Assembly: GCF_010681825.2 (NCBI RefSeq)
Contig: NZ_CP066776.1
Coordinates: 62,001 to 126,000 of the forward strand
Direction: 5' to 3'
DNA from: Sulfuriroseicoccus oceanibius
Lineage (GTDB): Bacteria; Verrucomicrobiota; Verrucomicrobiia; Verrucomicrobiales; SLCJ01
DNA: 64,000 nucleotides
Notes under the pieces: generated by a model
What the model was told of the DNA's origin: nothing
The model's database searches: none
What the model saw: only the letters and a program-made list of their open reading frames with translations
Shown: positions 1 through 64,000 of the stretch, one piece after another
How positions within the stretch are numbered: position 1 is the stretch's first letter
How the letters are laid out: each line of letters begins with the position of its first letter
Translations under genes and position numbers: made by a program

Positions 1-2718
1 GCAGGATCTCAGAACACCAACGAATTGCCGAAGGCCTACGAGCCGACGGATGTCGAAGAAAAGTGGCAGCGCCGCTGGATCGACGGCAAGTGCTTTAGCG
101 GCAACCCGGCGTCGGACAAAGACGCCTATTCCATCGTGATCCCGCCGCCGAACGTAACCGGCATGCTCCACCTGGGACACGTGTTGAACAACACCATCCA
201 GGACATCCTCGCCCGCCGCGCACGCCAGCAGGGCAAGGAAGTCATGTGGCTCCCAGGCTGCGACCACGCCGGCATCGCCACCCAGGTGCGCGTGGAAAAA
301 GAACTGCGCAAAACCGAAGGCAAAACCCGCCACGACCTCGGACGTGACGCATTCCTCGAAAAAGTCTGGGAATGGAAAGAAGACCACGGTGGCATCATTT
401 TCAAACAACTGCGCCGCCTCGGCTGCTCACTCGACTGGGAACGCGAACGCTTCACCCTCGACGAAGATTACACCGAGTGGGTGCTGCATGTGTTCGTCCA
501 GCTCTTCAAGGAAGGCTTCATCTACCGTGGCAAGCGCATGGTCAACTGGTGCCCGATCTCGCTCACCGCGTTGTCGGACGAGGAAGTGATCATGAAGCCA
601 CAGCGCTCGAAGCTTTACACGATGCGCTACGAGATCGTGGATCGCCCGGGTGAGTTCTTCCTGATCGCCACCACGCGTCCCGAGACCCTCATGGGGGACG
701 TGGCCGTGGCCGTTCACCCGAATGACGAGCGTTACAAAGATCTCATCGGCAAAAAAGTGCGCCGCCCATTCCCAGCCGCCGAAATTCCAATCATCGCCGA
801 CGAACACGTCGAGATGGAGTTCGGAACCGGTGCGCTCAAGATCACTCCTGCCCACGACCCGGCTGACTTTGAAATCGGCCAGCGCCACGACTTGGAAGCC
901 ATCGACGTCCTCACACCGGACGGCAAGGTCAACTGCCCTGAATGCCCTGAACTCCACGGACTCGACCGCTTCGCCGCCCGTAAGAAGGCTGCCGAGATGC
1001 TCGAAGAGATGGGCTTGATCGAAAAGATCGAAGACTACGAGAACAACGTCGGCTTCTCCGAGCGTGCGGACGTTCCTGTGGAACCACGCCTCTCGATGCA
1101 GTGGTTCCTCAAATACCCTGCCGTCGATGACGCTGCCGCCGCTGTCGCCAACGATGAGATCACCTTCCGCCCGGCCCGCTGGAAAAAGACTTACGCCCAC
1201 TGGATGGAAAACCTCCAGGACTGGTGCATCAGCCGCCAGCTGTGGTGGGGCCACCGCATCCCGGTCTGGTACCGCAAGGAGAAGGCATTCGAACTGCGCG
1301 AAGCCGCATCGCTCGACGTCGCCAACCTCGAAGCCGGTGACCTTCACGTAGGCACCGAACCACCAGCCGATGCCGAAAACTGGGAACAAGACGCCGACGT
1401 GCTCGACACCTGGTTCTCGTCGTGGCTGTGGCCATTCGCCACCATGACCAAGGTCGGCGAGAAGAGCGACACGCTGAAGAAGTTCTACCCGACCACCGAC
1501 CTGGTAACCGGACCGGACATCATCTTCTTCTGGGTTGCCCGCATGATCATGGCCGGCTTCCACTTCGAAGGGCAGAAGCCGTTCAACAACGTGTTCTTCA
1601 CCTCGATTATCCGCGACATCAAAGGTCGCAAGATGTCGAAGAGCCTCGGCAACTCGCCGGACCCACTCGACCTCATGGCCGAGTACGGCGCCGACGGCCT
1701 GCGCTTCGGCTTGATGCGCATCGCCCCGACCGGTACCGACGTGAAGTTCGACGAGTCGCAGATCGGTGAAGGCCGCAACTTCGCTAACAAGCTCTACAAC
1801 GCAGTGCGTTTCCGCCTTATGCAGGGCAACGCCGGCACGTCCAGCGACCTCGACATCACCGAACTCGAGCTGACCGATGTTCACATCGACATCCTCGCCA
1901 AGCTCGATCAACTCGCGATCGACCTGGAGAACGCCTACGCGGATTATCAGTTCAACACCGTCACCCAGGTGCTCTACCAGTTCTTCTGGAACGAGTACTG
2001 CGACTGGTTCGTGGAGGCCTCGAAGGGCTCGCTGCGTGAAGAAGAAGGCAGTGCCGCACGCACCGCCACACTTTGGGTCATCGACACCGTGCTCGAGCGC
2101 TTCCTTGCGCACTTGCATCCGTTCATGCCGCACATCACCGAAGAACTGTGGGAAACCCTCGGGTTCGCAGGTGACAGCGGCTTGCCGCTGATGCAGACCC
2201 CGATCAACACCACCCCGGTGCTCGCAAAGCTCGACGCTGCTGCAGTCGCCACCGCCAAGGCCACCGCCACCGCGCTCTACGAAACCGTGGGCCGTGCGCG
2301 CAACCTCAAGGCGGAGTACAACCTGGCATCCAACAAAAACGTGCGCTTCGTCCTGGCCCCGGCCGGCGATGCACCAAGCCAGGCCACGCTCGATACACTG
2401 CAACTCCTCGCAGGCTCCAAAGCTGTGGACGTCGACCCTAACTTCGACGCACCAAAGGGCACCCCGTCGGCGATCACCCCACTCGGCGCACTGACCATGC
2501 CGCTGGAAGGGTTGATCGACCTCGATGCAGAACGCAGCCGCCTCACCAAGGAGATCGGCAAAGTCGAAGGCGAACTCAAGAAGTCCCGCGGCAAGCTCAG
2601 CAACCCATCATTCGCCGAACGCGCCCCAGAGGCCGTCGTCAATACCGAGCGCGAACGCTTGAAAGAATGGGAGAGCAAACTCGCACAATTGCAGGAAATG
2701 CTCGCAGCCCTCGGCTAG
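1..2718 (+). CDS. valS: Valine--tRNA ligase (5' end probably outside window)
   Basis: Cytoplasmic class I synthetase that charges tRNA-Val and edits mischarged Thr. Counting from a TTG at 25, the class I HIGH motif reads HLGH at residues 49-52 and the second signature KMSKS is at 536-540. The CP1 editing insertion lies between them. The last ~65 residues are rich in Glu, Lys and Arg and look like the C-terminal coiled-coil arm of ValRS. At 897 residues the length is normal. The frame is open back to base 1, and the residues around the TTG read NELPKAYEP, the usual ValRS start, where TTG would encode Leu. I therefore infer that the true start lies upstream of the window and the gene is 5'-truncated here. 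A strong terminator follows at once, so it ends its transcription unit. Confidence 0.96.
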   Translation, partial: AGSQNTNELPKAYEPTDVEEKWQRRWIDGKCFSGNPASDKDAYSIVIPPPNVTGMLHLGHVLNNTIQDILARRARQQGKEVMWLPGCDHAGIATQVRVEKELRKTEGKTRHDLGRDAFLEKVWEWKEDHGGIIFKQLRRLGCSLDWERERFTLDEDYTEWVLHVFVQLFKEGFIYRGKRMVNWCPISLTALSDEEVIMKPQRSKLYTMRYEIVDRPGEFFLIATTRPETLMGDVAVAVHPNDERYKDLIGKKVRRPFPAAEIPIIADEHVEMEFGTGALKITPAHDPADFEIGQRHDLEAIDVLTPDGKVNCPECPELHGLDRFAARKKAAEMLEEMGLIEKIEDYENNVGFSERADVPVEPRLSMQWFLKYPAVDDAAAAVANDEITFRPARWKKTYAHWMENLQDWCISRQLWWGHRIPVWYRKEKAFELREAASLDVANLEAGDLHVGTEPPADAENWEQDADVLDTWFSSWLWPFATMTKVGEKSDTLKKFYPTTDLVTGPDIIFFWVARMIMAGFHFEGQKPFNNVFFTSIIRDIKGRKMSKSLGNSPDPLDLMAEYGADGLRFGLMRIAPTGTDVKFDESQIGEGRNFANKLYNAVRFRLMQGNAGTSSDLDITELELTDVHIDILAKLDQLAIDLENAYADYQFNTVTQVLYQFFWNEYCDWFVEASKGSLREEEGSAARTATLWVIDTVLERFLAHLHPFMPHITEELWETLGFAGDSGLPLMQTPINTTPVLAKLDAAAVATAKATATALYETVGRARNLKAEYNLASNKNVRFVLAPAGDAPSQATLDTLQLLAGSKAVDVDPNFDAPKGTPSAITPLGALTMPLEGLIDLDAERSRLTKEIGKVEGELKKSRGKLSNPSFAERAPEAVVNTERERLKEWESKLAQLQEMLAALG

Positions 2719-2735
2719 AATCGCTTACGATCGAT

Positions 2736-2769
2736 GGGTCGGCTCCTTGTCTGGAGCCGGCCCATTTTT
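2736..2769 (+). terminator. Rho-independent terminator of valS
   Basis: An 11-bp GC-rich stem (GGGTCGGCTCC at 2736-2746 pairing with GGAGCCGGCCC at 2753-2763) with a 6-base loop is followed by ATTTTT. It begins 18 bases after the valS stop. It also rules out the in-frame TTG at 2747 as start of the next gene, because that codon sits in the hairpin. Confidence 0.88.
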
Positions 2770-2791
2770 CGTTTCCGGCAGCACCACCCCA

Positions 2792-3256
2792 ATGGACCCT
2801 GAATTCCCAGAATCTGGCCCAATCTACCAAATGGCATACCTCAGCAAGCTCGCTGTGGCCATGACCCAGTCGGACATCGACCGATTGCTTAACAAGGCTT
2901 GGGCCGCCAACACACGCCGGGGAATCACCGGCGCACTCGTGATGGAGCGGGGCATGTTTTTCCAAATCCTGGAAGGTACCGAGGCTGAGGTGAGATCACT
3001 CTTCAAACTGATCTCGTCGGACTCACGCCACCGTGAAATCCAGCTACTCATGGAGCGCCCGGCGAACGAACGATTCTTCGATGATTGGGCAATGGCAGTA
3101 TGCCGCCCCGAGGGCTCGAAGTTGAAGAATGGCTTCAGCGCGATCGAAGAAGCCGCGGCCTCGCCCAACCCGCGCGAAGCCGCAGCCAAGCCAATCGATG
3201 ACTTTATGCACGTCTTGCGCGAACACCTGCTCCACGGCGAATCCACTACGGTTTAG
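2792..3256 (+). CDS. BLUF-domain blue-light photoreceptor
   Basis: A 154-residue single-domain BLUF (blue light using FAD) protein, soluble and flavin-binding. The flavin-pocket residues of the family are all present: Tyr16 (AYLS), Asn40 (NTRRGITG) and Gln58 (FFQILEG). The spacings of 24 and 18 residues are the same as Tyr8-Asn32-Gln50 in Slr1694. Residues 1-10 form a short N-terminal extension, and about 50 residues follow the BLUF core with no enzyme domain, so this is a short BLUF that probably signals through a protein partner. The ATG at 2792 is chosen because the upstream in-frame TTG lies in the valS terminator. No obvious output partner is adjacent; the next gene on the same strand codes for an unknown protein. 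Family assignment is firm; the output is unknown. Confidence 0.92.
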   Translation: MDPEFPESGPIYQMAYLSKLAVAMTQSDIDRLLNKAWAANTRRGITGALVMERGMFFQILEGTEAEVRSLFKLISSDSRHREIQLLMERPANERFFDDWAMAVCRPEGSKLKNGFSAIEEAAASPNPREAAAKPIDDFMHVLREHLLHGESTTV

Positions 3257-3601
3257 CCTCGCTTGAATCACACGCCTCCCGTGGATTCGAACGCGCTGGT
3301 CGAAGCATCCGCATAAAATGTCAGATTTCTCTCATTTTCTTTGAACGCGGAGCATTCCTGCGGACATTCACCTGAGGCGATTGCATCCCGCAAGGAGTGT
3401 GAGAGCTTTTTCATTGTTTGTTTTGTTGGGCTTACACCCGGACTTCACGGTCCGGGTGTAAGTTTTTTTATGCCCAGCACTCTCCAGCCCGCGCCTACGC
3501 CCACTTCAACTCCGGGCCCATAAAAGTCACAGCGACAAGCCACTACGAAAAAAGAAGCCATTGATTCCAAGTCATCCCTCCCCATTAATACAGGCACCAC
3601 C
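3257..3601. other. Intergenic region with one terminator, no gene
   Basis: 345 bases between the BLUF gene and the next gene. The first ~170 bases hold no credible ORF (a 60-codon frame here has no family resemblance and spans a terminator). The stretch then enters a strong terminator at 3431-3468. It could be the 3' UTR of the BLUF gene or a small-RNA gene ending at the terminator. Confidence 0.5.
3431..3468 (+). terminator. Strong rho-independent terminator
   Basis: CTTACACCCGGA (3431-3442) pairs perfectly with TCCGGGTGTAAG (3451-3462) around an 8-base loop, followed directly by seven T residues. It ends transcription coming from the BLUF gene or from an unannotated small RNA in between. 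Confidence 0.88.
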
Positions 3602-4234
3602 ATGGGAGACCGCGATCTTTACTTCTACGACATCTCACTGCGCGACATCGCCGGAGCGATGAACCGTGGCCTCGCCATCCTTTATTACGGCGCCATGGAA
3701 GGAACCTTCGGCGGCCGCAAGAGCCCACCCGTTCCGCTCGACCGCTTCAACGCGATCCAATTCAAATTGCGCATCCCGCCAAGCATCCCATCCAAACGGC
3801 TCTACAAAAACCAGGTGCTCTTCCTCCGCAAAGAGCTGGCCAACGATCTCTGGCACGAGCGATCACTCAACACGACCCGCGTCGTCCGCCGCGTCAGCCT
3901 CACCAAAAAGCCATCACTCAAACACCACCGCATCGCGCGCATCTTTACCCCGGAGAGCCGCCCAATCCATCTGGCTCAGTTCACCGACCGTTGGACCCAT
4001 GCCCAGCGCGTGCCCGCAGCCTACAGCGATTACCTGAAAAACGAGTTCGAGGTCTTCTTTCTCCGCGCCGACGCCGATACACAGGTCATGCACCTCATCT
4101 GCGACACCATCAACCGCTCGCTAGTGGACTCGGAACGCCGTGACATCCACAGCTACGGCGACATCTACGGACCTCAGGCACCCGTCTCCCACCTCCCCGA
4201 GGAAGCCTGCGTCTCCGCGTTCCGGTTCGAGTAG
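3602..4234 (+). CDS. Uncharacterised 210-residue protein
   Basis: I do not recognise the family. The product is soluble-looking, basic in the middle (many Arg, Lys and His between residues 80 and 120) and has no signal peptide, membrane helix or cysteine-rich motif. The N-terminus (MGDRDLYFYDISLRD) and a stretch ending DIHSYGDIYG look like ordinary folded-protein sequence. Codon use resembles the neighbours, with third positions rich in C, so it is a credible gene and not a shadow. It stands alone: a terminator lies upstream and a convergent toxin gene starts 15 bases after its stop. No function is proposed. Confidence 0.7.
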   Translation: MGDRDLYFYDISLRDIAGAMNRGLAILYYGAMEGTFGGRKSPPVPLDRFNAIQFKLRIPPSIPSKRLYKNQVLFLRKELANDLWHERSLNTTRVVRRVSLTKKPSLKHHRIARIFTPESRPIHLAQFTDRWTHAQRVPAAYSDYLKNEFEVFFLRADADTQVMHLICDTINRSLVDSERRDIHSYGDIYGPQAPVSHLPEEACVSAFRFE

Positions 4235-4248
4235 AAAGAGCCCGCCAC

Positions 4249-4503
4249 TCAGTAGTGATAGCGAATCTGGGCGATCTGTATCTCGCCCTCGTCGATTCGA
4301 TACACGAGACGATGCTCCGCATTGATCCGTCTAGACCAATACCCGGCCAACCTATGCTTTAAGGGTTCGGGCTTCCCTATCCCTTCATGAAGGTTCCGGT
4401 CGATATCTTTGATCAAATCATTAACCTTCCGCAACATGCGCTTGTCGGTCTTCTGCCAGTGGAGGTAATCCTCCCACGCTTGGTCCGAGAAAACCTTCCT
4501 CAT
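4249..4503 (-). CDS. yoeB: YoeB-type toxin, ribosome-dependent mRNA endonuclease
   Basis: An 84-residue RelE/YoeB-family toxin that cleaves mRNA in the ribosomal A site. It has exactly the length of E. coli YoeB, and the catalytic residues fall at the same numbers: Glu46, Arg65, His83 and Tyr84, the protein ending in RYHY. It is therefore probably active. Its ATG overlaps the stop of the upstream antitoxin gene by 4 bases (ATGA), the usual translational coupling of this family. It converges on the unknown gene ending at 4234. Expression should be under the YefM-YoeB operator at 4753-4772. Identification is firm. Confidence 0.95.
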   Translation of the reverse strand: MRKVFSDQAWEDYLHWQKTDKRMLRKVNDLIKDIDRNLHEGIGKPEPLKHRLAGYWSRRINAEHRLVYRIDEGEIQIAQIRYHY

Positions 4504-4751
4504 TTCGCCAGCGGCCGCTCCTTACCTTTGCCTGATTCCAGCTGCTCGAGCGAGAGAAGCAGTCGCGAGGCATTCTTCGGACTCCGCAGCAGGTACGCCG
4601 TTTCCTGCATGGATTCGTAATCTTCCAACGACATCATCACGACCGAATCGGTCCCCTTCTTGGTGATAACCACAGGGTCATGATTCTCACAAACTTCTGA
4701 GATGGTACGAGCGAGGTGCGCGCGAGCGTGAGAGTAAGTGACCGCCTTCAT
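4500..4751 (-). CDS. yefM: YefM-type antitoxin, Phd/YefM family
   Basis: An 83-residue antitoxin that binds and blocks YoeB and represses its own operon. The N-terminal ~60 residues match the Phd/YefM DNA-binding and dimerisation fold (MKAVTYSHAR at the start, then VVITKKGTDSVVMMSLEDYE). The C-terminal tail (LEQLESGKGKERPLAK) would wrap the toxin. The frame is open far upstream, but MKAVTYS is the standard family start; the alternative ATG three codons earlier (MYNMKAV) lies inside the operator palindrome and is less likely. The stop overlaps the yoeB start by 4 bases. Confidence 0.93.
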   Translation of the reverse strand: MKAVTYSHARAHLARTISEVCENHDPVVITKKGTDSVVMMSLEDYESMQETAYLLRSPKNASRLLLSLEQLESGKGKERPLAK

Positions 4752-4752
4752 G

Positions 4753-4772
4753 TTGTACATAATATCGTACAA
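4753..4772. promoter_or_regulatory. Palindromic operator of yefM-yoeB
   Basis: TTGTAC (4753-4758) and GTACAA (4767-4772) form an inverted repeat directly upstream of the yefM ATG and include a TGTACA hexamer (4754-4759). TGTACA is the core known from the E. coli yefM-yoeB operator, so autoregulation by the YefM-YoeB complex is likely. Seen: the palindrome. Inferred: its binding. Confidence 0.7.
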
Positions 4773-4850
4773 CGATACAGAAACGCAACGACTTAGGAAC
4801 CACTCAAATATTCCTCTCGCCATCCTGTCCATCTGCGGACACATCTCCCC

Positions 4851-4875
4851 TCTGCGTCTTCGCGTCTCTGCGTGA
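4851..4875 (-). repeat. Dispersed repeat, family B (ACGCAGAGACGC type)
   Basis: Reads on the minus strand as CACGCAGAGACGCGAAGACGC, slightly degenerate repeats of about 8-9 bases. Other copies are at 18211-18238, 30396-30424 and 60386-60411. It lies between acuI and yefM. Confidence 0.7.
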
Positions 4876-4885
4876 GCCTCCTCCC

Positions 4886-5869
4886 TCACCGATTCACGTC
4901 GACCACGACGCGCCCCCGAATCTTGCCTTCCAACAGCTGCCCCGCGCAGTCGACCGCATCGCTCAGCCCGATTTCCCGGCGGATGGTCTCGAGCTTCGTC
5001 AAATCGAGGTCGTGACTCAACCGACGCCATGCCTCCACCCGCTCAGATCGCGGGCACATCACACTGTCGATCCCGACCAAGGTCACGCCGCGGAGAATGA
5101 ACGGCGCCACCGTTGATGGAAAATCCATACCGCCCGCAAGACCACAAGCAGTGACAATCCCACGGTAATTCATCGACGCGCAGACATTTGCCAACGTGTG
5201 GCTCCCCACCACGTCAACCGCGCCTGCCCAGCGTTGTTTCGCCAGCGGACGTCCCGGCCCATCCAAGACCGAGCGATCCATCACCTCTGACGCTCCCAAA
5301 TTCTGCAGGTAGTCAGCCTCCTCCGGCCTTCCACTGACAGCCACTACCTTGAATCCAAGCCTCGCCAGCACGGCGATCGCAACGCTCCCCACCCCACCGG
5401 CCGCACCGGTCACGACAATCTCGCCATCATCCGGCGTCACACCGTGCCGCTCCAGCGCCATCACACAAAGCATCGCCGTGTAGCCAGCCGTCCCGATCGC
5501 CATCGCCTGCTGGGGGCGCATGCCCTCAGGCAGAGGAACCAACCATTCGCCATTGAGCCGGGCCCGCTGCGCCAGCCCGCCCCAATGGCCTTCTCCAATC
5601 CCCCAACCATTCGCGATCACCTCATCGCCCGGCTTGTAGTCAGGATGCGCCGAATCCTCCACCACCCCGACCAAATCAATGCCAGGCACCATCGGAAACT
5701 GCCGCACCACCGGCCCCTTGTTCGTGATCGCCAATGCGTCCTTGTAATTGAGCGTCGAATGACTCACCCGCACGGTCACATCGCCCTCAGGCAACTGCTC
5801 TTCAGTCAACTCCTCCACTCCCGCGCGGACACCCGCGTCGTCTTTCTCGATTAAGATCCCTTTGAACAT
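4886..5869 (-). CDS. acuI: Acrylyl-CoA reductase / YhdH-type MDR oxidoreductase
   Basis: A 327-residue medium-chain reductase of the YhdH/AcuI family, zinc-independent and NADPH-dependent. Family members reduce acrylyl-CoA to propionyl-CoA, which detoxifies acrylate in DMSP and 3-hydroxypropionate metabolism. The protein opens [11 protein letters not shown] and has the family signature [10 protein letters not shown] near residue 40, the GIDLVG turn, and a Rossmann nucleotide-binding loop [11 protein letters not shown] in the middle. No structural zinc Cys cluster is seen. The ATG at 5869 gives the usual family length; the longer open frame upstream adds 34 residues with no homology. It stands alone, downstream of panC with 270 bases between, and no dmd or prp genes are near, so the physiological substrate is uncertain. 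Confidence 0.85.
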
Positions 5870-6140
5870 AGTCGCTGCGTGTTGTGGCCGCCCTCGTGAC
5901 TCACCCCGAGGGCCCAAACCGAACCAGCCACGATACGACCCAGACCCCGAGGGTCGACCAAAGGAATCCATCCGCCGGATAATCCACCCGTCACTTCACA
6001 ATGCACCCACAACCTGTGGTCGCCTCCACCCAACTGGCCAAGCGTGCGATCCCAGCCCTACAACTCACGCCACCCGCAGGCCGCGGCAATCGCTCCGCAG
6101 CCCACTCACCTCCCTACTTCCTACGCGCTACCCGCTACTC

Positions 6141-7043
6141 CTAAACCAACTCATCCACCACGGAGCCGACATGAGCGGCGTCCATGCATTCGTTGATTGG
6201 CAGCTCGACGTTGTCGATCAAACGCGTGTCGCCGACAAACACAGCAACCGCCATCAAGGCGTCGTCCGTGATGCGTTCCAGCGGCTGGAAGCTGTCGGCA
6301 TCCACCACTTTGATGTAATCGATGCGGGAATCATCGATCTGGCTGATGATTTTCTCCGCCACCCCGATCAGAATCGACGCACGGGTCTCGCCCTTGAAGA
6401 ACAACTCCTCCGCCGTGGCAAGTGCTTCGCGGATCAGCGGAGCCTGTTCGCGGTGGTCGCTATCGAGGTACGCATTACGCGAGCTCATGGCCAGACCATC
6501 AAACTCGCGCACGGTTTCCACCCCGACGATTTCCACTGGGAAGTTCAAATCGCGGACCATGCGGCGGATGATAGCCAGCTGCTGGGCATCCTTCTTGCCG
6601 AACACAGCGATGTCAGGCTGCACGATGTTGAACAACTTCGCCACCACGGTGCACACGCCCGAGAAGTGCCCCGGACGGCTCTCACCGCACAAATGCTGCG
6701 ATACCGAATTCTCGCGGACGCGAATCGAGTGGTCGCCGGCATACATTTCCTTGGCCTGCGGAGCAAAAATCAGATCCACACCGAGCTCGTCGCACATCTG
6801 GCCATCGCGCTCGAGATCGCGTGGGTAATCCTCGAAGTCCTCGCCTTCACCAAACTGGGTCGGGTTCACGAAAATGCTCACCACCAGCACGCCGTCGTTT
6901 CCGGCGAGGTCGCGCCCTTCTTCGATCAGCGTGCCGTGTCCGCGGTGCAGCGCCCCCATGGTGGGAACGAGAACCACCCGGCCGGCAGCACGGCGGCGGG
7001 CGATGGCTTGACGCAATTCAACGATGGTTCGGCACACTTCCAT
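6141..7043 (-). CDS. panC: Pantothenate synthetase
   Basis: Joins pantoate and beta-alanine with ATP to make pantothenate, the precursor of coenzyme A. The 300-residue product has the nucleotidyltransferase signature PTMGALHRGH at residues 27-36, the FVNPTQFGEGEDFEDYPR pantoate/ATP pocket, GKKDAQQL, and the KMSKS-like loop MSSRN. Length is close to the family norm of 280-300. The ATG at 7043 (MEVCRTIVEL) starts at the usual distance before the first motif. A start at 7076 (MSPIIHLRKR) is possible, and neither has a clear Shine-Dalgarno. panB and panD are not in the window. murJ ends about 110 bases upstream on the same strand. Confidence 0.95.
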   Translation of the reverse strand: MEVCRTIVELRQAIARRRAAGRVVLVPTMGALHRGHGTLIEEGRDLAGNDGVLVVSIFVNPTQFGEGEDFEDYPRDLERDGQMCDELGVDLIFAPQAKEMYAGDHSIRVRENSVSQHLCGESRPGHFSGVCTVVAKLFNIVQPDIAVFGKKDAQQLAIIRRMVRDLNFPVEIVGVETVREFDGLAMSSRNAYLDSDHREQAPLIREALATAEELFFKGETRASILIGVAEKIISQIDDSRIDYIKVVDADSFQPLERITDDALMAVAVFVGDTRLIDNVELPINECMDAAHVGSVVDELV

Positions 7044-7151
7044 GGGTCGTTTTCTCAGGTGAATGATTGGGCTCATTGCCCCGTTGGATTCGGGGAACTT
7101 CACGGTATCGAATTTGTTGGATTCCGGTAGGACAAGCTATGCCCTTCCGAG

Positions 7152-8777
7152 CTATCGCGCTAGTTTGCGTGCGATCATTGCTCTCAATTCTGCAAGCTCA
7201 CCAACCCTCAGTGCGAAACACACGCCAAAGTAGCCAAGCGCCGCCAGAGCGATCGTCGGCATCAAGGTGATCAGCTTTTTCCAAACCGGGAACCCACTGA
7301 ACCCGTCCATCAAGTAAGTCATCCCCAGCCAGCCGATGACCGACATCACGCCCGCGGCAACCGCCAGCTTGGCAAAACTGCCCAATAGCTTGAGCGTCTC
7401 CAGCCCACCTGCCTGCCGCGCCATAATCACATAAAGCTGCACGCAGTTGAGCGCCGCCACGATCCCCGTCGACAACGCGAGATACTGGAACGGCAGGTTG
7501 AAAACGATTACAAACAAGTAGTTCGAAACAAAGTTAATCGCGATGGAGATGAAGCTGATGATCATCGGGATGAACCGCTTCTCGATCGCATAAAACGCCG
7601 GCTGGATCACTTTGATCGCCGAGTAGAAGATCAAGCCAATCGCGTAGAACCGCAGCGCACTCGCCATTTGCCCGACCTGCTCGTGGTCGAACTTTCCTCG
7701 CTCATAGAGCAAGCTGATCACCGGCTCGGCCAGCAACGCCAACCCCACCGCGCATGGCAAAGTCAACATCGTGACGAACCGCACACCGCCTGACAAAATC
7801 CCGCGGAACTCACCGGACGCATGGTTCGCATCCCCAGCAGCCCTCGACAACGCAGGCAATGTCACCATCGCCACCGCCACCCCAAACAACCCAAGCGGCA
7901 ACTGCATCAACCGGAACGCGCCCTGCAACAACGCCACCGCCCCCTCGGACGAACGCGCCGCGAAGCCCGCGTTGATCATCACATTCACCTGCACCGCACT
8001 GCTCGCAATCACCGCCGGCCCGAGCAAACTCAGAATCTTGCGCACGCCCTCGTCCTTGCGCCACGCAAAGTCGGGCTTCATCCGGAACCCCTGCTTCCAC
8101 AACGATGGCACCTGCACACCAAGCTGCGCCAGACCACCAATCACGGTACCGATCGAGAACCCGACCAGCGCGGTCTTGCCAAAGCCAGGGTCCATCAGAT
8201 AGCCGATCCCAAAACCCGTCGCCATCGACCCCAGGTTGAAGAAGCTCGATGCCAACGCCGGGATACCGAACACACCACGCGCATTCAAAATCCCCATCAC
8301 CAGAGCCGCCAGCGACACAATGGCGATGAACGGGTACATGATGCGCACCATCAGCACTGTGAGGTCGCGCATTTCCTGGTCGAAGACCTCAGCGCCCCCA
8401 TCACCGATGAACAGATCCACGATCCACGGCGCCGCCAGGATTCCCACCAGCGAGACCATCCCCATGAAAAGGGACGTCAGCGTCAGCATCTTGTGCGCCA
8501 AAACCCAAGCCGGTTTGTCGCCGCCATCCTTCATCTTCTTTGAGAAGACGGTGACAAAGGCCTGCGACAGAGCCCCCTCCGCAAACAAATCCCGCAACAG
8601 ATTCGGGATCTTGAACGCCAGGTAAAAGCAACTCAGCCACCGCGTCTCAAACAACGCGAAAAGCAACATCTCGCGCGCCAAACCAAGGACACGGCTGAAC
8701 ATAATCGCGGCACTCACCACCCAGGTCGATCTCAACCCGGACTTGGCGGCGGCGGGCTTCGCGGCGGCTTCACTCAT
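7152..8777 (-). CDS. murJ: Lipid II flippase MurJ
   Basis: A 541-residue polytopic inner-membrane protein of the MviN/MurJ family, which flips lipid II across the membrane for peptidoglycan synthesis. The N-terminal region carries the conserved STWVVSAAIMFSRVLGLARE helix 1 and the FKIPNLLRDLFAEGALSQAF segment typical of MurJ. About 14 hydrophobic helices follow, as expected for the family. The ATG at 8777 (MSEAAAKPAAAKSG) is preferred over an upstream start that adds 12 unrelated residues. A short Ala/Lys-rich cytoplasmic lead precedes helix 1. It probably shares a transcript with panC downstream. A peptidoglycan wall is consistent with Verrucomicrobiota. Confidence 0.95.
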   Translation of the reverse strand: MSEAAAKPAAAKSGLRSTWVVSAAIMFSRVLGLAREMLLFALFETRWLSCFYLAFKIPNLLRDLFAEGALSQAFVTVFSKKMKDGGDKPAWVLAHKMLTLTSLFMGMVSLVGILAAPWIVDLFIGDGGAEVFDQEMRDLTVLMVRIMYPFIAIVSLAALVMGILNARGVFGIPALASSFFNLGSMATGFGIGYLMDPGFGKTALVGFSIGTVIGGLAQLGVQVPSLWKQGFRMKPDFAWRKDEGVRKILSLLGPAVIASSAVQVNVMINAGFAARSSEGAVALLQGAFRLMQLPLGLFGVAVAMVTLPALSRAAGDANHASGEFRGILSGGVRFVTMLTLPCAVGLALLAEPVISLLYERGKFDHEQVGQMASALRFYAIGLIFYSAIKVIQPAFYAIEKRFIPMIISFISIAINFVSNYLFVIVFNLPFQYLALSTGIVAALNCVQLYVIMARQAGGLETLKLLGSFAKLAVAAGVMSVIGWLGMTYLMDGFSGFPVWKKLITLMPTIALAALGYFGVCFALRVGELAELRAMIARKLAR

Positions 8778-8967
8778 GAGCACCTCTAAAAGCCAGCACG
8801 CCCCCAGAGTCAAGCGCCGTGTTTCAAGCCTGGCGGGAGATCGTCAGCCAATCCAGCAAACGCAGAGCTCTCATTGGATCAAGGTGTCTTACCGTATCGG
8901 CGGCGGCCATCGGGAGGACGCTGCGCTCTGGCGGAGCGGTGCGCTCGGCCGAGGGTGGGTGACCGGT

Positions 8968-9036
8968 TTCACCTGGGGTGGCGCTCGCCGGAGGCTCGCT
9001 GACCCCAGGCTGTTATGAAACTCGCCTTCAGCGAGG
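8968..9036 (-). repeat. Dispersed palindromic repeat, family G
   Basis: On the minus strand it reads CCTCGCTGAAGGCGAG, then ATAACAGCCTGGGGTCAGCG, then a copy of CACCCCAGG. It is closely similar to 50548-50613 and more distantly to 26515-26580 and 61728-61786, which share the ACCAGCCC(A/T)GGG...CCCTGGG layout. Confidence 0.7.
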
Positions 9037-9252
9037 TCTAAGATTGAGCCAAGCCCCCTTCCGACCACTCACCACCATTCCGACCACTCGCCACCTTCCC
9101 ATCCACGCAGCACCTACCCGTCCAGACGCGGCATCCCTGCACCAAAGGTGCATTTCATACCAGCCCGGGACACAGTCCCGGGATACCGCATCCAGCCAGC
9201 ACAGCGTCCTGATGGGACGCCTCATCGTAAACCACCACCAGCGGCCTCTGAT

Positions 9253-9340
9253 CGCCTCATCGCCTCATCGCCTCATCGCCTCATCGCCTCATCGCCTCAT
9301 CGCCTCATCGCCTCATCGCCTCATCGCCTCATCGCCTCAT
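9253..9340 (+). repeat. Tandem repeat, 11 perfect copies of CGCCTCAT
   Basis: Eighty-eight bases made of eleven exact 8-bp units. As 8 is not a multiple of 3, any frame through it gives an 8-residue repeat (LIASSPHR), which is an artefact and not a protein. The perfection suggests recent expansion or active slippage. Confidence 0.95.
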
Positions 9341-9425
9341 CGCGAAGCGATCGCTTACCGGCTAGCCGGAGGTTTCAACCTCCGGTTCCAGCCCATCAAA
9401 TCACCTCGTCCCGCAGGGACGGCTT
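9341..9425 (+). repeat. Dispersed triple-hairpin repeat, family A
   Basis: Three small palindromes in a row: CGCGAAGCG, then CCGGAGG-TTTCAA-CCTCCGG (near 9366-9385), then CGTCCC-GCA-GGGACG (near 9407-9421). Thirty-three bases (9354-9386) are identical to 15411-15443, and the third hairpin recurs at 15462-15480. Confidence 0.8.
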
Positions 9426-9535
9426 ATCTCAGTCGGATAACTGAAACTAGAGAAAGCCCACCGACACCAGACCGAGCAGCGTAAAGGTCGCCATCGTCGT
9501 CGGCCCTTCGCGTGAAATCCCAATCGGACACCAAC

Positions 9536-10594
9536 CTACCCCTCAGCGGATCCGGATCCAACCGCTGCGCGGCGCATGCGGTCCATCAACGCAATCCCCA
9601 GACCATGCGTCGGCACAGCTTCCGCGATGATCTCGTCCACGTCCATGCCGTCGAGCTTGCGCAACAAATGGTAGAAGCGTACCGCAGCCTCAGGCAACTT
9701 GCCCGCACCTGGGCTGAGGATTTCAATCACCTCCCAGTCCGCCGCGTCCATCATCTTCGACTTTTTGCCACCGTCGAGAGTGAGCAACGCATAACGCTTA
9801 CCCTCCTCTGGTGTGAAGTCCGCCGGATCTTCGATCAGGCGCAATGGCGTACGTGGTGCGTAGTGGGCATCGAGCTGCCCCGGCGCCTCGACCTTGATTT
9901 GCTCGGCGCTGCGGTTCTTGCCCGGCAACTTGCAGCGACCAATCGGCTTGAGCATTTCAATCGTGACCGGTCCGGGACGCAAAATGTGGAAGTTCGGCTT
10001 GGTCGCGTTTGGCACGTGCTCGATCTTGATAATGGTCGACTCCACGCCCTCCTTGCTGGCGCCTCCGTCGATGATCAATGGAATACGTCCACCGAGTTCC
10101 TCTTCCACCGCAGCCGCTGAGGTCGGGCTGATCCGGCCGAAGCGGTTGGCGCTCGGAGCCGCAAGCGGGCCACCAAATGCCTTGAGCACCGCACGAAAAA
10201 CGGGGTCAGCCGGCATCCGCACCGCCACGGTTGGCAACCCGGACGTCACCGAGTCGGGCACCGCATCGGTCTTGGGAAGCACGATGGTCAATGCACCAGG
10301 CCAGAATTCCTGCCGTAACTGCTTGAGCACGTCTTCGATCTCTTCCGGCACGTCCGCCACCTGACGCAGCTGGTCACGGTTGGCAATATGCACGATCAGC
10401 GGGTCATGCGCCGGCCGCCCCTTGGCTTCGAACACACGCGCCACCGCTTCAGGGTTGAGGGCGTCGGCAGCCAAGCCGTACACCGTTTCCGCCGGAAGTG
10501 CCACCGGCTGGCCGGATCTGAGGACGTCCGCTGCCTTTTCTCCCACCGCGCGCAAATCGCCGGTCGAGTCCGCATAAATGGTTTCGGTGTGCAT
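9536..10594 (-). CDS. tsaC: L-threonylcarbamoyladenylate synthase, Sua5 type
   Basis: Makes threonylcarbamoyl-AMP from Thr, bicarbonate and ATP, the first step of tRNA t6A37 formation. The 352-residue product has the YrdC domain (PAETVYGLAADA, KGRPAHDPLIVH, FWPGALTIVL, VAVRMPADP, APSANRFGRISPT, LRPGPVT) in the first ~230 residues. After a linker comes the C-terminal Sua5 domain beginning around APGQLDAHYAPRTPL, so this is the long Sua5 form and not the short TsaC. The ATG at 10594 (MHTETIYADS) is chosen; the longer frame adds 22 residues overlapping the divergent aroK promoter region. The partner TsaD is at 54591-55652. TsaB and TsaE are not in the window. Confidence 0.95.
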   Translation of the reverse strand: MHTETIYADSTGDLRAVGEKAADVLRSGQPVALPAETVYGLAADALNPEAVARVFEAKGRPAHDPLIVHIANRDQLRQVADVPEEIEDVLKQLRQEFWPGALTIVLPKTDAVPDSVTSGLPTVAVRMPADPVFRAVLKAFGGPLAAPSANRFGRISPTSAAAVEEELGGRIPLIIDGGASKEGVESTIIKIEHVPNATKPNFHILRPGPVTIEMLKPIGRCKLPGKNRSAEQIKVEAPGQLDAHYAPRTPLRLIEDPADFTPEEGKRYALLTLDGGKKSKMMDAADWEVIEILSPGAGKLPEAAVRFYHLLRKLDGMDVDEIIAEAVPTHGLGIALMDRMRRAAVGSGSAEG

Positions 10595-10684
10595 GGTATG
10601 ATTCGGGTGATCGATCGTCCGCAAGCAAGATTGGCGGGTAAATCGGTTGAGCCTCACCATTATTCGCGATTACCATGCATTGCA

Positions 10685-11341
10685 ATGCCGACCGTGCCCC
10701 CCTCGACTGACGACTCCACTGCCTCCGCCCCTGACGGATCCGGTGACACTGTTGCGTCGCCACGCCCGCTCAACATTGTGCTTGTCGGGTTCATGGCGAC
10801 CGGAAAGACAACCATTGGCCGCATTCTCTCCAAAAAGCTCGGCTTTCAGTTTGTGGATTGCGACCACGAAATTGAGAAGCAACAGGGGATGAAGATCACC
10901 GAAATCTTCAAGACCCAGGGCGAAGAGGCTTTCCGCCAAATGGAGACCGACTTCCTTCAGTCGCTCGCATCGCAGTCCAAACTGATCATTTCCACCGGCG
11001 GCGGTGTCGTCGGCCGCCAGCCCAACCGGGAAATCCTACCGACCCTCGGCTACGTCGTCTGGCTCCACACCAAAAAGCAGGTCATCTTCGACCGAGTGAT
11101 GAGCAATTCCAACCGCCCGCTGGTCCAAACCGAAGACCCAATGGGTACCATCAAGGCCCTGCTCAAAGTGCGCAAACCGCTCTACAAAGAGGTCGCCGAC
11201 ATCCAGATCAAAACCCACAAACTCACCTTCGACGAAACCGCCGAAGGCATCATCGATACCGCTTGCTACTTCTTCTCGAAGCAACAAGCCGAGTGCAACC
11301 CAATCTGCGAAGTCTCGCAGGGCGGAGGCAAGGGGGAGTAG
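10685..11341 (+). CDS. aroK: Shikimate kinase
   Basis: Phosphorylates shikimate at O3 in the chorismate pathway. The 218-residue product has a Walker A loop GFMATGKT (residues 35-42), the shikimate-binding DCDHEIE, the STGGGVV turn, and the adenine/lid region NRPLV followed by RKPLYKEVAD. Compared with the ~170-residue E. coli enzymes it has a 28-residue low-complexity N-terminal lead and a C-terminal tail with a few Cys. The ATG at 10685 is the first that fits; the open frame upstream runs into the divergent tsaC gene. It is followed 7 bases later by a small membrane-protein gene, probably co-transcribed. Confidence 0.93.
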   Translation: MPTVPPSTDDSTASAPDGSGDTVASPRPLNIVLVGFMATGKTTIGRILSKKLGFQFVDCDHEIEKQQGMKITEIFKTQGEEAFRQMETDFLQSLASQSKLIISTGGGVVGRQPNREILPTLGYVVWLHTKKQVIFDRVMSNSNRPLVQTEDPMGTIKALLKVRKPLYKEVADIQIKTHKLTFDETAEGIIDTACYFFSKQQAECNPICEVSQGGGKGE

Positions 11342-11348
11342 TGAGTCA

Positions 11349-11714
11349 ATGAATCCTCTTCTCATAGCCCTCTTTGCCCTGACCATAGTCTGCTTACTCC
11401 TGGGAGCTGCAGTCGTCATTGCAGCCTGGCAACCGACAAACAAAAGAACGAGCGTCGCTTCAGCTCTAGCTTTACTCAGTGGGCTCACACCCGGCGCGAG
11501 CTTGGGCATTTTACAACTGCTCCACTCCGAGGTTTTACTCCTTACGTCTTGGCTCCTTCCGCCAGTGCTTTGGCTGGCCGCTGCGATCATATTCCTCCGC
11601 CAGCAGCCCCCGCATAAAAAGCCCATCGCCGCTGGCCTTTGTTTCGCCGGTATGATCACAACGGTCATTTGGAGCACCACCTTCTACAAAGTGCTGATGT
11701 TAGCTGGCGCATAA
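11349..11714 (+). CDS. Small integral membrane protein, unknown function
   Basis: 121 residues with four hydrophobic stretches (about 3-27, 37-56, 63-84 and 94-117) and short charged loops, so probably a four-helix inner-membrane protein. It begins 7 bases after the aroK stop with purines (GGGGGAG) upstream, which argues for translation in the same operon. Family not recognised. It might be mistaken for a frame shadow, but there is no competing gene on either strand here. Confidence 0.6.
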   Translation: MNPLLIALFALTIVCLLLGAAVVIAAWQPTNKRTSVASALALLSGLTPGASLGILQLLHSEVLLLTSWLLPPVLWLAAAIIFLRQQPPHKKPIAAGLCFAGMITTVIWSTTFYKVLMLAGA

Positions 11715-11738
11715 TACTCCGCGAAGCTTACCCTCCCC

Positions 11739-11758
11739 ATAGGTCGGATAAGACCTAT
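11739..11758. repeat. Family D hairpin (ATAGGTC / GACCTAT)
   Basis: ATAGGTC and GACCTAT arms around a short loop. The family recurs at 23931-23961, 44253-44287, 48951-48980 and 56764-56789, always between genes. Confidence 0.65.
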
Positions 11759-11840
11759 TTCCAGCCTCCTTCGCCCGCCGCTCCCACAATTCCCGAATCC
11801 GCCCTGAGGTTTCAGACGCATTGCTTATGCACCAGCCCGC

Positions 11841-13379
11841 ATGAGCAAAACACTTCACGTCAACCTCCACCGACTCGCCGTCGCCACCAACATCGGCCTG
11901 GTCGTTATGCTTGGCGTGGCCATCTTGCTGGGCATCACAGTTTCAGGCTATTTCCACATCCTGACAGTTGTCCTGCTCTTGCTCAACGCGCTCAACTTCT
12001 ATTACCGGCGCGTCCAACAAGACCACACCATCCTGCGCAACTTCGGGATCCTCGGCCAATCGCGCTACCTCATCGAGAGCCTCGGCCCCGAGCTACGGCA
12101 ATATCTCATCGCCAACGACACCGAAGAGCGTCCATTCAACCGCAACGAAAGGGCTCAGGTGTACAGCAAAGCAAAGAACCTCGACTCCACCGCATCGTTC
12201 GGATCGTTGCTCAATTTCGACAACTCGGAGATCAAGATCCGCCACTCCATGTTCCCCTCGTCGCTCGACGGCCTCACTCCCTTCAGCGTGACCTTCGGCG
12301 AGGCGCGAGGCGTGGCGCATCCGTACACCATCCGCAAACCGATCATGATCAGCGCGATGAGTTACGGTGCCCTTGGCTGCAATGCAGTGCGAGCATTGGC
12401 CCGCGGCGCCCACATGGCAGGCATCCCGATGAACACAGGCGAAGGCGGTTTTCCCAAATACCACCTGATGGAAGAAGCCGACCTCATCTTCCAGCTCGGC
12501 ACCGCCAAATACGGTGCCCGCCGTGACGACGGCACGCTCGATCCAGCGAAACTCAAAGCCATCGCCGCCGAGCCGCAGGTCAAAATGATTGAGATCAAGT
12601 TCTCCCAGGGCGCCAAGCCCGGCAAAGGCGGACTCCTCCCGAAAGAAAAGATCACCGCAGAAATCGCCGAACTGCGCGGCATTCCCCGCGACCGCGATGC
12701 CATCTCCCCACGCCACCACGCCGAATGCACGGACATCCCCAGCACCGTCGCATTTATCGGGTACATCCAAAGCCTCGTCGACATCCCCGTCGGCATCAAA
12801 CTCTGCATCGGCAGCATCGTCGAGTTCCGCCAACTCGTGCTCGAAATGAAACAGCAAAACACCGTGCCAGACTGGATCACCATCGACGGATCAGAAGGCG
12901 GCACCGGTGCGGCTCCCCGCGCATTCATGGACCGCGTCGGCGTGCCCCTCTACCCCGCCCTCCATCAAGTGCACCGCATTCTCACCGAAGAACGCCTGCG
13001 CGACCGCACCCGCCTCATCGCCAGCGGCAAGCTCGTCGTACCCAGCCGCCAGTTCATCGCCTTCACCCTCGGAGCCGACGCCATCTTCACTGCTCGCGGC
13101 TTCCTGCTCGCCCTCGGCTGCATCCAGGCATTGCAGTGCAGCAGCAACACCTGCCCAACCGGCATCACAACCCACGCCCCCAACCTCCAACACGGCATCG
13201 TCCCAGCCGCCAAGGCACCGCGCATCCAAAACTACGTCGATAACACCGTCCACGACTTGGAAGAACTGCTCGCCGCATCCGGCAAGACCTGCCTCAGCCA
13301 ACTCTCGATCAACGACCTCTACATCCCATCCGACGCGTCCATTGCCCCCTTTCTCGATCAAACCGCCACCTCCCGGTAA
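11841..13379 (+). CDS. Membrane-anchored FMN-binding glutamate synthase family protein
   Basis: 512 residues. Two N-terminal hydrophobic helices (about 14-35 and 38-56) are followed by a glutamate-synthase-type FMN barrel. The barrel shows ISAMSYGALG, NTGEGGFPKYH, EIKFSQGAKPGKGG, the TIDGSEGGTGAAP flavin loop and the Cys-bearing QCSSNTCPTGI region that in GltB contributes to the [3Fe-4S] site. It lacks the glutamine amidotransferase and GXGXG domains of full-length GltB, so it is the stand-alone 'FMN-binding glutamate synthase family' form. The ammonia donor, electron donor and product are unknown. It lies alone between repeats and queG. Family firm, reaction uncertain. Confidence 0.85.
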   Translation: MSKTLHVNLHRLAVATNIGLVVMLGVAILLGITVSGYFHILTVVLLLLNALNFYYRRVQQDHTILRNFGILGQSRYLIESLGPELRQYLIANDTEERPFNRNERAQVYSKAKNLDSTASFGSLLNFDNSEIKIRHSMFPSSLDGLTPFSVTFGEARGVAHPYTIRKPIMISAMSYGALGCNAVRALARGAHMAGIPMNTGEGGFPKYHLMEEADLIFQLGTAKYGARRDDGTLDPAKLKAIAAEPQVKMIEIKFSQGAKPGKGGLLPKEKITAEIAELRGIPRDRDAISPRHHAECTDIPSTVAFIGYIQSLVDIPVGIKLCIGSIVEFRQLVLEMKQQNTVPDWITIDGSEGGTGAAPRAFMDRVGVPLYPALHQVHRILTEERLRDRTRLIASGKLVVPSRQFIAFTLGADAIFTARGFLLALGCIQALQCSSNTCPTGITTHAPNLQHGIVPAAKAPRIQNYVDNTVHDLEELLAASGKTCLSQLSINDLYIPSDASIAPFLDQTATSR

Positions 13380-13466
13380 ACGCCGCGCCCCATGGATCCG
13401 AATCCGCCTTGATGACTCGCCACAATGGCCGCACTGTGCGCCTCCTGCCCCATTCCTCGACCTACC

Positions 13467-14552
13467 ATGCCCTCACCTCCAGCAGATCCTCCGAACCACG
13501 ACACCCCGGACGGCCCCGCTCTTGCCGCCCAGGTGAAAGCGATTGCTGAAGAGTTGGGGTTTGACGACTGCCGTATCGCACCGGCCATCGAGGCACCGCA
13601 CGCCGACCGCTTCCGCGAGTGGGTGGAAGCCAAGACCTACGGCGATATGGAATGGCTGTCACGCAATGTGGAGCGGCGCACCGACCCACGCATCGTCCAA
13701 CCCGGTGCCAAAGCGGTCATCGTGCTGGCTCTCAATTACTACCCGGGGGATCCCGAGCCGATCCGTGACGACGGCCAGCCCCGCGGCCGCATCGCCCGCT
13801 ATTCGTGGAACAACGACTACCACGACCTCATCGTCAAAAAGCTCAAGATCTTCAACGAAAAGCTTGAGGCCCTCGGTGGCATCCAACGCTACTACACAGA
13901 CACCGGCCCCGTCCTCGAACGCGACTTCGCCAGCGAAGCCGGCATGGGGTGGAATGGCAAATCCACCGTCCAAATCCACCGCAAACTCGGCACGTGGTTC
14001 TTCCTCGCCGAGCTCATCACCACGCTCGACCTCCCGGCCGACGAGCGCTCCCCCAACTACTGCGGCAGTTGCACCCGCTGCATGGACAACTGCCCGACCA
14101 ACGCCATCACAGCGCCCAACAAAATGGACGCGCTGCGTTGTATCTCGTACCTCACCATCGAGCACAAAGGCTCCATCCCCGAAGAGCTGCGACCAATGAT
14201 GGGCGACCGCATCTACGGCTGCGACCGCTGCCTCGAAGTCTGCCCGTGGAACAAGTTCGCCAAGATGTCGCGCGATGCCTTCTTCCACGCCCGCAAGGAG
14301 ATCTTCGACCTCAGCCTGCGCGACATGCTTGCCCTGGATGACGAGCAGTTCCGCACCATCTTCAGCAAATCCCCGATCAAGCGGACCAAACACCCGAAGT
14401 TTCTGCGCAACGTCTGCGTCGCCGTCGGCAACGTCGGCACCTCGGATGACATCCCCGCCCTCAAAGCCGCCATCGAGCGCTTCAACGACCCGCTGATCAA
14501 CGAACACGCGGAGTGGGCGATTGAGCAGATCCAGCAGCGAGAAAAGCAGTGA
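13467..14552 (+). CDS. queG: Epoxyqueuosine reductase
   Basis: Cobalamin- and Fe-S-dependent enzyme that reduces epoxyqueuosine to queuosine in tRNA. The 361-residue product has the family N-terminal region (ALNYYPGD, YSWNNDYHDLI, DTGPVLERDFA, GWNGKST). Two [4Fe-4S] motifs follow, CGSCTRCMDNCP from residue 199 and CDRCLEVCP from residue 252. A C-terminal HEAT-like repeat region (NVGTSDDIPALKAAIERFND) completes it. The ATG at 13467 gives the expected start about 35 residues before the first conserved motif; an ATG at 13425 is also possible. It is followed ~150 bases later by a CYTH gene in the same direction. No other queuosine genes are in the window. Confidence 0.94.
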   Translation: MPSPPADPPNHDTPDGPALAAQVKAIAEELGFDDCRIAPAIEAPHADRFREWVEAKTYGDMEWLSRNVERRTDPRIVQPGAKAVIVLALNYYPGDPEPIRDDGQPRGRIARYSWNNDYHDLIVKKLKIFNEKLEALGGIQRYYTDTGPVLERDFASEAGMGWNGKSTVQIHRKLGTWFFLAELITTLDLPADERSPNYCGSCTRCMDNCPTNAITAPNKMDALRCISYLTIEHKGSIPEELRPMMGDRIYGCDRCLEVCPWNKFAKMSRDAFFHARKEIFDLSLRDMLALDDEQFRTIFSKSPIKRTKHPKFLRNVCVAVGNVGTSDDIPALKAAIERFNDPLINEHAEWAIEQIQQREKQ

Positions 14553-14703
14553 TCTCACCGCTGCGGCGAGCCGCTGGAACGCTGAGCTCCAGTTTGGCAT
14601 ACCGGCGAAATCCGGCGCAGCCGCTGGCTGCAACTTCAACTTTCTCAGTCCAAACTTCCGTCCATGCTTGCCCGATCGGTGTAAGATTGCTAATTCCCCC
14701 CAC

Positions 14704-15231
14704 ATGGGAATCGAAATCGAACGACGCTTTTTGGTGGATCAGGAGCTCGCCGACCAGTGGCGCACCTATCCCTCGCAAGCGGTGCTCCAAGGCTACATCG
14801 CCCGCGACGGCCTGGGATCGCAGGTGCGCGTTCGCATCGTCGATAACAAAGCCCGACTCACCGTCAAAGGCACACGTACCGGCTGCAGCCGCCCCGAGTA
14901 TGAGTTTGAAATCCCACTGCGCGAAGCCGAAGCCATGCTCGACGAACTCCACGTCGGGGATCTGATCGAAAAACGCCGCTACCGCGTCCCCTACGAGGGC
15001 TACATCTGGGAAGTCGACGAGTTCTACGGTGACAACACCGGACTCATCATCGCGGAAATCGAAATCCCATCGGCCGACACCCCCTTCGACAAACCCGCGT
15101 GGATCGGCCGCGAGATCACCGAGCTCGACCGTTACGGCAACGCCGCACTGTCCATACGACCAATCAACCGATGGTCACAGGAAGATCAACTCTCCGCCGT
15201 AGAACCAGCGGCCACAGATGGGCTCAGATAA
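14704..15231 (+). CDS. CYTH-domain triphosphate tunnel metalloenzyme
   Basis: 175 residues of the CYTH superfamily, whose bacterial members hydrolyse inorganic triphosphate or nucleoside triphosphates in a tunnel of charged strands. It begins MGIEIERRFLV, where the signature ExExK reads EIERR: Arg at residue 8 in place of Lys. Later strands show QVRVRIVDNKARLTVKG, EYEFEIPL, EKRRYRVPY, EVDEFYG and IAEIEI, in the family order. The ATG at 14704 is unambiguous because the motif starts at residue 4. The C-terminal ~15 residues run into a family-E repeat and may be a recent extension. The Lys-to-Arg change may be tolerated or may alter activity; not known. Confidence 0.85.
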   Translation: MGIEIERRFLVDQELADQWRTYPSQAVLQGYIARDGLGSQVRVRIVDNKARLTVKGTRTGCSRPEYEFEIPLREAEAMLDELHVGDLIEKRRYRVPYEGYIWEVDEFYGDNTGLIIAEIEIPSADTPFDKPAWIGREITELDRYGNAALSIRPINRWSQEDQLSAVEPAATDGLR

Positions 15232-15734
15232 GCACAGATGACCTTAACCTTACGACGGATCTCGCTGCGCTCCGATCAGGATTTGGATAAGGACACCAGG
15301 CATAGCCCCATCATTCCACCCACGCTCACAGACACGCTGCCGCTGAACACTGCCAGCTAAAAACCAGCAAACTCCACTGCGCCTCGATCCGCCCCGTCGC
15401 GCAGCGACGTCTTACCGGCTAGCCGGAGGTTTCAACCTCCGGTCCCACACCGAAAAATGGGCTCGTCCCGCAGGGACGGTTTACTCAGGTACACACTCCG
15501 ATAAACCGCACCTTCGGCGCGCGACCATCCGCATCCCCATCCTGCGGATGAATCCGCAGGCTAACCGGTAAACCATCGCTCCGCGATGCGCGGCGACCAC
15601 CAACTCGAGGCACATCGCAGCGATCCGATCAGGATTTAGATAACGATAAGGATAAAGACGCCGGCCCTCGTCTCATCCATCCCCGTCCGCAGACGCTCTG
15701 CGGCTGAAAACAGCCAGATGAACACTAGCAAACT
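15232..15734. other. Repeat-filled intergenic region, no gene
   Basis: 503 bases between two convergent genes. It contains a family-E copy near 15211-15240, a family-A element (15396-15480), an inverted repeat CCTGCGGAT / ATCCGCAGG near 15541-15561, and the phrase ACACTAGCAAACT near 15722 that recurs near 32828. No promoter, RNA or ORF is convincing. Confidence 0.65.
15396..15480 (+). repeat. Dispersed triple-hairpin repeat, family A
   Basis: GTCGCGCAGCGAC, then CCGGAGG-TTTCAA-CCTCCGG, then CGTCCC-GCA-GGGACG. Bases 15411-15443 are identical to 9354-9386. The spacing between the second and third hairpin differs by a few bases between the two copies. Confidence 0.8.
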
Positions 15735-17021
15735 CTACTGAGACAACACCATGAACAAGACGATCACGGCAAGGATCGCCAACACGACAAAGGTGATTTT
15801 CCACGGACTGAGCGGGTAATCGGCGGCACCGGTGCCGGTGTAGGCATTCACGATGGCCTGACGGTTCTTGCCGCGGAATCGGTACGACGCCAGCCACACC
15901 GGCAGGAGAATATGCTTAAATGTTTGGTCGCTGTAGCTCGGTTGGATCCGCAAATTGCGATAGGTGTCGCCCGGGACGTCACGGCCGCACATGCGTTCCA
16001 ACATAGCGTGCATCTGCTGGCGCCCTTGCACCGCCGCATCTTTCAGCGGCACTTGGTAATGCTCCACCTGCCACCCCGAGACGTAGCGGGTTTCATACCC
16101 GACCAGCTCATCGGTAGGAAATGGTTCCACTTGGTCGAGCAGCTTCGGGTCCGTGCCGCGCGACCCACGCACGGTGACGTCATCAAAGGCAGTGGATATT
16201 CGCCCCGATGCCGGACGCCAGCGGGTCTTGCGCACTTGGCGCGACTGGCGCTTTCCGTTGGCATCAGTGTAATACTCGGTCTCCCAGTAGTACGTGCCGG
16301 AATCGGCCGTCCACGGGCAGTCCGCCGCCGCATCGAATGTCCAATACGGCAGGTAGACGCGGTGGAAACGATCCATGAAATTGCGCCGCTTGAGGTCGCT
16401 CGGCGCAAACCAGCGTGACGCGAGAAACCCTTTGATCGTGTGGTACGCCTGTTCCTGGCTCACCTTCGCCGGCAGCACTGCCCACGGTTTGATCGGCGCG
16501 TCAATATCCTCGTAGTCGAGCAACTCGGGAGCGCCGCAGAAATCACAATGCTGCGCCACCATTTCCGATGACCGCACCAACACGGCGTGGCAACTCTTGC
16601 ACTGCACGCGGCGCGTGGTTTTGACCCATTCATCGGACGATCCATCCAACCGCCCGAGCTCGGCGAGCAAGTCGCGTTCCTCGATCTCATTGAGAGCGGG
16701 CAACGCATCGTCCCCCGCCTCCTCACGCGGAAAGTTCGTCCCGCAATACGGGCAGGTCAGCATCTGCTTGGAAGCGCTCCACTCCGCCTTGCCACCGCAT
16801 TTCGGGCAGGCATGGCGGTCGAGCGAGACCACCGCCACCCCACGCTTACCGGGAAGCGGTGGGGGCACGGCATGCGGCTCGACGGCGACGGGCGACTCGT
16901 CGGTCACCGAGTCGTCATCATTCGGCACGTCGCTTACCTCTGGGTTTTCACCTGCCACAACGGAATGGTTCCTTGGTATGGGGTCGGGGTTCCACTCCGG
17001 GCTATTCAGCCAGGAAGGCAT
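15735..17021 (-). CDS. Zinc-ribbon membrane protein, partner of SPFH gene
   Basis: 428 residues. A Pro/Asp-rich lead is followed by two zinc-ribbon-like units: CPKCGG...CPYCG near residues 72-95, and CKSC...CDFCG near 140-165. A conserved central region with many Trp and Tyr (YLPYWTFDAAADCPW, WRPASGR, FPTDELVGYE, HILLPVWLASY) follows, and one hydrophobic C-terminal helix (last ~25 residues) closes it. It is therefore probably a tail-anchored cytoplasmic protein. It resembles the uncharacterised zinc-ribbon TM proteins often named, misleadingly, as primosomal/helicase-related. Its start overlaps the SPFH gene 3' end by 20 bases, so the two are translationally linked and likely act together. 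Function unknown. Confidence 0.82.
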   Translation of the reverse strand: MPSWLNSPEWNPDPIPRNHSVVAGENPEVSDVPNDDDSVTDESPVAVEPHAVPPPLPGKRGVAVVSLDRHACPKCGGKAEWSASKQMLTCPYCGTNFPREEAGDDALPALNEIEERDLLAELGRLDGSSDEWVKTTRRVQCKSCHAVLVRSSEMVAQHCDFCGAPELLDYEDIDAPIKPWAVLPAKVSQEQAYHTIKGFLASRWFAPSDLKRRNFMDRFHRVYLPYWTFDAAADCPWTADSGTYYWETEYYTDANGKRQSRQVRKTRWRPASGRISTAFDDVTVRGSRGTDPKLLDQVEPFPTDELVGYETRYVSGWQVEHYQVPLKDAAVQGRQQMHAMLERMCGRDVPGDTYRNLRIQPSYSDQTFKHILLPVWLASYRFRGKNRQAIVNAYTGTGAADYPLSPWKITFVVLAILAVIVLFMVLSQ

Positions 17022-18108
17022 CCAAGGCGCTGCGGGAAATCCGATAGCTCGATCCGATCTTCTTAGCCGACAAATTGCCGGCCTGAATCTCAGCCATCAC
17101 ATCGTCTTCCGACACCCCGAGAACCTGCGAAACTTCCGCTGGGTTCATCAGCTGAGGCAAACCTCCGCCGACTGGTGCTGCGGGAGTCGCTGCTGCCGCA
17201 CCGGCAGCCACCGCACCAGCCCCGAGCGGGTTGGTCATGCCGCCTCCAGCCACGCCGGATTGCTTCATCAACTCCTGGGCAATCGAGAACCCAACCGCCA
17301 ACTCAGTGGCAGCTCCAGCACCACCGGCACCGCCACCCTCGCCAGACGCCATGCCCTGGCCCATCTGGTACTTGATGTAGGAATTGAGGTCGCCAATAGC
17401 CGACATCGCGGAGCGCTTGTCGATCGCTTCTTCGACTTCCGGCGGAACCGATACGTTCTCAACAATGAACGACGCGATCTCGATACCGTATTTGGTGCTC
17501 AGCACCGGGTTGATCAACGGCAACAACGCATCACCAAGATCGGTGTAACGGGTCGCCACATCGAGCATCGGCACATTTGCCGACGCCAGCGCATCGGAGA
17601 ACACACTGACAATGCGCGAACGCATCGCATCACCAAACTCATCGACACGGAAATCGTGGTCGCTTCCGGCCACCTCCTTGAGGAAGGTTTGCACATTGAC
17701 CACGCGGAAGTCGTACGTTCCGAACGCACGGGCACGGACAATACCAAAGTCCGGATCACGCAGCATGATTGGGTTGGACGTCCCCCATTTGTTGCCGGTA
17801 AAGAGCCGCGTGTTGACGTAATAGACGTCGGCCTTGAAGGGACTCTGGAACCCATACTTCCAGCCCTTGAGGCGGGTCAGCACCGGAATGTTATCCGTTT
17901 CGAGCGAATGCTTGCCCGGCCCGAAGGTGTCACCAAACTGCCCTAGGTAGACAAACTGAGCGGTCTGGCTTTCGCGAACAATCAGCTGTGCGCCGTTCTT
18001 GATCGCTTTGTCATCATCCGGAAAGCGCCATGCGATGGTGTCCCGGCTGTCGTCCTGCCACTCGATGATTTCGAGCAACTCTCCTTTGATAAAGTCCATG
18101 AGTCCCAT
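17002..18108 (-). CDS. SPFH-domain protein with C-terminal excisionase-like HTH
   Basis: 368 residues. The first ~230 residues form an SPFH (virion core protein/YdjI-like) domain: MGLMDFIKGELLEIIEW, LIVRESQTAQFVYLGQ, FGPGKHSLETDNIPVL, RAFGTYDFRV, YGIEIASFIVENVSVP. A Gly/Ala-rich linker (about 260-315) leads to a last ~50-residue segment reading LMNPAEVSQVLGVSEDDVMAEI...GSSYRISRSALDAFL, a typical excisionase/MerR-like helix-turn-helix. The SPFH class usually ends in a zinc ribbon or GYF-like domain, so the HTH tail is unusual; here the zinc ribbons sit in the overlapping next gene. Start ATG at 18108 chosen on the family N-terminus. Function unknown; it possibly assembles oligomers at the membrane. 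Confidence 0.87.
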   Translation of the reverse strand: MGLMDFIKGELLEIIEWQDDSRDTIAWRFPDDDKAIKNGAQLIVRESQTAQFVYLGQFGDTFGPGKHSLETDNIPVLTRLKGWKYGFQSPFKADVYYVNTRLFTGNKWGTSNPIMLRDPDFGIVRARAFGTYDFRVVNVQTFLKEVAGSDHDFRVDEFGDAMRSRIVSVFSDALASANVPMLDVATRYTDLGDALLPLINPVLSTKYGIEIASFIVENVSVPPEVEEAIDKRSAMSAIGDLNSYIKYQMGQGMASGEGGGAGGAGAATELAVGFSIAQELMKQSGVAGGGMTNPLGAGAVAAGAAAATPAAPVGGGLPQLMNPAEVSQVLGVSEDDVMAEIQAGNLSAKKIGSSYRISRSALDAFLAE

Positions 18109-18485
18109 GGCGAAAATCTCACCATATTTCGGTAGTTCGCGGCAAGTGCAATGCCACGCCAATGTTGTAATCCTCAAAGGTTTGCGGTGGCCTCAGGAAT
18201 TTGAAAATACTCACGCAGAGACGCGGAGACGCAAAGAAGTGGATGAGGGCGCTGCGCTCCGCACGGGTCGATTGTCGACAGGAATGCCGCCCCACCAGCA
18301 CCCGTCGGTCACGTCTGCGAAGCGCTGGAGGGACGACATTCCTGTCGTCGGAGTCGGGGATAACCACGGAGCCCCCGTTGACCGCCCTCCTACCAAATCC
18401 AAACGATGACGCGGATGGCACTTGCCAGCGCGGGCGACTCACCCGATGATCCCCGCACCTAGCGAGCGCTCACGATTTCGAAACC
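18109..18485. other. Divergent intergenic region with dispersed repeats
   Basis: 377 bases between the minus-strand SPFH gene and the plus-strand glgB. It must hold both promoters, but no convincing -35/-10 pair is seen. It contains a family-B repeat (18211-18238) and a family-F repeat (18275-18350). Confidence 0.55.
18211..18350 (+). repeat. Family B and family F repeats, side by side
   Basis: Family B: TCACGCAGAGACGCGGAGAC at 18211-18230. Family F: GTCGACAGGAATGCCGCCCC near 18275, then an inverted partner AGCGCTGGAGGGACGACATT near 18321, giving a hairpin-like pair. Related F copies are near 26444, 29074, 32306 and 32515. Confidence 0.65.
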
Positions 18486-20714
<2,229 letters not shown>

Positions 20715-20742
20715 TCCCGCGATCGATTGGAAAAATCACACA

Positions 20743-20784
20743 ACGCCCCGATGTCCGCATTTCCGGTCATCGGGGCGTCTTTTG
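20743..20784 (+). terminator. Rho-independent terminator of glgB
   Basis: ACGCCCCGATG (20743-20753) pairs with CATCGGGGCGT (20768-20778), followed by CTTTTG. It begins 29 bases after the glgB stop. The longest open frame of the next gene starts upstream of it, so that start is rejected. Confidence 0.85.
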
Positions 20785-21017
20785 TTATGGGCGAAAACCT
20801 TGGGATCTCGCATCGATTCCAGGCGGCCGTCACAACACCCGTTCTGGAACGCCAAGCATCGCCTTGGCAATCCAACGCGTCCGGCGCAGCCGCATTCTCC
20901 CCCACCCTGACAGAGTGGGGGCAAGCCCCGCGACGTCACCAATCCCCCCTTCTCCCCCCAATCATTGATTCTCTCGCTCCCATCGTGGATGATGCGTTCA
21001 ACTCTTCCTCCCCACCC

Positions 21018-23144
21018 ATGTCCGACGCCCCACACACCAACCGCCTCGCCACAGAAACCTCGCCCTACCTCCAACAGCACGCGACCAACCCGGTCGATTG
21101 GCTTCCCTGGGGCGATGAGGCATTGGAAAAAGCCAAGCGGGAGAACAAGCCCATCTTCCTCTCCATCGGCTACTCCACTTGCCATTGGTGCCACGTGATG
21201 GCTCGCGAGTCGTTCGCCAACGCCCAGACGGCGAAACTCATGAACCAACACTTTGTGAACATCAAAGTGGACCGCGAAGAACGCCCGGACGTCGACAGCA
21301 TCTACATGACCTACGTTCAAGCGACTACCGGCCGCGGCGGCTGGCCTATGAGCGTTTTCCTCACCCCGGAGGGCACCCCATTTGTCGGCGGCACCTACTT
21401 CCCGCCGCAGGATTCACAAGGCCGCCCCGGCTTCCCGCGCATCCTCAGCAGCATCGCCGAGATGTGGGAAAAGGACGCGGAAAAGGTGCGCACGTCAGCC
21501 GAGGACACGATGCGCCAGATCCAACAGATTCTGCTCGCCCCGAGCGATGACAAATCCCCACTCACCGCCGCCCAGGTGGATGCCTCGTTCGACACATTCG
21601 CCACGCAATACGACCAGCAACACGGCGGATTCGGCAGCTATCAGAAATTCCCGCGTCCGGTCGCGCTCGAATTCCTGCTCAACGAAGCCGTGCGCTCGGG
21701 CGTAGACTCCGGCAAAGGCGCCCGCGCCATGAGCATGGTCACCGGTACGCTCGACGCCATCGCCACCGGCGGCATCACCGACCACCTCGGCGGCGGCATC
21801 CACCGCTACACCGTGGATGAAATTTGGCACGTCCCGCACTTCGAGAAAATGCTCTACGACCAGGCGCTCGTCGTGCCACCGATGGTCGCCACCTTCCAAC
21901 TCACCGGCAACCCACGCTACGCCGACCACGCGCGCGCCACACTCGACTACGTGCTGCGTGACATGACCCACGAGGACGGTGGGTTCTTCTCCGCCGAAGA
22001 CGCGGAAAGCCCGCTGCCCGAGAACCCGAGCGAGAAAGGCGAAGGCGCCTTCTACACGTGGAGCCATATCGAGATCGATGAACTGTTGACCCTGGAACAA
22101 GCCCGCGTCTTCAACGCCGCTCTCGGGATCGAGCGCGGCGGCAACGTGAACCCGGCCAGCGACCCGCACAATGAGCTGCGCGGGTTGAATGTCCCATTCC
22201 TCGCCAATCCACCACAGACCGACGCGGACCGCCAGTTGCTCTCCGAAGCGTTGGAGATCATCACCAAAGCCCGCAACGAACGCCCGCGCCCTCACTTGGA
22301 CGACAAGGTCCTCACGTCTTGGAATGGCTTGATGATCGCCGCATTGGCAGGCGCCGCCCACCCGCTGGGGGACAACCGCTACCTCGCCGCAGCTCATAAA
22401 GCCGCCGCGTTCATCAAGGCGAACCTTTACGATCCGTCTGGGAAAACGCTCATCCGCTCGTGGCGCAATGGCCAGCCAAGCTCGACCCGAGGCTTTGCCG
22501 ATGACTACGCGTTCCTCATCCACGGCCTGATCGAACTCTACCAGGCCGACTTCGACACCCAATGGCTCGAATGGGCGATCGATCTGCAACAGACGCAAAT
22601 CGCGCTCTTCCACGACGCGAAGCACGGTGGATTCTTCAACACGGAGGCCACAGACGAGAAGCTGATCCTGCGCATGAAGAACGACACCGACAACGCGGAG
22701 CCGTCCGCAGGCTCGCTATCGGCGCTTAATCTGCAGCGCCTCGCCGCCATGCTCGACCACGAAGAATGGGGCGACATCGCGGAGGAAACGATCGCCTCGT
22801 TCACCAAGAACCTGACCCAGGCCCCATCCGCCGCACCGCTGATGGCCGTGGCTCTCGCCCATCAGATCGATGGGTTGCAAACCGTAGTCCTCGCCGCCGC
22901 CGATGGCGCCGATGCCATGGCCGCCGCCGTCCGCGACCAGTTCCTCCCGGGAACCACCACCATTCAAATCCCCGACGCCGAGGGTTCTTCGGCCCGCCGG
23001 TTTTTCACCACCCGCTCGGAGCGCTACGCCGCGATGCACTCGACCAACGGCACCGCCACCGCGTTCCTCTGCCGCGGCAAAACCTGCGAACCTCCAATCA
23101 CCTGCACCGACGAGCTGAAAGCGAAGCTCGCACCTGCGACCTAG
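21018..23144 (+). CDS. Thioredoxin-like DUF255 protein (YyaL/SSP411 family)
   Basis: 708 residues of the conserved YyaL/spermatogenesis-associated-20 family. An N-terminal thioredoxin-like DUF255 domain ([15 protein letters not shown]) has the invariant CHWC at residues 55-58, then KVDREERPD and [12 protein letters not shown] (alpha/alpha)6 barrel resembling glycoside hydrolases and epimerases makes up the rest ([32 protein letters not shown]). No signal peptide is seen, so it is cytoplasmic. The biochemical role of the family is not established. The ATG at 21018 ([11 protein letters not shown]) is chosen: the frame is open 97 codons further up but runs through the glgB terminator. It stands alone. 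Confidence 0.9.
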
Positions 23145-23212
23145 CGGGAACCCAATACGTCCCATGCGACTTATAGATCCGGTGAGTCCGATGACTCAGC
23201 CCGCAAACAAAT

Positions 23213-23237
23213 CATCAAATAAAATTGAAATTTGATG
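23213..23237. promoter_or_regulatory. Inverted repeat upstream of vapBC-like pair, probable operator
   Basis: CATCAAAT (23213-23220) and ATTTGATG (23230-23237), a perfect 8-bp inverted repeat with a 9-base spacer, end 22 bases before the antitoxin ATG. The region is AT-rich compared with its surroundings. Its position fits an autoregulatory toxin-antitoxin operator. Confidence 0.6.
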
Positions 23238-23259
23238 CAAAACCCCTCACAATCACCAC

Positions 23260-23463
23260 ATGAGGATCACCATCGAGATCGATGAAACCACCTTGGAGCA
23301 CTGCCAGGCCATCACCGGAGAAAGCAAAAAAAGCCCAGCCGTAGCCAAGGCCGTGGAGGAATTCGTGAAACGCAAGTTGGCCGCGGAATTCGGCTCCAAA
23401 ATCATGGAGAGCCACTTCGATTACCCGGAAACCTCCGAGGAACTCTCAGCCCTGGACCGCTAA
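23260..23463 (+). CDS. VapB-type antitoxin
   Basis: 67 residues. It begins MRITIEIDETTLEHC, a beta strand then helix typical of ribbon-helix-helix or VapB-like DNA-binding antitoxins. A basic helix (KAVEEFVKRKLA) and an acidic C-terminal tail (YPETSEELSALDR) that would bind the toxin follow. It lies 12 bases before a PIN toxin gene, and an 8-bp palindrome sits just upstream. It is too short to place in a named subfamily with certainty; the pairing with a PIN toxin makes the call. Confidence 0.85.
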   Translation: MRITIEIDETTLEHCQAITGESKKSPAVAKAVEEFVKRKLAAEFGSKIMESHFDYPETSEELSALDR

Positions 23464-23475
23464 GCGCACCGCCGG

Positions 23476-23910
23476 ATGAATGCCGACACTTCACTCGTCC
23501 TCGTCGATTCCTGTTGCTGGATCGAAGCGCTGCGCAAAGACGGCCGCATTGAAGTCAAGATGGCGGTCAAATACCTACTCGACGAGTACAAGGCCTTGCT
23601 TTGCGGTCCGGTCGAATACGAGGTGCTCAGCGGTGCACGCAAGAACGAACGCGATGAACTCCGCGCCTACTTCAACGTGCTGCCTTACCGCCCGTCCGAC
23701 CACAAGATTTGGCGCAAAGCAGCTGAGTCTGCGTGGAAATTGCGCGATGCCGGAGTCAAAGCTCCACACAACGATGTGATCATTGCCACGATCGCGGCGG
23801 AGTTCGGATACCGGATCTTCAGCATCGACAAGCACTTCGAACTCATGGCCGGAGTGCTGGGGTTCTCTCTCTACGTGCCCGGATATGGCGGGTTGTATAA
23901 TCCTGAATAG
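23476..23910 (+). CDS. VapC-type PIN-domain toxin ribonuclease
   Basis: 144-residue PIN-domain protein, a Mg-dependent ribonuclease by family. The acidic residues of the active site are present: Asp11 (VLVDSCCWIEAL), Glu47 (GPVEYEVL), Asp100 (PHNDVIIATIA) and Asp118 (IFSIDKHFE). Family members cleave tRNA or rRNA at specific sites; which one here cannot be told. It is co-transcribed with the antitoxin 12 bases upstream. A family-D hairpin follows at 23931. This is the second type II toxin-antitoxin locus in the window, unrelated to YefM-YoeB. Confidence 0.9.
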   Translation: MNADTSLVLVDSCCWIEALRKDGRIEVKMAVKYLLDEYKALLCGPVEYEVLSGARKNERDELRAYFNVLPYRPSDHKIWRKAAESAWKLRDAGVKAPHNDVIIATIAAEFGYRIFSIDKHFELMAGVLGFSLYVPGYGGLYNPE

Positions 23911-23930
23911 AACGAATAGCGGAGTCATCC

Positions 23931-23961
23931 GAATAGGCCCTATAGGACTGATAAGACCTAT
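23931..23961 (+). repeat. Family D repeat
   Basis: AATAGGCCCTATAGGACTGA then AAGACCTAT, imperfectly palindromic and matching 48951-48980 (ATAGGTCCTATTGGCCCTAT) and 56764-56789. It lies between vapC and the acetyltransferase gene. Confidence 0.6.
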
Positions 23962-24022
23962 GAGGGTGGCCCCTCTTCGAATTCCGTAGACCTCCCCGAG
24001 GAACCAAAGCGTAAAGAGAGCT

Positions 24023-24613
24023 ATGAGTTCTGATTCCCCCGACGTGACACCCAACCTTGATGGCGGTGACTTCGACAGCTCGACGCCTGAGTTGATCGCG
24101 GTCATCACCAAAGCGCGGGCGCTGACAAACCAATACAACCAGCATCCGGCGGATGACGCCGACGGTCGGCGCGCCATTCTCACCGAACTTCTCGGGCACC
24201 TTGGCGACTCCGCCTACATCGACGTTCCCTTCTACTGCGACTACGGCAAGAACATCTCGATCGGAGATCACGTCTACATCGGACTCAACTGCACGTTTGT
24301 CGACAACCACAAGATCACCATCGGCAACAACACGCTGATCGCGTCGGGCGTAGACATCGCCACCGCCACCCACCCGGTCTCCGCCAAGGAGCGCATCATC
24401 GACGACCCGGCCCGAACCAACAAATACCGCACGATGTCAGCACCCGTGACTATCGGCAACAACTGCTGGATCGGCGCCAACGCAACCATTGTCCCCGGCG
24501 TGACCATCGGGGACAACACCACCATCGGCGCCGGCAGCGTGGTCATCAAAGACATCCCCGCCAACTCCCTCGCCGCAGGCAATCCCTGCCGCGTGATCCG
24601 GGAGCTGGAGTGA
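24023..24613 (+). CDS. Maltose O-acetyltransferase-like hexapeptide enzyme
   Basis: 196 residues of the left-handed beta-helix acyltransferase family (maa/nodL/lacA type), which moves acetyl from acetyl-CoA to sugars. An N-terminal alpha region has LTNQYNQHPADDADGRRAIL. The hexapeptide coil starts near YIDVPFYCDYGKNISIGDHV, with the extended loop ASGVDIATATHPVSAKER carrying the family's catalytic His (in THPV). Further rungs follow (ITIGNN, VTIGNNCWIGANATIV, VTIGDNTTIGAGSVV), ending GNPCRVIRELE. Length is a little over the ~185-200 norm. The substrate sugar is not determinable. It stands alone between repeats. Confidence 0.88.
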   Translation: MSSDSPDVTPNLDGGDFDSSTPELIAVITKARALTNQYNQHPADDADGRRAILTELLGHLGDSAYIDVPFYCDYGKNISIGDHVYIGLNCTFVDNHKITIGNNTLIASGVDIATATHPVSAKERIIDDPARTNKYRTMSAPVTIGNNCWIGANATIVPGVTIGDNTTIGAGSVVIKDIPANSLAAGNPCRVIRELE

Positions 24614-24628
24614 TACTGAAGGCGGAGC

Positions 24629-24773
24629 CACAGATGAGCGCAGATGGGCACAGATGATTAATGAGTTAGCGGCTGCGCCGGATGGGATTAATGGCCGGAC
24701 TGGAGACCGGCGTTCCTTTGCTGCCGCAGGCACCCCAATTCAAAATCCGCGATAATCTGCGCCCATCTGCGGC
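24629..24773 (+). repeat. Family E repeats (CAGATGGGCACAGATGA type)
   Basis: CACAGATGAGCGCAGATGGG at 24629-24648 and an inverted, degenerate copy ATCTGCGCCCATCTGCGGC at 24755-24773, with related copies at 15211-15240 and 56798-56827. The two inverted copies bracket ~100 bases. The 365-base gap from 24614 to 24978 holds no other feature that I can support. Confidence 0.6.
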
Positions 24774-24978
24774 TCCTAAAACCAAACCACCAACGGCTCC
24801 GCACCCCGCTCCCCCGCCGATTTCCCATTTCAAATTCCGCATTTTCCCATTTCCACCCGCCATCTGCGGTTCACCGTTGCGAGGGCGGCAATTCTCCGCC
24901 AACTTGCTGGTCTGTGCGGAAAGAACCCGCATCCCCGCCCACGAGCGGAGCATTTCACTCAGACCCATTGATTTGACC

Positions 24979-26397
24979 ATGATCCCGAACGTCCTCGCCG
25001 AACGCTATGCCACCGAACCCATGAAGGCCATCTGGTCCGCCGAGGGGCGGATCGTTCTGGAGCGCGAGTTCTGGATCGCCGTGATGAAGGGCCAGCGCGA
25101 CCTGGGTCTCGACATCCCGGAGGAAGCCATCGCCGCCTACGAAAGCGTCAAAGACCAGGTCGATGCCCAGTCCATCATGGACCGCGAGCGCATCACCCGC
25201 CACGACGTGAAGGCCCGCATCGAAGAGTTCTGCGATCTCGCCGGCCATGAGCAGATCCACAAAGGCATGACCTCGCGCGACCTGACCGAGAACGTGGAGC
25301 AGCTTCAGGTCTTCCGCTCACTCGGTGTGATCCACACCAAAGTCGTCGCCGCGCTGGCCCGCATGAAGAAGCACTCGGTGACATGGCGTGATTTGTTCAT
25401 CACCGCACGCACGCACAACGTGGCAGCCCAGCCGACCACATTCGGCAAGCGCATTGCAATGTTCGGCGAAGACTTGCTCGTCGCTCTGGAGCAGCTCGAC
25501 CACTTGATCGAAACCTACCCGGTGCGTGGTCTCAAAGGCGCGGTCGGCACCCAGCTCGACCAGCTTTCCCTCTTCGACAACGACGCTGAAAAAGTCGACC
25601 AACTCGAGCAGCGCGTGATGGAGCACCTCGGCATCAAGCGCCGCTGGACCAACGTCGGCCAGGTTTACCCACGCAGCCTCGACACCACCACCGTTTCGGT
25701 GCTGCTCGCACTCGCATCGGGTCCATCGTCGTTCGCCAAGACACTCCGATTGATGGCAGGTCACGAGACCGCCAGCGAAGGGTTTGCCAAAGGCCAGACC
25801 GGTTCGAGTGCAATGCCGCACAAGATGAACTCGCGTTCCTGTGAGCGCGTCAATGGCTTCCACACCATCCTCCAGGGCTACCTCTCGATGGGTGCCGCCC
25901 TCGCCGGCGACCAGTGGAACGAAGGCGACGTCTCCTGCTCGGTGGTGCGCCGCGTGATGCTTCCGGATGCATTCTTCGCCATCGATGGCTTGCTCGAAAC
26001 CTTCATCACCATCCTCGACCAGATGGACGCGTACCCTGCCGTGATCGAGCGCGAAAACGCCTACTACCTGCCATTCCTCATGACCACCACCATCATGATG
26101 GAAGCGGTCAAGAATGGCGTCGGCCGCGAGACCGCTCACAAGGCAATCAAAGAGCACGCCGTGGGAACCGTCAACGACCTGCGCGTCGGTAAGATCACCA
26201 GCAACGACCTCCTCGACCGATTGGCTGGCGACGACCGCCTCGGCCTCAGCCGCGAACAACTCGACGCCATCCTCGCCGGTGGCCAGGACAAGATCGGCGC
26301 CGCCAAGGCTCAGCTCGACACCTTCGTCGCCACCGTCGACAAACTGGTCGCAGACAACCCGAACGCCGCCGCCTACGAGCCAGGCGCGATCCTGTAG
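24979..26397 (+). CDS. purB: Adenylosuccinate lyase
   Basis: Releases fumarate from SAICAR and from adenylosuccinate in purine synthesis. The 472-residue product has the fumarase/aspartase superfamily signature GSSAMPHKMN at residues 275-284, plus the conserved RITRHDVKARIEEFC and HKGMTSRDLTEN regions that hold active-site His and Thr/Ser. The ATG at 24979 (MIPNVLAERYATEPM) matches the family start; the frame is open 99 codons upstream through family-E repeats and is rejected. A hairpin with a T-run lies ~140 bases downstream. No other pur gene is nearby. Confidence 0.95.
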   Translation: MIPNVLAERYATEPMKAIWSAEGRIVLEREFWIAVMKGQRDLGLDIPEEAIAAYESVKDQVDAQSIMDRERITRHDVKARIEEFCDLAGHEQIHKGMTSRDLTENVEQLQVFRSLGVIHTKVVAALARMKKHSVTWRDLFITARTHNVAAQPTTFGKRIAMFGEDLLVALEQLDHLIETYPVRGLKGAVGTQLDQLSLFDNDAEKVDQLEQRVMEHLGIKRRWTNVGQVYPRSLDTTTVSVLLALASGPSSFAKTLRLMAGHETASEGFAKGQTGSSAMPHKMNSRSCERVNGFHTILQGYLSMGAALAGDQWNEGDVSCSVVRRVMLPDAFFAIDGLLETFITILDQMDAYPAVIERENAYYLPFLMTTTIMMEAVKNGVGRETAHKAIKEHAVGTVNDLRVGKITSNDLLDRLAGDDRLGLSREQLDAILAGGQDKIGAAKAQLDTFVATVDKLVADNPNAAAYEPGAIL

Positions 26398-26476
26398 TTT
26401 TTTGGACAGGATTCACATGATCAACATGATTTGATTCGTCGTCGCGAAGCGCTGGAGGATCGGCATTCCTGCCGAC
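26398..26476 (+). repeat. Family C arm joined to a family F repeat
   Basis: A family C arm (TTTTTGGACAGGATTCACAT at 26398-26417, continuing to 26432) is followed at once by a family F sequence (GCGAAGCGCTGGAGGATCGG, then CATTCCTGCCGAC). Only one C arm is found here; the inverted partner seen at 27985 and 29125 is missing, so this looks like a partial element. Confidence 0.65.
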
Positions 26477-26514
26477 AGACCATCGCTAGGAGCGCAGCGC
26501 TTCAGAACTGATTC

Positions 26515-26580
26515 CCCGAAGGGGGAATGCAAACCAGCCCAGGGTGAACGGAGCTTCAGGCGACGTCACCCTGGGTTTTT
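26515..26580 (+). terminator. Family G palindrome acting as terminator after purB
   Basis: CCCAGGGTGA (26538-26547) pairs with TCACCCTGGG (26566-26575), followed by five T residues. It is a member of the family G repeats (compare 61728-61786) but with the T-run needed for a rho-independent terminator, so it may end the purB transcript. Confidence 0.65.
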
Positions 26581-26694
26581 CGTTAGAATACGGTCGGCCG
26601 AGCGTGTAGCGTCGCCAAGGGAAACCCCGATCCCGATGGCCGCATGTTACGCGACGCTGCATCTTAATCTGATACCATCTCGCCCATCACCCTC

Positions 26695-27903
26695 ATGCAC
26701 ACCGAACGTCCGCTCATTGGCTACTGCACCAACATCCACCCGGGAGAATCGTGGGCGGACACCTTTGCCAACCTGCAAACCAAGGTCACAGCGGTGCGCG
26801 ATGGAGTGCAGGCCCAGGCCGACGCTGCCTCCGCCTTTCCAGATCCCTACCCTATCGGATTGCGCCTCGGAGCCGATGCCACACGCGAGCTGATGGCAGA
26901 CGCCGACAAACGCGCCGCCTTCCGCGATTGGTGCGAACGCGAGCGCATGTTGCTCTACACGGTCAACGGCTTCCCCTACGGACAGTTCCACGGAACGCGG
27001 ATCAAAGAACAAGTCTACCAACCCGACTGGGCGGCGGACGAACGCGTGAGCTACACGTTGGATTTGTTCAAACTGCTCATCGAGCTGGCACCTGACGACT
27101 CACCTCAACTCACCGTCTCCACGGTCCCCGCATCGTTCAAGCCCCACATCAGCGGGCTCACCGATCCCGAGTCCCACATTCTGCGGATCCGCGAAAACCT
27201 CCAGCATTGTGCCAAAGAACTCGAGGCCATGAGTGAAGCCAGCGGCATCGATTTGGTTCTTGGGCTGGAACCGGAACCGCTAGGTCTCATCGAGAACGCG
27301 ACCGAAGCCGTTGGATTCTTCGAACTACTCACCAGCGGACTCGACGCCGCCGACCGCGCACGCTTCCTGCGCCGCATCGGCATCACGTTCGACACCTGCC
27401 ACGCCGCGATCGAATACGAAAACGCCGGAGAATCGCTCGACGCCTACCAGGCCGCCGGCATCCGCATTGCCAAAATCCACCTCAGCAATGCCATCGCCTT
27501 CGCCCCGGGCGACGAGGGCGCCATCGAGAGCATCAGCCGCTTCGTCGAACCGACCTACCTCCACCAGGTCATCGCCCGCAAGGAGGACGGCTCGTTGATC
27601 CGCAGCCTCGACCTACCCCACGCGCTGACCGACGAATCACTCGTCGCCGACGAATGGCGCGTCCATTACCACATTCCGCTCTACGCCGAGCCAGAACGCC
27701 CGCTCGGCAACACATTGGCAACCGTCCACGAAACCGCCGACTGGCTGCGCGCCAACCCGGGCGCCGTCCGCCATTTCGAGATGGAGACCTACACCTTCGA
27801 TGTCATGCCCGAAGGCGTGCGCCCCGCCAGCGATATCGAAATGCTGGTCAACGAACACCTCTGGTGCGCCCGCGACTTCCTGCCAAGAGCCACCGGAGCA
27901 TAG
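26695..27903 (+). CDS. eboE: EboE-like metabolite-traffic protein (xylose isomerase-like TIM barrel)
   Basis: 402 residues of the xylose isomerase-like TIM-barrel superfamily. It matches the EboE type: LIGYCTNIHPGESWADTFANL at the start, NGFPYGQFHG, a central GLEPEPLG, then FDTCHAA and KIHLSNA, which hold likely metal-binding Glu, His and Asp. Ebo proteins are linked to export or transfer of secondary-metabolite precursors (scytonemin intermediates in cyanobacteria), but their chemistry is unknown. It heads an eboE-eboC-nspC series in one direction, with hairpin repeats in both gaps. Other ebo genes (A, B, D, F) are not in the window. Family call is good; role inferred. Confidence 0.82.
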   Translation: MHTERPLIGYCTNIHPGESWADTFANLQTKVTAVRDGVQAQADAASAFPDPYPIGLRLGADATRELMADADKRAAFRDWCERERMLLYTVNGFPYGQFHGTRIKEQVYQPDWAADERVSYTLDLFKLLIELAPDDSPQLTVSTVPASFKPHISGLTDPESHILRIRENLQHCAKELEAMSEASGIDLVLGLEPEPLGLIENATEAVGFFELLTSGLDAADRARFLRRIGITFDTCHAAIEYENAGESLDAYQAAGIRIAKIHLSNAIAFAPGDEGAIESISRFVEPTYLHQVIARKEDGSLIRSLDLPHALTDESLVADEWRVHYHIPLYAEPERPLGNTLATVHETADWLRANPGAVRHFEMETYTFDVMPEGVRPASDIEMLVNEHLWCARDFLPRATGA

Positions 27904-27909
27904 GATTCC

Positions 27910-28018
27910 TTTAGACAGGATTTACATGATGCACATGATTTTTCGCTAACGCGAATATCGGCCATCGCATGAGGAGCCGTTAGGCAAATCTTGTGAATCA
28001 TGTAAATCCTGTCCAAAT
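27910..28018. repeat. Inverted pair of family C arms (hairpin element)
   Basis: TTAGACAGGATTTACATGAT (from 27911) and, 60 bases on, the inverted partner ending ATCATGTAAATCCTGTCC (to ~28015). The arms match over about 30 bases with few mismatches and enclose ~43 bases. The whole gap between eboE and eboC is this one element, so it would form a long hairpin in the transcript. Confidence 0.8.
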
Positions 28019-28026
28019 ATTAACCC

Positions 28027-28965
28027 ATGTCCCTTCTCCGCGACCTCGCCCACTCGTCCCGACTGCCGAACATTCCCACCGTGTGGTCGAACGTGATCAC
28101 CGGCTATTTGTTCGGGATCGCCTTTTGCACCGCACAGACCGGCAGCCTGGCGCAGTTGTTGCCGCACTTCTCGTGGGGCATCATCGCATTGCTCCTCGCC
28201 ACCGGCACCTTGCTCTACATCTGCGGCACGTTCATGAACGACGGCGTGGATGTCGAATGGGACAAACAACACCGACCCGAACGTGCCGTCCCGTCCGGCC
28301 GCATCCCCGCCGGCACCATGATCAACCTGGCGCTCGTCTTCGGCCTGGGCGCACTCGCCACCGCATTTCTGCTCGGCAAGTTTTCACTCATCCTGGCGGT
28401 AGCGATCATCGCTGCGATCCTGCTTTACACAGCCATCCACAAACGCACGGCGTGGGGAGCTGTGGCGATGGGGATCTGCCGCGCCTTGCTCTTCCCCATG
28501 GCGGCGCTCTGCGGCCACCGCTACCTCGGCGCCGAGATCAACCAGCTGATCCACGTTTCCATCGCCGCTGGTGTTGGAATGATGATCTTCATCGGAGCCA
28601 TCACCTGGTTCGCCCGCCACGAAACCTCCAACGACCCGCCGCGCACGCATTACTGGCTCAAAACCGTCGTCTTCACCATTCCGTTCCTGATCCCAGTCAT
28701 CGCCATCCCGATCCTCGTGCCCGACGCTCCATTCTGGAACTCCACCACCGCCTTGATCTGCGGCGTGGTCGGCATCCTCTGGATCTGCATTGCCATGGAA
28801 CAGGGCAAACGCCAAGGCACCGGCAAGTTCGTCTCCAGCGCACTGGCAGGCATTCCGCTGCTCGACGCCATGTGGATGCCCAACCACCAACCTCTGCTGC
28901 TCATCATCCCATTCGCGCTGTTCGTTCTGTCACTCGCCCTGCAGAAGGTCACCAGCGCGACGTGA
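28027..28965 (+). CDS. eboC: UbiA-like prenyltransferase EboC
   Basis: 312 residues, about nine hydrophobic helices: an intramembrane UbiA-superfamily prenyltransferase. The first Asp-rich motif is NDGVDVEWD from residue 71, with the downstream KQHRPERAVPSGRI that is characteristic of the EboC/'protoheme farnesyltransferase-like' branch. The second acidic motif is less clear. It lies between eboE and nspC. By family it should join an isoprenoid chain to an aromatic or polar acceptor, but the acceptor in ebo clusters is not known. The inner-membrane location is firm. Confidence 0.85.
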   Translation: MSLLRDLAHSSRLPNIPTVWSNVITGYLFGIAFCTAQTGSLAQLLPHFSWGIIALLLATGTLLYICGTFMNDGVDVEWDKQHRPERAVPSGRIPAGTMINLALVFGLGALATAFLLGKFSLILAVAIIAAILLYTAIHKRTAWGAVAMGICRALLFPMAALCGHRYLGAEINQLIHVSIAAGVGMMIFIGAITWFARHETSNDPPRTHYWLKTVVFTIPFLIPVIAIPILVPDAPFWNSTTALICGVVGILWICIAMEQGKRQGTGKFVSSALAGIPLLDAMWMPNHQPLLLIIPFALFVLSLALQKVTSAT

Positions 28966-28978
28966 GGGTGGTATTTTG

Positions 28979-29160
28979 TTTAGACAGGATTAACATGATG
29001 GACATGATTTTGCGCTATCGCCAGAGGGCATGCCGCTCGCGAAGTCACGTTGAATGACAATGCTGCTGCTTTAGTCGGCAGGAATGCCGACCTTCCAGCG
29101 ATTCGCGAGTGAGCTACCGCCAGTCCAAATCTTGTGGATCATGTGAATCCTGTCCAAAAA
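28979..29160. repeat. Second inverted pair of family C arms, with a family F copy inside
   Basis: TTTAGACAGGATTAACATGA (from 28979) and the inverted partner GGATCATGTGAATCCTGTCC (to ~29156) enclose ~110 bases. Inside lies a family F copy (GTCGGCAGGAATGCCGACCT at 29075-29094, then TCCAGCG). The element fills the gap between eboC and nspC. Confidence 0.78.
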
Positions 29161-29185
29161 GCCGAATTACCTGACTGCTCCGCCC

Positions 29186-30385
29186 ATGTCCCTCACCGAC
29201 ACCTTTCCCTTCCTCGACCAGCTTCCATCGCCGGCCTTTGTGGTCGATTTGGAAAAGCTGCGCGCCAATGCCCGCATTATCGACGACATCCGCCAGCGCT
29301 CCGGCTGCAAAGCGGTGCTCGCGCTGAAAGCCTTCTCGATGTGGTCCACCTTTCCCGAGCTGCGTCAGTTCACCGACGGTTGTTGCGCCAGCGGCATCTG
29401 GGAGGCCCGGCTGGCCCGCGAGGAGTTCGGCGGCAACGTACTGACCTACTCGCCCGGCTACGATGAAGCCGAAATCGCCGACCTGCTCGAGATCACCGAC
29501 CACCTCGACTTCAACTCGGTCGACCAATGGCTGCGCTTCCGTGATCAGGTCCAATCCCACCCGCGCTACCAGTCCGGAGCAATCCACTGCGGTCTGCGCA
29601 TCAACCCGGAGCACTCGACCGGCGACACACCACTCTACGACCCCTGCTCGCCCGGCTCACGCCTCGGCATCACCCGTGATCAGATCGACGCCGCACCAGC
29701 TGGCGCGCTCGACGGCATCAGCGGACTCCATTTCCACACGCTGTGCGAACAAGGCGCCGATGACCTGGAGACCACACTCGCTGCGGTTGAGGAAAAGTTC
29801 GGCGACCTCCTCGCATCGCCTCAGATCACCTGGCTCAACATGGGCGGCGGCCACTGGATCACCAAGCCAGACTACGACCGCGACTTGTTGGTCAAACTTA
29901 TCCAGGACATTGCCGAGCGCTACAGCCTGACCGTCTGGATCGAACCTGGCGAAGCCTTCGCCATCCACACCGGAGTGCTCACCGCCACCGTCCGCGACAT
30001 CGTCACCAATGGCGGAGTCAAGATTGCCATCCTCGATGTCTCGGCCACCGGCCACATGCCCGACGTGCTGGAAATGCCCTACCGCCCGGATGTCTTCGGC
30101 CCAAGCGGCGCCATGGCTGGCCCTGCCGGTGCGACCAACCACACCTACCGCCTCGGCTGTCCGACCTGCCTCGCCGGCGATGTCATCGGCGACTTCAGTT
30201 TCGACACCCCACTCGCCGCCGGCGATCGCTTGGTCTTTGATGACATGGCCCATTACACCATGGTGAAAACCACCATGTTCAACGGCGTCCGCCACCCCGC
30301 CATCTGCAGCTACGATTCTGCTACTGGCGAATCGAAAGTCATCCGCGAGTTCACCTACGAAGATTACCGCGGGCGGTTGTCGTAG
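29186..30385 (+). CDS. nspC: Carboxynorspermidine decarboxylase
   Basis: PLP-dependent fold III decarboxylase of the alternative polyamine pathway, making norspermidine or spermidine from the carboxy-polyamine. The 399-residue product has the PLP lysine Lys48 (LALKAFS), the family HFHTLCEQGAD and NMGGGHWITKPDYD segments, EPGEAF for the phosphate, and the C-terminal GPTCLAGD-like Cys motif (reads CPTCLAGDVIG), with DDMAHYTMVK near the end. Length is normal. The partner carboxy-(nor)spermidine dehydrogenase is not in the window. It lies third in the eboE-eboC-nspC series and is followed by a membrane-protein gene 42 bases on. Confidence 0.92.
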   Translation: MSLTDTFPFLDQLPSPAFVVDLEKLRANARIIDDIRQRSGCKAVLALKAFSMWSTFPELRQFTDGCCASGIWEARLAREEFGGNVLTYSPGYDEAEIADLLEITDHLDFNSVDQWLRFRDQVQSHPRYQSGAIHCGLRINPEHSTGDTPLYDPCSPGSRLGITRDQIDAAPAGALDGISGLHFHTLCEQGADDLETTLAAVEEKFGDLLASPQITWLNMGGGHWITKPDYDRDLLVKLIQDIAERYSLTVWIEPGEAFAIHTGVLTATVRDIVTNGGVKIAILDVSATGHMPDVLEMPYRPDVFGPSGAMAGPAGATNHTYRLGCPTCLAGDVIGDFSFDTPLAAGDRLVFDDMAHYTMVKTTMFNGVRHPAICSYDSATGESKVIREFTYEDYRGRLS

Positions 30386-30395
30386 GAGGTGGACG

Positions 30396-30424
30396 TCACG
30401 CAGAGACGCGAAGACGCAGAGAAG
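30396..30424 (+). repeat. Family B repeat directly upstream of a start codon
   Basis: TCACGCAGAGACGCGAAGAC then GCAGAGAAG, ending 3 bases before the ATG at 30428. Its purine-rich end (AGAGAAGAGA) sits where a ribosome-binding site would be. Confidence 0.7.
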
Positions 30425-30427
30425 AGA

Positions 30428-31048
30428 ATGAATACTACCATTACCAGAATCACCGCACTGCTCGCCATTGGATTAGCGATTTGGTGGCTATACACCTTGT
30501 ACGCTCTGCTGTGGATCGAACTCCCCGTCGGATCAGGCGGCGGATGGGACGCCGTTCTCCTGATGTCTTTCACTACCATCTTCGGACTCACGTTTGTCGT
30601 CCCTGCTGCAATGGGAATCTGGTTTGGCAGCAAGCTATGGCTGTCGCCAACCAAACGATCCATCAAAGGCAGCGTCGGAGCGATCGTCCTTATCCCAGCA
30701 TTGCGGCTCGAGCTCATGACCGGCCGGTTTGACTGGTACGGGCTAGCCACAATTCCCATCGCGATTGTAGCGATCACCGCATACGTCATCATATCGCGGA
30801 CGATTATCGAGCGCTGGACCACGGCTACCATCGAGAAAGGTGAATTCATAGGCCGTGGCATCTTGAAGCTGGTAGCCGTTCTGATCCATCTCAGCCTGAT
30901 CCAAATGGGCACCCGAGCCGACGCCATCTTTGACATTCCATTCTGGCTCGCAGCATTCACCGTCCCCTTCATCTTCTACTTCGCTACTAGACGCTTCGTC
31001 CCTGAATGGACGCTGAAATGTCACCCTCGCGAAACGCTGCCCGAATAA
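30428..31048 (+). CDS. Uncharacterised integral membrane protein
   Basis: 206 residues with five to six hydrophobic helices (for example near 5-27, 38-62, 76-96, 101-120 and 148-178), short charged loops and a positively charged C-terminus. Family not recognised. It starts 42 bases after nspC and may share its transcript. The purine-rich end of a family-B repeat occupies the ribosome-binding position, so the repeat seems to have become part of the translation signal. An upstream in-frame start would read through the repeat (VTQRREDAEKR) and is rejected. Confidence 0.65.
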   Translation: MNTTITRITALLAIGLAIWWLYTLYALLWIELPVGSGGGWDAVLLMSFTTIFGLTFVVPAAMGIWFGSKLWLSPTKRSIKGSVGAIVLIPALRLELMTGRFDWYGLATIPIAIVAITAYVIISRTIIERWTTATIEKGEFIGRGILKLVAVLIHLSLIQMGTRADAIFDIPFWLAAFTVPFIFYFATRRFVPEWTLKCHPRETLPE

Positions 31049-31105
31049 TGCCCACCATTCCTTCCCCCCAGCGAAGCACTCCCAATCCCCAATCCCCAAT
31101 ATCCC

Positions 31106-32263
31106 ATGCTCACCTCACCCGACCGCCGCGATTCCGACTCGATCAAATGGAAGCTCTTCGCTAAACCAGGCAAAGACATCCTGCCAATGTGGGTGGCGGA
31201 TATGGACTTCACCTCGCCGCAGCCAGTGCTCGATGCAATGCACGAGCGGATCGACCATGGGGTCTTCGGCTACAGCTTGGCTCCGGATTCACTGACCGAC
31301 ACAGTGACCCATTACCTCAAGCGACAACACGGGCAAAGCGTGCAGGCGCGCGCCTTGGTTTGGCTGCCGGGCTTGGTGCCGGCTTTGTCAGTAGTGAGCC
31401 GCGCGGTGGGCGAGCCGGACGATGAGGTGATGATCATGACACCGGTCTACGCGCCATTTTTCTCCGCCCCGGCCGACGGCGGCAAGCAGTGCATCGAAGC
31501 TCCACTGGCACGCGACGAGGTATCCGGCACGTACCACATCGATTTGGAGACTCTTGAACGCAAGGTCACGCCAAAGACGAAGCTGCTCGTCCTGTGCAAC
31601 CCACACAACCCGGTCGGCCGTGCCTTCAGCTACGAAGAAGTGGAAGCGGTCGCCACCTTCTGCGCCGAACGCGACATCATCCTCTGCTCCGATGAGATCC
31701 ACTGCGACCTCATCCTCGACGATATCAAACACACGACTGCCATTCAGTTCGAAGGCCACAAGGGCTTGCGCACCATCACCCTGATGGCGCCGAGCAAAAC
31801 CTACAACATCGCCGGGCTCGGCTTGTCGTACGCCGTGATCCCCGACGCCTCGTTGCGCACCGCGTTCCGCAAGGCAATGGGTGGTTATGTCCCCCACCCA
31901 AGCCCGCTCTCGTACGTCGCCGCCGAAGCCGCCTACAAACACGGCGAACCATGGCGCCAGGAGCTGCTCACCACGCTGCGCGCCAACCGCGACCTGCTCG
32001 AGCGCGAAATCAACGCCATCCCAGGCCTGCGCATGGCACACCTGGAGGCCACCTACCTCGCGTGGATCGATTGCTCGGAACTCAAGATCGACCCAAGCAC
32101 GTCGCTCCACAGCTTCTTCCTCGATCAAGCCGGAATCGCGTTCTCGAAGGGCTCCGACTACGGGGACAGCCACTTCATCCGCATGAACTTCGGCTGCCCA
32201 ACCAGCACGGTCGAGGACGCATTGGACCGCATGCGCAAAGCAATCGGGGCGTTGGGGAACTAG
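31106..32263 (+). CDS. patB: PatB/MalY-type aminotransferase, probable cystathionine beta-lyase
   Basis: PLP fold I enzyme of the MalY/PatB branch, which cleaves C-S bonds in cystathionine and similar S-conjugates. The 385-residue product opens with RRDSDSIKWKLF and the family's LPMWVADMDF. It continues with CNPHNPVGR, the DEIHCDLI motif, the PLP lysine Lys231 (APSKTYNIAGL), and HFIRMNFGCP near the end, with the Arg that binds the carboxylate. Length is normal. It stands alone. Whether it serves methionine synthesis or sulfur scavenging cannot be told. Confidence 0.9.
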   Translation: MLTSPDRRDSDSIKWKLFAKPGKDILPMWVADMDFTSPQPVLDAMHERIDHGVFGYSLAPDSLTDTVTHYLKRQHGQSVQARALVWLPGLVPALSVVSRAVGEPDDEVMIMTPVYAPFFSAPADGGKQCIEAPLARDEVSGTYHIDLETLERKVTPKTKLLVLCNPHNPVGRAFSYEEVEAVATFCAERDIILCSDEIHCDLILDDIKHTTAIQFEGHKGLRTITLMAPSKTYNIAGLGLSYAVIPDASLRTAFRKAMGGYVPHPSPLSYVAAEAAYKHGEPWRQELLTTLRANRDLLEREINAIPGLRMAHLEATYLAWIDCSELKIDPSTSLHSFFLDQAGIAFSKGSDYGDSHFIRMNFGCPTSTVEDALDRMRKAIGALGN

Positions 32264-32843
32264 GGATTGGTGATCGGGGATTAGGAGAGTGGGACGGAAC
32301 CGCACCGACGGCAGGAATGCCGTCCCTCCAGCGCTGCGCATGCATTGTGAGGACATCACTAGCAAGCAGCATACTGCGTGATGTGCAGAGGAATCTCATC
32401 ATCGATATCGATCTCGCCACCCTAATCGAATCGTCGCCCCCGCTACCGCCGATTCTTTAGCGCACTCCCGAGCGGCCCGCCGGCCGTAGGAATGAACCGT
32501 CCCACGCGCAGCGATGGACCAACGACACTCCTGTCGTTGACGAGCGATTCCGCCAAACAACCGGCTCACAAACATCCCCGCCACCGCCGAAACCTCCGCA
32601 CCGAAGGTGCTGACCAACACGTCCCACGGCACCGCCGTGGGAATCGAGGCATATCAAGACCGAGCCCCAGCGGGGCGGTCTAACCCTCCGACCACATAAC
32701 GCGCGAACACAAAGCAGCGATTCTCGCCGCACTCCCGGAAAATCCCCCTGGCCCACCGATCACACGAAAAAAGGCGCCCGATCGTATGACCGGGCGCCCG
32801 TTTCGTGGCACTGAAAACTGCCAACTAAAACACTAGCAAACTT
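32264..32843. other. Intergenic region with repeats and the proS terminator
   Basis: 580 bases between convergent genes. It holds a family F copy near 32306-32340 (GACGGCAGGAATGCCGTCCC), a weaker one near 32515-32540, the ACACTAGCAAACTTC phrase near 32829, and the minus-strand terminator of proS at 32767-32798. No credible gene on either strand. Confidence 0.65.
32767..32798 (-). terminator. Rho-independent terminator of proS
   Basis: On the minus strand, GGCGCCCG then a 10-base loop then CGGGCGCC, followed by TTTTTT. It lies 46 bases after the proS stop. Confidence 0.85.
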
Positions 32844-34364
32844 CTAGTAGCTCCGTGCCCAGACGGCACGGCGGGTGGTCGGCTTGCCTGTGACAATGCA
32901 TGGCTTTTCCGGACCTTCGCCAAGCTCACCCACAGGGAAGCAGCGGATCGAGATACGATGCTTCTTGGAAAGCGCTTCCTCTTCCTCATTCGTCCCCGCC
33001 CACGGTGCGAGACACCAGTTGGCGGCGCCCTTTTCAGAGAAGTTCTTCTCGAGCTGGTCGAGAGTGTCCACTTCCTGCAGGTTCTCGTCGCGGAACTTGA
33101 TCGCACGATCAAGCAAGCCCAGCTGCACCTCCGACAAGTGGTTGCCCACTTCCTGAAGGAACTCTTCCTTCTCGACAAATGCCTTCTGGTTCGCGGCGTC
33201 GGTACGCTTCTGCAGGCAAACCTTGCGCGACTCGAGGTCACGCGGTCCGATTTCAACGCGAAGCGGCACACCCTTCTTCACCCACTCCCACTTCTTCACG
33301 CCGCCACCGAGGTCGCGGTCGTCGACGTGGACGCGGATTGGCTCACCTTCCCAGGTCTTGCCTCGCAGCGTCTTGGCCAGTGCATGGCATGCGTCGATCA
33401 CAGCGTCGCGTGTGTCTTCTTTCGGCGTCACCGGCACGATCACGATCTGGTTCGTCGCCACTCGTGGAGGCAACACCAAGCCATCGTCATCGGAATGCGC
33501 CATGATGAGCGTTCCGATCAAGCGGGTGGAAACACCCCACGACGTGGTCCACGCGTGCTGCTGGTTGCCATCGCGGCCGACAAATGTGATGTCCTGCGCT
33601 TTGGAGAAATTCTGACCAAGGAAGTGCGACGTTCCGGCCTGGATCGCCTTCTTGTCCTGCACCATCGCCTCGACGGTGAGTGTCATGTCGGCACCCGGGA
33701 AGCGCTCGATCTCAGACTTCTCACCAGCAATCACAGGGATCGCCAAGTAGTCGCGCAGGAATGCCTCGTACACGCCGTGGATCAGACGGGTTTCTTCAAT
33801 CGCCTCGTCCTTGGTTTCGTGGGCGGTGTGCCCTTCCTGCCAGAGGAACTCAGCCGTACGAAGGAACAAACGCGGACGCATCTCCCAACGCATCACATTG
33901 GCCCACTGGTTGATCAACAATGGCAGGTCGCGGTAGCTCTGTGTCCAGCGTGCGAATGCCGAGCCGATCACGGTCTCGGAGGTCGGACGGATAACAAATG
34001 GCTCGGTGAGTTCACCGGACGGCACCATCTTGGTGGTTCCGTCTTCCTGCTTTACCGCTTCAAGTCGGTGGTGGGTAACCACCGCGCACTCGGTGGCGAA
34101 GCCTTCGGCGTGCTCGGCTTCCTTCTCAAGGTAGGAAAGTGGGATCAGCAGTGGAAAGTACGCGTTCTGGTGACCGGTCTCTTTGAACTTCCGGTCCAAC
34201 TGACGCTGGATCAACTCCCACACGCCGTAGCCCCACGGCTTGATTACCATGCACCCGCGCACCTCCGAGTTTTCGGCCATATCGGAGGCCTTGACGACTT
34301 GCTGGTACCACTCTGGAAAGTCTTCGGAGCGGGTCGGTGTGATGGCGGTCTTGGGCTTGCTCAT
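32844..34364 (-). CDS. proS: Proline--tRNA ligase, archaeal/eukaryotic-like short type
   Basis: Charges tRNA-Pro. The 506-residue product is the type without the ~180-residue editing insertion. It has the ProRS opening FPEWYQQVVKASDMAE and motif 1 region VRGCMVIKPWGYGVWE. The TSETVIG loop and motif 2 RWEMRPRLFLRTAEFLWQEGH follow. Further on are motif 3 WTTSWGVSTRLIG, an anticodon-binding domain (IVIVPVTPKEDTR), and a C-terminal Cys/zinc-like domain ending VWARSY. The ATG at 34364 (MSKPKTAITPT) is preferred over an upstream start that adds 25 unrelated residues. A terminator follows. This ProRS type occurs in several bacterial phyla, so it does not by itself show recent transfer. Confidence 0.95.
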   Translation of the reverse strand: MSKPKTAITPTRSEDFPEWYQQVVKASDMAENSEVRGCMVIKPWGYGVWELIQRQLDRKFKETGHQNAYFPLLIPLSYLEKEAEHAEGFATECAVVTHHRLEAVKQEDGTTKMVPSGELTEPFVIRPTSETVIGSAFARWTQSYRDLPLLINQWANVMRWEMRPRLFLRTAEFLWQEGHTAHETKDEAIEETRLIHGVYEAFLRDYLAIPVIAGEKSEIERFPGADMTLTVEAMVQDKKAIQAGTSHFLGQNFSKAQDITFVGRDGNQQHAWTTSWGVSTRLIGTLIMAHSDDDGLVLPPRVATNQIVIVPVTPKEDTRDAVIDACHALAKTLRGKTWEGEPIRVHVDDRDLGGGVKKWEWVKKGVPLRVEIGPRDLESRKVCLQKRTDAANQKAFVEKEEFLQEVGNHLSEVQLGLLDRAIKFRDENLQEVDTLDQLEKNFSEKGAANWCLAPWAGTNEEEEALSKKHRISIRCFPVGELGEGPEKPCIVTGKPTTRRAVWARSY

Positions 34365-34435
34365 GGGATGAATACCATGCGCCGAAGATCCGCGCATGCA
34401 ACCAGAAGAAACGAAGCCAAGCTCACCGCGATTCG

Positions 34436-34819
34436 TCACCGATTCAGTCCATCGACCCGCTCGCGGGCGGCTTCCTCGGTGGTGCGCTTGCGCTTCGACT
34501 TCTTGCGCCCTTCCGGCACCGTGCCCCCATTCCAGTCAAAGGGTAGCATCACCACATCCACCAACCCACTGGCTCCGCCATCCGCTACCAAAATCACCGG
34601 CGAAATAATCTTCTGCGGCAAGTTCGGCTCGTCCTTGTTGGGACGGTTGTACAAACAGTTATAGGCGAACCGCGAACCGACAAATGGCCCGGGCGCCGCA
34701 ACTTCACCGCCGGCATTTTCAGGCCCACGGCTCATGAACGACGAACAACAGCTCAGTCCGGCAACCAATGCCAGTGCCGCCACCGGTGTGGCAATCAATC
34801 GAATCATCGAACGACGCAT
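34436..34819 (-). CDS. YceK/YidQ-like lipoprotein
   Basis: 127 residues. A signal peptide with a lipobox (VAGLSC, lipidated Cys24) is followed by a DUF1375-like region typical of YceK/YidQ: GSRFAYNCLYNRPNK, VILVADGGASGLVDVVMLPFDW. The C-terminal ~30 residues are very basic (EGRKKSKRKRTTEE), which is not usual for the family. It is probably attached to the inner leaflet of the outer membrane or to the inner membrane, facing the periplasm. Function of the family is unknown. It stands just upstream of proS on the same strand. Confidence 0.75.
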   Translation of the reverse strand: MRRSMIRLIATPVAALALVAGLSCCSSFMSRGPENAGGEVAAPGPFVGSRFAYNCLYNRPNKDEPNLPQKIISPVILVADGGASGLVDVVMLPFDWNGGTVPEGRKKSKRKRTTEEAARERVDGLNR

Positions 34820-34870
34820 AACGAACGATGGAAATAAACCGATCAGCGTTTAAATGAAAGCCAAATCGTT

Positions 34871-35035
34871 CTGAGTAGCGAGCAGCTAGTAGGAAGTAGG
34901 GAGGGACTCTATGCGTTGACCTCACGTCACCTCGCCCCCAACAGGCCCTCTCAGAGATCAGGCATGCACATCCCCCGCGCGCAGCGCGCACACCCTCCCG
35001 ACCTACTCGCTGCTTGCTACCCGCTACTCCGTTAA
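34871..35035. repeat. Inverted pair of a short dispersed repeat
   Basis: GAGTAGCGAGCAGCTAGTAG, then GAAGTAGGGAGGG, near 34873-34906, and an inverted relative CTACTCGCTGCTTGCTACCC near 35003-35022. A related copy (TTCCTACGCGCTACCCGCTA) ends at ~6138. The 212-base gap between the lipoprotein and the next membrane protein holds nothing else. Confidence 0.55.
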
Positions 35036-35631
35036 TACCAGAGCAGCGAGGCGACGAGCACCAAGACGCCGTAGCCCAAGCCGGCACCCATTGCCAGTTT
35101 CCAGCGCTTGTCGTCGGCGGTCACCCACTTCACCGAATCGCGGAAGAGATATGGCTTACCGATCCAGAACAGCGCCTTGAAAATCCCAGCATACGCCAAC
35201 ACGACCAGCAACAGACGGCTCGTCGGTTCTTTCTGGAATGCGGCGTCGAGCACCACGGCCGCGGCAAGCAGCACCAAGCACCCCAGTGCCCGAACACTCA
35301 AAAACTCGGTCGCATACACGCCCACCAACACGGCGCCGATCGGCACCGCCCAGGTCAGCATGCCTCGCATCCCATTGAACTCACCCAGCGACATCACCGG
35401 AATCTCGACGATCCCCAGGTTCAATCCGGCGAACAGCCCGTAACACCAAACCGCCGCCACAACCAACAAGCCAATCCCCATGTTGCGGCTGCGCGGGAAG
35501 CTCTTGAGTGCGTTCTTTGCAGCCTCCGGCTTGGCCAGTCCGAGCGAGTGCGCCACCAGCAGGTACGCGGCAACGACAAAGCCTACCGTCTTGAGACCGG
35601 TCGGCGAGGAGTAAAGGGATTCGTAAACCAT
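35032..35631 (-). CDS. Uncharacterised six-helix membrane protein
   Basis: 199 residues with about six hydrophobic helices (near 16-30, 52-73, 92-109, 113-132, 138-155 and 178-197) and a short cytoplasmic segment with several Arg and Lys between helices 1 and 2. Family not recognised. It lies 80 bases downstream of miaB on the same strand, so may be co-transcribed with it. The C-terminus (LVLVASLLWY) is hydrophobic. No catalytic motif is seen. Confidence 0.7.
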   Translation of the reverse strand: MVYESLYSSPTGLKTVGFVVAAYLLVAHSLGLAKPEAAKNALKSFPRSRNMGIGLLVVAAVWCYGLFAGLNLGIVEIPVMSLGEFNGMRGMLTWAVPIGAVLVGVYATEFLSVRALGCLVLLAAAVVLDAAFQKEPTSRLLLVVLAYAGIFKALFWIGKPYLFRDSVKWVTADDKRWKLAMGAGLGYGVLVLVASLLWY

Positions 35632-35711
35632 GGGGGTGAGCGGAACTGGAGGTCGCGTAGGGAAATGAAAATCGGTCAGCGCACGATCGCACGTGCGCTG
35701 ACCACGATGGA

Positions 35712-37067
35712 CTAAACGACGCTGCCGTAAAGCGTGAATCCTACCGTTTCTTCGATCTTCACAGGAAAGACCTGACCGGTAAGCTTCGCCGGATCACCGT
35801 CGAAAATGACAATTTTGTTCTGCGACGTGCGTCCGGACAGTCGCTCTTTGTTGTTTCGGCTCGGCCCTTCGCAAAGCACCACCTGCTCGGTTCCGACCAG
35901 TTCCGCCAGCTTGCGCTGGGCGAGCTCGCCGACCAACTTGAGCAGGTCCTGGTTGCGCTCTTCTTTGACACGCTCCGACACCTGATCCTCCATCTCCGCA
36001 GCCGGTGTGCCGCGGCGCTTGGAGTAGCGGAAAACGAAGGCGTTGTCGAAATCGAGGCGGCGGATCGTCTCCTTTGTCGCCTGGTAATCTTCTTCGGTCT
36101 CGCCTGGGAAGCCCACGATGACGTCGGTGGTGATCGCCAGATCCGGACGCGCCGCCTTCATCTTTTCGCAGATCTCAATGAACTTCTCGTTCTTGTACGG
36201 ACGACGCATCGCCTTGAGGATGCGGTCGCTACCACTCTGCATCGGGAAGTGGATGTGGCTCGCGAGCTTCGGCAGGTAGGTAAATGCAGCCACCAGGTCG
36301 TCGCGGTAGCCAATCGGGTGCGGCGAGGTGAAACGGATGCGCTCGATCCCATCGACCGCGTGCACCGCTTCGAGCAACTGCACGAACGGACTCTTGCCAT
36401 CGACTTTCGGGAACTCGGTACGCCCGTAAAGGTTCACGATCTGACCCAGCAGCGTCACTTCCTTCACGCCCTTGTCGCGCAGGCGCTTCACTTCCTCGAC
36501 GATGTCGGCAATTGGTCGTCCGCGCTCAGGTCCGCGGGTATAAGGCACGATGCAGAACGCACACTTCATGTTGCAGCCCTGCATGATAGACACAAAAGCA
36601 GATCCCTGCCCTTCGGTGACCTGGTGGTCGCGGATTGTGTTCTGCGAATCGCTTTCCTCCTCCACGTCGGTGATGGAGATGCGCAAATCGTCCATCTCGC
36701 GTTCCTCGCGGGCGCGAACGATCTGCTCCACGTGGTCGACCACGCGGTGGTACTTCTGCGTTCCCACCACCAAGTCGAGGTGCGGCACGGTTTTGATCAA
36801 CTCATCCCCGCGGCTCTGCGCCATGCAGCCCATGAAGCCATAGACAATATCCGGGTTGCGCTGACGATAGCGCCCCATCAAGCCCATCTTACCCAACGCC
36901 TTCTGCTCGGCCTGGTCGCGCACGCTGCACGTGTTGACGAGGATCACATCGGCATCTTTCTCGTCGCGGGTCAGGGTATAGCCACGCTCAGTGAACATAT
37001 GGCCGACTTGCTCGGAGTCGCGCTCGTTCATCTGGCATCCGTAGGTTTTGATAAAGACTTTAGGCAT
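35712..37067 (-). CDS. miaB: tRNA-i6A37 methylthiotransferase
   Basis: Radical SAM enzyme that adds the 2-methylthio group to i6A37 in tRNA. The 451-residue product has the N-terminal MTTase domain with its three cluster cysteines (TYGCQMNE, VNTCSVRDQAEQK, GFMGCMAQS), the radical SAM motif CNMKCAFC in the middle, HFPMQSGSD, the TDVIVGFPGETEED turn and a C-terminal TRAM domain (QVVLCEGPSRNNKERLSGR, ending VGFTLYG). Length and order are those of MiaB and not of RimO or MtaB. The triplicate ~210-bp repeat lies just upstream of its start. Confidence 0.96.
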   Translation of the reverse strand: MPKVFIKTYGCQMNERDSEQVGHMFTERGYTLTRDEKDADVILVNTCSVRDQAEQKALGKMGLMGRYRQRNPDIVYGFMGCMAQSRGDELIKTVPHLDLVVGTQKYHRVVDHVEQIVRAREEREMDDLRISITDVEEESDSQNTIRDHQVTEGQGSAFVSIMQGCNMKCAFCIVPYTRGPERGRPIADIVEEVKRLRDKGVKEVTLLGQIVNLYGRTEFPKVDGKSPFVQLLEAVHAVDGIERIRFTSPHPIGYRDDLVAAFTYLPKLASHIHFPMQSGSDRILKAMRRPYKNEKFIEICEKMKAARPDLAITTDVIVGFPGETEEDYQATKETIRRLDFDNAFVFRYSKRRGTPAAEMEDQVSERVKEERNQDLLKLVGELAQRKLAELVGTEQVVLCEGPSRNNKERLSGRTSQNKIVIFDGDPAKLTGQVFPVKIEETVGFTLYGSVV

Positions 37068-37185
37068 AGGCCGGTAGGCAATGGGTCAAATGGTGCGGAA
37101 ACTACATCCAATCCCGCACCCGATCAACCCCACCCGCACGCCATCGTCTCGCGGCCAATTCCACGCCGACCTCAGGCTGAAAGAT

Positions 37186-37800
37186 CCACCTCCACACGCC
37201 CCAACGGAGGCTCGACGTCCCCGTCGACTCCTCCTCGGAGCGCAGCGACCACTTCCCCCAAAAAAATTATGCCGCCCTTGCAGGGCTCGTCATCCTTCAT
37301 CCGCCCCACCCACGGCTGCGCCGTGGGCTACGTTAGAGCGCACCTTCGGCGCTCCAATCAGCAGAGCCTCACACTACAGCCTCAGTCGGCGCCCTTCGTG
37401 CCAGCACGACACTCCGACGCCCCATGGAGGCTCGACGTCCCCGTCGACTCCTCCCCGGAGCGCAGCGACCACTTCCCCCCAAAAAATTATGCCGCCCTTG
37501 CAGGGCTCATCATCCCCCCTCCGCCCCACCCACGGCTGCGCCGTGGGCTACGTTAGGACGCACCTCCGGTGCTCCATCTCCGGCGCCTATAGCAGCAATC
37601 CTCCGTGCCAGCACGACACTCCGACGCGCCATGGAGGCTCGACGTCCCCGTCGACTCCTCCTCGGAGCGCAGCGACCACTTACCCCCCAAAAAAATTATG
37701 CCGCCCTTGCAGGGCTCGTCATCCTTCATCCGCCCCACCCACAGCTGCGCCGTGGGCTACGTTAGGACGCACCTCCGGTGCTCCATCTCCGGCGCTCCGT
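37186..37800. repeat. Three direct copies of a ~210-bp unit
   Basis: The string GGAGGCTCGACGTCCCCGTC starts at 37206, 37426 and 37633, a period of 220 then 207 bases. Each unit carries in order ACTCCTC(C/T)(C/T)CGGAGCGCAG, then AATTATGCCGCCCTTGCAGG, then CCCAC(G/A)GCTGCGCCGTGGGC, then CTACGTTA. Each has two small GC-rich hairpins (GCCCTTGCAGGGC; CCCACGGCTGCGCCGTGGG), nearly identical between copies. All frames through it are open in places because of the bias, but no family resemblance is seen. It fills most of the 926-base gap between rsmE and miaB. Confidence 0.92.
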
Positions 37801-37993
37801 CGGCGGCTCCTTATTCTCCATCAACCCACGCGCCGAAGGCGCACGCCAACGCAGCCCATGGCAACGCCATGGGATTCCGCATTCCTCACGCACGAGCCTC
37901 GTAGGGGCGGCATAACCCCACCGACTCAACAAACAAGGGAGGTTCCACCTTCGCGGAACCGCCCCTCTAAAACTCTAACCAACTAAAACCGGC

Positions 37994-38749
37994 TCAAAAC
38001 AACTCATGCCCGAGGACACTGAGCGAGTAGAGCGCTGCGGTTTCAGTTCGGAGGATGATCGGCCCGAGCGTCATTGGTCGGGCACCGGCAGCGATCGCGT
38101 TGTTCACCTCAGCCGGGGTGAAGTCACCCTCCGGCCCGATCAACACGAGCACACTCTTCGGCATCGCGCCGGAGTGCATTTCGAGGTAGTCGGCCAGCAA
38201 TGGCTTCAATGGCTGAGCCCCCGGCTGGAGCGACGCAATGATGATCAAATCAAACTCTTTCGCAGCTGCGGCCAGCGTTTCCTCCATCGAGGCCGGAGTG
38301 GCGACTTTTGGCAGGATGTTCTGCCCACTCTGCTTGCACGCCTCGATCGCGACGCGCTGCCACTTGTCGCGCTTCTTGTCGAGATCGCGCGCATCGACAC
38401 GCACCACGGCGCGGTCAGAAATGATCGGATACACCGCGGACACACCGAGCTCCGTGCCCTTTTGCACGATGAGCTCCATGTTCTTCCCTTTCGGCAATGC
38501 CTGGCCGAGCGCGACGCGGCACGCCAGAGGCACGGTACGGGTCACCGGCCCCGGCTCGAGCACCACGTCACGCTTGGTTACCTCGGTGATCGTTGCGGAT
38601 TGCTCTTCGCCTTCCCCGTTAAACAAAACCACCGATGAGCCGGCTGCCAAACGAAGCACCAGCGCGCAGTGGCGGGCTTCGTCCGGCGGCATCACCGGCG
38701 CTTCAGGGTTCCATTGTGCGGGCGGAATAAAGAATCGCGGTGTGGCCAT
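37994..38749 (-). CDS. rsmE: 16S rRNA (uracil(1498)-N(3))-methyltransferase
   Basis: SPOUT-class methyltransferase that methylates U1498 of 16S rRNA. The 251-residue product has the N-terminal PUA-like part (MATPRFFIPP, HCALVLRLAAGS, GQALPKGKNMELIVQKGTELGV) and the trefoil-knot SAM site (LVLIGPEGDFTPAEV, MTLGPIILRTETAALYSL). Length is normal. It lies 24 bases downstream of dnaJ on the same strand; dnaJ-rsmE linkage is common in bacteria. Confidence 0.95.
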   Translation of the reverse strand: MATPRFFIPPAQWNPEAPVMPPDEARHCALVLRLAAGSSVVLFNGEGEEQSATITEVTKRDVVLEPGPVTRTVPLACRVALGQALPKGKNMELIVQKGTELGVSAVYPIISDRAVVRVDARDLDKKRDKWQRVAIEACKQSGQNILPKVATPASMEETLAAAAKEFDLIIIASLQPGAQPLKPLLADYLEMHSGAMPKSVLVLIGPEGDFTPAEVNNAIAAGARPMTLGPIILRTETAALYSLSVLGHELF

Positions 38750-38773
38750 CGGTGGTGTTGGTTTCGTGATCTA

Positions 38774-39943
38774 TTAGTCAGCAGTGAAGAAGCGCTTGGC
38801 TTTCTCGAAGAAGCTCTCGTGCATTGGCGAGTTCTCCTCACCCATGGTTTCACCGAGCTGCTCGAGCAACTCCTTCTGCTTGGAATTGAGCTTGGTTGGG
38901 ACTTCGACGTCCACATTCACCAAAAGGTCGCCGCGACGTCCGCCGCTGCTGAGCACCGGCATCCCCTTGGAGCGCAGACGGAAGGTCGTTCCGCTCTGGG
39001 TTCCGGCTGGCACTTTGATACTCGCCACGCCCTGCAGGGTCGGCACTTTGATTTCGCCACCGAGCGCCGCTTTCGGGAAGCTCACCGGCACGTTGCAGTA
39101 CAAGTTGTCTCCCTCTCGCTCGAACACATCGTTGTCCTTCACGTGGATCACCACATAGAGGTCGCCGGCAGGGCCGCCGCGCATTCCCGCGTCGCCCTTG
39201 CCGCCGGAGCGGATGCGCACGCCAGTGTCGACACCTTCCGGAATGTTGATCTTCATACGCGAGGTCTTCTGCACGCGGCCATCGCCGTCGCACTTCGAGC
39301 ATGGGTTCTTGATCACGCCACCCGCGCCATGACAGGTCGGGCAGGTTTGCTGAACCTGGAAGAATCCACGGCTGGCCACCACGCGTCCGTGACCATTACA
39401 GGTCGAACAGGTGGACATCCCGCTGCTGTCGGAGCTCCCTTTCGAGCCGCAGCTGTCACAGCCAACGTACTTTTCAATCTCGAGCTCTTTCTCGCAGCCG
39501 GTCGCCGCTTCTTCGAGCGTGATCTCCAAATCATAGCGAAGATCGGACCCAGCCGAGCGTCCGGATGGGTCACGACGGCCACCGCCGCCTCCACCGCCAA
39601 ACATCTCTTCGAAGATCCCGCCACCTCCGCCACCTCCGAAGACCTGGCTAAAGATATCGAATGGATCATGGAACCCACCGCCACCGCGGGCAGCTCCACC
39701 CATTCCACCGGATTCAAACGCGGCGTGACCATAACGATCGTACGCGGCACGCTTGTTCTCGTCACTGAGCACCTCATAGGCGTGGCCCAGTTCCTTGAAC
39801 CGCTCCTCCGCTTCGGGATCGTCCGGGTTCTTGTCCGGATGATACTTCACCGCCATCTTGCGGTAAGCTTTTTTGATTTCAGCCTTGGTAGCTTCCTTGG
39901 AAACCCCAAGCACGTCGTAGTAATCGCGATCTTGAGTCATCAT
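38774..39943 (-). CDS. dnaJ: Chaperone protein DnaJ
   Basis: Hsp40 co-chaperone that delivers clients to DnaK and stimulates its ATPase. The 389-residue product has the J domain with HPD in [12 protein letters not shown], a long Gly/Phe-rich region (about residues 78-125), and the four zinc motifs [24 protein letters not shown] and CSKCDGDG. The C-terminal substrate domain follows ([29 protein letters not shown]). The start could equally be the second ATG (MTQDRDYY) at 39940. grpE lies ~100 bases upstream on the same strand; dnaK is not in the window. No CIRCE-like heat-shock operator was found upstream. Confidence 0.97.
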
Positions 39944-40040
39944 CAGTTACGTCCTGGTTTGAGCGCTGGCTATCCACGCACCCAGATCCGGGAGGCTCTC
40001 GCTCCCGTGCATGATTTGATTCGTCGGACGGACCAGCAAA

Positions 40041-40655
40041 TTAGGCGTCCGCTTCCTCCTCTTTGGCGGCGCCGGTGGAAACCACCACGCTGGCAGCACG
40101 CAGCACGCGCGATCCCATCTTGAATCCGCGGCGCACCACTTTGATCACATGGCCTTCAGGCACCTCGTCCGAGGCCTCCTGACCCACGGCATCCTGCCAG
40201 TTCGGGTCGAACTCCTGCCCTTCCGCCTGGATCACCTCAACCCCTTGGTTGGTGAGGAAGTCATCCATCTGCTTCTTGACCATGCTCATGCCTAGAAACA
40301 CCTGCGAGTTCTCGGACTCGGCTTTGGCAGCCTGCAATCCAAACTCAAAGTTATCCAGCACCGGAAGCAATGTCTCCAACAGCGATGTGTTCGCGTACTG
40401 GATGGCCTCTTGCTTCTCACGCGCCATGCGCTTGCGGAAGTTCTCCAACTCCGCCACGCTGCGGGTGGCGATGTCGCGCCAGCGGGCGACCTCTTCCTCA
40501 GGTGTCGGCTCGGGGGCTGGCTCATCGGCCACGTCCTCATCCGCACCCTCGGTCACATCGGCCGCTTGGGTTTCCGCCGCAGCATCTGTCACTTCTACTT
40601 CCTCGTTTGCGACGTCATCCGCCACATTGTCTTCTACTTTGTCGTCGATACTCAT
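40041..40655 (-). CDS. grpE: Nucleotide exchange factor GrpE
   Basis: Releases ADP from DnaK. The 204-residue product has a very acidic N-terminal ~60 residues (many Glu, Asp and Ala). The long coiled-coil helix follows (RWRDIATRSVAELENFRKRM), then LPVLDNFEFGL and the C-terminal beta domain (GVEVIQAEGQEFDPNWQDAV, VIKVVRRGFKMGSRVLRAA). The ATG at 40655 (MSIDDKVEDN) is preferred; 24 further residues upstream are unrelated. It lies upstream of dnaJ and rsmE, forming a chaperone cluster. Confidence 0.95.
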   Translation of the reverse strand: MSIDDKVEDNVADDVANEEVEVTDAAAETQAADVTEGADEDVADEPAPEPTPEEEVARWRDIATRSVAELENFRKRMAREKQEAIQYANTSLLETLLPVLDNFEFGLQAAKAESENSQVFLGMSMVKKQMDDFLTNQGVEVIQAEGQEFDPNWQDAVGQEASDEVPEGHVIKVVRRGFKMGSRVLRAASVVVSTGAAKEEEADA

Positions 40656-40805
40656 CGGAAATCGTGGATTACGTTGATCTGCCGGGCGGGTCCGCTTGAC
40701 CCACCATGCATGTAATTGCCGCAACATATGCCCTCGATTTCCGCGTCGTGCAACCCCTCACCACCGGACACGGGCATGACCGCATCCGCCACAGCTCACT
40801 GAAAA

Positions 40806-41315
40806 TCAAGCATCGCCGCCGTTCTCAGCGCGCAAAAACTCAACCACGTCTTTAAACTTGGCGCGGTTCTCATCGCTGATTCCACTCAGCGTCTCATGCG
40901 CTTCGAGCACGTCGGACGACGTCGACTCCTGGCGCTCGGTGGCTGCCAGCAATTCATCGACCTGTCCCATCTCGGCACTGAACTTGCCACAACCACGCTC
41001 GACATCGAAAATCATGGTCAGCCCGAGGTTCTCAAGCAACTGGGCATTGCGCTCGTTGGCATTGACCACCGTCATCTTCGCGGCGTCTCCCTTTTCACGC
41101 AGCTTCAGCGCGATCCCAGTCAGCGTGCCCATGAAGGTGGAATCCATCATCGGACACTCCCCAAGGTCGATCACAAATTGCGTGCGCCCCGATTCTATCG
41201 TCTGGCTCGCAAACTGCTTTAGATCCGCCGCGTTCTGGAAGGTTCCCTTTCCAGCCACCCGCACCCAAAGGTACGGCGGCAACTCAGCAACAAGGATTGG
41301 TGATACGTTTTTCAT
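40806..41315 (-). CDS. STAS-domain protein, anti-sigma-factor antagonist type
   Basis: 169 residues. The first ~115 form a STAS domain (RVAGKGTFQNAADLKQFAS, FVIDLGECPMMDSTFMGTLTG) with the phospho-acceptor Ser59 at the position of the SpoIIAA serine, in MDST. A ~45-residue C-terminal extension (ISDENRAKFKDVVEFLRAE) is helical and not typical. By family it would bind and release a kinase/anti-sigma partner, but none is in the window. Upstream on the minus strand are TATAAT (41361-41366) and TTGACA (41376-41381). They are only 9 bases apart, too close for one sigma-70 promoter, so at most the TATAAT is functional. Confidence 0.83.
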   Translation of the reverse strand: MKNVSPILVAELPPYLWVRVAGKGTFQNAADLKQFASQTIESGRTQFVIDLGECPMMDSTFMGTLTGIALKLREKGDAAKMTVVNANERNAQLLENLGLTMIFDVERGCGKFSAEMGQVDELLAATERQESTSSDVLEAHETLSGISDENRAKFKDVVEFLRAENGGDA

Positions 41316-41397
41316 CGGTGTGAGCTATGGCAGCGACAGAACGATCCGCACTTGCCTTTGATTATACGCTCAGGATGTCAATTTGTATCCCTCTGGC

Positions 41398-41907
41398 TTA
41401 GTTCCAAAGGAACGAGCGCTCGGTCCCGATCACTTCGCCATTCTGACTCACGGTCGCACGCCACATCAAAACCCGACCATTCTCAAGGTACGGCTTGCCA
41501 GTGACCTGGAACTTGGTCGCCCCTTTCCCCTTATGGGCCGCCACCTCTTCGGTCAGCGTGTGCACATCGGTGTCCTTGCCGGCCTGGCGGTAGTCGAAGC
41601 TCACCGTCACCGGCGCGCTCTTGTCCTCAGTCTTCCAGTACACCGTGTAGTAGTGCCCGAGGCGCTCGCGGCATTCTTCATTGGTCACCGCGCCATGCAG
41701 ATACTTCTTGGCCTCGGTGGTTACCATACGGTCCTGCGACTGCACGCGGGTCGACGTATCTTTGAGGTGGTAATAGTCCACTTTCGAGATCGCAGAAGCT
41801 TCATCATTAGTAGCTGTCGACTGGCAGGACGCCATCATTGCCACACCGGCCACCGCCGCGCCGGAAACAACCAGCGCACGCACGCATCGCATTGGGGAAA
41901 ATTTCAT
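41398..41907 (-). CDS. Putative lipoprotein, unknown family
   Basis: 169 residues. The N-terminal signal ends in MMASC (lipidated Cys28), followed by a Thr/Asn/Ser linker and a folded domain of about 125 residues that reads as beta-rich (YYTVYWKTEDKSAPVTVSFDY, VLMWRATVSQNGEVIGTERSF). Its final residues (ERSFLWN) suggest a complete domain. Family not recognised. It lies between the STAS gene and the first PEP-CTERM gene on the same strand, with gaps of about 80 bases. Confidence 0.75.
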   Translation of the reverse strand: MKFSPMRCVRALVVSGAAVAGVAMMASCQSTATNDEASAISKVDYYHLKDTSTRVQSQDRMVTTEAKKYLHGAVTNEECRERLGHYYTVYWKTEDKSAPVTVSFDYRQAGKDTDVHTLTEEVAAHKGKGATKFQVTGKPYLENGRVLMWRATVSQNGEVIGTERSFLWN

Positions 41908-41987
41908 ACTCCGGCATCTAAAAAGCCCCCGCTCTCAAAGTCAATCCCGCGCCCACCCAAAAAGAACAAATCCATTACCCATCCCCT

Positions 41988-42680
41988 CTAACGGCGGCGA
42001 CGCAGCAGCAACACCCCACCGGCCAAGCCCATCAACACCGCACTCGACGGCTCGGGCACCGCGGCTTGCACATAAAAAACCAAATCCTGGTTACGGGCAG
42101 GTGTCGCATCGAATGGCAACCCTCCCACGTTTGATGTGTCCGAGATAAAGCCACCATCAATCCCACTCCCCTGACCATTCGCCCGCGCCACTTGAAATGA
42201 ATGAGTCGGGTCATCTGTCGTCCACCACAACTGGAACGCGTAGTCAGTGTCCTGATTGAGCGTGAACGGCGAGGAAAACGTAAAGCCATAGTACGAATTG
42301 TCCTCGAAGGTAAACCCGGAGACATCGTACTGCTCCCTCCTCACAGTTGCTCCAGCCGTGTTCAAATCCTTGTCCCACTCGCCGATCCACAAATCGAGGA
42401 AATGGGTTCCCGACACCGGAACATCTGTTCCACTCTCAACCAACAAATACAGCGTACTGACATTTTGATAATCCTGGGCGATCGACGTACTCTCAATTGT
42501 CTGCCCAACCCTTTGATATCGGTTACTCTGGGTCCGATCCACCGTGGCCACCGCTCCGGCCAATGGTTGCCCGATCACTACCCGCAGTGCAGGCTCATCA
42601 ACCGATCTGATGATCGATGCGGCACGCGCGTGCAAACACCCGAGAATCAAAAAAGCTCCAAACCACCCAAGCGTCTTCAT
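41988..42680 (-). CDS. PEP-CTERM surface protein, paralogue of next gene
   Basis: 230 residues: signal peptide (about 1-20, ending HARA), a single beta-rich domain that resembles choice-of-anchor R, and a C-terminal PEP-CTERM signal VPEPSSAVLMGLAGG... with a hydrophobic stretch and final RRRR. Exosortase would cut at this signal and export the protein; no exosortase is in the window. About half of its residues match the paralogue at 42737-43426 (for example YAFQLWWTTDDP and ARANGQG(S/A)GIDGGFI shared). The ATG at 42680 is set by the signal peptide; an upstream 18 residues are rejected. Confidence 0.85.
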   Translation of the reverse strand: MKTLGWFGAFLILGCLHARAASIIRSVDEPALRVVIGQPLAGAVATVDRTQSNRYQRVGQTIESTSIAQDYQNVSTLYLLVESGTDVPVSGTHFLDLWIGEWDKDLNTAGATVRREQYDVSGFTFEDNSYYGFTFSSPFTLNQDTDYAFQLWWTTDDPTHSFQVARANGQGSGIDGGFISDTSNVGGLPFDATPARNQDLVFYVQAAVPEPSSAVLMGLAGGVLLLRRRR

Positions 42681-42736
42681 AATGCCGGTGAGGCTACTCC
42701 GCCAACGCTTCATATGTCGAGCAATTCCCCCCACAC

Positions 42737-43426
42737 CTAACGGCGGCGGTTCATAACCAAAGCCAATGCCCCCATCCCCATCAACACCGCACTCGACGGC
42801 TCGGGCACCGACTGCACGTAAAAAACCAAATCCTGGTTCGGCGCAGGCACCGCATCAAAGGGAAAATCGGTGGCTGTCGATGTGTCGTAGATAAACCCAC
42901 CATCAATCCCCGCTCCCTGGCCATTGGCCCGCGCCAACTGAACCACGTGCGATGGATCATCCGTGGTCCACCACAACTGGAACGCATAGTCTTTGTTTTG
43001 ATCGAGGGAGAACGGATTGGTGAAGTTCAAGCCATAGAAAAAGCCATCCTCAAACGTCAGTCCGGAGACGTCGTACTGCTCTTGCACCAAGGTCGCACCG
43101 GCCGTGTTGTTCACGATATCCCATTCCCCCACCCACAACTCAACCACATGGGTGCCGCTCACTGGGATCACATTACCGGTCTGCACCTGCACATAGAGCG
43201 CTGAAATATTGACCTCGTCCCCATCAAGAGCCGTGCTCTCGATCGTCTGCCCCATTTTCCGGTAACGATTGGTCGTTGTCCGGTCGACAGATCCCACCGC
43301 ACCGCTCAAGGCCTGACCTAACACAATTTGCTCATCAGGAGCAGTGGCCGATCCAAAAATAGTTCCCGCCTGCACACCGCTAACCGCAACAACTAGAGCG
43401 AGTGCCAATAATACGGACATTTTCAT
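42737..43426 (-). CDS. PEP-CTERM surface protein, tandem paralogue
   Basis: 229 residues: signal peptide (about 1-20, ending VQAG), the same choice-of-anchor R-like domain as its neighbour, and PEP-CTERM VPEPSSAVLMGMGAL... ending NRRR. The two are a tandem duplication with a 56-base gap and head-to-tail order. Domain cores keep the same Gly/Asp/Trp pattern (DLVFYVQ, FPFDAVPAPNQ), so both are likely expressed surface or biofilm-matrix proteins. Role unknown. Confidence 0.87.
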   Translation of the reverse strand: MKMSVLLALALVVAVSGVQAGTIFGSATAPDEQIVLGQALSGAVGSVDRTTTNRYRKMGQTIESTALDGDEVNISALYVQVQTGNVIPVSGTHVVELWVGEWDIVNNTAGATLVQEQYDVSGLTFEDGFFYGLNFTNPFSLDQNKDYAFQLWWTTDDPSHVVQLARANGQGAGIDGGFIYDTSTATDFPFDAVPAPNQDLVFYVQSVPEPSSAVLMGMGALALVMNRRR

Positions 43427-43487
43427 AGTGCCGGAAACCCTACCGAATTTCCGTCACCTCTGTCGAGTCGGGATTGCTCCCAATCCG

Positions 43488-44201
43488 CTAGGCCATGATC
43501 CCGCCTGACATGCTGTGGAAACTCGACGGCGGATCCACTTTGAAATGCACCCGTTTGCCGGTGTGCGGGTGGTCAAACGCAAGCTTCCACGCATGCAACG
43601 CCATCCGCTTGCTAGATTTCGGAGCCACTCCGTATTTACCGTCGCCAAACACAGGCATCCCCGCATCCGCTAACTGCACGCGGATCTGGTTGCGAAAACC
43701 TGTCAGCATCTTCACCTCAAGCATCGTCCCCGAGTTCACTTTCTTCACCACATGCCACTTGGTGCGCGCCAGCGTCCCTTCCGCTGGGTTCGGCGTCACA
43801 TACACACGACGCGCTGAGTTCTCCGCCAAATAGGATTCGATCACACCCGACCACTCATCAACCTGGGCGTCAACAAACGCGAGATACGACTTGTCCGCAT
43901 CATCCCATTGCTTCTGCAACGCGGCTTTCACCTCCTCGCTCCGTGCGAAAACCATCACACCAGACACATCGCGGTCCAAGCGGTGCACCAAGTACACCCG
44001 CTCGCGCGATTTCGGGTTACCCCGCTTCACCCATTCCGCCAGCGACGCATAAGCCGTCACCCCGGCATCGCGTCCGGTCGTCATGCTGAGCAATCCCGCG
44101 GATTTGTTCACCACGATCACATCACGATCCTCGTACACCACTTCCAATCCCTGTGGTGGTCGGTCTTTCGGATGCGGGCGCTTCGGTTTCTTGTCAGCCA
44201 T
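43488..44201 (-). CDS. RluA-family pseudouridine synthase
   Basis: 237 residues. Isomerises uridine to pseudouridine in rRNA or tRNA. It has the family core YEDRDVIVVNKSAGLLSM, the catalytic motif VHRLDRDVSGVMVFA (Asp in HRLDRD), KSYLAFV, the TKWHVVKKV strand and GFRNQIRVQLADAG, then FGDGKYG. There is no S4 domain in front, and the lead is very short and basic. The target base cannot be told from sequence. The ATG at 44201 (MADKKPKRPHP) is chosen; a 13-residue hydrophobic lead upstream has no support. Confidence 0.9.
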   Translation of the reverse strand: MADKKPKRPHPKDRPPQGLEVVYEDRDVIVVNKSAGLLSMTTGRDAGVTAYASLAEWVKRGNPKSRERVYLVHRLDRDVSGVMVFARSEEVKAALQKQWDDADKSYLAFVDAQVDEWSGVIESYLAENSARRVYVTPNPAEGTLARTKWHVVKKVNSGTMLEVKMLTGFRNQIRVQLADAGMPVFGDGKYGVAPKSSKRMALHAWKLAFDHPHTGKRVHFKVDPPSSFHSMSGGIMA

Positions 44202-44252
44202 AGCCGGAGTATCGATCAAGATGAGCAGTGGCACAAACAAAGATCAGCGCGC

Positions 44253-44287
44253 CCCATAAGACCTATTGGACTCATAGATCTTATGGG
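44253..44287. repeat. Family D palindrome (CCCATAAGA / TCTTATGGG)
   Basis: Perfect 9-bp arms, CCCATAAGA (44253-44261) and TCTTATGGG (44279-44287), with a 17-base loop holding CCTATTGGACTCATAG. It lies between the rapA stop and the rluA-family start, without a T-run. Confidence 0.7.
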
Positions 44288-44310
44288 AGAGTAGCTGAAC
44301 TGCTACCAGC

Positions 44311-47076
44311 CTAGCGAGTGCGCACCCGCGGAGTCACGCGGCGGATCAAGCGCACGGCATCGAGGCGCACGGTCGCGTTGGCAATCGCATCGACCACTTC
44401 CTCCTCGCGGGCAGCCAAGGCATCGACCTCGGACTGCGGCACCGAATGGTTGATCTCCGCCAGGTCGCGCATTCGTGCCAACTCGGCTTCATAAGCAGTG
44501 CGGGCATCGCTGGTCGCCGTCGCGGTGATCGCAGCCAACTCTGCCTCGGCGGCAGCGCGCGTGCGCTCGATCATGTTCGGGATCAACTGCGTCTTCACTT
44601 TCTCAATCGCCAACAATGGTGCCGGATCTCCGCCACGCAGCGAGATGCCATCCAACACATCGCGATCCAAAACCTCGCGCGCTGTGTGGTCCACCGCAAA
44701 CTTCACCGGAGTCGGCGGCAGGAAACGCCCGACCTCCAAATGCGCCGGAGCGGAACAATCCACCACCCACACCGCTTCGAGGAACAGTCCCTCGCCCGCT
44801 GCATTTTCCCACATACCAAAGGCCGCGGCGCCAACACCCTCGTTCGCCATCAGTTCCACCGCACCACGCACCAACGGGTGGTCGACCGAACCAAATGCCA
44901 TGTCCTCATGCGACAGCGCACGACGACGCTCGAAGGTCATCGTCAGACCGTCCTCAGGCAGGCCTGGCAACGCATCGGTCGTGATGTGATCCGGCTTGAG
45001 CGAGTAGGTACGCGTCCCCACTTCCTCAACCGCGACCCCGAACTGCTCGAACAACCGCAGCGCCATCTTTTCCACCCGCAGGTCACTATCAATGTCCGCC
45101 ACCTGGTCGAGCAATGCATTCACCGCAATCCCCGGACGCGACTTGAGCTCAAGCAACCGGTCCTGCCCGGACTCCAACTTTTCACCCACCCGGGCACGGA
45201 CGGCCGCGGTCGCCTCAACCAGCGCCTTTAGCGACTCCGGCGTACCAAACTGCAATGCCTCGTCCAGCAACGGCGCCACCTCGGCGGCAATCTCCGACGC
45301 TCCGTGCACGCAGTGCTCAAATGCCCCCATCCCCTCGTGGTACCAGTGGGCGAGCACTTCCTCTTCGCTCCCGCTGGAAAATGGCACGTGAATATGAATC
45401 GTATCGTCCTGGCCGATGCGGTCCAATCGCCCGATGCGCTGCTCGAGTAGCTCAGGGTTCTCCGGCAGATCGATCAGCACAAGGTCGTGTGCGAACTGGA
45501 AGTTGCGCCCTTCGCTGCCAATCTCCGAACAGCACAACAACTGAGCCCCCTCATCGTCGGCAAACCAAGCGGCCGCACGGTCACGCTGGAGAAGTGTCAT
45601 TTCCTCGTGGAACGCAGCACTCTTGACCTGGATCCGCGCAGCCACAGCGTCGATCACCCGTTCGGCGAGTGACACCGTTTTCCCAATCACCAGCAGCTTG
45701 CGCTCCGGATCCTCGGCCAATCGCTGGACCATCCATTCGATCGTCGCCGAAAATGGATCCGCCACGTCACCCAAATCAATCAAATGAGCCTGACGCTCGG
45801 GGAACCCACCCAACGCGGCACGCGTGTTGCGGAACATATCCCGCCCGGTGCCAAAGGAGTCGAGCAGTTCCGCCACCAACGCATCGCTCGCGCCAGCCTC
45901 GCCTGCTTCCACGCGGTCGCACAAGTCACTCGCACGCGACGACTTGCCCTCAACCAACTGACGGTCGGCGGCCGTGATCGCCTCACCCGCCAACAACCGG
46001 TCGACAAATTCCGCCACCTCCCGGTAATGCGCCGACTGCTCGCCAAAGTGCTCAAGCGAGTCATAGCGCTCGGGATCGAGCAAGCGCAGGCGCGCGAAAT
46101 GCCCGTCGGTGCCCCCCAGTTGTTCCGGCGTCGCGGTCAAAAGCAGTAAGCCAGGCACTGCGGCGGCCAAGGATTCCACCACCTGGTAAGCAGGGCTCAC
46201 CTCGTCCACCGACCACTCGAGGTGGTGCGCTTCGTCCACCACCAGCATGTCCCAACCGGCCGCGAGCGCCTGCTCGGCGCGCTCGGGCTTGGTGGTCAGT
46301 AGCTCTGGCGAGCAAATCACCAACTGGCTGTCGAGGAATGGGTTCACTCCTGCATCGTTGGCTTCGATCGATTGGCAGCGCTCTTCGTCAAACAAACTGA
46401 AGAGCAAATTGAAACGGCGCAGCAGCTCGACAAACCACTGGTTCATCAACGGCTCAGGCACCACGATCAGCACGCGGTTGGCACGCCCGGTCAAATGCAA
46501 ACGCTGGACAATCAAGCCCGCCTCGATCGTCTTTCCGAGACCCACTTCGTCGGCCAATAGCAAACGTGGATGCAAACGCGACGCAGCATCCAGTGCGACC
46601 GCAAACTGATGCGGAATCAAATCAATCCGCGCCCCCACCATGCCCACGAGTTGGCGACGCTTCAGATCGGCAAACCGCTTGCCCGCATTGAAACGCAGGT
46701 CAAACGCCCGCGGATGATCAACAATCCCACTCAGCAATTTGCGGTCAGGCTTGCTGAAACTCACGGTGTCCGCCAGCCCCGTCTCTATGACTTCCTCGCC
46801 GCTGTCCAAAGTGTAGACCAACAACCCGTCGCGATCCTCAACCGACACCACAGCCCCAGCCTTGCCCTCGTGCGATTTGATCACGTCGCCCGCACCAAAC
46901 TCCACCCGCTGCAACGGCGCCGACGCCCACGTGTACACCCGCTGCTCGTTCGCCGCCGGAAACAACATCTCCACCTTGCCCCGCGCCACACGCAATAACA
47001 ACCCAAGCCCAAGCTCCGGCTCGTTCTTGCTGACCCATCGTTGACCGGAAACTGGAGTAATCGCTGCGTTGTTCAT
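44311..47076 (-). CDS. rapA: RNA polymerase-associated SWI2/SNF2 ATPase RapA
   Basis: 921 residues, full-length RapA. By family it binds RNA polymerase and helps recycle it using ATP. It begins with the two RapA Tudor-like N-terminal domains (SGQRWVSKNEPELGLG, LLVYTLDSGEEVIETGL). Walker A ADEVGLGKTIEAG and the DEAH box VVDEAHHLEWS follow, then LLTATPEQLGG and the C-terminal helicase half (FRNTRAALGGFPERQ, CCSEIGSEGRNFQFAH, EQRIGRLDRIGQ). The RapA C domain (GLPEDGLTMTFERRRALSHED, GRFLPPTPVKF) closes it. E. coli RapA is 968 residues. RapA is best known from Gammaproteobacteria, so its distribution in Verrucomicrobiota deserves a look. The ATG at 47076 is preferred. Confidence 0.95.
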   Translation of the reverse strand: MNNAAITPVSGQRWVSKNEPELGLGLLLRVARGKVEMLFPAANEQRVYTWASAPLQRVEFGAGDVIKSHEGKAGAVVSVEDRDGLLVYTLDSGEEVIETGLADTVSFSKPDRKLLSGIVDHPRAFDLRFNAGKRFADLKRRQLVGMVGARIDLIPHQFAVALDAASRLHPRLLLADEVGLGKTIEAGLIVQRLHLTGRANRVLIVVPEPLMNQWFVELLRRFNLLFSLFDEERCQSIEANDAGVNPFLDSQLVICSPELLTTKPERAEQALAAGWDMLVVDEAHHLEWSVDEVSPAYQVVESLAAAVPGLLLLTATPEQLGGTDGHFARLRLLDPERYDSLEHFGEQSAHYREVAEFVDRLLAGEAITAADRQLVEGKSSRASDLCDRVEAGEAGASDALVAELLDSFGTGRDMFRNTRAALGGFPERQAHLIDLGDVADPFSATIEWMVQRLAEDPERKLLVIGKTVSLAERVIDAVAARIQVKSAAFHEEMTLLQRDRAAAWFADDEGAQLLCCSEIGSEGRNFQFAHDLVLIDLPENPELLEQRIGRLDRIGQDDTIHIHVPFSSGSEEEVLAHWYHEGMGAFEHCVHGASEIAAEVAPLLDEALQFGTPESLKALVEATAAVRARVGEKLESGQDRLLELKSRPGIAVNALLDQVADIDSDLRVEKMALRLFEQFGVAVEEVGTRTYSLKPDHITTDALPGLPEDGLTMTFERRRALSHEDMAFGSVDHPLVRGAVELMANEGVGAAAFGMWENAAGEGLFLEAVWVVDCSAPAHLEVGRFLPPTPVKFAVDHTAREVLDRDVLDGISLRGGDPAPLLAIEKVKTQLIPNMIERTRAAAEAELAAITATATSDARTAYEAELARMRDLAEINHSVPQSEVDALAAREEEVVDAIANATVRLDAVRLIRRVTPRVRTR

Positions 47077-47219
47077 CGGGCGCGCATCATACCCAGCGAT
47101 ACGTCCACCGCAACCGGCGGGACACAAAGAGTCCCAACCGCGCAACCTAACACCGTTTCATCAGCGTAACGTCATCAGCCCGCCGTTCCATCCGCCCTAT
47201 CAACCCGACTCTCCAGACC

Positions 47220-47993
47220 ATGCACTCCGCCCGACTCATCCTCTGCGCCTTGGCCGCCACCGTCGCCCCACTCACAGCCGGCACCGATCCAATCGCTGCA
47301 ACAGCCAAGACGGATCAGTGGCAATTCCGCACCGTCCCCTACCTTTGGCTTACCGCCTCATCGGGAGATCTGTTTTTCCTCGAGCGCTCAGAGGAGATCA
47401 GCCAATCGTTCGCCGATACCTTCGACACCCACAACCTCTCACTCCACCTTCTGGCAGAAGCCCGCAAAGGTCCGTGGATCATTCAGTCCGATATCATCTA
47501 CGGCAGGTTCAATAACGACACCCAGCTCCTACCTCATAGCCACGGGCCCTTCAAAAGCGTCCGCGAAGACCTCAAGGAATGGATCATCAGCCCGCGTATC
47601 GGATACTCCATCCTGGCCACCCCGGACCACCAGCTCGACCTTCTAGCCGGCGTGCGCTACTCACGCTTCCGCCTCGGCCTCACCGGGCGCTTTACCAGCG
47701 GCGGTCAGGTCACCGAGGAAACCCTGCAAAACATTTGGGATCCCACACTCACCGTCAGCGGCCAGTCCTCGCTCCATGACAAACTCTTCATCCGCTACCT
47801 CGGAGAGGTCGGAGGTTTCGGAGTGAACAGCGACTTCATTTGGCTAGCAGGCGTCGGCTTCGGCTACCAACTATCACCAACGTCCAGCATCATCGGTGGC
47901 TACCGCGCCCGCGGCATCGACTTCTCGGATTCTGACTTCGCCGTCGATACCGTCACCCATGGCCCTACTCTCGAGTTCGAAATGAGGTTCTGA
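47220..47993 (+). CDS. Putative outer-membrane beta-barrel, paralogue of next gene
   Basis: 257 residues: signal peptide (about 1-20, ending LTAG), then alternating beta strands with a C-terminal Phe (EFEMRF), the mark of an outer-membrane barrel. Strands match the paralogue: WIISPRIGYSILATPDHQLD, LLAGVRYSRFRLGLTGRFTSGGQV and EVGGFGVNSDFIWLAGVGFGY. Eight to ten strands are likely. Family not recognised. The two genes are in tandem with an 86-base gap. Confidence 0.78.
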   Translation: MHSARLILCALAATVAPLTAGTDPIAATAKTDQWQFRTVPYLWLTASSGDLFFLERSEEISQSFADTFDTHNLSLHLLAEARKGPWIIQSDIIYGRFNNDTQLLPHSHGPFKSVREDLKEWIISPRIGYSILATPDHQLDLLAGVRYSRFRLGLTGRFTSGGQVTEETLQNIWDPTLTVSGQSSLHDKLFIRYLGEVGGFGVNSDFIWLAGVGFGYQLSPTSSIIGGYRARGIDFSDSDFAVDTVTHGPTLEFEMRF

Positions 47994-48079
47994 CCGCCAC
48001 GGACAAGTGCATCCACTTCCACATTGACACTCGTTGGTTATCAAGAACCTGCCCCCCCTCAAGCCAACCGTATCCGCTC

Positions 48080-48859
48080 ATGAAAACCACCACCCTCACA
48101 TTGGCCGCCGCTTTGATCTGCTGCGGATTCGCAACCGCCGGCACCACACCTGTCGAACCCAAGGCTCCGATCATCGAAGAACCCGCAAGCGATTGGCACT
48201 TCGGCATCTCGCCTTACCTCTGGACCACAGCGGTCACCGGCACCATGGGCGTCGGCGGAGTAACCGGCGACGTCGACATGTCGATCCGCGACGTCCTCGA
48301 CCAACTCGATTTCGCTGCCGCCGGAGTCGTCAGCCTCGGCAAGGGAAAGTGGAGCATCTCCACCGATCTCTTCTACGCCAAGCTCTCCGATGGCTTCGAT
48401 CTCGGCGGGCTCATCTTTAAAAACGGCCGCATCGACTACAAACAAATCCTGGTCACGCCGCGCATCGGCTACACCGCGGTAGCCACAGAAAACTACATGA
48501 TGGATGTGATGCTCGGCGCACGCTACACACGCAACGAACTAGGCATCACCGCCCGCTTCGTCCGTGGCGGGCAAGTCGAACGCAGCGGCACCGAGGACTT
48601 CTGGGATCCCACCATCGGCGTCCGCGGCAAGTGGAACTTCAACGGCCCGTGGTACACCCGCTACAACGCGGAAATCGGTGGCTTCGGCGTCAGCAGCGAC
48701 TTCCTCTGGAACGCCATGCTCGGCATCGGTTACGAGATCAACGACACCGCAGCCGTCATCGCCGGCTACCGCGGACTCGGAGTCGATTACAGCGACGGAA
48801 GCTACACCAACGACACCATCATGCACGGCCCGATCGTCGGGTTTGAGTTCACCTGGTAA
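48080..48859 (+). CDS. Putative outer-membrane beta-barrel, tandem paralogue
   Basis: 259 residues with a signal peptide (ending ATAGT), a Pro/Glu linker, and barrel strands ending in the aromatic C-terminus EFTW. Shared elements with the upstream paralogue are LVTPRIGYTAVATENYMMD, ARYTRNELGITARFVRGGQ, EIGGFGVSSDFLWNAMLGIGY and GYRGLGVDYSD. It may form a small porin-like or lipid-modifying barrel; no active-site motif is seen. A strong terminator follows. Confidence 0.8.
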   Translation: MKTTTLTLAAALICCGFATAGTTPVEPKAPIIEEPASDWHFGISPYLWTTAVTGTMGVGGVTGDVDMSIRDVLDQLDFAAAGVVSLGKGKWSISTDLFYAKLSDGFDLGGLIFKNGRIDYKQILVTPRIGYTAVATENYMMDVMLGARYTRNELGITARFVRGGQVERSGTEDFWDPTIGVRGKWNFNGPWYTRYNAEIGGFGVSSDFLWNAMLGIGYEINDTAAVIAGYRGLGVDYSDGSYTNDTIMHGPIVGFEFTW

Positions 48860-48891
48860 GCCGCCCACAACTAACTGAAGAACCAATCAAT

Positions 48892-48930
48892 CCCTGCCCG
48901 GCACCACAACGCCGGGCAGGGATATTTTTT
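48892..48930 (+). terminator. Rho-independent terminator of the barrel pair
   Basis: CCCTGCCCGGC (48892-48902) pairs with GCCGGGCAGGG (48911-48921), followed by ATATTTTTT. It ends 71 bases after the stop of the second barrel gene. Confidence 0.88.
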
Positions 48931-48950
48931 GTAACGGAATCACTACACAA

Positions 48951-48980
48951 TATAGGTCCTATTGGCCCTATAAGACCTAT
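48951..48980. repeat. Family D repeat
   Basis: TATAGGTCCTATTGGCCCTA then TAAGACCTAT. ATAGGTC near the start pairs with GACCTAT at the end. It lies just after the terminator. Confidence 0.65.
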
Positions 48981-48999
48981 GGTTCAGAAGCCGCCCCCA

Positions 49000-50424
49000 T
49001 CACTCCCCCCACTGCCGCAACTGCTCAGGGAACGAACAACCGGCACAGCCGCTGTCGTCACGCAGGCAGAAGTCCTCGTACACCGCCAGCAGCCCCTGGC
49101 GGAAGGCATGGTTCTTCAACACCTCGGCTCCTAACTCCGACGCACCAAACAACCGCAGCGCCGCAATCCGCGACGCTTCATCCAGCGCGCCGGCCGGCAG
49201 CTTCAAGTAGACCGCAGCCGCTTGCTCGGAGCGATGATCGTTCATCGCCACTGGCAACACGAAGTTGACCAGAAAATCCCGCCAGCGGTCGCGCCCGATC
49301 AAGGCCAACCGCTTCGCCGACGGCGCGGACGTCAGCGTGAAATGGTGCGACCAGTAGCCGTGCTCAAGCTGGTCGCAAAACTTGGACAACCGACGGTCGA
49401 CTCCGTCCATCCCGCCGGTCACCACTTTCTCCAGCACGTGCCAGTCGGCGACCACCGCCGCCAACGCACCCAGCCGGCGGTGCGGATGGTTCACCGGACG
49501 CTGGCCGGCAAACACCCACGGCAACTCGACCGAACGCGTGTCGCGCACTGGCCGCGCCCGCCACCAATGCCGCCACAGCGCCCGCAAATAACCGGATGTC
49601 TCGTCATCCCGCGCCATATCATCCGGCGCCTCAAGAAAGCCAGCAGTCCCGAACAACAACGCCTCCGCTGCCTCGGCTGGCTGAACCATCAACTCGCGCA
49701 ATGGCAAAGTCTGAGCCAGCGCCCGCATCGGCAGTTTGTTGCGCCGATACCCCAGACACTCCGCCATCGCCTGAAACCACGCCTCGCGCGGGCCATGAAT
49801 GTCCGCACACCTCAAAAAACGCCGCGCCTTGCGCTTGGCCCGCGACATCGCAGCCCCCACCAACAACGACCGCACTCGCTCCGCGCCCATCAACTCCAAC
49901 GGCTTCAAACACCGCCCGGGATGCGCATCCACCATCGGCGCAGGTTCCACCAACACCGATGCATCCAACCGCACCTGCACCACATCCCGATGCGACTCTG
50001 TGCGCGTAAAACACGCCTCGTCCGGCGCATTGAAAAACAAATGCAACACCACGTTTTCATACGCCGGATTGGAGGCATGCCCGTGGTGCTCCCAGTCACG
50101 CACGTCCGTGTCCAGTTCGATCGCTCCAACCATACGCTCACCATCCACATCCACACTGGCATGCAGAAAATCCGGGCCGGCCGCGTGGTTCCAAACACCG
50201 AACTGTACCACCCGCACCTCACGCCCCAGACTGTCGCGAAAGTCCCGCCCGAACGCCCCACCGAACCACAGCGACTGCAGCTCGATCTCCGGCAGGTCCG
50301 CCGCGGTCAATTCCGCATCGAACCATCCACCGTCACGCACCCTGTGCCCCAACACCTCATCCCGCATCCGGTCATACGCCTGCACCCAACCATCACTGAA
50401 ATCGCACTTTGCCAGGACACTCAC
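49000..50424 (-). CDS. DUF2851 family protein
   Basis: 474 residues of the uncharacterised DUF2851 family. The signature region is near residues 50-130: LWFGGAFGRDFRDSLGREV, FGVWNHAAGPDFLHASV, VGAIELDTDVRDWEHHGHA and YENVVLHLFF. The His, Asp and Glu set there looks like a hydrolase or nuclease-like active site. A helical C-terminal half with a Cys cluster near the end (FCLRDDSGCAGCSFPEQ) completes it. No signal peptide or membrane helix, so cytoplasmic. Function unknown. It is monocistronic, read towards the barrel pair. Confidence 0.88.
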   Translation of the reverse strand: MSVLAKCDFSDGWVQAYDRMRDEVLGHRVRDGGWFDAELTAADLPEIELQSLWFGGAFGRDFRDSLGREVRVVQFGVWNHAAGPDFLHASVDVDGERMVGAIELDTDVRDWEHHGHASNPAYENVVLHLFFNAPDEACFTRTESHRDVVQVRLDASVLVEPAPMVDAHPGRCLKPLELMGAERVRSLLVGAAMSRAKRKARRFLRCADIHGPREAWFQAMAECLGYRRNKLPMRALAQTLPLRELMVQPAEAAEALLFGTAGFLEAPDDMARDDETSGYLRALWRHWWRARPVRDTRSVELPWVFAGQRPVNHPHRRLGALAAVVADWHVLEKVVTGGMDGVDRRLSKFCDQLEHGYWSHHFTLTSAPSAKRLALIGRDRWRDFLVNFVLPVAMNDHRSEQAAAVYLKLPAGALDEASRIAALRLFGASELGAEVLKNHAFRQGLLAVYEDFCLRDDSGCAGCSFPEQLRQWGE

Positions 50425-50764
50425 CAGAGCAGTCTAACAGATAAGACACAACCAACAATAACAAACAGCCGAAACAAGAACACAAAGCGAAACGGAGAAA
50501 GAGGACATACTCGAATCGCACTAACTCAAGCCCCGGCGCCCTCAATTCCTCGCTGAAAGCGAGTATCATACCAGCCTGGGGTCAGCGAGCCGCAGGCTAG
50601 CGCCCCCCCGGGCACAAAGGTTTGATTCATCCGGCCGAGCCGATGACGTAAGCAAGGGGGCAAGCGATCCCGCCAGCCGCAGAACAACACCACGACGCAC
50701 CTCAATTTAACACCATTCAGGGCACGCTCATCACCATCGTCCGAGCGCTCTCTCCGAGATCGGC
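50425..50764. other. Intergenic region holding a family G repeat
   Basis: 340 bases between two minus-strand genes. A family G element is at 50548-50613: CCTCGCTGAAAGCGAG, ATACCAGCCTGGGGTCAGCG, then AGCCGCAGGCTAGCGCCCCC, the closest relative of 8968-9036. Bases 50442-50510 are unusually A-rich. No gene seen. Confidence 0.65.
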
Positions 50765-52450
50765 CTACTCTCCCGAAGTGCCCGGCAGGAAGCGGTAGTA
50801 AACCTCAAGCATCAGCGTGCAAAGCGCGTTGCGGTAGATCTGGGCATCACGCCCTGCTCGTGATTCAGTCACCGAAAATTTCTTACCTCCGCCTTCGACC
50901 TTCCAGCGTCCATCTGACAGTTGATTCTTCAACAACTCATCGCGCCACTTTCGGTTCCAGCGCTCCCAATCAGAGCCCCCACTGAGGAAGCGCGACTGGG
51001 TAATGTAGTACCACCCGTAGAGGTGAGCGGTCTTCTGGTTGTACTTCACCGGCACCTTCTTGGTGGCGTCGATCCCGCGACTCACCACACGTCCCTTCTT
51101 GCCATGAATCTGGAAGCTGAGCGATCCCAGACCATTGAGCGACCATCGACTTCCACGACGATCCCCCTTCTTCTTGTAGCTCAGATAGCCGTCGTTCATC
51201 TGCATGTCCTCAATGTACCCCAACCCTTTTCGCACAGACTTTGAAAGCTTGATGCTGTCACCGAAGTCCTCACCGTAACCTGCGGTCTTCACCGCTTTCA
51301 ACGCCTGCAGCGCCCATCCGGTGATGGAGGTATCACCACCGCGTCCGCCGGATCGGTTGAGCTGATAGTCCCAGCCGCCGCTCCTGTGTTGGCCCGCGAT
51401 CAAAATGTCCGTCCCTCGTTCGACCGCATCCTGCAGCCCAGGGATTTCCATGTTCAGCTCCCTCACAAACGCGAGGCACTCACCCAGCGCATAAAGAGCA
51501 ATCACATGCTCGTAGACCCAGGCGTCGGTCTTCTTCTCCGAGCGCAAGTAGCCCTTGTCGCGCTGGGACCGCTCGACCAAATACGCCGTCGCACTCGAAA
51601 CGGTCTCCCCATACTTGCTCGACTGCGGAGTCTCGCAATGCCCCAGATAAGAGAGCAGAACCAATCCGGTCATCGCCGCTGGGCGCGCCTTCCCGAATGA
51701 GCCATCGGAGTTCTGGACCTTCTTGAACCATTCGAGCGATTTGACCACAGCTTCCTCACATTCACGGTTGCCGCCCGCCTCGTTCAGACGCTTCATCCGC
51801 TCCTCCATGGTGCAGCGGCCTTTCATACCACCGCCCAATCCACCGAATCCACCTTGGCCCAGTCCATCACCCAACCCCGTCTGGCCAAAGCCAAGCCCGA
51901 GTTGCGCGGAGGTTCCAATATCCAAAGTCGGGCTCTCAAAAACCACATCCGGCACATACGTGACCGACTCTGCCGTCGACGTGATCATTTTCGCACTCAC
52001 CGATGGAGCCGATGGCGGACGCCGCTGCGAAGGCTGCTGCACCTGCGGACGGTTGGAGGAGTTCTCCGTCGGTGGAGCCACCCGCGCCTGAATCTTCACT
52101 TCCGGCGCTTCAAAAACATCCAACGCCCACAACGCCAACCCAAGTCCAATCAAGACGTGCACCAAAACCGCAATCATCACAGCGGACAGGCGCTCGTTGC
52201 GCAAAGTCTTGCGCCTGATCTCCTCAGCCTCCTCCGCACTGCGCAAATGCACCGCCGGCAATCCTTCCCCAGCCTGCGGGCTCACCGCCGCTTGACCAGC
52301 CTCCACTCCCACAACCGAAGCAGTATCACCCACCGCGCCTTCATTGCCCGCCTGAGATGGAGCCATCGCCTCCTCAGCTACCTGCGGTGGCGTTCCTTCA
52401 GGGGCAGCCGCATCCGATGAAACTTCTGGGGGAAGATGTGAGTCAGGCAT
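50765..52450 (-). CDS. Membrane-anchored terpene-cyclase/prenyltransferase-fold protein
   Basis: 561 residues. A Pro/Ala/Glu-rich cytoplasmic lead (about 1-80) is followed by one membrane helix (AVMIAVLVHVLIGLGLALWA, near 90-110) and a Pro/Gln/Ser-rich periplasmic linker. A Gly-rich patch (GLGDGLGQGGFGGLGGGMKG) and an alpha-alpha barrel with prenyltransferase/squalene-cyclase repeats (LEWFKKVQNSDGSFGKA, GQHRSGGWDYQL, NQLSDGRW) make up the rest. There is no DXDD cyclase motif that I can see, so it is probably not a cyclase; Verrucomicrobiota and Planctomycetota encode many such periplasmic domains of unknown role. The single-helix, proline-rich layout is also TonB-like. Confidence 0.8.
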   Translation of the reverse strand: MPDSHLPPEVSSDAAAPEGTPPQVAEEAMAPSQAGNEGAVGDTASVVGVEAGQAAVSPQAGEGLPAVHLRSAEEAEEIRRKTLRNERLSAVMIAVLVHVLIGLGLALWALDVFEAPEVKIQARVAPPTENSSNRPQVQQPSQRRPPSAPSVSAKMITSTAESVTYVPDVVFESPTLDIGTSAQLGLGFGQTGLGDGLGQGGFGGLGGGMKGRCTMEERMKRLNEAGGNRECEEAVVKSLEWFKKVQNSDGSFGKARPAAMTGLVLLSYLGHCETPQSSKYGETVSSATAYLVERSQRDKGYLRSEKKTDAWVYEHVIALYALGECLAFVRELNMEIPGLQDAVERGTDILIAGQHRSGGWDYQLNRSGGRGGDTSITGWALQALKAVKTAGYGEDFGDSIKLSKSVRKGLGYIEDMQMNDGYLSYKKKGDRRGSRWSLNGLGSLSFQIHGKKGRVVSRGIDATKKVPVKYNQKTAHLYGWYYITQSRFLSGGSDWERWNRKWRDELLKNQLSDGRWKVEGGGKKFSVTESRAGRDAQIYRNALCTLMLEVYYRFLPGTSGE

Positions 52451-52758
52451 AATAACAAGTGAACGATTCTAACCAGCGCTCTTTTAGAAAGTACGCTCGC
52501 GCGCCCGATTCAGCCTCGGAATACATTCGCCATCCTCTGGCCAACACCGAAGCCCAACCTGGCAACGGCCAAACCATTCCACAGGTCCCCACCTCACGGA
52601 ATCGAATCACACTGGTCCGATCGCCCGACCTATGGTCTACCAATGATACCTATCAGAAGCACAACGCCCCGGCACTCACAGCCACCTGGGAGTCCATGTC
52701 ACAAGAACAGAGCCTACCTCACCGGCTCTACGCCACACATCCCTGCACCCATCGCCCC
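52451..52758. other. Intergenic region, nothing recognised
   Basis: 308 bases between the terpene-cyclase-fold gene and the CLC gene, both on the minus strand. A 154-codon frame on the plus strand overlaps the end of the CLC gene and has a composition unlike a real protein; I reject it. The upstream promoter of the minus-strand gene at 50765-52450 should lie here. Confidence 0.5.
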
Positions 52759-54567
52759 CTATCCGTCGATCTGACGGTCGATCGCGTTCTGCTGACGCGC
52801 AATATCGTTGAGTGTGATAATTCCCAGCACTTTGCCAGTCGTCGTGGTCGAGAGGATCGGCAGCTGGGCATAATCATAACGTACCATCAATCGGGCCGCC
52901 TCACGGATCGCCACCTCGCTTGAAATCGAGATCACTTTCTGCGAAGCCAGCAACTCTTCCAAGCTCCGCTCTTCCCCGGCGGCAAGCCACTCGTCAAGCT
53001 CGTGGTGCATCGCCATACCGACGAGTTTCTTTTCCGCATCCACCACCGGATAACCGTGGTAGTTCGACTGCTGACCTTTGAGAAATTCCAGCGCATCCGC
53101 CGCATTCATCGATGCCTTCAACGACAGCACTTCGTGCGTCATGATCGTGGCGACCGGCAGGTTGCGATAATCTTGCGCCCCGCGGTACGCCGGCATTTGG
53201 CGCAAACTCACGCCGTCCTGCAGCAACAATGCGTTGTACAACGGCACCGACTGCCAGCGGCTCGCCAGATAATAGGAGATCACATTCCCCACCATCAATG
53301 GCAGCATCAGCGAGTAACTGCGAGTCATCTCAAAGATGATCAGCAACGAGGTGAACGGGCAACGCACCACCGAGGCAAACATCGCCCCCATTCCCAGCAA
53401 CACGCACGCACCCACCGCCTCGTCCGGTAGCGCGGAGTGATGCAACAAATGCACGTGTTGGTCGAGCGTCACCAGGCCCAGACCAAACAAACCGCCGAGC
53501 ATCCCGCCAAGGAACAAAGTCGGCGAGAACAAACCACCACTGCCGCCCGATGAATACGACAACACCACCGCCACAAACTTGAACACAAACAAGATCAACA
53601 GCGCCCCAACCGCCAGCTTGGCATCGAACGCCGCGTCCAAACTGCCATAACCGATCGAAAACACACCCATCTGCGGTTCACCCAGCAACCCGGTCAGCGC
53701 AAACGCACTCAAGCCCAGGATCCCCACACCGAGGCCACCACCGGTCGTGCGCACCCACAGCGGCATCGATAAGTTGCGCATCCGCTCGCGCGACCACAAC
53801 AACACACGCACCAGCAAATGCCCGGTGCCAGCAGCAGCCAGGCCCAGCGGCACGGCAATCAACATCCACGGAGCCGTCTGGAATTGGTCGACAAAGTGCA
53901 CGTTCAACACCGGCTCCTCACCGAGAATCGTCCGCGAAACCGCTGCGGAAATCACCACCGCCACCACGATGCCACCCAGTGCCTTGGTCGAGAAATCATC
54001 GAGCAGCTCCTCGAATACAAACGTAATCGCCGAGAGCGGTGCGTTGAACGCCGCGGCAATCCCCGCACCCATTCCCACCGGCACCATCGCCTGGACCCGC
54101 GACTTGGCGCGGAATGCCCACTGGCCCACCGTCGAGGCAATCGCCGAACACATGTGGACCGTCGGCCCCTCACGACCGAGCGCGTTGCCCATCCCGACAT
54201 ACAAGGTACCGAGCACAAAACGCCACATCCCTTCAAGCCAACTCAGCTTCCCGAAGTCGTTGTAATACGCCTTCTTGGTTTGCGGGATACCACTGCCCGC
54301 CGCCGACGGCGCGAGCTTCTGCAAAATAATTCCCACCACCAGCGCCCCAACCGCGGGGGCCAATCCAAGCACCGCCCAGAACTGCCAGCCACCCAGCTTC
54401 TGCGCCGTGGAGGTCACCAGGTGGAACACCCCCTCAATCGCATAGTGGAACCCAACAGCCGCCAATCCACACAGCACCCCCACCACCACGCACAGGATCA
54501 TAAAGCGCTGGCCGTCCGTGAATCGGGCGCGCATCCAGTCGGGCAGTCGGGTCGGCAAGTGAGACAT
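52759..54567 (-). CDS. CLC-type chloride/proton antiporter with CBS domains
   Basis: 602 residues. Eighteen-helix CLC core with the selectivity motifs GSGIPQ, GREGP (the gating Glu is present) and GSGGLFSPTLFLGG, and the internal proton Glu pair in VFEELLDDF. Both glutamates point to an antiporter and not a channel. Two CBS domains follow in the last ~130 residues (VATIMTHEVLSLKASMNAAD; LLASQKVISISSEVAIREAA), which may bind nucleotides. It lies 23 bases downstream of tsaD on the same strand. Confidence 0.93.
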   Translation of the reverse strand: MSHLPTRLPDWMRARFTDGQRFMILCVVVGVLCGLAAVGFHYAIEGVFHLVTSTAQKLGGWQFWAVLGLAPAVGALVVGIILQKLAPSAAGSGIPQTKKAYYNDFGKLSWLEGMWRFVLGTLYVGMGNALGREGPTVHMCSAIASTVGQWAFRAKSRVQAMVPVGMGAGIAAAFNAPLSAITFVFEELLDDFSTKALGGIVVAVVISAAVSRTILGEEPVLNVHFVDQFQTAPWMLIAVPLGLAAAGTGHLLVRVLLWSRERMRNLSMPLWVRTTGGGLGVGILGLSAFALTGLLGEPQMGVFSIGYGSLDAAFDAKLAVGALLILFVFKFVAVVLSYSSGGSGGLFSPTLFLGGMLGGLFGLGLVTLDQHVHLLHHSALPDEAVGACVLLGMGAMFASVVRCPFTSLLIIFEMTRSYSLMLPLMVGNVISYYLASRWQSVPLYNALLLQDGVSLRQMPAYRGAQDYRNLPVATIMTHEVLSLKASMNAADALEFLKGQQSNYHGYPVVDAEKKLVGMAMHHELDEWLAAGEERSLEELLASQKVISISSEVAIREAARLMVRYDYAQLPILSTTTTGKVLGIITLNDIARQQNAIDRQIDG

Positions 54568-54590
54568 GATCTAGAGTAAGCGCGTTGGGA

Positions 54591-55652
54591 TTAAGCTCGG
54601 TTGGCTTGGTTGGTCAGCGGGAGGTTTGGATCCACATCAGAGTCCAGACTGGAGGACCTCCCAAGCAAATGATGTTCGTGGGCGACATAGGCGATCATGG
54701 CCGCGTTATCCGTCGAAAGCGCCGGTTCGGCGATGCGCAGATCGAGCCCCGCCCGATCACAGGCCCGCTGCATCTCCTCGCGCAGGCAGCGGTTGCAGCC
54801 CACCCCGCCACTGACGGTGACGAGCTTGCGCCCCGCAGCCTTGGCAGCTCTCAAAGTCTTACCCACCAGTACGTCGACCACCGCCTGCTGGAACGAAGCG
54901 CACACATCCGGCAGCCATTCGTCGCGCTTCTCCTGGTCGAAGGTTTCAGTCAGATAGCGCACCGATGTCTTGAGCCCGCTAAAGCTGAACTCAAAGCCCG
55001 GCTTCTTCATCATGCTGCGCGGAAAATCATAGGCTTTCGGGTCGCCCTCGACCGCCAGCTGGTCGATCAACGGCCCGCCCGGATACGGCAAGCCCAGCAT
55101 CTTCGCCACTTTGTCGAAGGCCTCACCCGCCGCATCATCGCGCGAACGCCCCATCAACTCGTAACTCCCCACACCCGCCACATCGACCAACATCGTGTGC
55201 CCCCCACTCACCACCAGCGCCACATTGGGCTGCACTCCCTCAGAATCCCCGAAAAAGGGCGAAAGCAGGTGCCCTTCCAGATGGTTGATTGCCAAAAACG
55301 GCTTACCACACGCCAATGCCAACGCCTTGGCCGTTGTGTTCCCCACCAAAAGTGAACTCGCCAACCCTGGCCCGGCCGTGGCGGCAAACACATCCACGTC
55401 CGCCACGTCCACTCCGGCTTTCTCCAACGCCGCCGCCAACAAACCAGGCGTCGCAGCACTGTGCTGACGCGATGCCAACTCAGGTACCACCCCGCCAAAC
55501 GGCCGGTGCGCCTCAATCTGCGACGCCACCACCGCGGACAACAACGACTCACGACCACGCAACACAGCCACCGCCGTCTCATCACAAGACGACTCGATGG
55601 CCAGTACGGTCGCCGCTGGTCCCGCGGCCGACGATGGAGCTTCTCCGGTCAC
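54591..55652 (-). CDS. tsaD: tRNA N6-adenosine threonylcarbamoyltransferase
   Basis: Transfers the threonylcarbamoyl group to A37 of ANN-decoding tRNAs. The 353-residue product has the ASKHA fold with SSCDETAVAV and the metal-binding HLEGH (His124 and His128). It continues with VALVVSGGHTML, the conserved GRSRDDAAGEAFDKVAKMLGL, SFSGLKTS, VSGGVGCN and the metal Asp in STDNAAMIAY. The last ~20 residues are Asp/Ser-rich and variable. It overlaps yqeY by 4 bases and lies 23 bases from the CLC gene. Sua5/TsaC is at 9536-10594. Confidence 0.96.
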   Translation of the reverse strand: MTGEAPSSAAGPAATVLAIESSCDETAVAVLRGRESLLSAVVASQIEAHRPFGGVVPELASRQHSAATPGLLAAALEKAGVDVADVDVFAATAGPGLASSLLVGNTTAKALALACGKPFLAINHLEGHLLSPFFGDSEGVQPNVALVVSGGHTMLVDVAGVGSYELMGRSRDDAAGEAFDKVAKMLGLPYPGGPLIDQLAVEGDPKAYDFPRSMMKKPGFEFSFSGLKTSVRYLTETFDQEKRDEWLPDVCASFQQAVVDVLVGKTLRAAKAAGRKLVTVSGGVGCNRCLREEMQRACDRAGLDLRIAEPALSTDNAAMIAYVAHEHHLLGRSSSLDSDVDPNLPLTNQANRA

Positions 55653-56104
55653 GCCAGTTTCGCTCGGACTTTCTGACTCAGCACTTTGCCGTCGGCGCGC
55701 CCTTCGGCGAGCTTCTGCACTTCGCCCATCACCTTGCCCATGTCCGCCATCGCGGTGGCTCCGGTAGAGGCAATCGCCTGGTCGACAATCGCGTCGACTT
55801 CTTCCTCGCTCAACGGCTGAGGCAAATAGGTCTCGAGCACGGCAATTTCTTCCAACTCGGTTTCCGCCAGCTCCGGACGGTTCGCATTCTGATACTGCTC
55901 CACCGAGTCCTGACGCTGCTTGATCTGCTTGCGGATCACGGCCATCACCGCCACGTCGTCCAACACCGCATCCGCCCCACCGGCCTCGATCGCCGCGTTC
56001 TTCACCGCCGCCTTAAGGCCACGGATCACATTCAGCTTCTTCTGGTCGCGCGCTTTCATCGCGGCCTTCATATCTTCGGTCAGTTGGTCGTTGAGTGTGC
56101 TCAT
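55649..56104 (-). CDS. yqeY: GatB/YqeY domain-containing protein
   Basis: 151 residues of the YqeY family, small helical proteins that share the tRNA-binding tail domain of GatB. It has MKAAMKARDQKKLNVIRGL, VIRKQIKQRQDSVEQY, LETYLPQPLSEEEVDAIV and GKVMGEVQKLAEGRADGKVL. The role is probably in tRNA-related amidation or stability but is not fixed. It overlaps the tsaD start by 4 bases (ATGA), so the two are translationally coupled; yqeY with tsaD or rpsU is a recurrent pairing. Confidence 0.93.
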   Translation of the reverse strand: MSTLNDQLTEDMKAAMKARDQKKLNVIRGLKAAVKNAAIEAGGADAVLDDVAVMAVIRKQIKQRQDSVEQYQNANRPELAETELEEIAVLETYLPQPLSEEEVDAIVDQAIASTGATAMADMGKVMGEVQKLAEGRADGKVLSQKVRAKLA

Positions 56105-56232
56105 CAGGGGAGCAAGGTAATATACCCTCGCGCCCTGACAACGAGAACCTTGATCGAATCACCAACGACCCCACGTTTTCCCCACGCTCATCTTCCTTGC
56201 CCCTCACCCAGACCGCCGTACCGTACCCCACC

Positions 56233-56712
56233 ATGGCCACCCCTCTCCGCTCGAAAATCTTCCTCGTCGTCTTCGGTCTCATCATCGCTGCCATGGGCGG
56301 CGCGTTCATCGCTCTGATGTGGAACGGATACCAAAAAGTGCGCACCACCTACACTTGGACGGAGCACCCCTGCCTCATCCTCGAATCCCGCATCATCGAA
56401 GATAGCCGCGTCCCCAACGCCCTACCGGAATACCGCATCGACGTCCGCTACACCTACGAAATCGACGGCACCCGCTATACCGGCGACCAAGTGCGCACCC
56501 GCGTCCGCCGCCTGAAGGAAAAAGAAAAGCTCACCGGGTTCGCCGAATCCATCCCCGCCGGCACCCAAACCGTCTGCTACGTCGATCCAACCGACCCAAC
56601 CAACGCCATCCTCCAACGCGACACCAAAGCAGCCCTCTACACCATTTGGTTCCCCGGACTCTTCCTCGTCGGCGGCCTCGGGATCGCAGCCAGCGCGTTG
56701 ATCAAAAAGTAG
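56233..56712 (+). CDS. DUF3592-like membrane protein
   Basis: 159 residues. An N-terminal helix (KIFLVVFGLIIAAMGGAFIAL), an extracytoplasmic beta domain with the DUF3592 pattern (TEHPCLILESRIIEDSR, YRIDVRYTYEIDGTRYTGDQ, GTQTVCYVDPTDPTNAIL), and a C-terminal helix near 137-156. The start at 56233 is chosen; the frame is open further up but overlaps the yqeY gene. It stands alone between the divergent yqeY and a repeat region. Confidence 0.82.
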   Translation: MATPLRSKIFLVVFGLIIAAMGGAFIALMWNGYQKVRTTYTWTEHPCLILESRIIEDSRVPNALPEYRIDVRYTYEIDGTRYTGDQVRTRVRRLKEKEKLTGFAESIPAGTQTVCYVDPTDPTNAILQRDTKAALYTIWFPGLFLVGGLGIAASALIKK

Positions 56713-56763
56713 CGCCCCAGCTGCGCCGCACCCTTAGGCCCCTTGGAACGGACCCTCCCCCCG

Positions 56764-56827
56764 ATAAGTCTTATAGGACCCATAAGACCAATCTCCTCAT
56801 CTGTGCCCATCCGCGCCCATCTGCGGC
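56764..56827. repeat. Family D and family E repeats, side by side
   Basis: ATAAGTCTTATAGGACCCAT then AAGACC (family D, 56764-56789), then TCATCTGTGCCCATCCGCGC and CCATCTGCGGC (family E, inverted, 56798-56827). Confidence 0.6.
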
Positions 56828-56829
56828 AC

Positions 56830-56870
56830 AAAAACACCGCACAGCCCCCGTCTCCAGGGCCCGTGCGGTG
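56830..56870 (-). terminator. Terminator of the Cys-rich gene
   Basis: On the minus strand CACCGCAC (complement of 56863-56870) pairs with GTGCGGTG (complement of 56835-56842), followed by TTTTG. The loop is ~20 bases and holds a second small GGGCCC. It lies ~60 bases after the Cys-rich gene stop. Confidence 0.75.
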
Positions 56871-56928
56871 TGATTAATCAGTCATCCGCAGATACCAGAG
56901 CCATCCCCGGCATCACGCGGCGACGCCA

Positions 56929-57345
56929 TTACTCAGCGTCCTTTTCCTTCTTGTCGCCGCCTTTGCAGCATCCTTCGCCTTCCTTGCAGCAGTCGCCGTC
57001 TTTCTTGTCGCAACCGTCGCAGTCTTCTTTATCGCACTCTTCCTTGTCGCACTTCTTTTTGCAGCACTCCTTTTTCTTGCAGCAGCCTTCGCCTTCCTTA
57101 CAGCACTCGCCGTCTTTCTTGGCGTGATCGTGGCAAAGTGTGGCTTCCTCTTTGTCGCACTCTTTCTTCTCGCCGCAATCTTTCTCTTTCTTGCAGCCAT
57201 CCGCGATCAGATCAGCGCAAAGCTCGGACTTCTCGCAATCCTTGCCCTCTTTCTCTTTGTCTTTCTTACATCCACCGCATCCGTCGGCGTATCCGAGTGG
57301 AGCGATCATCAGGGCGGCAAATGCAGCAATCAGGTGAATTTTCAT
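56929..57345 (-). CDS. Small secreted Cys/Lys/Glu-rich protein
   Basis: 138 residues. Signal peptide (about 1-20, ending GYAD), then a mature part of ~118 residues dominated by Lys, Glu, Asp and about 22 Cys. It contains the near-repeats DGECCKEGEGCCK and DGDCCKEGEGCCK, plus CGGC near the mature N-terminus. No known fold. It may bind metal, in the manner of metallothionein-like or Zn-storage proteins, or be a disulfide-rich peptide; this is inference. The ATG at 57345 is set by the signal peptide; an upstream 20 residues are rejected. A terminator follows it. Confidence 0.75.
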   Translation of the reverse strand: MKIHLIAAFAALMIAPLGYADGCGGCKKDKEKEGKDCEKSELCADLIADGCKKEKDCGEKKECDKEEATLCHDHAKKDGECCKEGEGCCKKKECCKKKCDKEECDKEDCDGCDKKDGDCCKEGEGCCKGGDKKEKDAE

Positions 57346-57469
57346 AGCTATATAATGGGTTGGTTTTCTTGATTCAATGACGGTACGAATCCGACGGCTA
57401 ACCACCGCGAGGAATCACGCACCTTTTCGTAGAGCGAGGCCTGGTTCATCTTATTCCTGAGAATTTTTC

Positions 57470-60190
57470 CTATCGCCGACCTTTTTTGGCGCGCTCGAAA
57501 CGCGACCGCTGACTGCCGACACCAGACCTCTCCCGCGAACCTACGCCTGCCGGGATTGAGGTGGATTCATCCATCTTCGCCACCTCCGAAATCGTCGGCT
57601 GATTCGCCTGCTGAGCGCGCTTCGCCGCCGCCTTCTTCCTGCGCCCGCCGCCAAAGCTCACTCGATTCGCCCCGATCCGCGTCATCAGCGCGTCCGCCAG
57701 CACGAGCACCAACACCAATGCCAACAGCACCGGCATCAGAGGCCGTGGCGGTTTGACAAACGGCCGCTCCCACACACCCGCGAGATCCAGTCGTTCCTCG
57801 CCGCCGGTCGCCGCAGCCACCTGACGCAACTCGTCGAGCATCACCGGAGAAAAACGCCACTCCGCACCAGAACTCGCCACCAACGGGCCAAACGCCAACG
57901 CCTGGTCACCCAGCGAGATCCCACCACGCACCATCTCGCCCTGCACCAAATCCACCCGCGCCCGGTAACGCCCCGGCTCGATCCGCTCCCACACCACCTG
58001 ACGCGTCTGCGGCGACTCCGCGCCCATCGCCAGCGACAGCTTTGGCGGGTCTTTGGCAAAACGTTCACTCCACAACGCATCGTCGTACAACAAATCCACC
58101 GTCATCACAGATCCATCGATCCTTGAACGCAAGGCCACCCCGCGCGGCACGTCGCTGCCGACCAGCCACCGCCCCAGCGTCTGGACAAAGTCCTCGTACC
58201 CCTCCCACCCCAACGTCGCTCCCGCATACTCCGCCCCCAGGGGCATCGACACCGCGGCACAACGCCCCGTCCCACGCGGACCAAATGCCACCAACGGCGC
58301 CTGAAACTCATCGACCGACACCAAGGCCTGGCGCGCCCACGGCCGCAAGTAGCTCAAATTATAACCATCCACCTGGTCGAGCCAGTCCGGCGTGCCCGAC
58401 GCAATTTCCCGCAACGACCCCGTCGCCCGAGTCGGCACCGGGTCCCTCACAAACGCCGCCCGCGCCACCGCCACCGTCTCCTGCGAGAACACATCAGGCA
58501 ACGCCCCGGCATCCTCGACAAAGAAGATCCGCCCGTCGCCACGCTGCGCGATGTCTTCCAAAAACGCAGCATCCGCGTCCCCTTTGTTGCCGAGCGCGAT
58601 CACACTCACCGTCGCGCCCTCGGCCCGCATTTCGGCCAGCAGCTCTTTATAGTCGCCAGGCTCTTCGCTGTCGGCCGCATCGGAGAACAAAATCACGTGC
58701 TTCTGCGCATGCGGTGCGCGCTTGATTTCATTCCACCCCGCCTTCAGCCCGCTGTAGACAAAAATCCCGCCACCGGTCGATCGGATCCGACGGATCGCTT
58801 TCGTAATCGCGTCTCGGTTCTGCACCGCCGGCTGCAACTTCACCATGGTATGCGGACTCGAATCCACGGCAAAGACCGCCATCGCATCCGTCCCACCGAG
58901 ATGGTTCAACGCATTCGCCGCCCCGCTGTTGGCCAAATCCATCTTGGTCCCACCAGCCACCGCCGCACTCATACTGCCCGAACGGTCCATCACAATGCAC
59001 AATGCCACCGCCAGCTTGCGGTGCTCGCTGCGCAGCTCCATTGAAACCGGCAACAACTCATCGATCGGCGACGCCGCATACCCCCCCGCCGCGAAACTCT
59101 GCCGACCACCCGCCATCATCAAACCACCACCCTGCGACTCGACGAAGAATGGCAACGCGGAAAGAAACGCCCCCGACACCTCCCACGCCGGCACGTTGTT
59201 GATCACCACCACGCTCACACCGGTCAAATGGCGAGCCGTCAGGTTCGAGCCATCAGCCACTTCCTCCACCTCGAGCCCCAGCTTGCGCAGCGCGGCCGCC
59301 GCCGGATCCGGCTGGTATTTGGTCAGCATCAGAATGCGCCCGCCCGCATCCACCTCGACAAACGATTGCGCCTCGTTGTTGCCCGCATACGCGTCCCCCG
59401 CCTCCTGTGGCACCACCTTCGCCTCGTAAAGATAAGCCCGCCCGGCCCTCAACCGATCCGTAAACTGCAACTTGGCCGATCCATTGCGCAACCGCACATC
59501 GCGCACCGCCACTTCCACCCCATCGCGCAGCAACTGCAGCTTCAGCGGACCATTCATGTTCCCCGCCAACTCGGCCTCCACCAAAAACGGCTCGCCAGGC
59601 TGCACCCGCGACGGCGTTGCCAACCGCTCGACCCGCACGTCCACCGCACTCGGCGGCGGCACAATCCGATAATCCACCGGAATGTTCGCCCGTTGTAAAC
59701 TCGGCACCAACCCGGCCAGCGGCTCGGTGCTGTAACCATCCGTCACCACCAGAACCCGCGCCGGCCGTCCCTCGTCGTCGCCTTGAGCGCGCGCCGCAGC
59801 CGACTGCACGGCCAGCGACGTCCGCGTCAGATGCCGGTCGCTTTCATCCAACCGCGCATCCCCCGCCACCGGGTCGATCTCCACCGCCTCGGCCGCATAA
59901 TGCACCACCCGCAGACGGTCGCCCCCCATCTTCTTCTCATCCTCAATCAACCCCTCCAACTCCGGCAACTCCGCCTCAATCACCCCGCCCGTCGACGACG
60001 ACAAATCAGCCAACAACCACAAATCCATCGGCGACCGCCCGAGCTGGGTCATCGGCCGCGTCATCGCCAACACCAACAACACCCAACACGCCAACCGCAA
60101 CGGACGAAACAACCCCAGCTCACGCCGCCACCAGCCCAATAACAAAAACACAGGCACCAACAACAACCACTCCGGCGACATCAAACTCAT
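57470..60190 (-). CDS. Large VWA/GATase1-like inner-membrane protein
   Basis: 906 residues. Two N-terminal helices (about 8-19 and 33-46) are followed by a first VWA-like domain (LWLLADLSSSTGG, LVVTDGYS). Beta domains come next, then a GATase1-like/VWA region (GGRILMLTKYQPD, GGGLMMAGGRQSFAAGGY) with the MIDAS motif DRSGSMS in VMDRSGSMSAAV. A C-terminal membrane helix (LMPVLLALVLVLVLADALM) and a basic tail (GGGRRKKAAAKRAQQ) close it. It belongs to the uncharacterised VWA/glutamine-amidotransferase-like membrane proteins that sit beside BatA-type genes. It may act in envelope assembly or surveillance; not known. No partner is in the window. The start could be 60190 (MSLMSPEW) or 60181. Confidence 0.85.
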   Translation of the reverse strand: MSLMSPEWLLLVPVFLLLGWWRRELGLFRPLRLACWVLLVLAMTRPMTQLGRSPMDLWLLADLSSSTGGVIEAELPELEGLIEDEKKMGGDRLRVVHYAAEAVEIDPVAGDARLDESDRHLTRTSLAVQSAAARAQGDDEGRPARVLVVTDGYSTEPLAGLVPSLQRANIPVDYRIVPPPSAVDVRVERLATPSRVQPGEPFLVEAELAGNMNGPLKLQLLRDGVEVAVRDVRLRNGSAKLQFTDRLRAGRAYLYEAKVVPQEAGDAYAGNNEAQSFVEVDAGGRILMLTKYQPDPAAAALRKLGLEVEEVADGSNLTARHLTGVSVVVINNVPAWEVSGAFLSALPFFVESQGGGLMMAGGRQSFAAGGYAASPIDELLPVSMELRSEHRKLAVALCIVMDRSGSMSAAVAGGTKMDLANSGAANALNHLGGTDAMAVFAVDSSPHTMVKLQPAVQNRDAITKAIRRIRSTGGGIFVYSGLKAGWNEIKRAPHAQKHVILFSDAADSEEPGDYKELLAEMRAEGATVSVIALGNKGDADAAFLEDIAQRGDGRIFFVEDAGALPDVFSQETVAVARAAFVRDPVPTRATGSLREIASGTPDWLDQVDGYNLSYLRPWARQALVSVDEFQAPLVAFGPRGTGRCAAVSMPLGAEYAGATLGWEGYEDFVQTLGRWLVGSDVPRGVALRSRIDGSVMTVDLLYDDALWSERFAKDPPKLSLAMGAESPQTRQVVWERIEPGRYRARVDLVQGEMVRGGISLGDQALAFGPLVASSGAEWRFSPVMLDELRQVAAATGGEERLDLAGVWERPFVKPPRPLMPVLLALVLVLVLADALMTRIGANRVSFGGGRRKKAAAKRAQQANQPTISEVAKMDESTSIPAGVGSRERSGVGSQRSRFERAKKGRR

Positions 60191-60539
60191 TCCGCCCCTC
60201 CTTCCCCACACACTCCCCCCACCGCGGACACCACGTCCGCCACCGGGCACCACCGCCCCATCGAATCACTACTAATCACAAAGTTCCCCACCATCGCCCG
60301 GACTCTGCCCCGCCCACCAAAACCAAACAATCCTTTTCAACCCAAACCAACGCATTTCCCGGCCCACCCGCAGGTACGATAAACCTCACGCAAAGACGCA
60401 AAGACGCAAAGTACCTAGCAAGAGTACGACAGATCCAACTACCGCCCTTGCCACAGTATAATCAGCCCTCCTCCTAAAAAGAGGCTGGATCACAGCACAG
60501 GGCTTCAGCCCTGTGTCACGCCGTCGATTCCTCCCTTGG
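60191..60539. other. Intergenic region upstream of the IS110 element
   Basis: 349 bases. It holds a family-B repeat (60386-60411) and, at 60493-60522, a hairpin-forming ACAGCACAGGGCTTCAGCCC then TGTG (CAGGGCT / AGCCCTG). Several CT dinucleotides here are possible left borders of the insertion. No ORF on either strand is convincing. Confidence 0.55.
60386..60411 (+). repeat. Family B repeat
   Basis: TCACGCAAAGACGCAAAGAC then GCAAAG, a 9-base unit (GCAAAGACG) repeated. Other copies are at 4851-4875, 18211-18238 and 30396-30424. Confidence 0.7.
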
Positions 60540-60763
60540 TTGGTCAATTTGAGCTATTCCTAGCTCCATCGGTTTCATACGAAACCGGAGGTTGATCAAG
60601 GTGGGGGTGGCCACCCCCACCTCGATCGCTGAAACAGTCACTCCGTTCCTCCTCGAGTCCTTGAACTCGTCTTTCAGCAAGGAGGCCTGTTTCCCTCAAA
60701 TCCATCTGCAGTTCGTAGAGTTGCAAGAGCCCGAGAGCTCGTAGATCCAAGGTTGAAATACAG
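60540..60763 (+). ncRNA. Candidate bridge RNA of the IS110-family element
   Basis: About 220 noncoding bases directly before the transposase ATG, densely folded by inspection. GAGCTA-TTCC-TAGCTC lies at 60551-60566 and CGGTTTC-ATAC-GAAACCG at 60570-60587. AGGTGGGGGTGG / CCACCCCCACCT is perfect near 60599-60622. GCTGAAA (60628-60634) pairs with TTTCAGC (60672-60678), enclosing a large internal loop and a CGAGT / ACTCG hairpin (60654-60669). IS110 elements carry a structured bridge RNA between the left end and the transposase that pairs with target and donor DNA, as shown for IS621. Position and internal-loop layout fit that; no family search was possible. Boundaries are approximate. Confidence 0.5.
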
Positions 60764-61714
60764 ATGAACACTCAGAACAAACACTATATCGGCGTCGATG
60801 TCAGCAAAGATAAACTCGACTTTTATCACCCCAAAACAAAGCGCTCCTGGACCGTTCCCAACACTCCATCAAAGGTAAAATCGGAGCTCCTCAAGCTATC
60901 CAAACAACAGGACGAAATCCACATCATCTGTGAGCCTACCGGTGGCTATGAAAAGTGCCTCCTCGCTCAAGCATTGGAGCTAAACATTCCCATCAGCCTG
61001 GTTAATCCAAAGCGAGCACGAGCATTTGCCGAGGCCATGGGAATCTCGGCGAAAACTGACGCGATTGATGCCACGGTCTTGTCTCGCTTCGGAGAGTCGA
61101 TCACCCCGGCATCCCGCGTAAAACCTACAGCTCTGCAGGAGAAGATGTCAGCGATCGCCAGGATTAAGGATCGTTTCACCCGCCAAGCTGCAGCTCAGAA
61201 AACGGCCCTTCAAAAGGTCACCGACAGCTTTGTGAAGAAGGAGCTCAAGACCCAAATCCAAAGCCTTGAGCGAGCGATTGCTCGTTGCCAAAAGCAACTC
61301 GACACACTCATTGCGAAAGACGCCGTGCTGCGTGAGAAGAAGCGCAAAATCGAGTCGATCAAAGGACTTGGTCTGGCTGCATCCACGGTCTTCTTGTCTG
61401 AAATGCCAGAACTGGGCGCAATCACCGACAACCAGGCTTCGGCTTTAGTTGGAGTTGCGCCATTCAACAAAGACACCGGCACTCATAGCGGCAAGAGGCA
61501 CGTCCGCGGAGGAAGGCATTTACTCCGGCGCAGCCTCTACATGCCTGCTCTATGCGCCACGAACCACAACCCGATTTTGAAGGAATTTTATGGCCGTCTG
61601 ATCGCCAAAGGAAAACCTCATCATGTCGCCATCACCGCCGTGATCCGAAAGCTTGTCAGACTCGTAAACCGCCTTCTTTCCGACCCCAATTTCGAGCCGA
61701 TAAAACAAAATTAG
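60764..61714 (+). CDS. IS110-family DEDD transposase
   Basis: 316 residues, with an N-terminal RuvC-like DEDD domain and a C-terminal Transposase_20 domain. DEDD residues: Asp12 (GVDVSK), Glu57 (CEPTGG), Asp99 and Asp102 (KTDAIDATVL). A coiled-coil-like helical region (about 125-195) links it to the C-terminal half, with IKGLGLAAST and then APFNKDTGTHSGKRHVRGGRHLLRRSLYM. In this region many IS110 enzymes have the catalytic Ser in a D/E-S-G motif; here it reads DTG (Thr238), with Ser242 four residues on. Family length 300-350, so it is complete. The start at 60764 has no strong Shine-Dalgarno. It is the recombinase that would use the upstream RNA as guide. Confidence 0.95.
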   Translation: MNTQNKHYIGVDVSKDKLDFYHPKTKRSWTVPNTPSKVKSELLKLSKQQDEIHIICEPTGGYEKCLLAQALELNIPISLVNPKRARAFAEAMGISAKTDAIDATVLSRFGESITPASRVKPTALQEKMSAIARIKDRFTRQAAAQKTALQKVTDSFVKKELKTQIQSLERAIARCQKQLDTLIAKDAVLREKKRKIESIKGLGLAASTVFLSEMPELGAITDNQASALVGVAPFNKDTGTHSGKRHVRGGRHLLRRSLYMPALCATNHNPILKEFYGRLIAKGKPHHVAITAVIRKLVRLVNRLLSDPNFEPIKQN

Positions 61715-61727
61715 AAACAGAGTTGCT

Positions 61728-61786
61728 GAAAGGGAAACGCAAACCAGCCCAGGGTGACGGGAGCCTCAGGCGACCACACCCTGGGA
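61728..61786 (+). repeat. Family G repeat at the right edge of the IS
   Basis: CCCAGGGTG (61748-61756) and CACCCTGGG (61777-61785) in the context GCAAACCAGCCCAGGGTGAC, very like 26531-26575 (GCAAACCAGCCCAGGGTGAA). Unlike that copy it is followed by ATATTCC and not by a T-run. Confidence 0.7.
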
Positions 61787-61873
61787 TATTCCGCGCCAAC
61801 GCAATCCAGGCCAAGCATGCGACACCGCCGACGCGTATCCCCCACCCGCCGGCCGCTCCCGACACGACGACGC

Positions 61874-61920
61874 ACCCTAAGTCAGCCGTCGTCCAGTAAC
61901 GACTGGTTATGACTTAGGGT
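61874..61920. repeat. Perfect 11-bp inverted repeat
   Basis: ACCCTAAGTCA (61874-61884) and TGACTTAGGGT (61910-61920) are exact inverse complements with 25 bases between, which themselves hold GTCGT / ACGAC. It overlaps the stop of the gene remnant, and no T-run is seen on either side. Confidence 0.8.
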
Positions 61921-62191
61921 AGTCACCCCAGAATACAACCTTCCATGTACCATCTATGATGTGGAAGTCATAAACAACCCCAGGTCCATTTCCCTTACCT
62001 TTGCCTTCATCAGGCGTCACACTAACACTCCATACATTATCGTTGTAACCGTTCCCTCTCGACTTGACTTTGAGCCACTCTTTCTTCCAGCCAGCTATAC
62101 TTGAAATGGATTCATTCTCTTCGAATGTCTTTCCGTGCCTGTTGATGAATTTCTCGGCATACTTCGGACTGTAATAGTTCTTCGCCTCTTG
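61907..62191 (-). pseudogene. 5'-truncated gene remnant, family not recognised
   Basis: A 94-codon open frame on the minus strand ending TAA at 61907-61909, with an upstream stop at 62192-62194 and no ATG. Read through, it is sensible protein sequence (AKNYYSPKYAEKFINR, FEENESISSIAGWKKEWL, VYDFHIIDGTWKVVFWGDYP) with lower GC than its neighbours. The lack of a start suggests the 5' part was lost, perhaps with the IS insertion or another rearrangement. A start at another codon cannot be excluded. It is too short to assign. Confidence 0.5.
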
Positions 62192-62265
62192 TTATCCTCG
62201 TTGCTGTTGACCGATCTGAAGTCGGAGCGCAGCGCCCCCTACTCAGCTCGACGCCGCCCCCCCAC

Positions 62266-64000
62266 TCACTCACCTACCACCGCAATGTGCTGCAGGTGAA
62301 GTGTCCGGCCCTTGCCGGGAAGGCTGACACGCAGGTAGCGGAGTGGTTTGCCGGGAATGAAGGCTCCGGTTTTCTCGGATCCTACCGGAATAGCCCACCG
62401 CTCTGGCACGTTCTCAGGTTTCGAGTCGTCCTGCCACAGCTTGTGGAATGTCTTGCCATCGGTTGAATACTCCACCAGTAATCCAGCTGCGCGCTCTTGA
62501 TGGGAGTCGGCGCGGTTGGTAATGGCGATGTGCTTCACGTTCTCCACCTTGCGAAGGTCTATCAGCACCGAGGGCGACTCCATTTCCATCGAGTGGAATC
62601 CAAAGCGCTGCTCGCTCTTTAGATCCATCAGTTGTTGCGGATTTGGACTCCACTTAGGATCGGCGTCGGCACTCGTACAAATGGCTCCGTCATTGAGAAT
62701 GCGGCCGTAGGCTGAGTAGTCAGCCCCGGCGCTCGGCAATTCGTAGAAACGCGTCGAATCGACACGACCCGCAAACTCCAGCACCACGCAGTCGATCACG
62801 GGCTCCAACATTTCCCCGGCGGGAAGGGTCAGATAGTAATCGCCCTCCCTACGTGCGACCTCAAGTTCTCCACCATGTAGCAACTTTGCAGAGCGGAGCT
62901 CGTTCCCCTCCAGCCCCGGCACTCGGAAGCTGGGCCCGACCATCAATCCCGTGCGAACGTGCAGATATACATACTTGCCACGATGCGACGAACTCAGTGC
63001 CCCTGATGGCTTATAAGGTCCGGCCGTGGTTCCATACACAGACTCGCCAAATCGCCCCATCCACTCGCCGATTCGCGTGATCGCTTCCCGTTGGTCGGCG
63101 GGGAGAACCCCGTTGCCATCCGGCGTCAGGTTGAGCAGGAAGTTCCCACCGGAGTCCACCACATCGATGATGTCGGTAAGAAGGACGGAGTGCGGTTTCA
63201 CCGGATTTCCGTTCTGATAGGACCAGCTATGGTCGCGGCAGATGATATCGCAGGTCTCCCATCGGTTACTGGTATTGAAGTAGCCCTTTTTGCGCTCATG
63301 AGTCGCGAAATCCTCCAAGCCCCGGTGGTCGGCCTGTTGCTTCCCGCCGTAGGAGAAGTAGTAACGATCATTAAAAAGCGTCGCTGGCTGATAGCCCCGA
63401 ACCTCCTGGTACACCGCATCGCCTCCCCAGTGGCTGGGATGGCTGCCGCCCAGTCCGTCGAACCACAAGCAGAACACATCACCATATTCGGTGAGCAGTT
63501 GCTTGAGGTGATGCCGCATGTAGGGCGAGTAGTCGGCGCCTTTGGTCGGATCCGCCTTGCCGCGTGGTGGATTGTAGTTCGGGTGAGTCCAATCCGGATT
63601 GGAATAGTAATAACCCACTTTAAGGCCCTCCTTGCGAATGGCATCGGAAAGCTCGCGGATCACGTCGCGGCCGAAGCCCCGCTCTCCGGTAATCTTCCAG
63701 CCTAGGTCCGCAGTCTGGCCCTCGGCAATCACCGCTTTGCCATTGTGATCTACCATCGGGTACCCGTGTTCATTGAGCCGCAGCGAGCGCTTGGCATCAA
63801 ACATCGGAAACCCGTCGTGATGTTTGCTCACGAGAACCACATACTTGGCCCCGGACTTACGGAAGAGATCCGCCCAATCCTCCGCATCGAGCTTCTCGGG
63901 CTTGAAGCGTTCCCAGAGACGATTGTATTGCGCGTAGGGCAGTGACGTGTAGTGGTCCTCGATCACCACCCCGTTATCCTTCTTGCCCGGTCTCGGACCA
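62266..64000 (-). CDS. Alpha-L-fucosidase (GH29), 5' end outside window
   Basis: At least 578 residues, open to the window end. GH29 retaining fucosidase fold: VVLVSKHHDGFPMFD, GYYYSNPDWT, and the nucleophile region FCLWFDGLGGSH (Asp in LWFDG). GGNFLLNLTPDGNGVLP and IGEWMGRFGESVYGTTAGP follow, then a beta domain and a final F5/8-type-like domain (VLIDLRKVENVKHIAITNRA, LRYLRVSLPG). The usual GH29 N-terminal part with the signal peptide and W-FGIF-HWG strand is missing, as it lies past base 64000. A GTG at 63969 would be an internal start and is rejected. It suggests use of fucose-containing polysaccharides such as fucoidan. Confidence 0.92.
   Translation of the reverse strand, partial: GPRPGKKDNGVVIEDHYTSLPYAQYNRLWERFKPEKLDAEDWADLFRKSGAKYVVLVSKHHDGFPMFDAKRSLRLNEHGYPMVDHNGKAVIAEGQTADLGWKITGERGFGRDVIRELSDAIRKEGLKVGYYYSNPDWTHPNYNPPRGKADPTKGADYSPYMRHHLKQLLTEYGDVFCLWFDGLGGSHPSHWGGDAVYQEVRGYQPATLFNDRYYFSYGGKQQADHRGLEDFATHERKKGYFNTSNRWETCDIICRDHSWSYQNGNPVKPHSVLLTDIIDVVDSGGNFLLNLTPDGNGVLPADQREAITRIGEWMGRFGESVYGTTAGPYKPSGALSSSHRGKYVYLHVRTGLMVGPSFRVPGLEGNELRSAKLLHGGELEVARREGDYYLTLPAGEMLEPVIDCVVLEFAGRVDSTRFYELPSAGADYSAYGRILNDGAICTSADADPKWSPNPQQLMDLKSEQRFGFHSMEMESPSVLIDLRKVENVKHIAITNRADSHQERAAGLLVEYSTDGKTFHKLWQDDSKPENVPERWAIPVGSEKTGAFIPGKPLRYLRVSLPGKGRTLHLQHIAVVGE

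Follow-up and report, generated by a model that had tools for sequence, protein, structure and literature searches.

An SPFH protein with an excisionase-type helix-turn-helix tail and its zinc-ribbon membrane partner: a probable docking variant of a known scaffold

Described pairs of SPFH and zinc-ribbon membrane proteins

The closest described system to the gene pair considered here is the pspA-ydjGHI operon of Bacillus subtilis, which encodes the SPFH protein YdjI (named YdjL in PMC11237479). According to the same account, YdjG from this operon is built of two zinc ribbons, an NTF2-like domain related to YpeB, and a membrane segment, and YdjH is a TPM protein (PMC11237479). PMC8581546 reports that foci of both YdjI and PspA are lost in B. 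subtilis lacking YdjG or YdjH, that localization of PspA to the membrane requires YdjI together with the Ydj membrane proteins, and that the two-hybrid contact of YdjI is YdjH, not YdjG. In PMC9239133, the YdjG zinc ribbon is termed DNA-binding. For SHOCT, another domain that will be met below, the commonest association given in PMC3581485 is with the Band_7_1 domain, and it is discussed there under oligomeric proteins.

Pairs of this kind are also found on plasmids. Those of Paracoccus, Vibrio, and Tsukamurella have the SPFH gene first and the partner gene second, as does the window (the whole stretch of 64,000 nt of DNA that was analyzed), the difference being that the tail of the SPFH protein is GYF_2 there and not a helix-turn-helix (HTH). 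On an Enterococcus plasmid, the SPFH protein ends in CxxC ribbons (read from the motifs; they are below the Pfam cut-off) and is followed by a ribbon protein and then by a TPM (YdjH-like) gene; this trio is the YdjI/YdjG/YdjH set of B. subtilis in another order. A profile of the partner, run against a set of 17 proteins, matches the partners of all four plasmid systems with E-values from 3.8e-97 to 1.8e-52, the latter being that of the Enterococcus protein beside the TPM gene. Finally, Comamonas encodes a protein of the same kind as that in the window, which is known by annotation name only (“SPFH and helix-turn-helix domain-containing protein” at NCBI); the NCBI annotation of the downstream gene is “TFIIB-type zinc ribbon-containing protein”. 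A study of the SPFH-HTH fusion, or of a protein under the NCBI name, was not found in the literature searched, outside of which lie most subscription papers and all bioRxiv preprints.

The SPFH-HTH protein

Common to the window and the B. subtilis operon are an SPFH protein and a ribbon membrane protein, the latter likened to YdjG by description. They differ in the tail of the SPFH protein, which is an HTH in the window and consists of C-terminal zinc ribbons in YdjI, in gene order, which is SPFH and then partner in the window, and in the company of the genes: pspA and ydjH do not form an operon with the pair in the window, the single PspA of the genome being encoded about 850 kb away, and a Pfam search of the genome (assembly 95.5% complete) gave no match to TPM/YdjH. 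The features of the SPFH gene are as follows.

17002..18108, minus strand: SPFH-HTH gene, an ORF of 368 aa plus stop with its ATG at 18108; probable scaffold of YdjI type
17401..18030, minus strand: Band_7_1/SPFH domain, residues 27-236 (Pfam PF13421, E 6.5e-83)
17155..17343, minus strand: variable linker rich in Gly and Ala, residues 256-318, with a predicted short helix at 266-283 (pLDDT block means 34-56)
17005..17151, minus strand: HTH_17/excisionase-type tail, residues 320-368 (Pfam HTH_17, E 3.5e-9)
17080..17109, minus strand: recognition helix, residues 334-343 (EDDVMAEIQA), acidic by the net charge of residues 332-344

The earlier note, made from the sequence, had proposed an SPFH protein fused to an excisionase-type HTH, and profile searches bear this out. 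The protein scores 277.9 bits with the Pfam Band_7_1 model, whose curated cut-off is 24, and belongs to that family; its tail scores 37.2 bits with HTH_17 (curated cut-off 27) and is thus a member of that sequence family, and the NCBIfam model “excise” matches as well, with an E-value of 1.7e-8 that is over its cut-off. As a control for the Band_7_1 model, B. subtilis was also matched. YdjI proper has C-terminal zinc ribbons, the place of which is taken by the HTH in the present protein; since ribbons are one of several tails attached to Band_7_1 domains, this bars the name YdjI, not membership in Band_7_1.

The predicted structure of the SPFH-HTH protein is poor overall (mean pLDDT 65.8, pTM 0.46), and only the tail and part of the SPFH domain are modeled with confidence; within the latter, residues 35-96 have a pLDDT below 50. 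Foldseek nevertheless matches the model to HflK/C, stomatin, and prohibitin, with a best E-value of 6.8e-7. The tail is confidently predicted as helices followed by a two-strand wing (pLDDT block means 93-96). The stretch connecting it to the SPFH domain is the most variable part of the protein, with the highest entropy of the alignment (1.96 bits) found at residues 266-318.

The zinc-ribbon membrane partner

15735..17021, minus strand: gene of the zinc-ribbon membrane partner, an ORF of 428 aa plus stop, YdjG-type, directly 3′ of the SPFH-HTH gene
16743..16808, minus strand: zinc ribbon 1, C72-C93 (cysteines invariant in an alignment of 48 sequences)
16536..16601, minus strand: zinc ribbon 2, C141-C162 (cysteines invariant in the same alignment)
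15813..16487, minus strand: conserved globular domain, about residues 179-403, with predicted long beta strands (AlphaFold2 pLDDT block means 83-98)
15741..15806, minus strand: predicted C-terminal membrane helix, residues 406-427 (a helix in the AlphaFold2 model; hydrophobic C-terminus in relatives)
17002..17021, minus strand: gene overlap of 20 nt, provided that the partner starts at the ATG at 17021; unconserved

The partner carries two N-terminal Cys4 zinc ribbons, as YdjG does: C72, C75, C90, C93, C141, C144, C159, and C162 are invariant in the 48 aligned sequences, that of the window included. No ribbon model of Pfam or NCBIfam matches the protein over its curated cut-off. A hydrophobic C-terminal stretch, corresponding to the membrane segment of YdjG-type proteins, is present in 84 of 84 partners, these being the ones whose match extends at least to residue 410 of the query. 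Thus, the zinc ribbons do reside in the next gene, and its product ends in a predicted membrane helix, just as the earlier note had it. The same note regarded this distribution of domains as an unusual split, which it is not, because YdjG has been described with the same layout (PMC11237479): ribbons on the membrane partner are nothing out of the ordinary.

The globular domain of the partner is less easily placed. The best VIA-align match of the model is the C-terminal domain of YpeB (5boi), which is weak (Z 3.8 over 66 residues, rmsd 3.4), as are all VIA-align matches obtained, and Foldseek gave no match for the core at E ≤0.001; neither outcome is evidence of a new fold.

Loss of the overlap in relatives was named in the earlier note as a finding that would speak against it. 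The overlap is indeed not kept in most of them: in 47 of 70 relatives, an overlap is impossible because the open frame of the partner stops short of the SPFH stop codon. Even for the window it depends on the start chosen; roughly the first 60 residues of the partner vary and lack a match in most relatives, so the true start could be more internal than the ATG at 17021.

Conservation and spread of the pair

A scan of species genomes found 143 relatives, of which the best-scoring 80 were analyzed. By the labels of the sequence records, which mostly stem from MAGs, these 80 loci belong to Verrucomicrobiota (41), Pseudomonadota (19), Acidobacteriota (15), Gemmatimonadota and Planctomycetota (one MAG each), and three are unplaced. 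Carriers among the Pseudomonadota include Comamonas isolates and one Stenotrophomonas; cultured hosts of the pair are Comamonas and Haloferula. The HTH tail is reached in 77 of the best 80 loci, the other three being truncated by contig ends.

The earlier note had asked for the two-gene order in other genomes, and the order is widely kept: 70 of the best 80 loci have the partner adjacent and in the same orientation. Among the ten without an adjacent partner, five have less than 1.5 kb of DNA after the SPFH gene, and a genome search locates the partner elsewhere in five assemblies; it remained undetected by this search in five of the 80 assemblies with SPFH-HTH, which may be incomplete. Within the window's order, 17 of the 57 genomes encode SPFH-HTH and 19 encode the partner, and all 17 genomes with the former contain the latter, adjacent in nine and apart in eight (all of one genus). 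The two genomes with a partner only are assemblies of approximately 200 and 320 contigs, where the partner lies on contigs of less than 6 kb.

No third conserved gene emerged when ORFs of at least 110 aa from the best 80 loci were clustered, the commonest outside the pair occurring in only 11 of 80, with the caveat that many loci end at contig ends, so that a rarer third gene could be missed. One cluster combined the SPFH ORFs (80) with 69 of the 70 partner ORFs; another, comprising 222 ORFs from 79 loci, is made up of 195 other-frame ORFs inside the SPFH or partner genes, and 27 remaining ones. At two loci with a long gap between the genes (L047 and L101), the inserted ORFs are unlike each other. 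Links to defense and to phages were considered and rejected: no PADLOC family covers the SPFH protein, the partner obtains just weak and partial matches to ribbons there, and five of 50,697 phage records match, over the SPFH core only.

Exchange of tails in the SPFH family

The tails of this SPFH family, GYF_2, zinc ribbons, SHOCT-like domains, and HTH, are exchangeable. In a survey of 72 loci collected with the Pfam SPFH model from three phylum samples (best matches per sample, which favors high scorers), the SPFH protein ends in a GYF_2-like tail in 31, a zinc ribbon in 16, an HTH in nine (including the window and at least two loci already known), and something else in 16. These labels derive from motifs, apart from four proteins in which Pfam recognizes GYF_2; the label “none/other”, given to 14 tails by the motif regex, covers many that are SHOCT-like by eye, and the SHOCT-like tail of locus L228 has a Pfam E-value of 2.5e-4, below the cut-off. 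A partner is encoded within about 1.5 kb of all nine HTH loci, 22 of 31 GYF loci, two of 16 ribbon loci, and two of 16 others, where the 1.5-kb flank means that partners farther out would be missed. The earlier note had named, as a finding that would speak against it, that the tail be a common SPFH accessory domain; this comes close to being the case, in that the HTH shares its place with several other tails for which it is exchanged.

In a tree of the SPFH core, calculated with the tail columns excluded, the 32 rows with an HTH, left after thinning of 101, group in a single clade with an SH-aLRT of 100, which spans five phyla; relatives with other tails fall outside of it. Non-HTH tails switch several times on this tree, and the total of 12 changes compares with a mean of 47.3 for shuffled tails. 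In the tree of the partners, those of HTH-tailed proteins likewise form one group (SH-aLRT 99), consisting of 43 rows and two unlinked copies from HTH genomes. Both are quick trees of identity-thinned rows with SH-aLRT as the only support, and midpoint-rooted for drawing only. The simplest reading of these sequence relationships is that the HTH tail was gained once and then inherited together with the partner, crossing phyla.

Does the tail read DNA?

Domains of the excisionase/HTH_17 kind that bind DNA belong to the same sequence family as the SPFH tail; they differ in the recognition helix, which is neutral or basic in the former and acidic in the latter. The net charge of residues 332-344 ranges from -4 to -2 (mean -3.13) in 92 SPFH tails, that of the window among them, and from 0 to +3 (mean +1.17) in 24 control domains, so the ranges are disjoint, and the SPFH helices are neither neutral nor positive. 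D336 is present in 92 of 92 of these tails and E334 in 82; as they were selected for a match extending to residue 360, they say nothing on how constantly the tail is present, a question for which the 80 loci were used instead. The controls are HTH_17 domains from the window's order: starting from 70 loci, alignment to the tail model, by similarity to the tail, succeeded for 47, many of them from one orthologous family, and 24 of these are distinct. Because the HTH tail is one clade, the charge difference amounts to one evolutionary event.

The wing tells another story. Residues 345-358 are basic in the SPFH tails (mean net charge +3.2) as in the controls (+2.75), and R356 is found in 92 of 92 tails. 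A model of the tail, run against the 57 genomes of the order at E 1e-4, yields 17 strong matches (E ≤4.5e-23), each in a different genome and at the C-terminus of the SPFH protein; its six further matches (E 3.5e-7 or weaker) are at sites which the ordinary HTH_17 model finds too.

On the side of the partner, the second ribbon has a mean charge of +1.02 in 56 partners of the HTH type vs. -1.65 in 20 of the GYF_2 or ribbon type, and the two ribbons with the stretch between them of -1.80 vs. -5.65; as the HTH partners are one clade, p-values for the ribbon charges mean little, and the contrast in ribbon 2 is no more than a hint.

GYF domains bind peptides, and neither GYF_2 nor SHOCT-like tails are known to bind DNA. 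The acidic helix, along with the exchange of the HTH for such tails, makes docking or self-assembly likelier than the reading of DNA. The membrane-to-nucleic-acid link put forward in the earlier note is therefore unlikely, as judged from the charge of the recognition helix. A search for literature on excisionase-type HTHs that do not bind DNA returned nothing.

Proposed function and alternatives

The conserved fusion, the co-occurrence and co-inheritance of the two genes, the exchange of tails, and the difference in helix charge are observed. On this basis, we consider it likely that the pair is a submembrane scaffold of the YdjI/YdjG type in which the HTH tail serves as an exchangeable docking module, probably for protein. 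The SPFH protein would form a cytoplasmic oligomer, as is typical of its family, and the partner would be anchored by its single C-terminal helix, with ribbons and YpeB-like domain in the cytoplasm. By analogy to the foci of B. subtilis, the partner probably brings this oligomer to the inner membrane. The tail, placed on a flexible linker, would be an excisionase/HTH_17 fold captured once and sitting where sister proteins have a GYF_2, zinc-ribbon, or SHOCT-like tail; its helix, once DNA-reading and now acidic, may dock onto the protein's own partner, whose second ribbon is less acidic in the HTH clade, or onto another client protein. The whole might have a role in maintenance of the membrane or envelope. 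A more specific version, in which the acidic-helix HTH, captured once, is a DNA-mimic-like plug into the second ribbon of the partner in at least five phyla, is rather doubtful.

The tail might instead touch the tails of neighboring subunits and thereby set the size or stacking of the ring, with no external client involved. That one domain combines an acidic helix with a basic wing would suit such self-assembly, as would the treatment of SHOCT, which occupies the same position in sister proteins, under oligomeric proteins (PMC3581485); however, co-inheritance with a distinct partner clade is slightly better explained by a tail contacting something that co-varies with it, and we regard self-assembly as a somewhat unlikely account. 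Were the tail to bind DNA after all, via the wing or nonspecifically, the SPFH ring could tether DNA or a promoter to the membrane, or itself act as a regulator sequestered there. The assignment to HTH_17 and excise above cut-offs, the retained basic wing with its invariant R356, and the term DNA-binding used for the YdjG ribbon (PMC9239133) are compatible with such a link, but the constant D336 and nearly constant E334 of the recognition helix argue against it, as does the position of the HTH at the site of GYF_2 and SHOCT-like tails, and its probability is low.

Lower still is our estimate for membrane repair as in B. subtilis, with the SPFH protein linking PspA to the membrane via the partner. 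The dependence of PspA localization on YdjI and the Ydj membrane proteins (PMC8581546) provides the precedent, and the window's genome does carry one PspA, albeit about 850 kb off. Yet PspA scores over the Pfam cut-off in only four of the 17 SPFH-HTH genomes of the order, vs. 15 of the 40 without SPFH-HTH, and in four of 13 further SPFH-HTH genomes. PspA as an obligatory client finds no support in this co-occurrence and is rejected, and it is probably not a general client of SPFH-HTH either. With PspA rare, no match to TPM/YdjH in the window's genome, and YdjH being the contact of YdjI, the function known from B. subtilis is not simply transferable.

Significance

What is new here is the HTH variant of the tail; the kind of two-protein scaffold and an NCBI name for the fusion were known already. 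Its main appeal is that a fold of the HTH kind seems to have been put to new use for docking, and it cautions that an annotated “HTH” need not mean DNA binding. As many bacteria keep the pair of SPFH protein and ribbon membrane protein in the absence of PspA, the search for its basic function is best directed beyond the phage-shock response. For the widespread SPFH family, the tails emerge as exchangeable modules, of which the one with a DNA-binding fold probably docks protein.

In eight genomes of the window's order, all of one genus (G009, G013, G016, G028, G032, G036, G044 and G051), the SPFH-HTH protein and its zinc-ribbon membrane partner are both retained and the two genes are no longer adjacent. 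Among the best 80 of the 143 SPFH-HTH relatives, two acidobacterial loci (L065 and L073) have no partner gene in the 1.6–2.6 kb downstream of the SPFH-HTH gene nor elsewhere in the assembly; real loss and assembly incompleteness are both possible reasons.

SPFH proteins with other tails, or with none, were encountered in the tail survey with the Pfam SPFH model, which favours high scorers. At a proteobacterial locus (L251, 1423–2217) the SPFH protein ends shortly past the SPFH domain and carries no tail domain; the partner still adjoins. In a group of SPFH proteins from Acidobacteriota (loci L271, L275–L282, L286 and L289) the tails are SHOCT-like as judged by eye, and the partner was not found within approximately 1.5 kb of the SPFH gene.

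The pair is also present at L050 and L083, two records titled Akkermansia muciniphila. The SPFH-HTH protein was found in none of the 14 genomes (2–3 Mb) of genus g3, which is taken to be Akkermansia, in the scan of the window's order; the titles of these two metagenome-assembled genomes may be wrong.

Downstream of the partner gene, palindromic stretches occupy positions 15411–15480 of the window, flanked by that gene and by a plus-strand open reading frame with its end at 15231. By 16-mer comparison, some 16-mers of these palindromes seem to recur on one or other strand of the window; as a palindrome matches itself on the other strand, these second copies are putative.

On two plasmids, neighbours of SPFH-GYF_2 genes paired with a ribbon partner could be recorded. 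In Paracoccus (L224, 3719–5919) two genes lie upstream of the pair on the same strand, one named for “toxic anion resistance” and the other for DUF2927; in Vibrio (L225, 2093–2962) a gene for a TIR-domain protein is located on the opposite strand, approximately 3 kb away from the pair.
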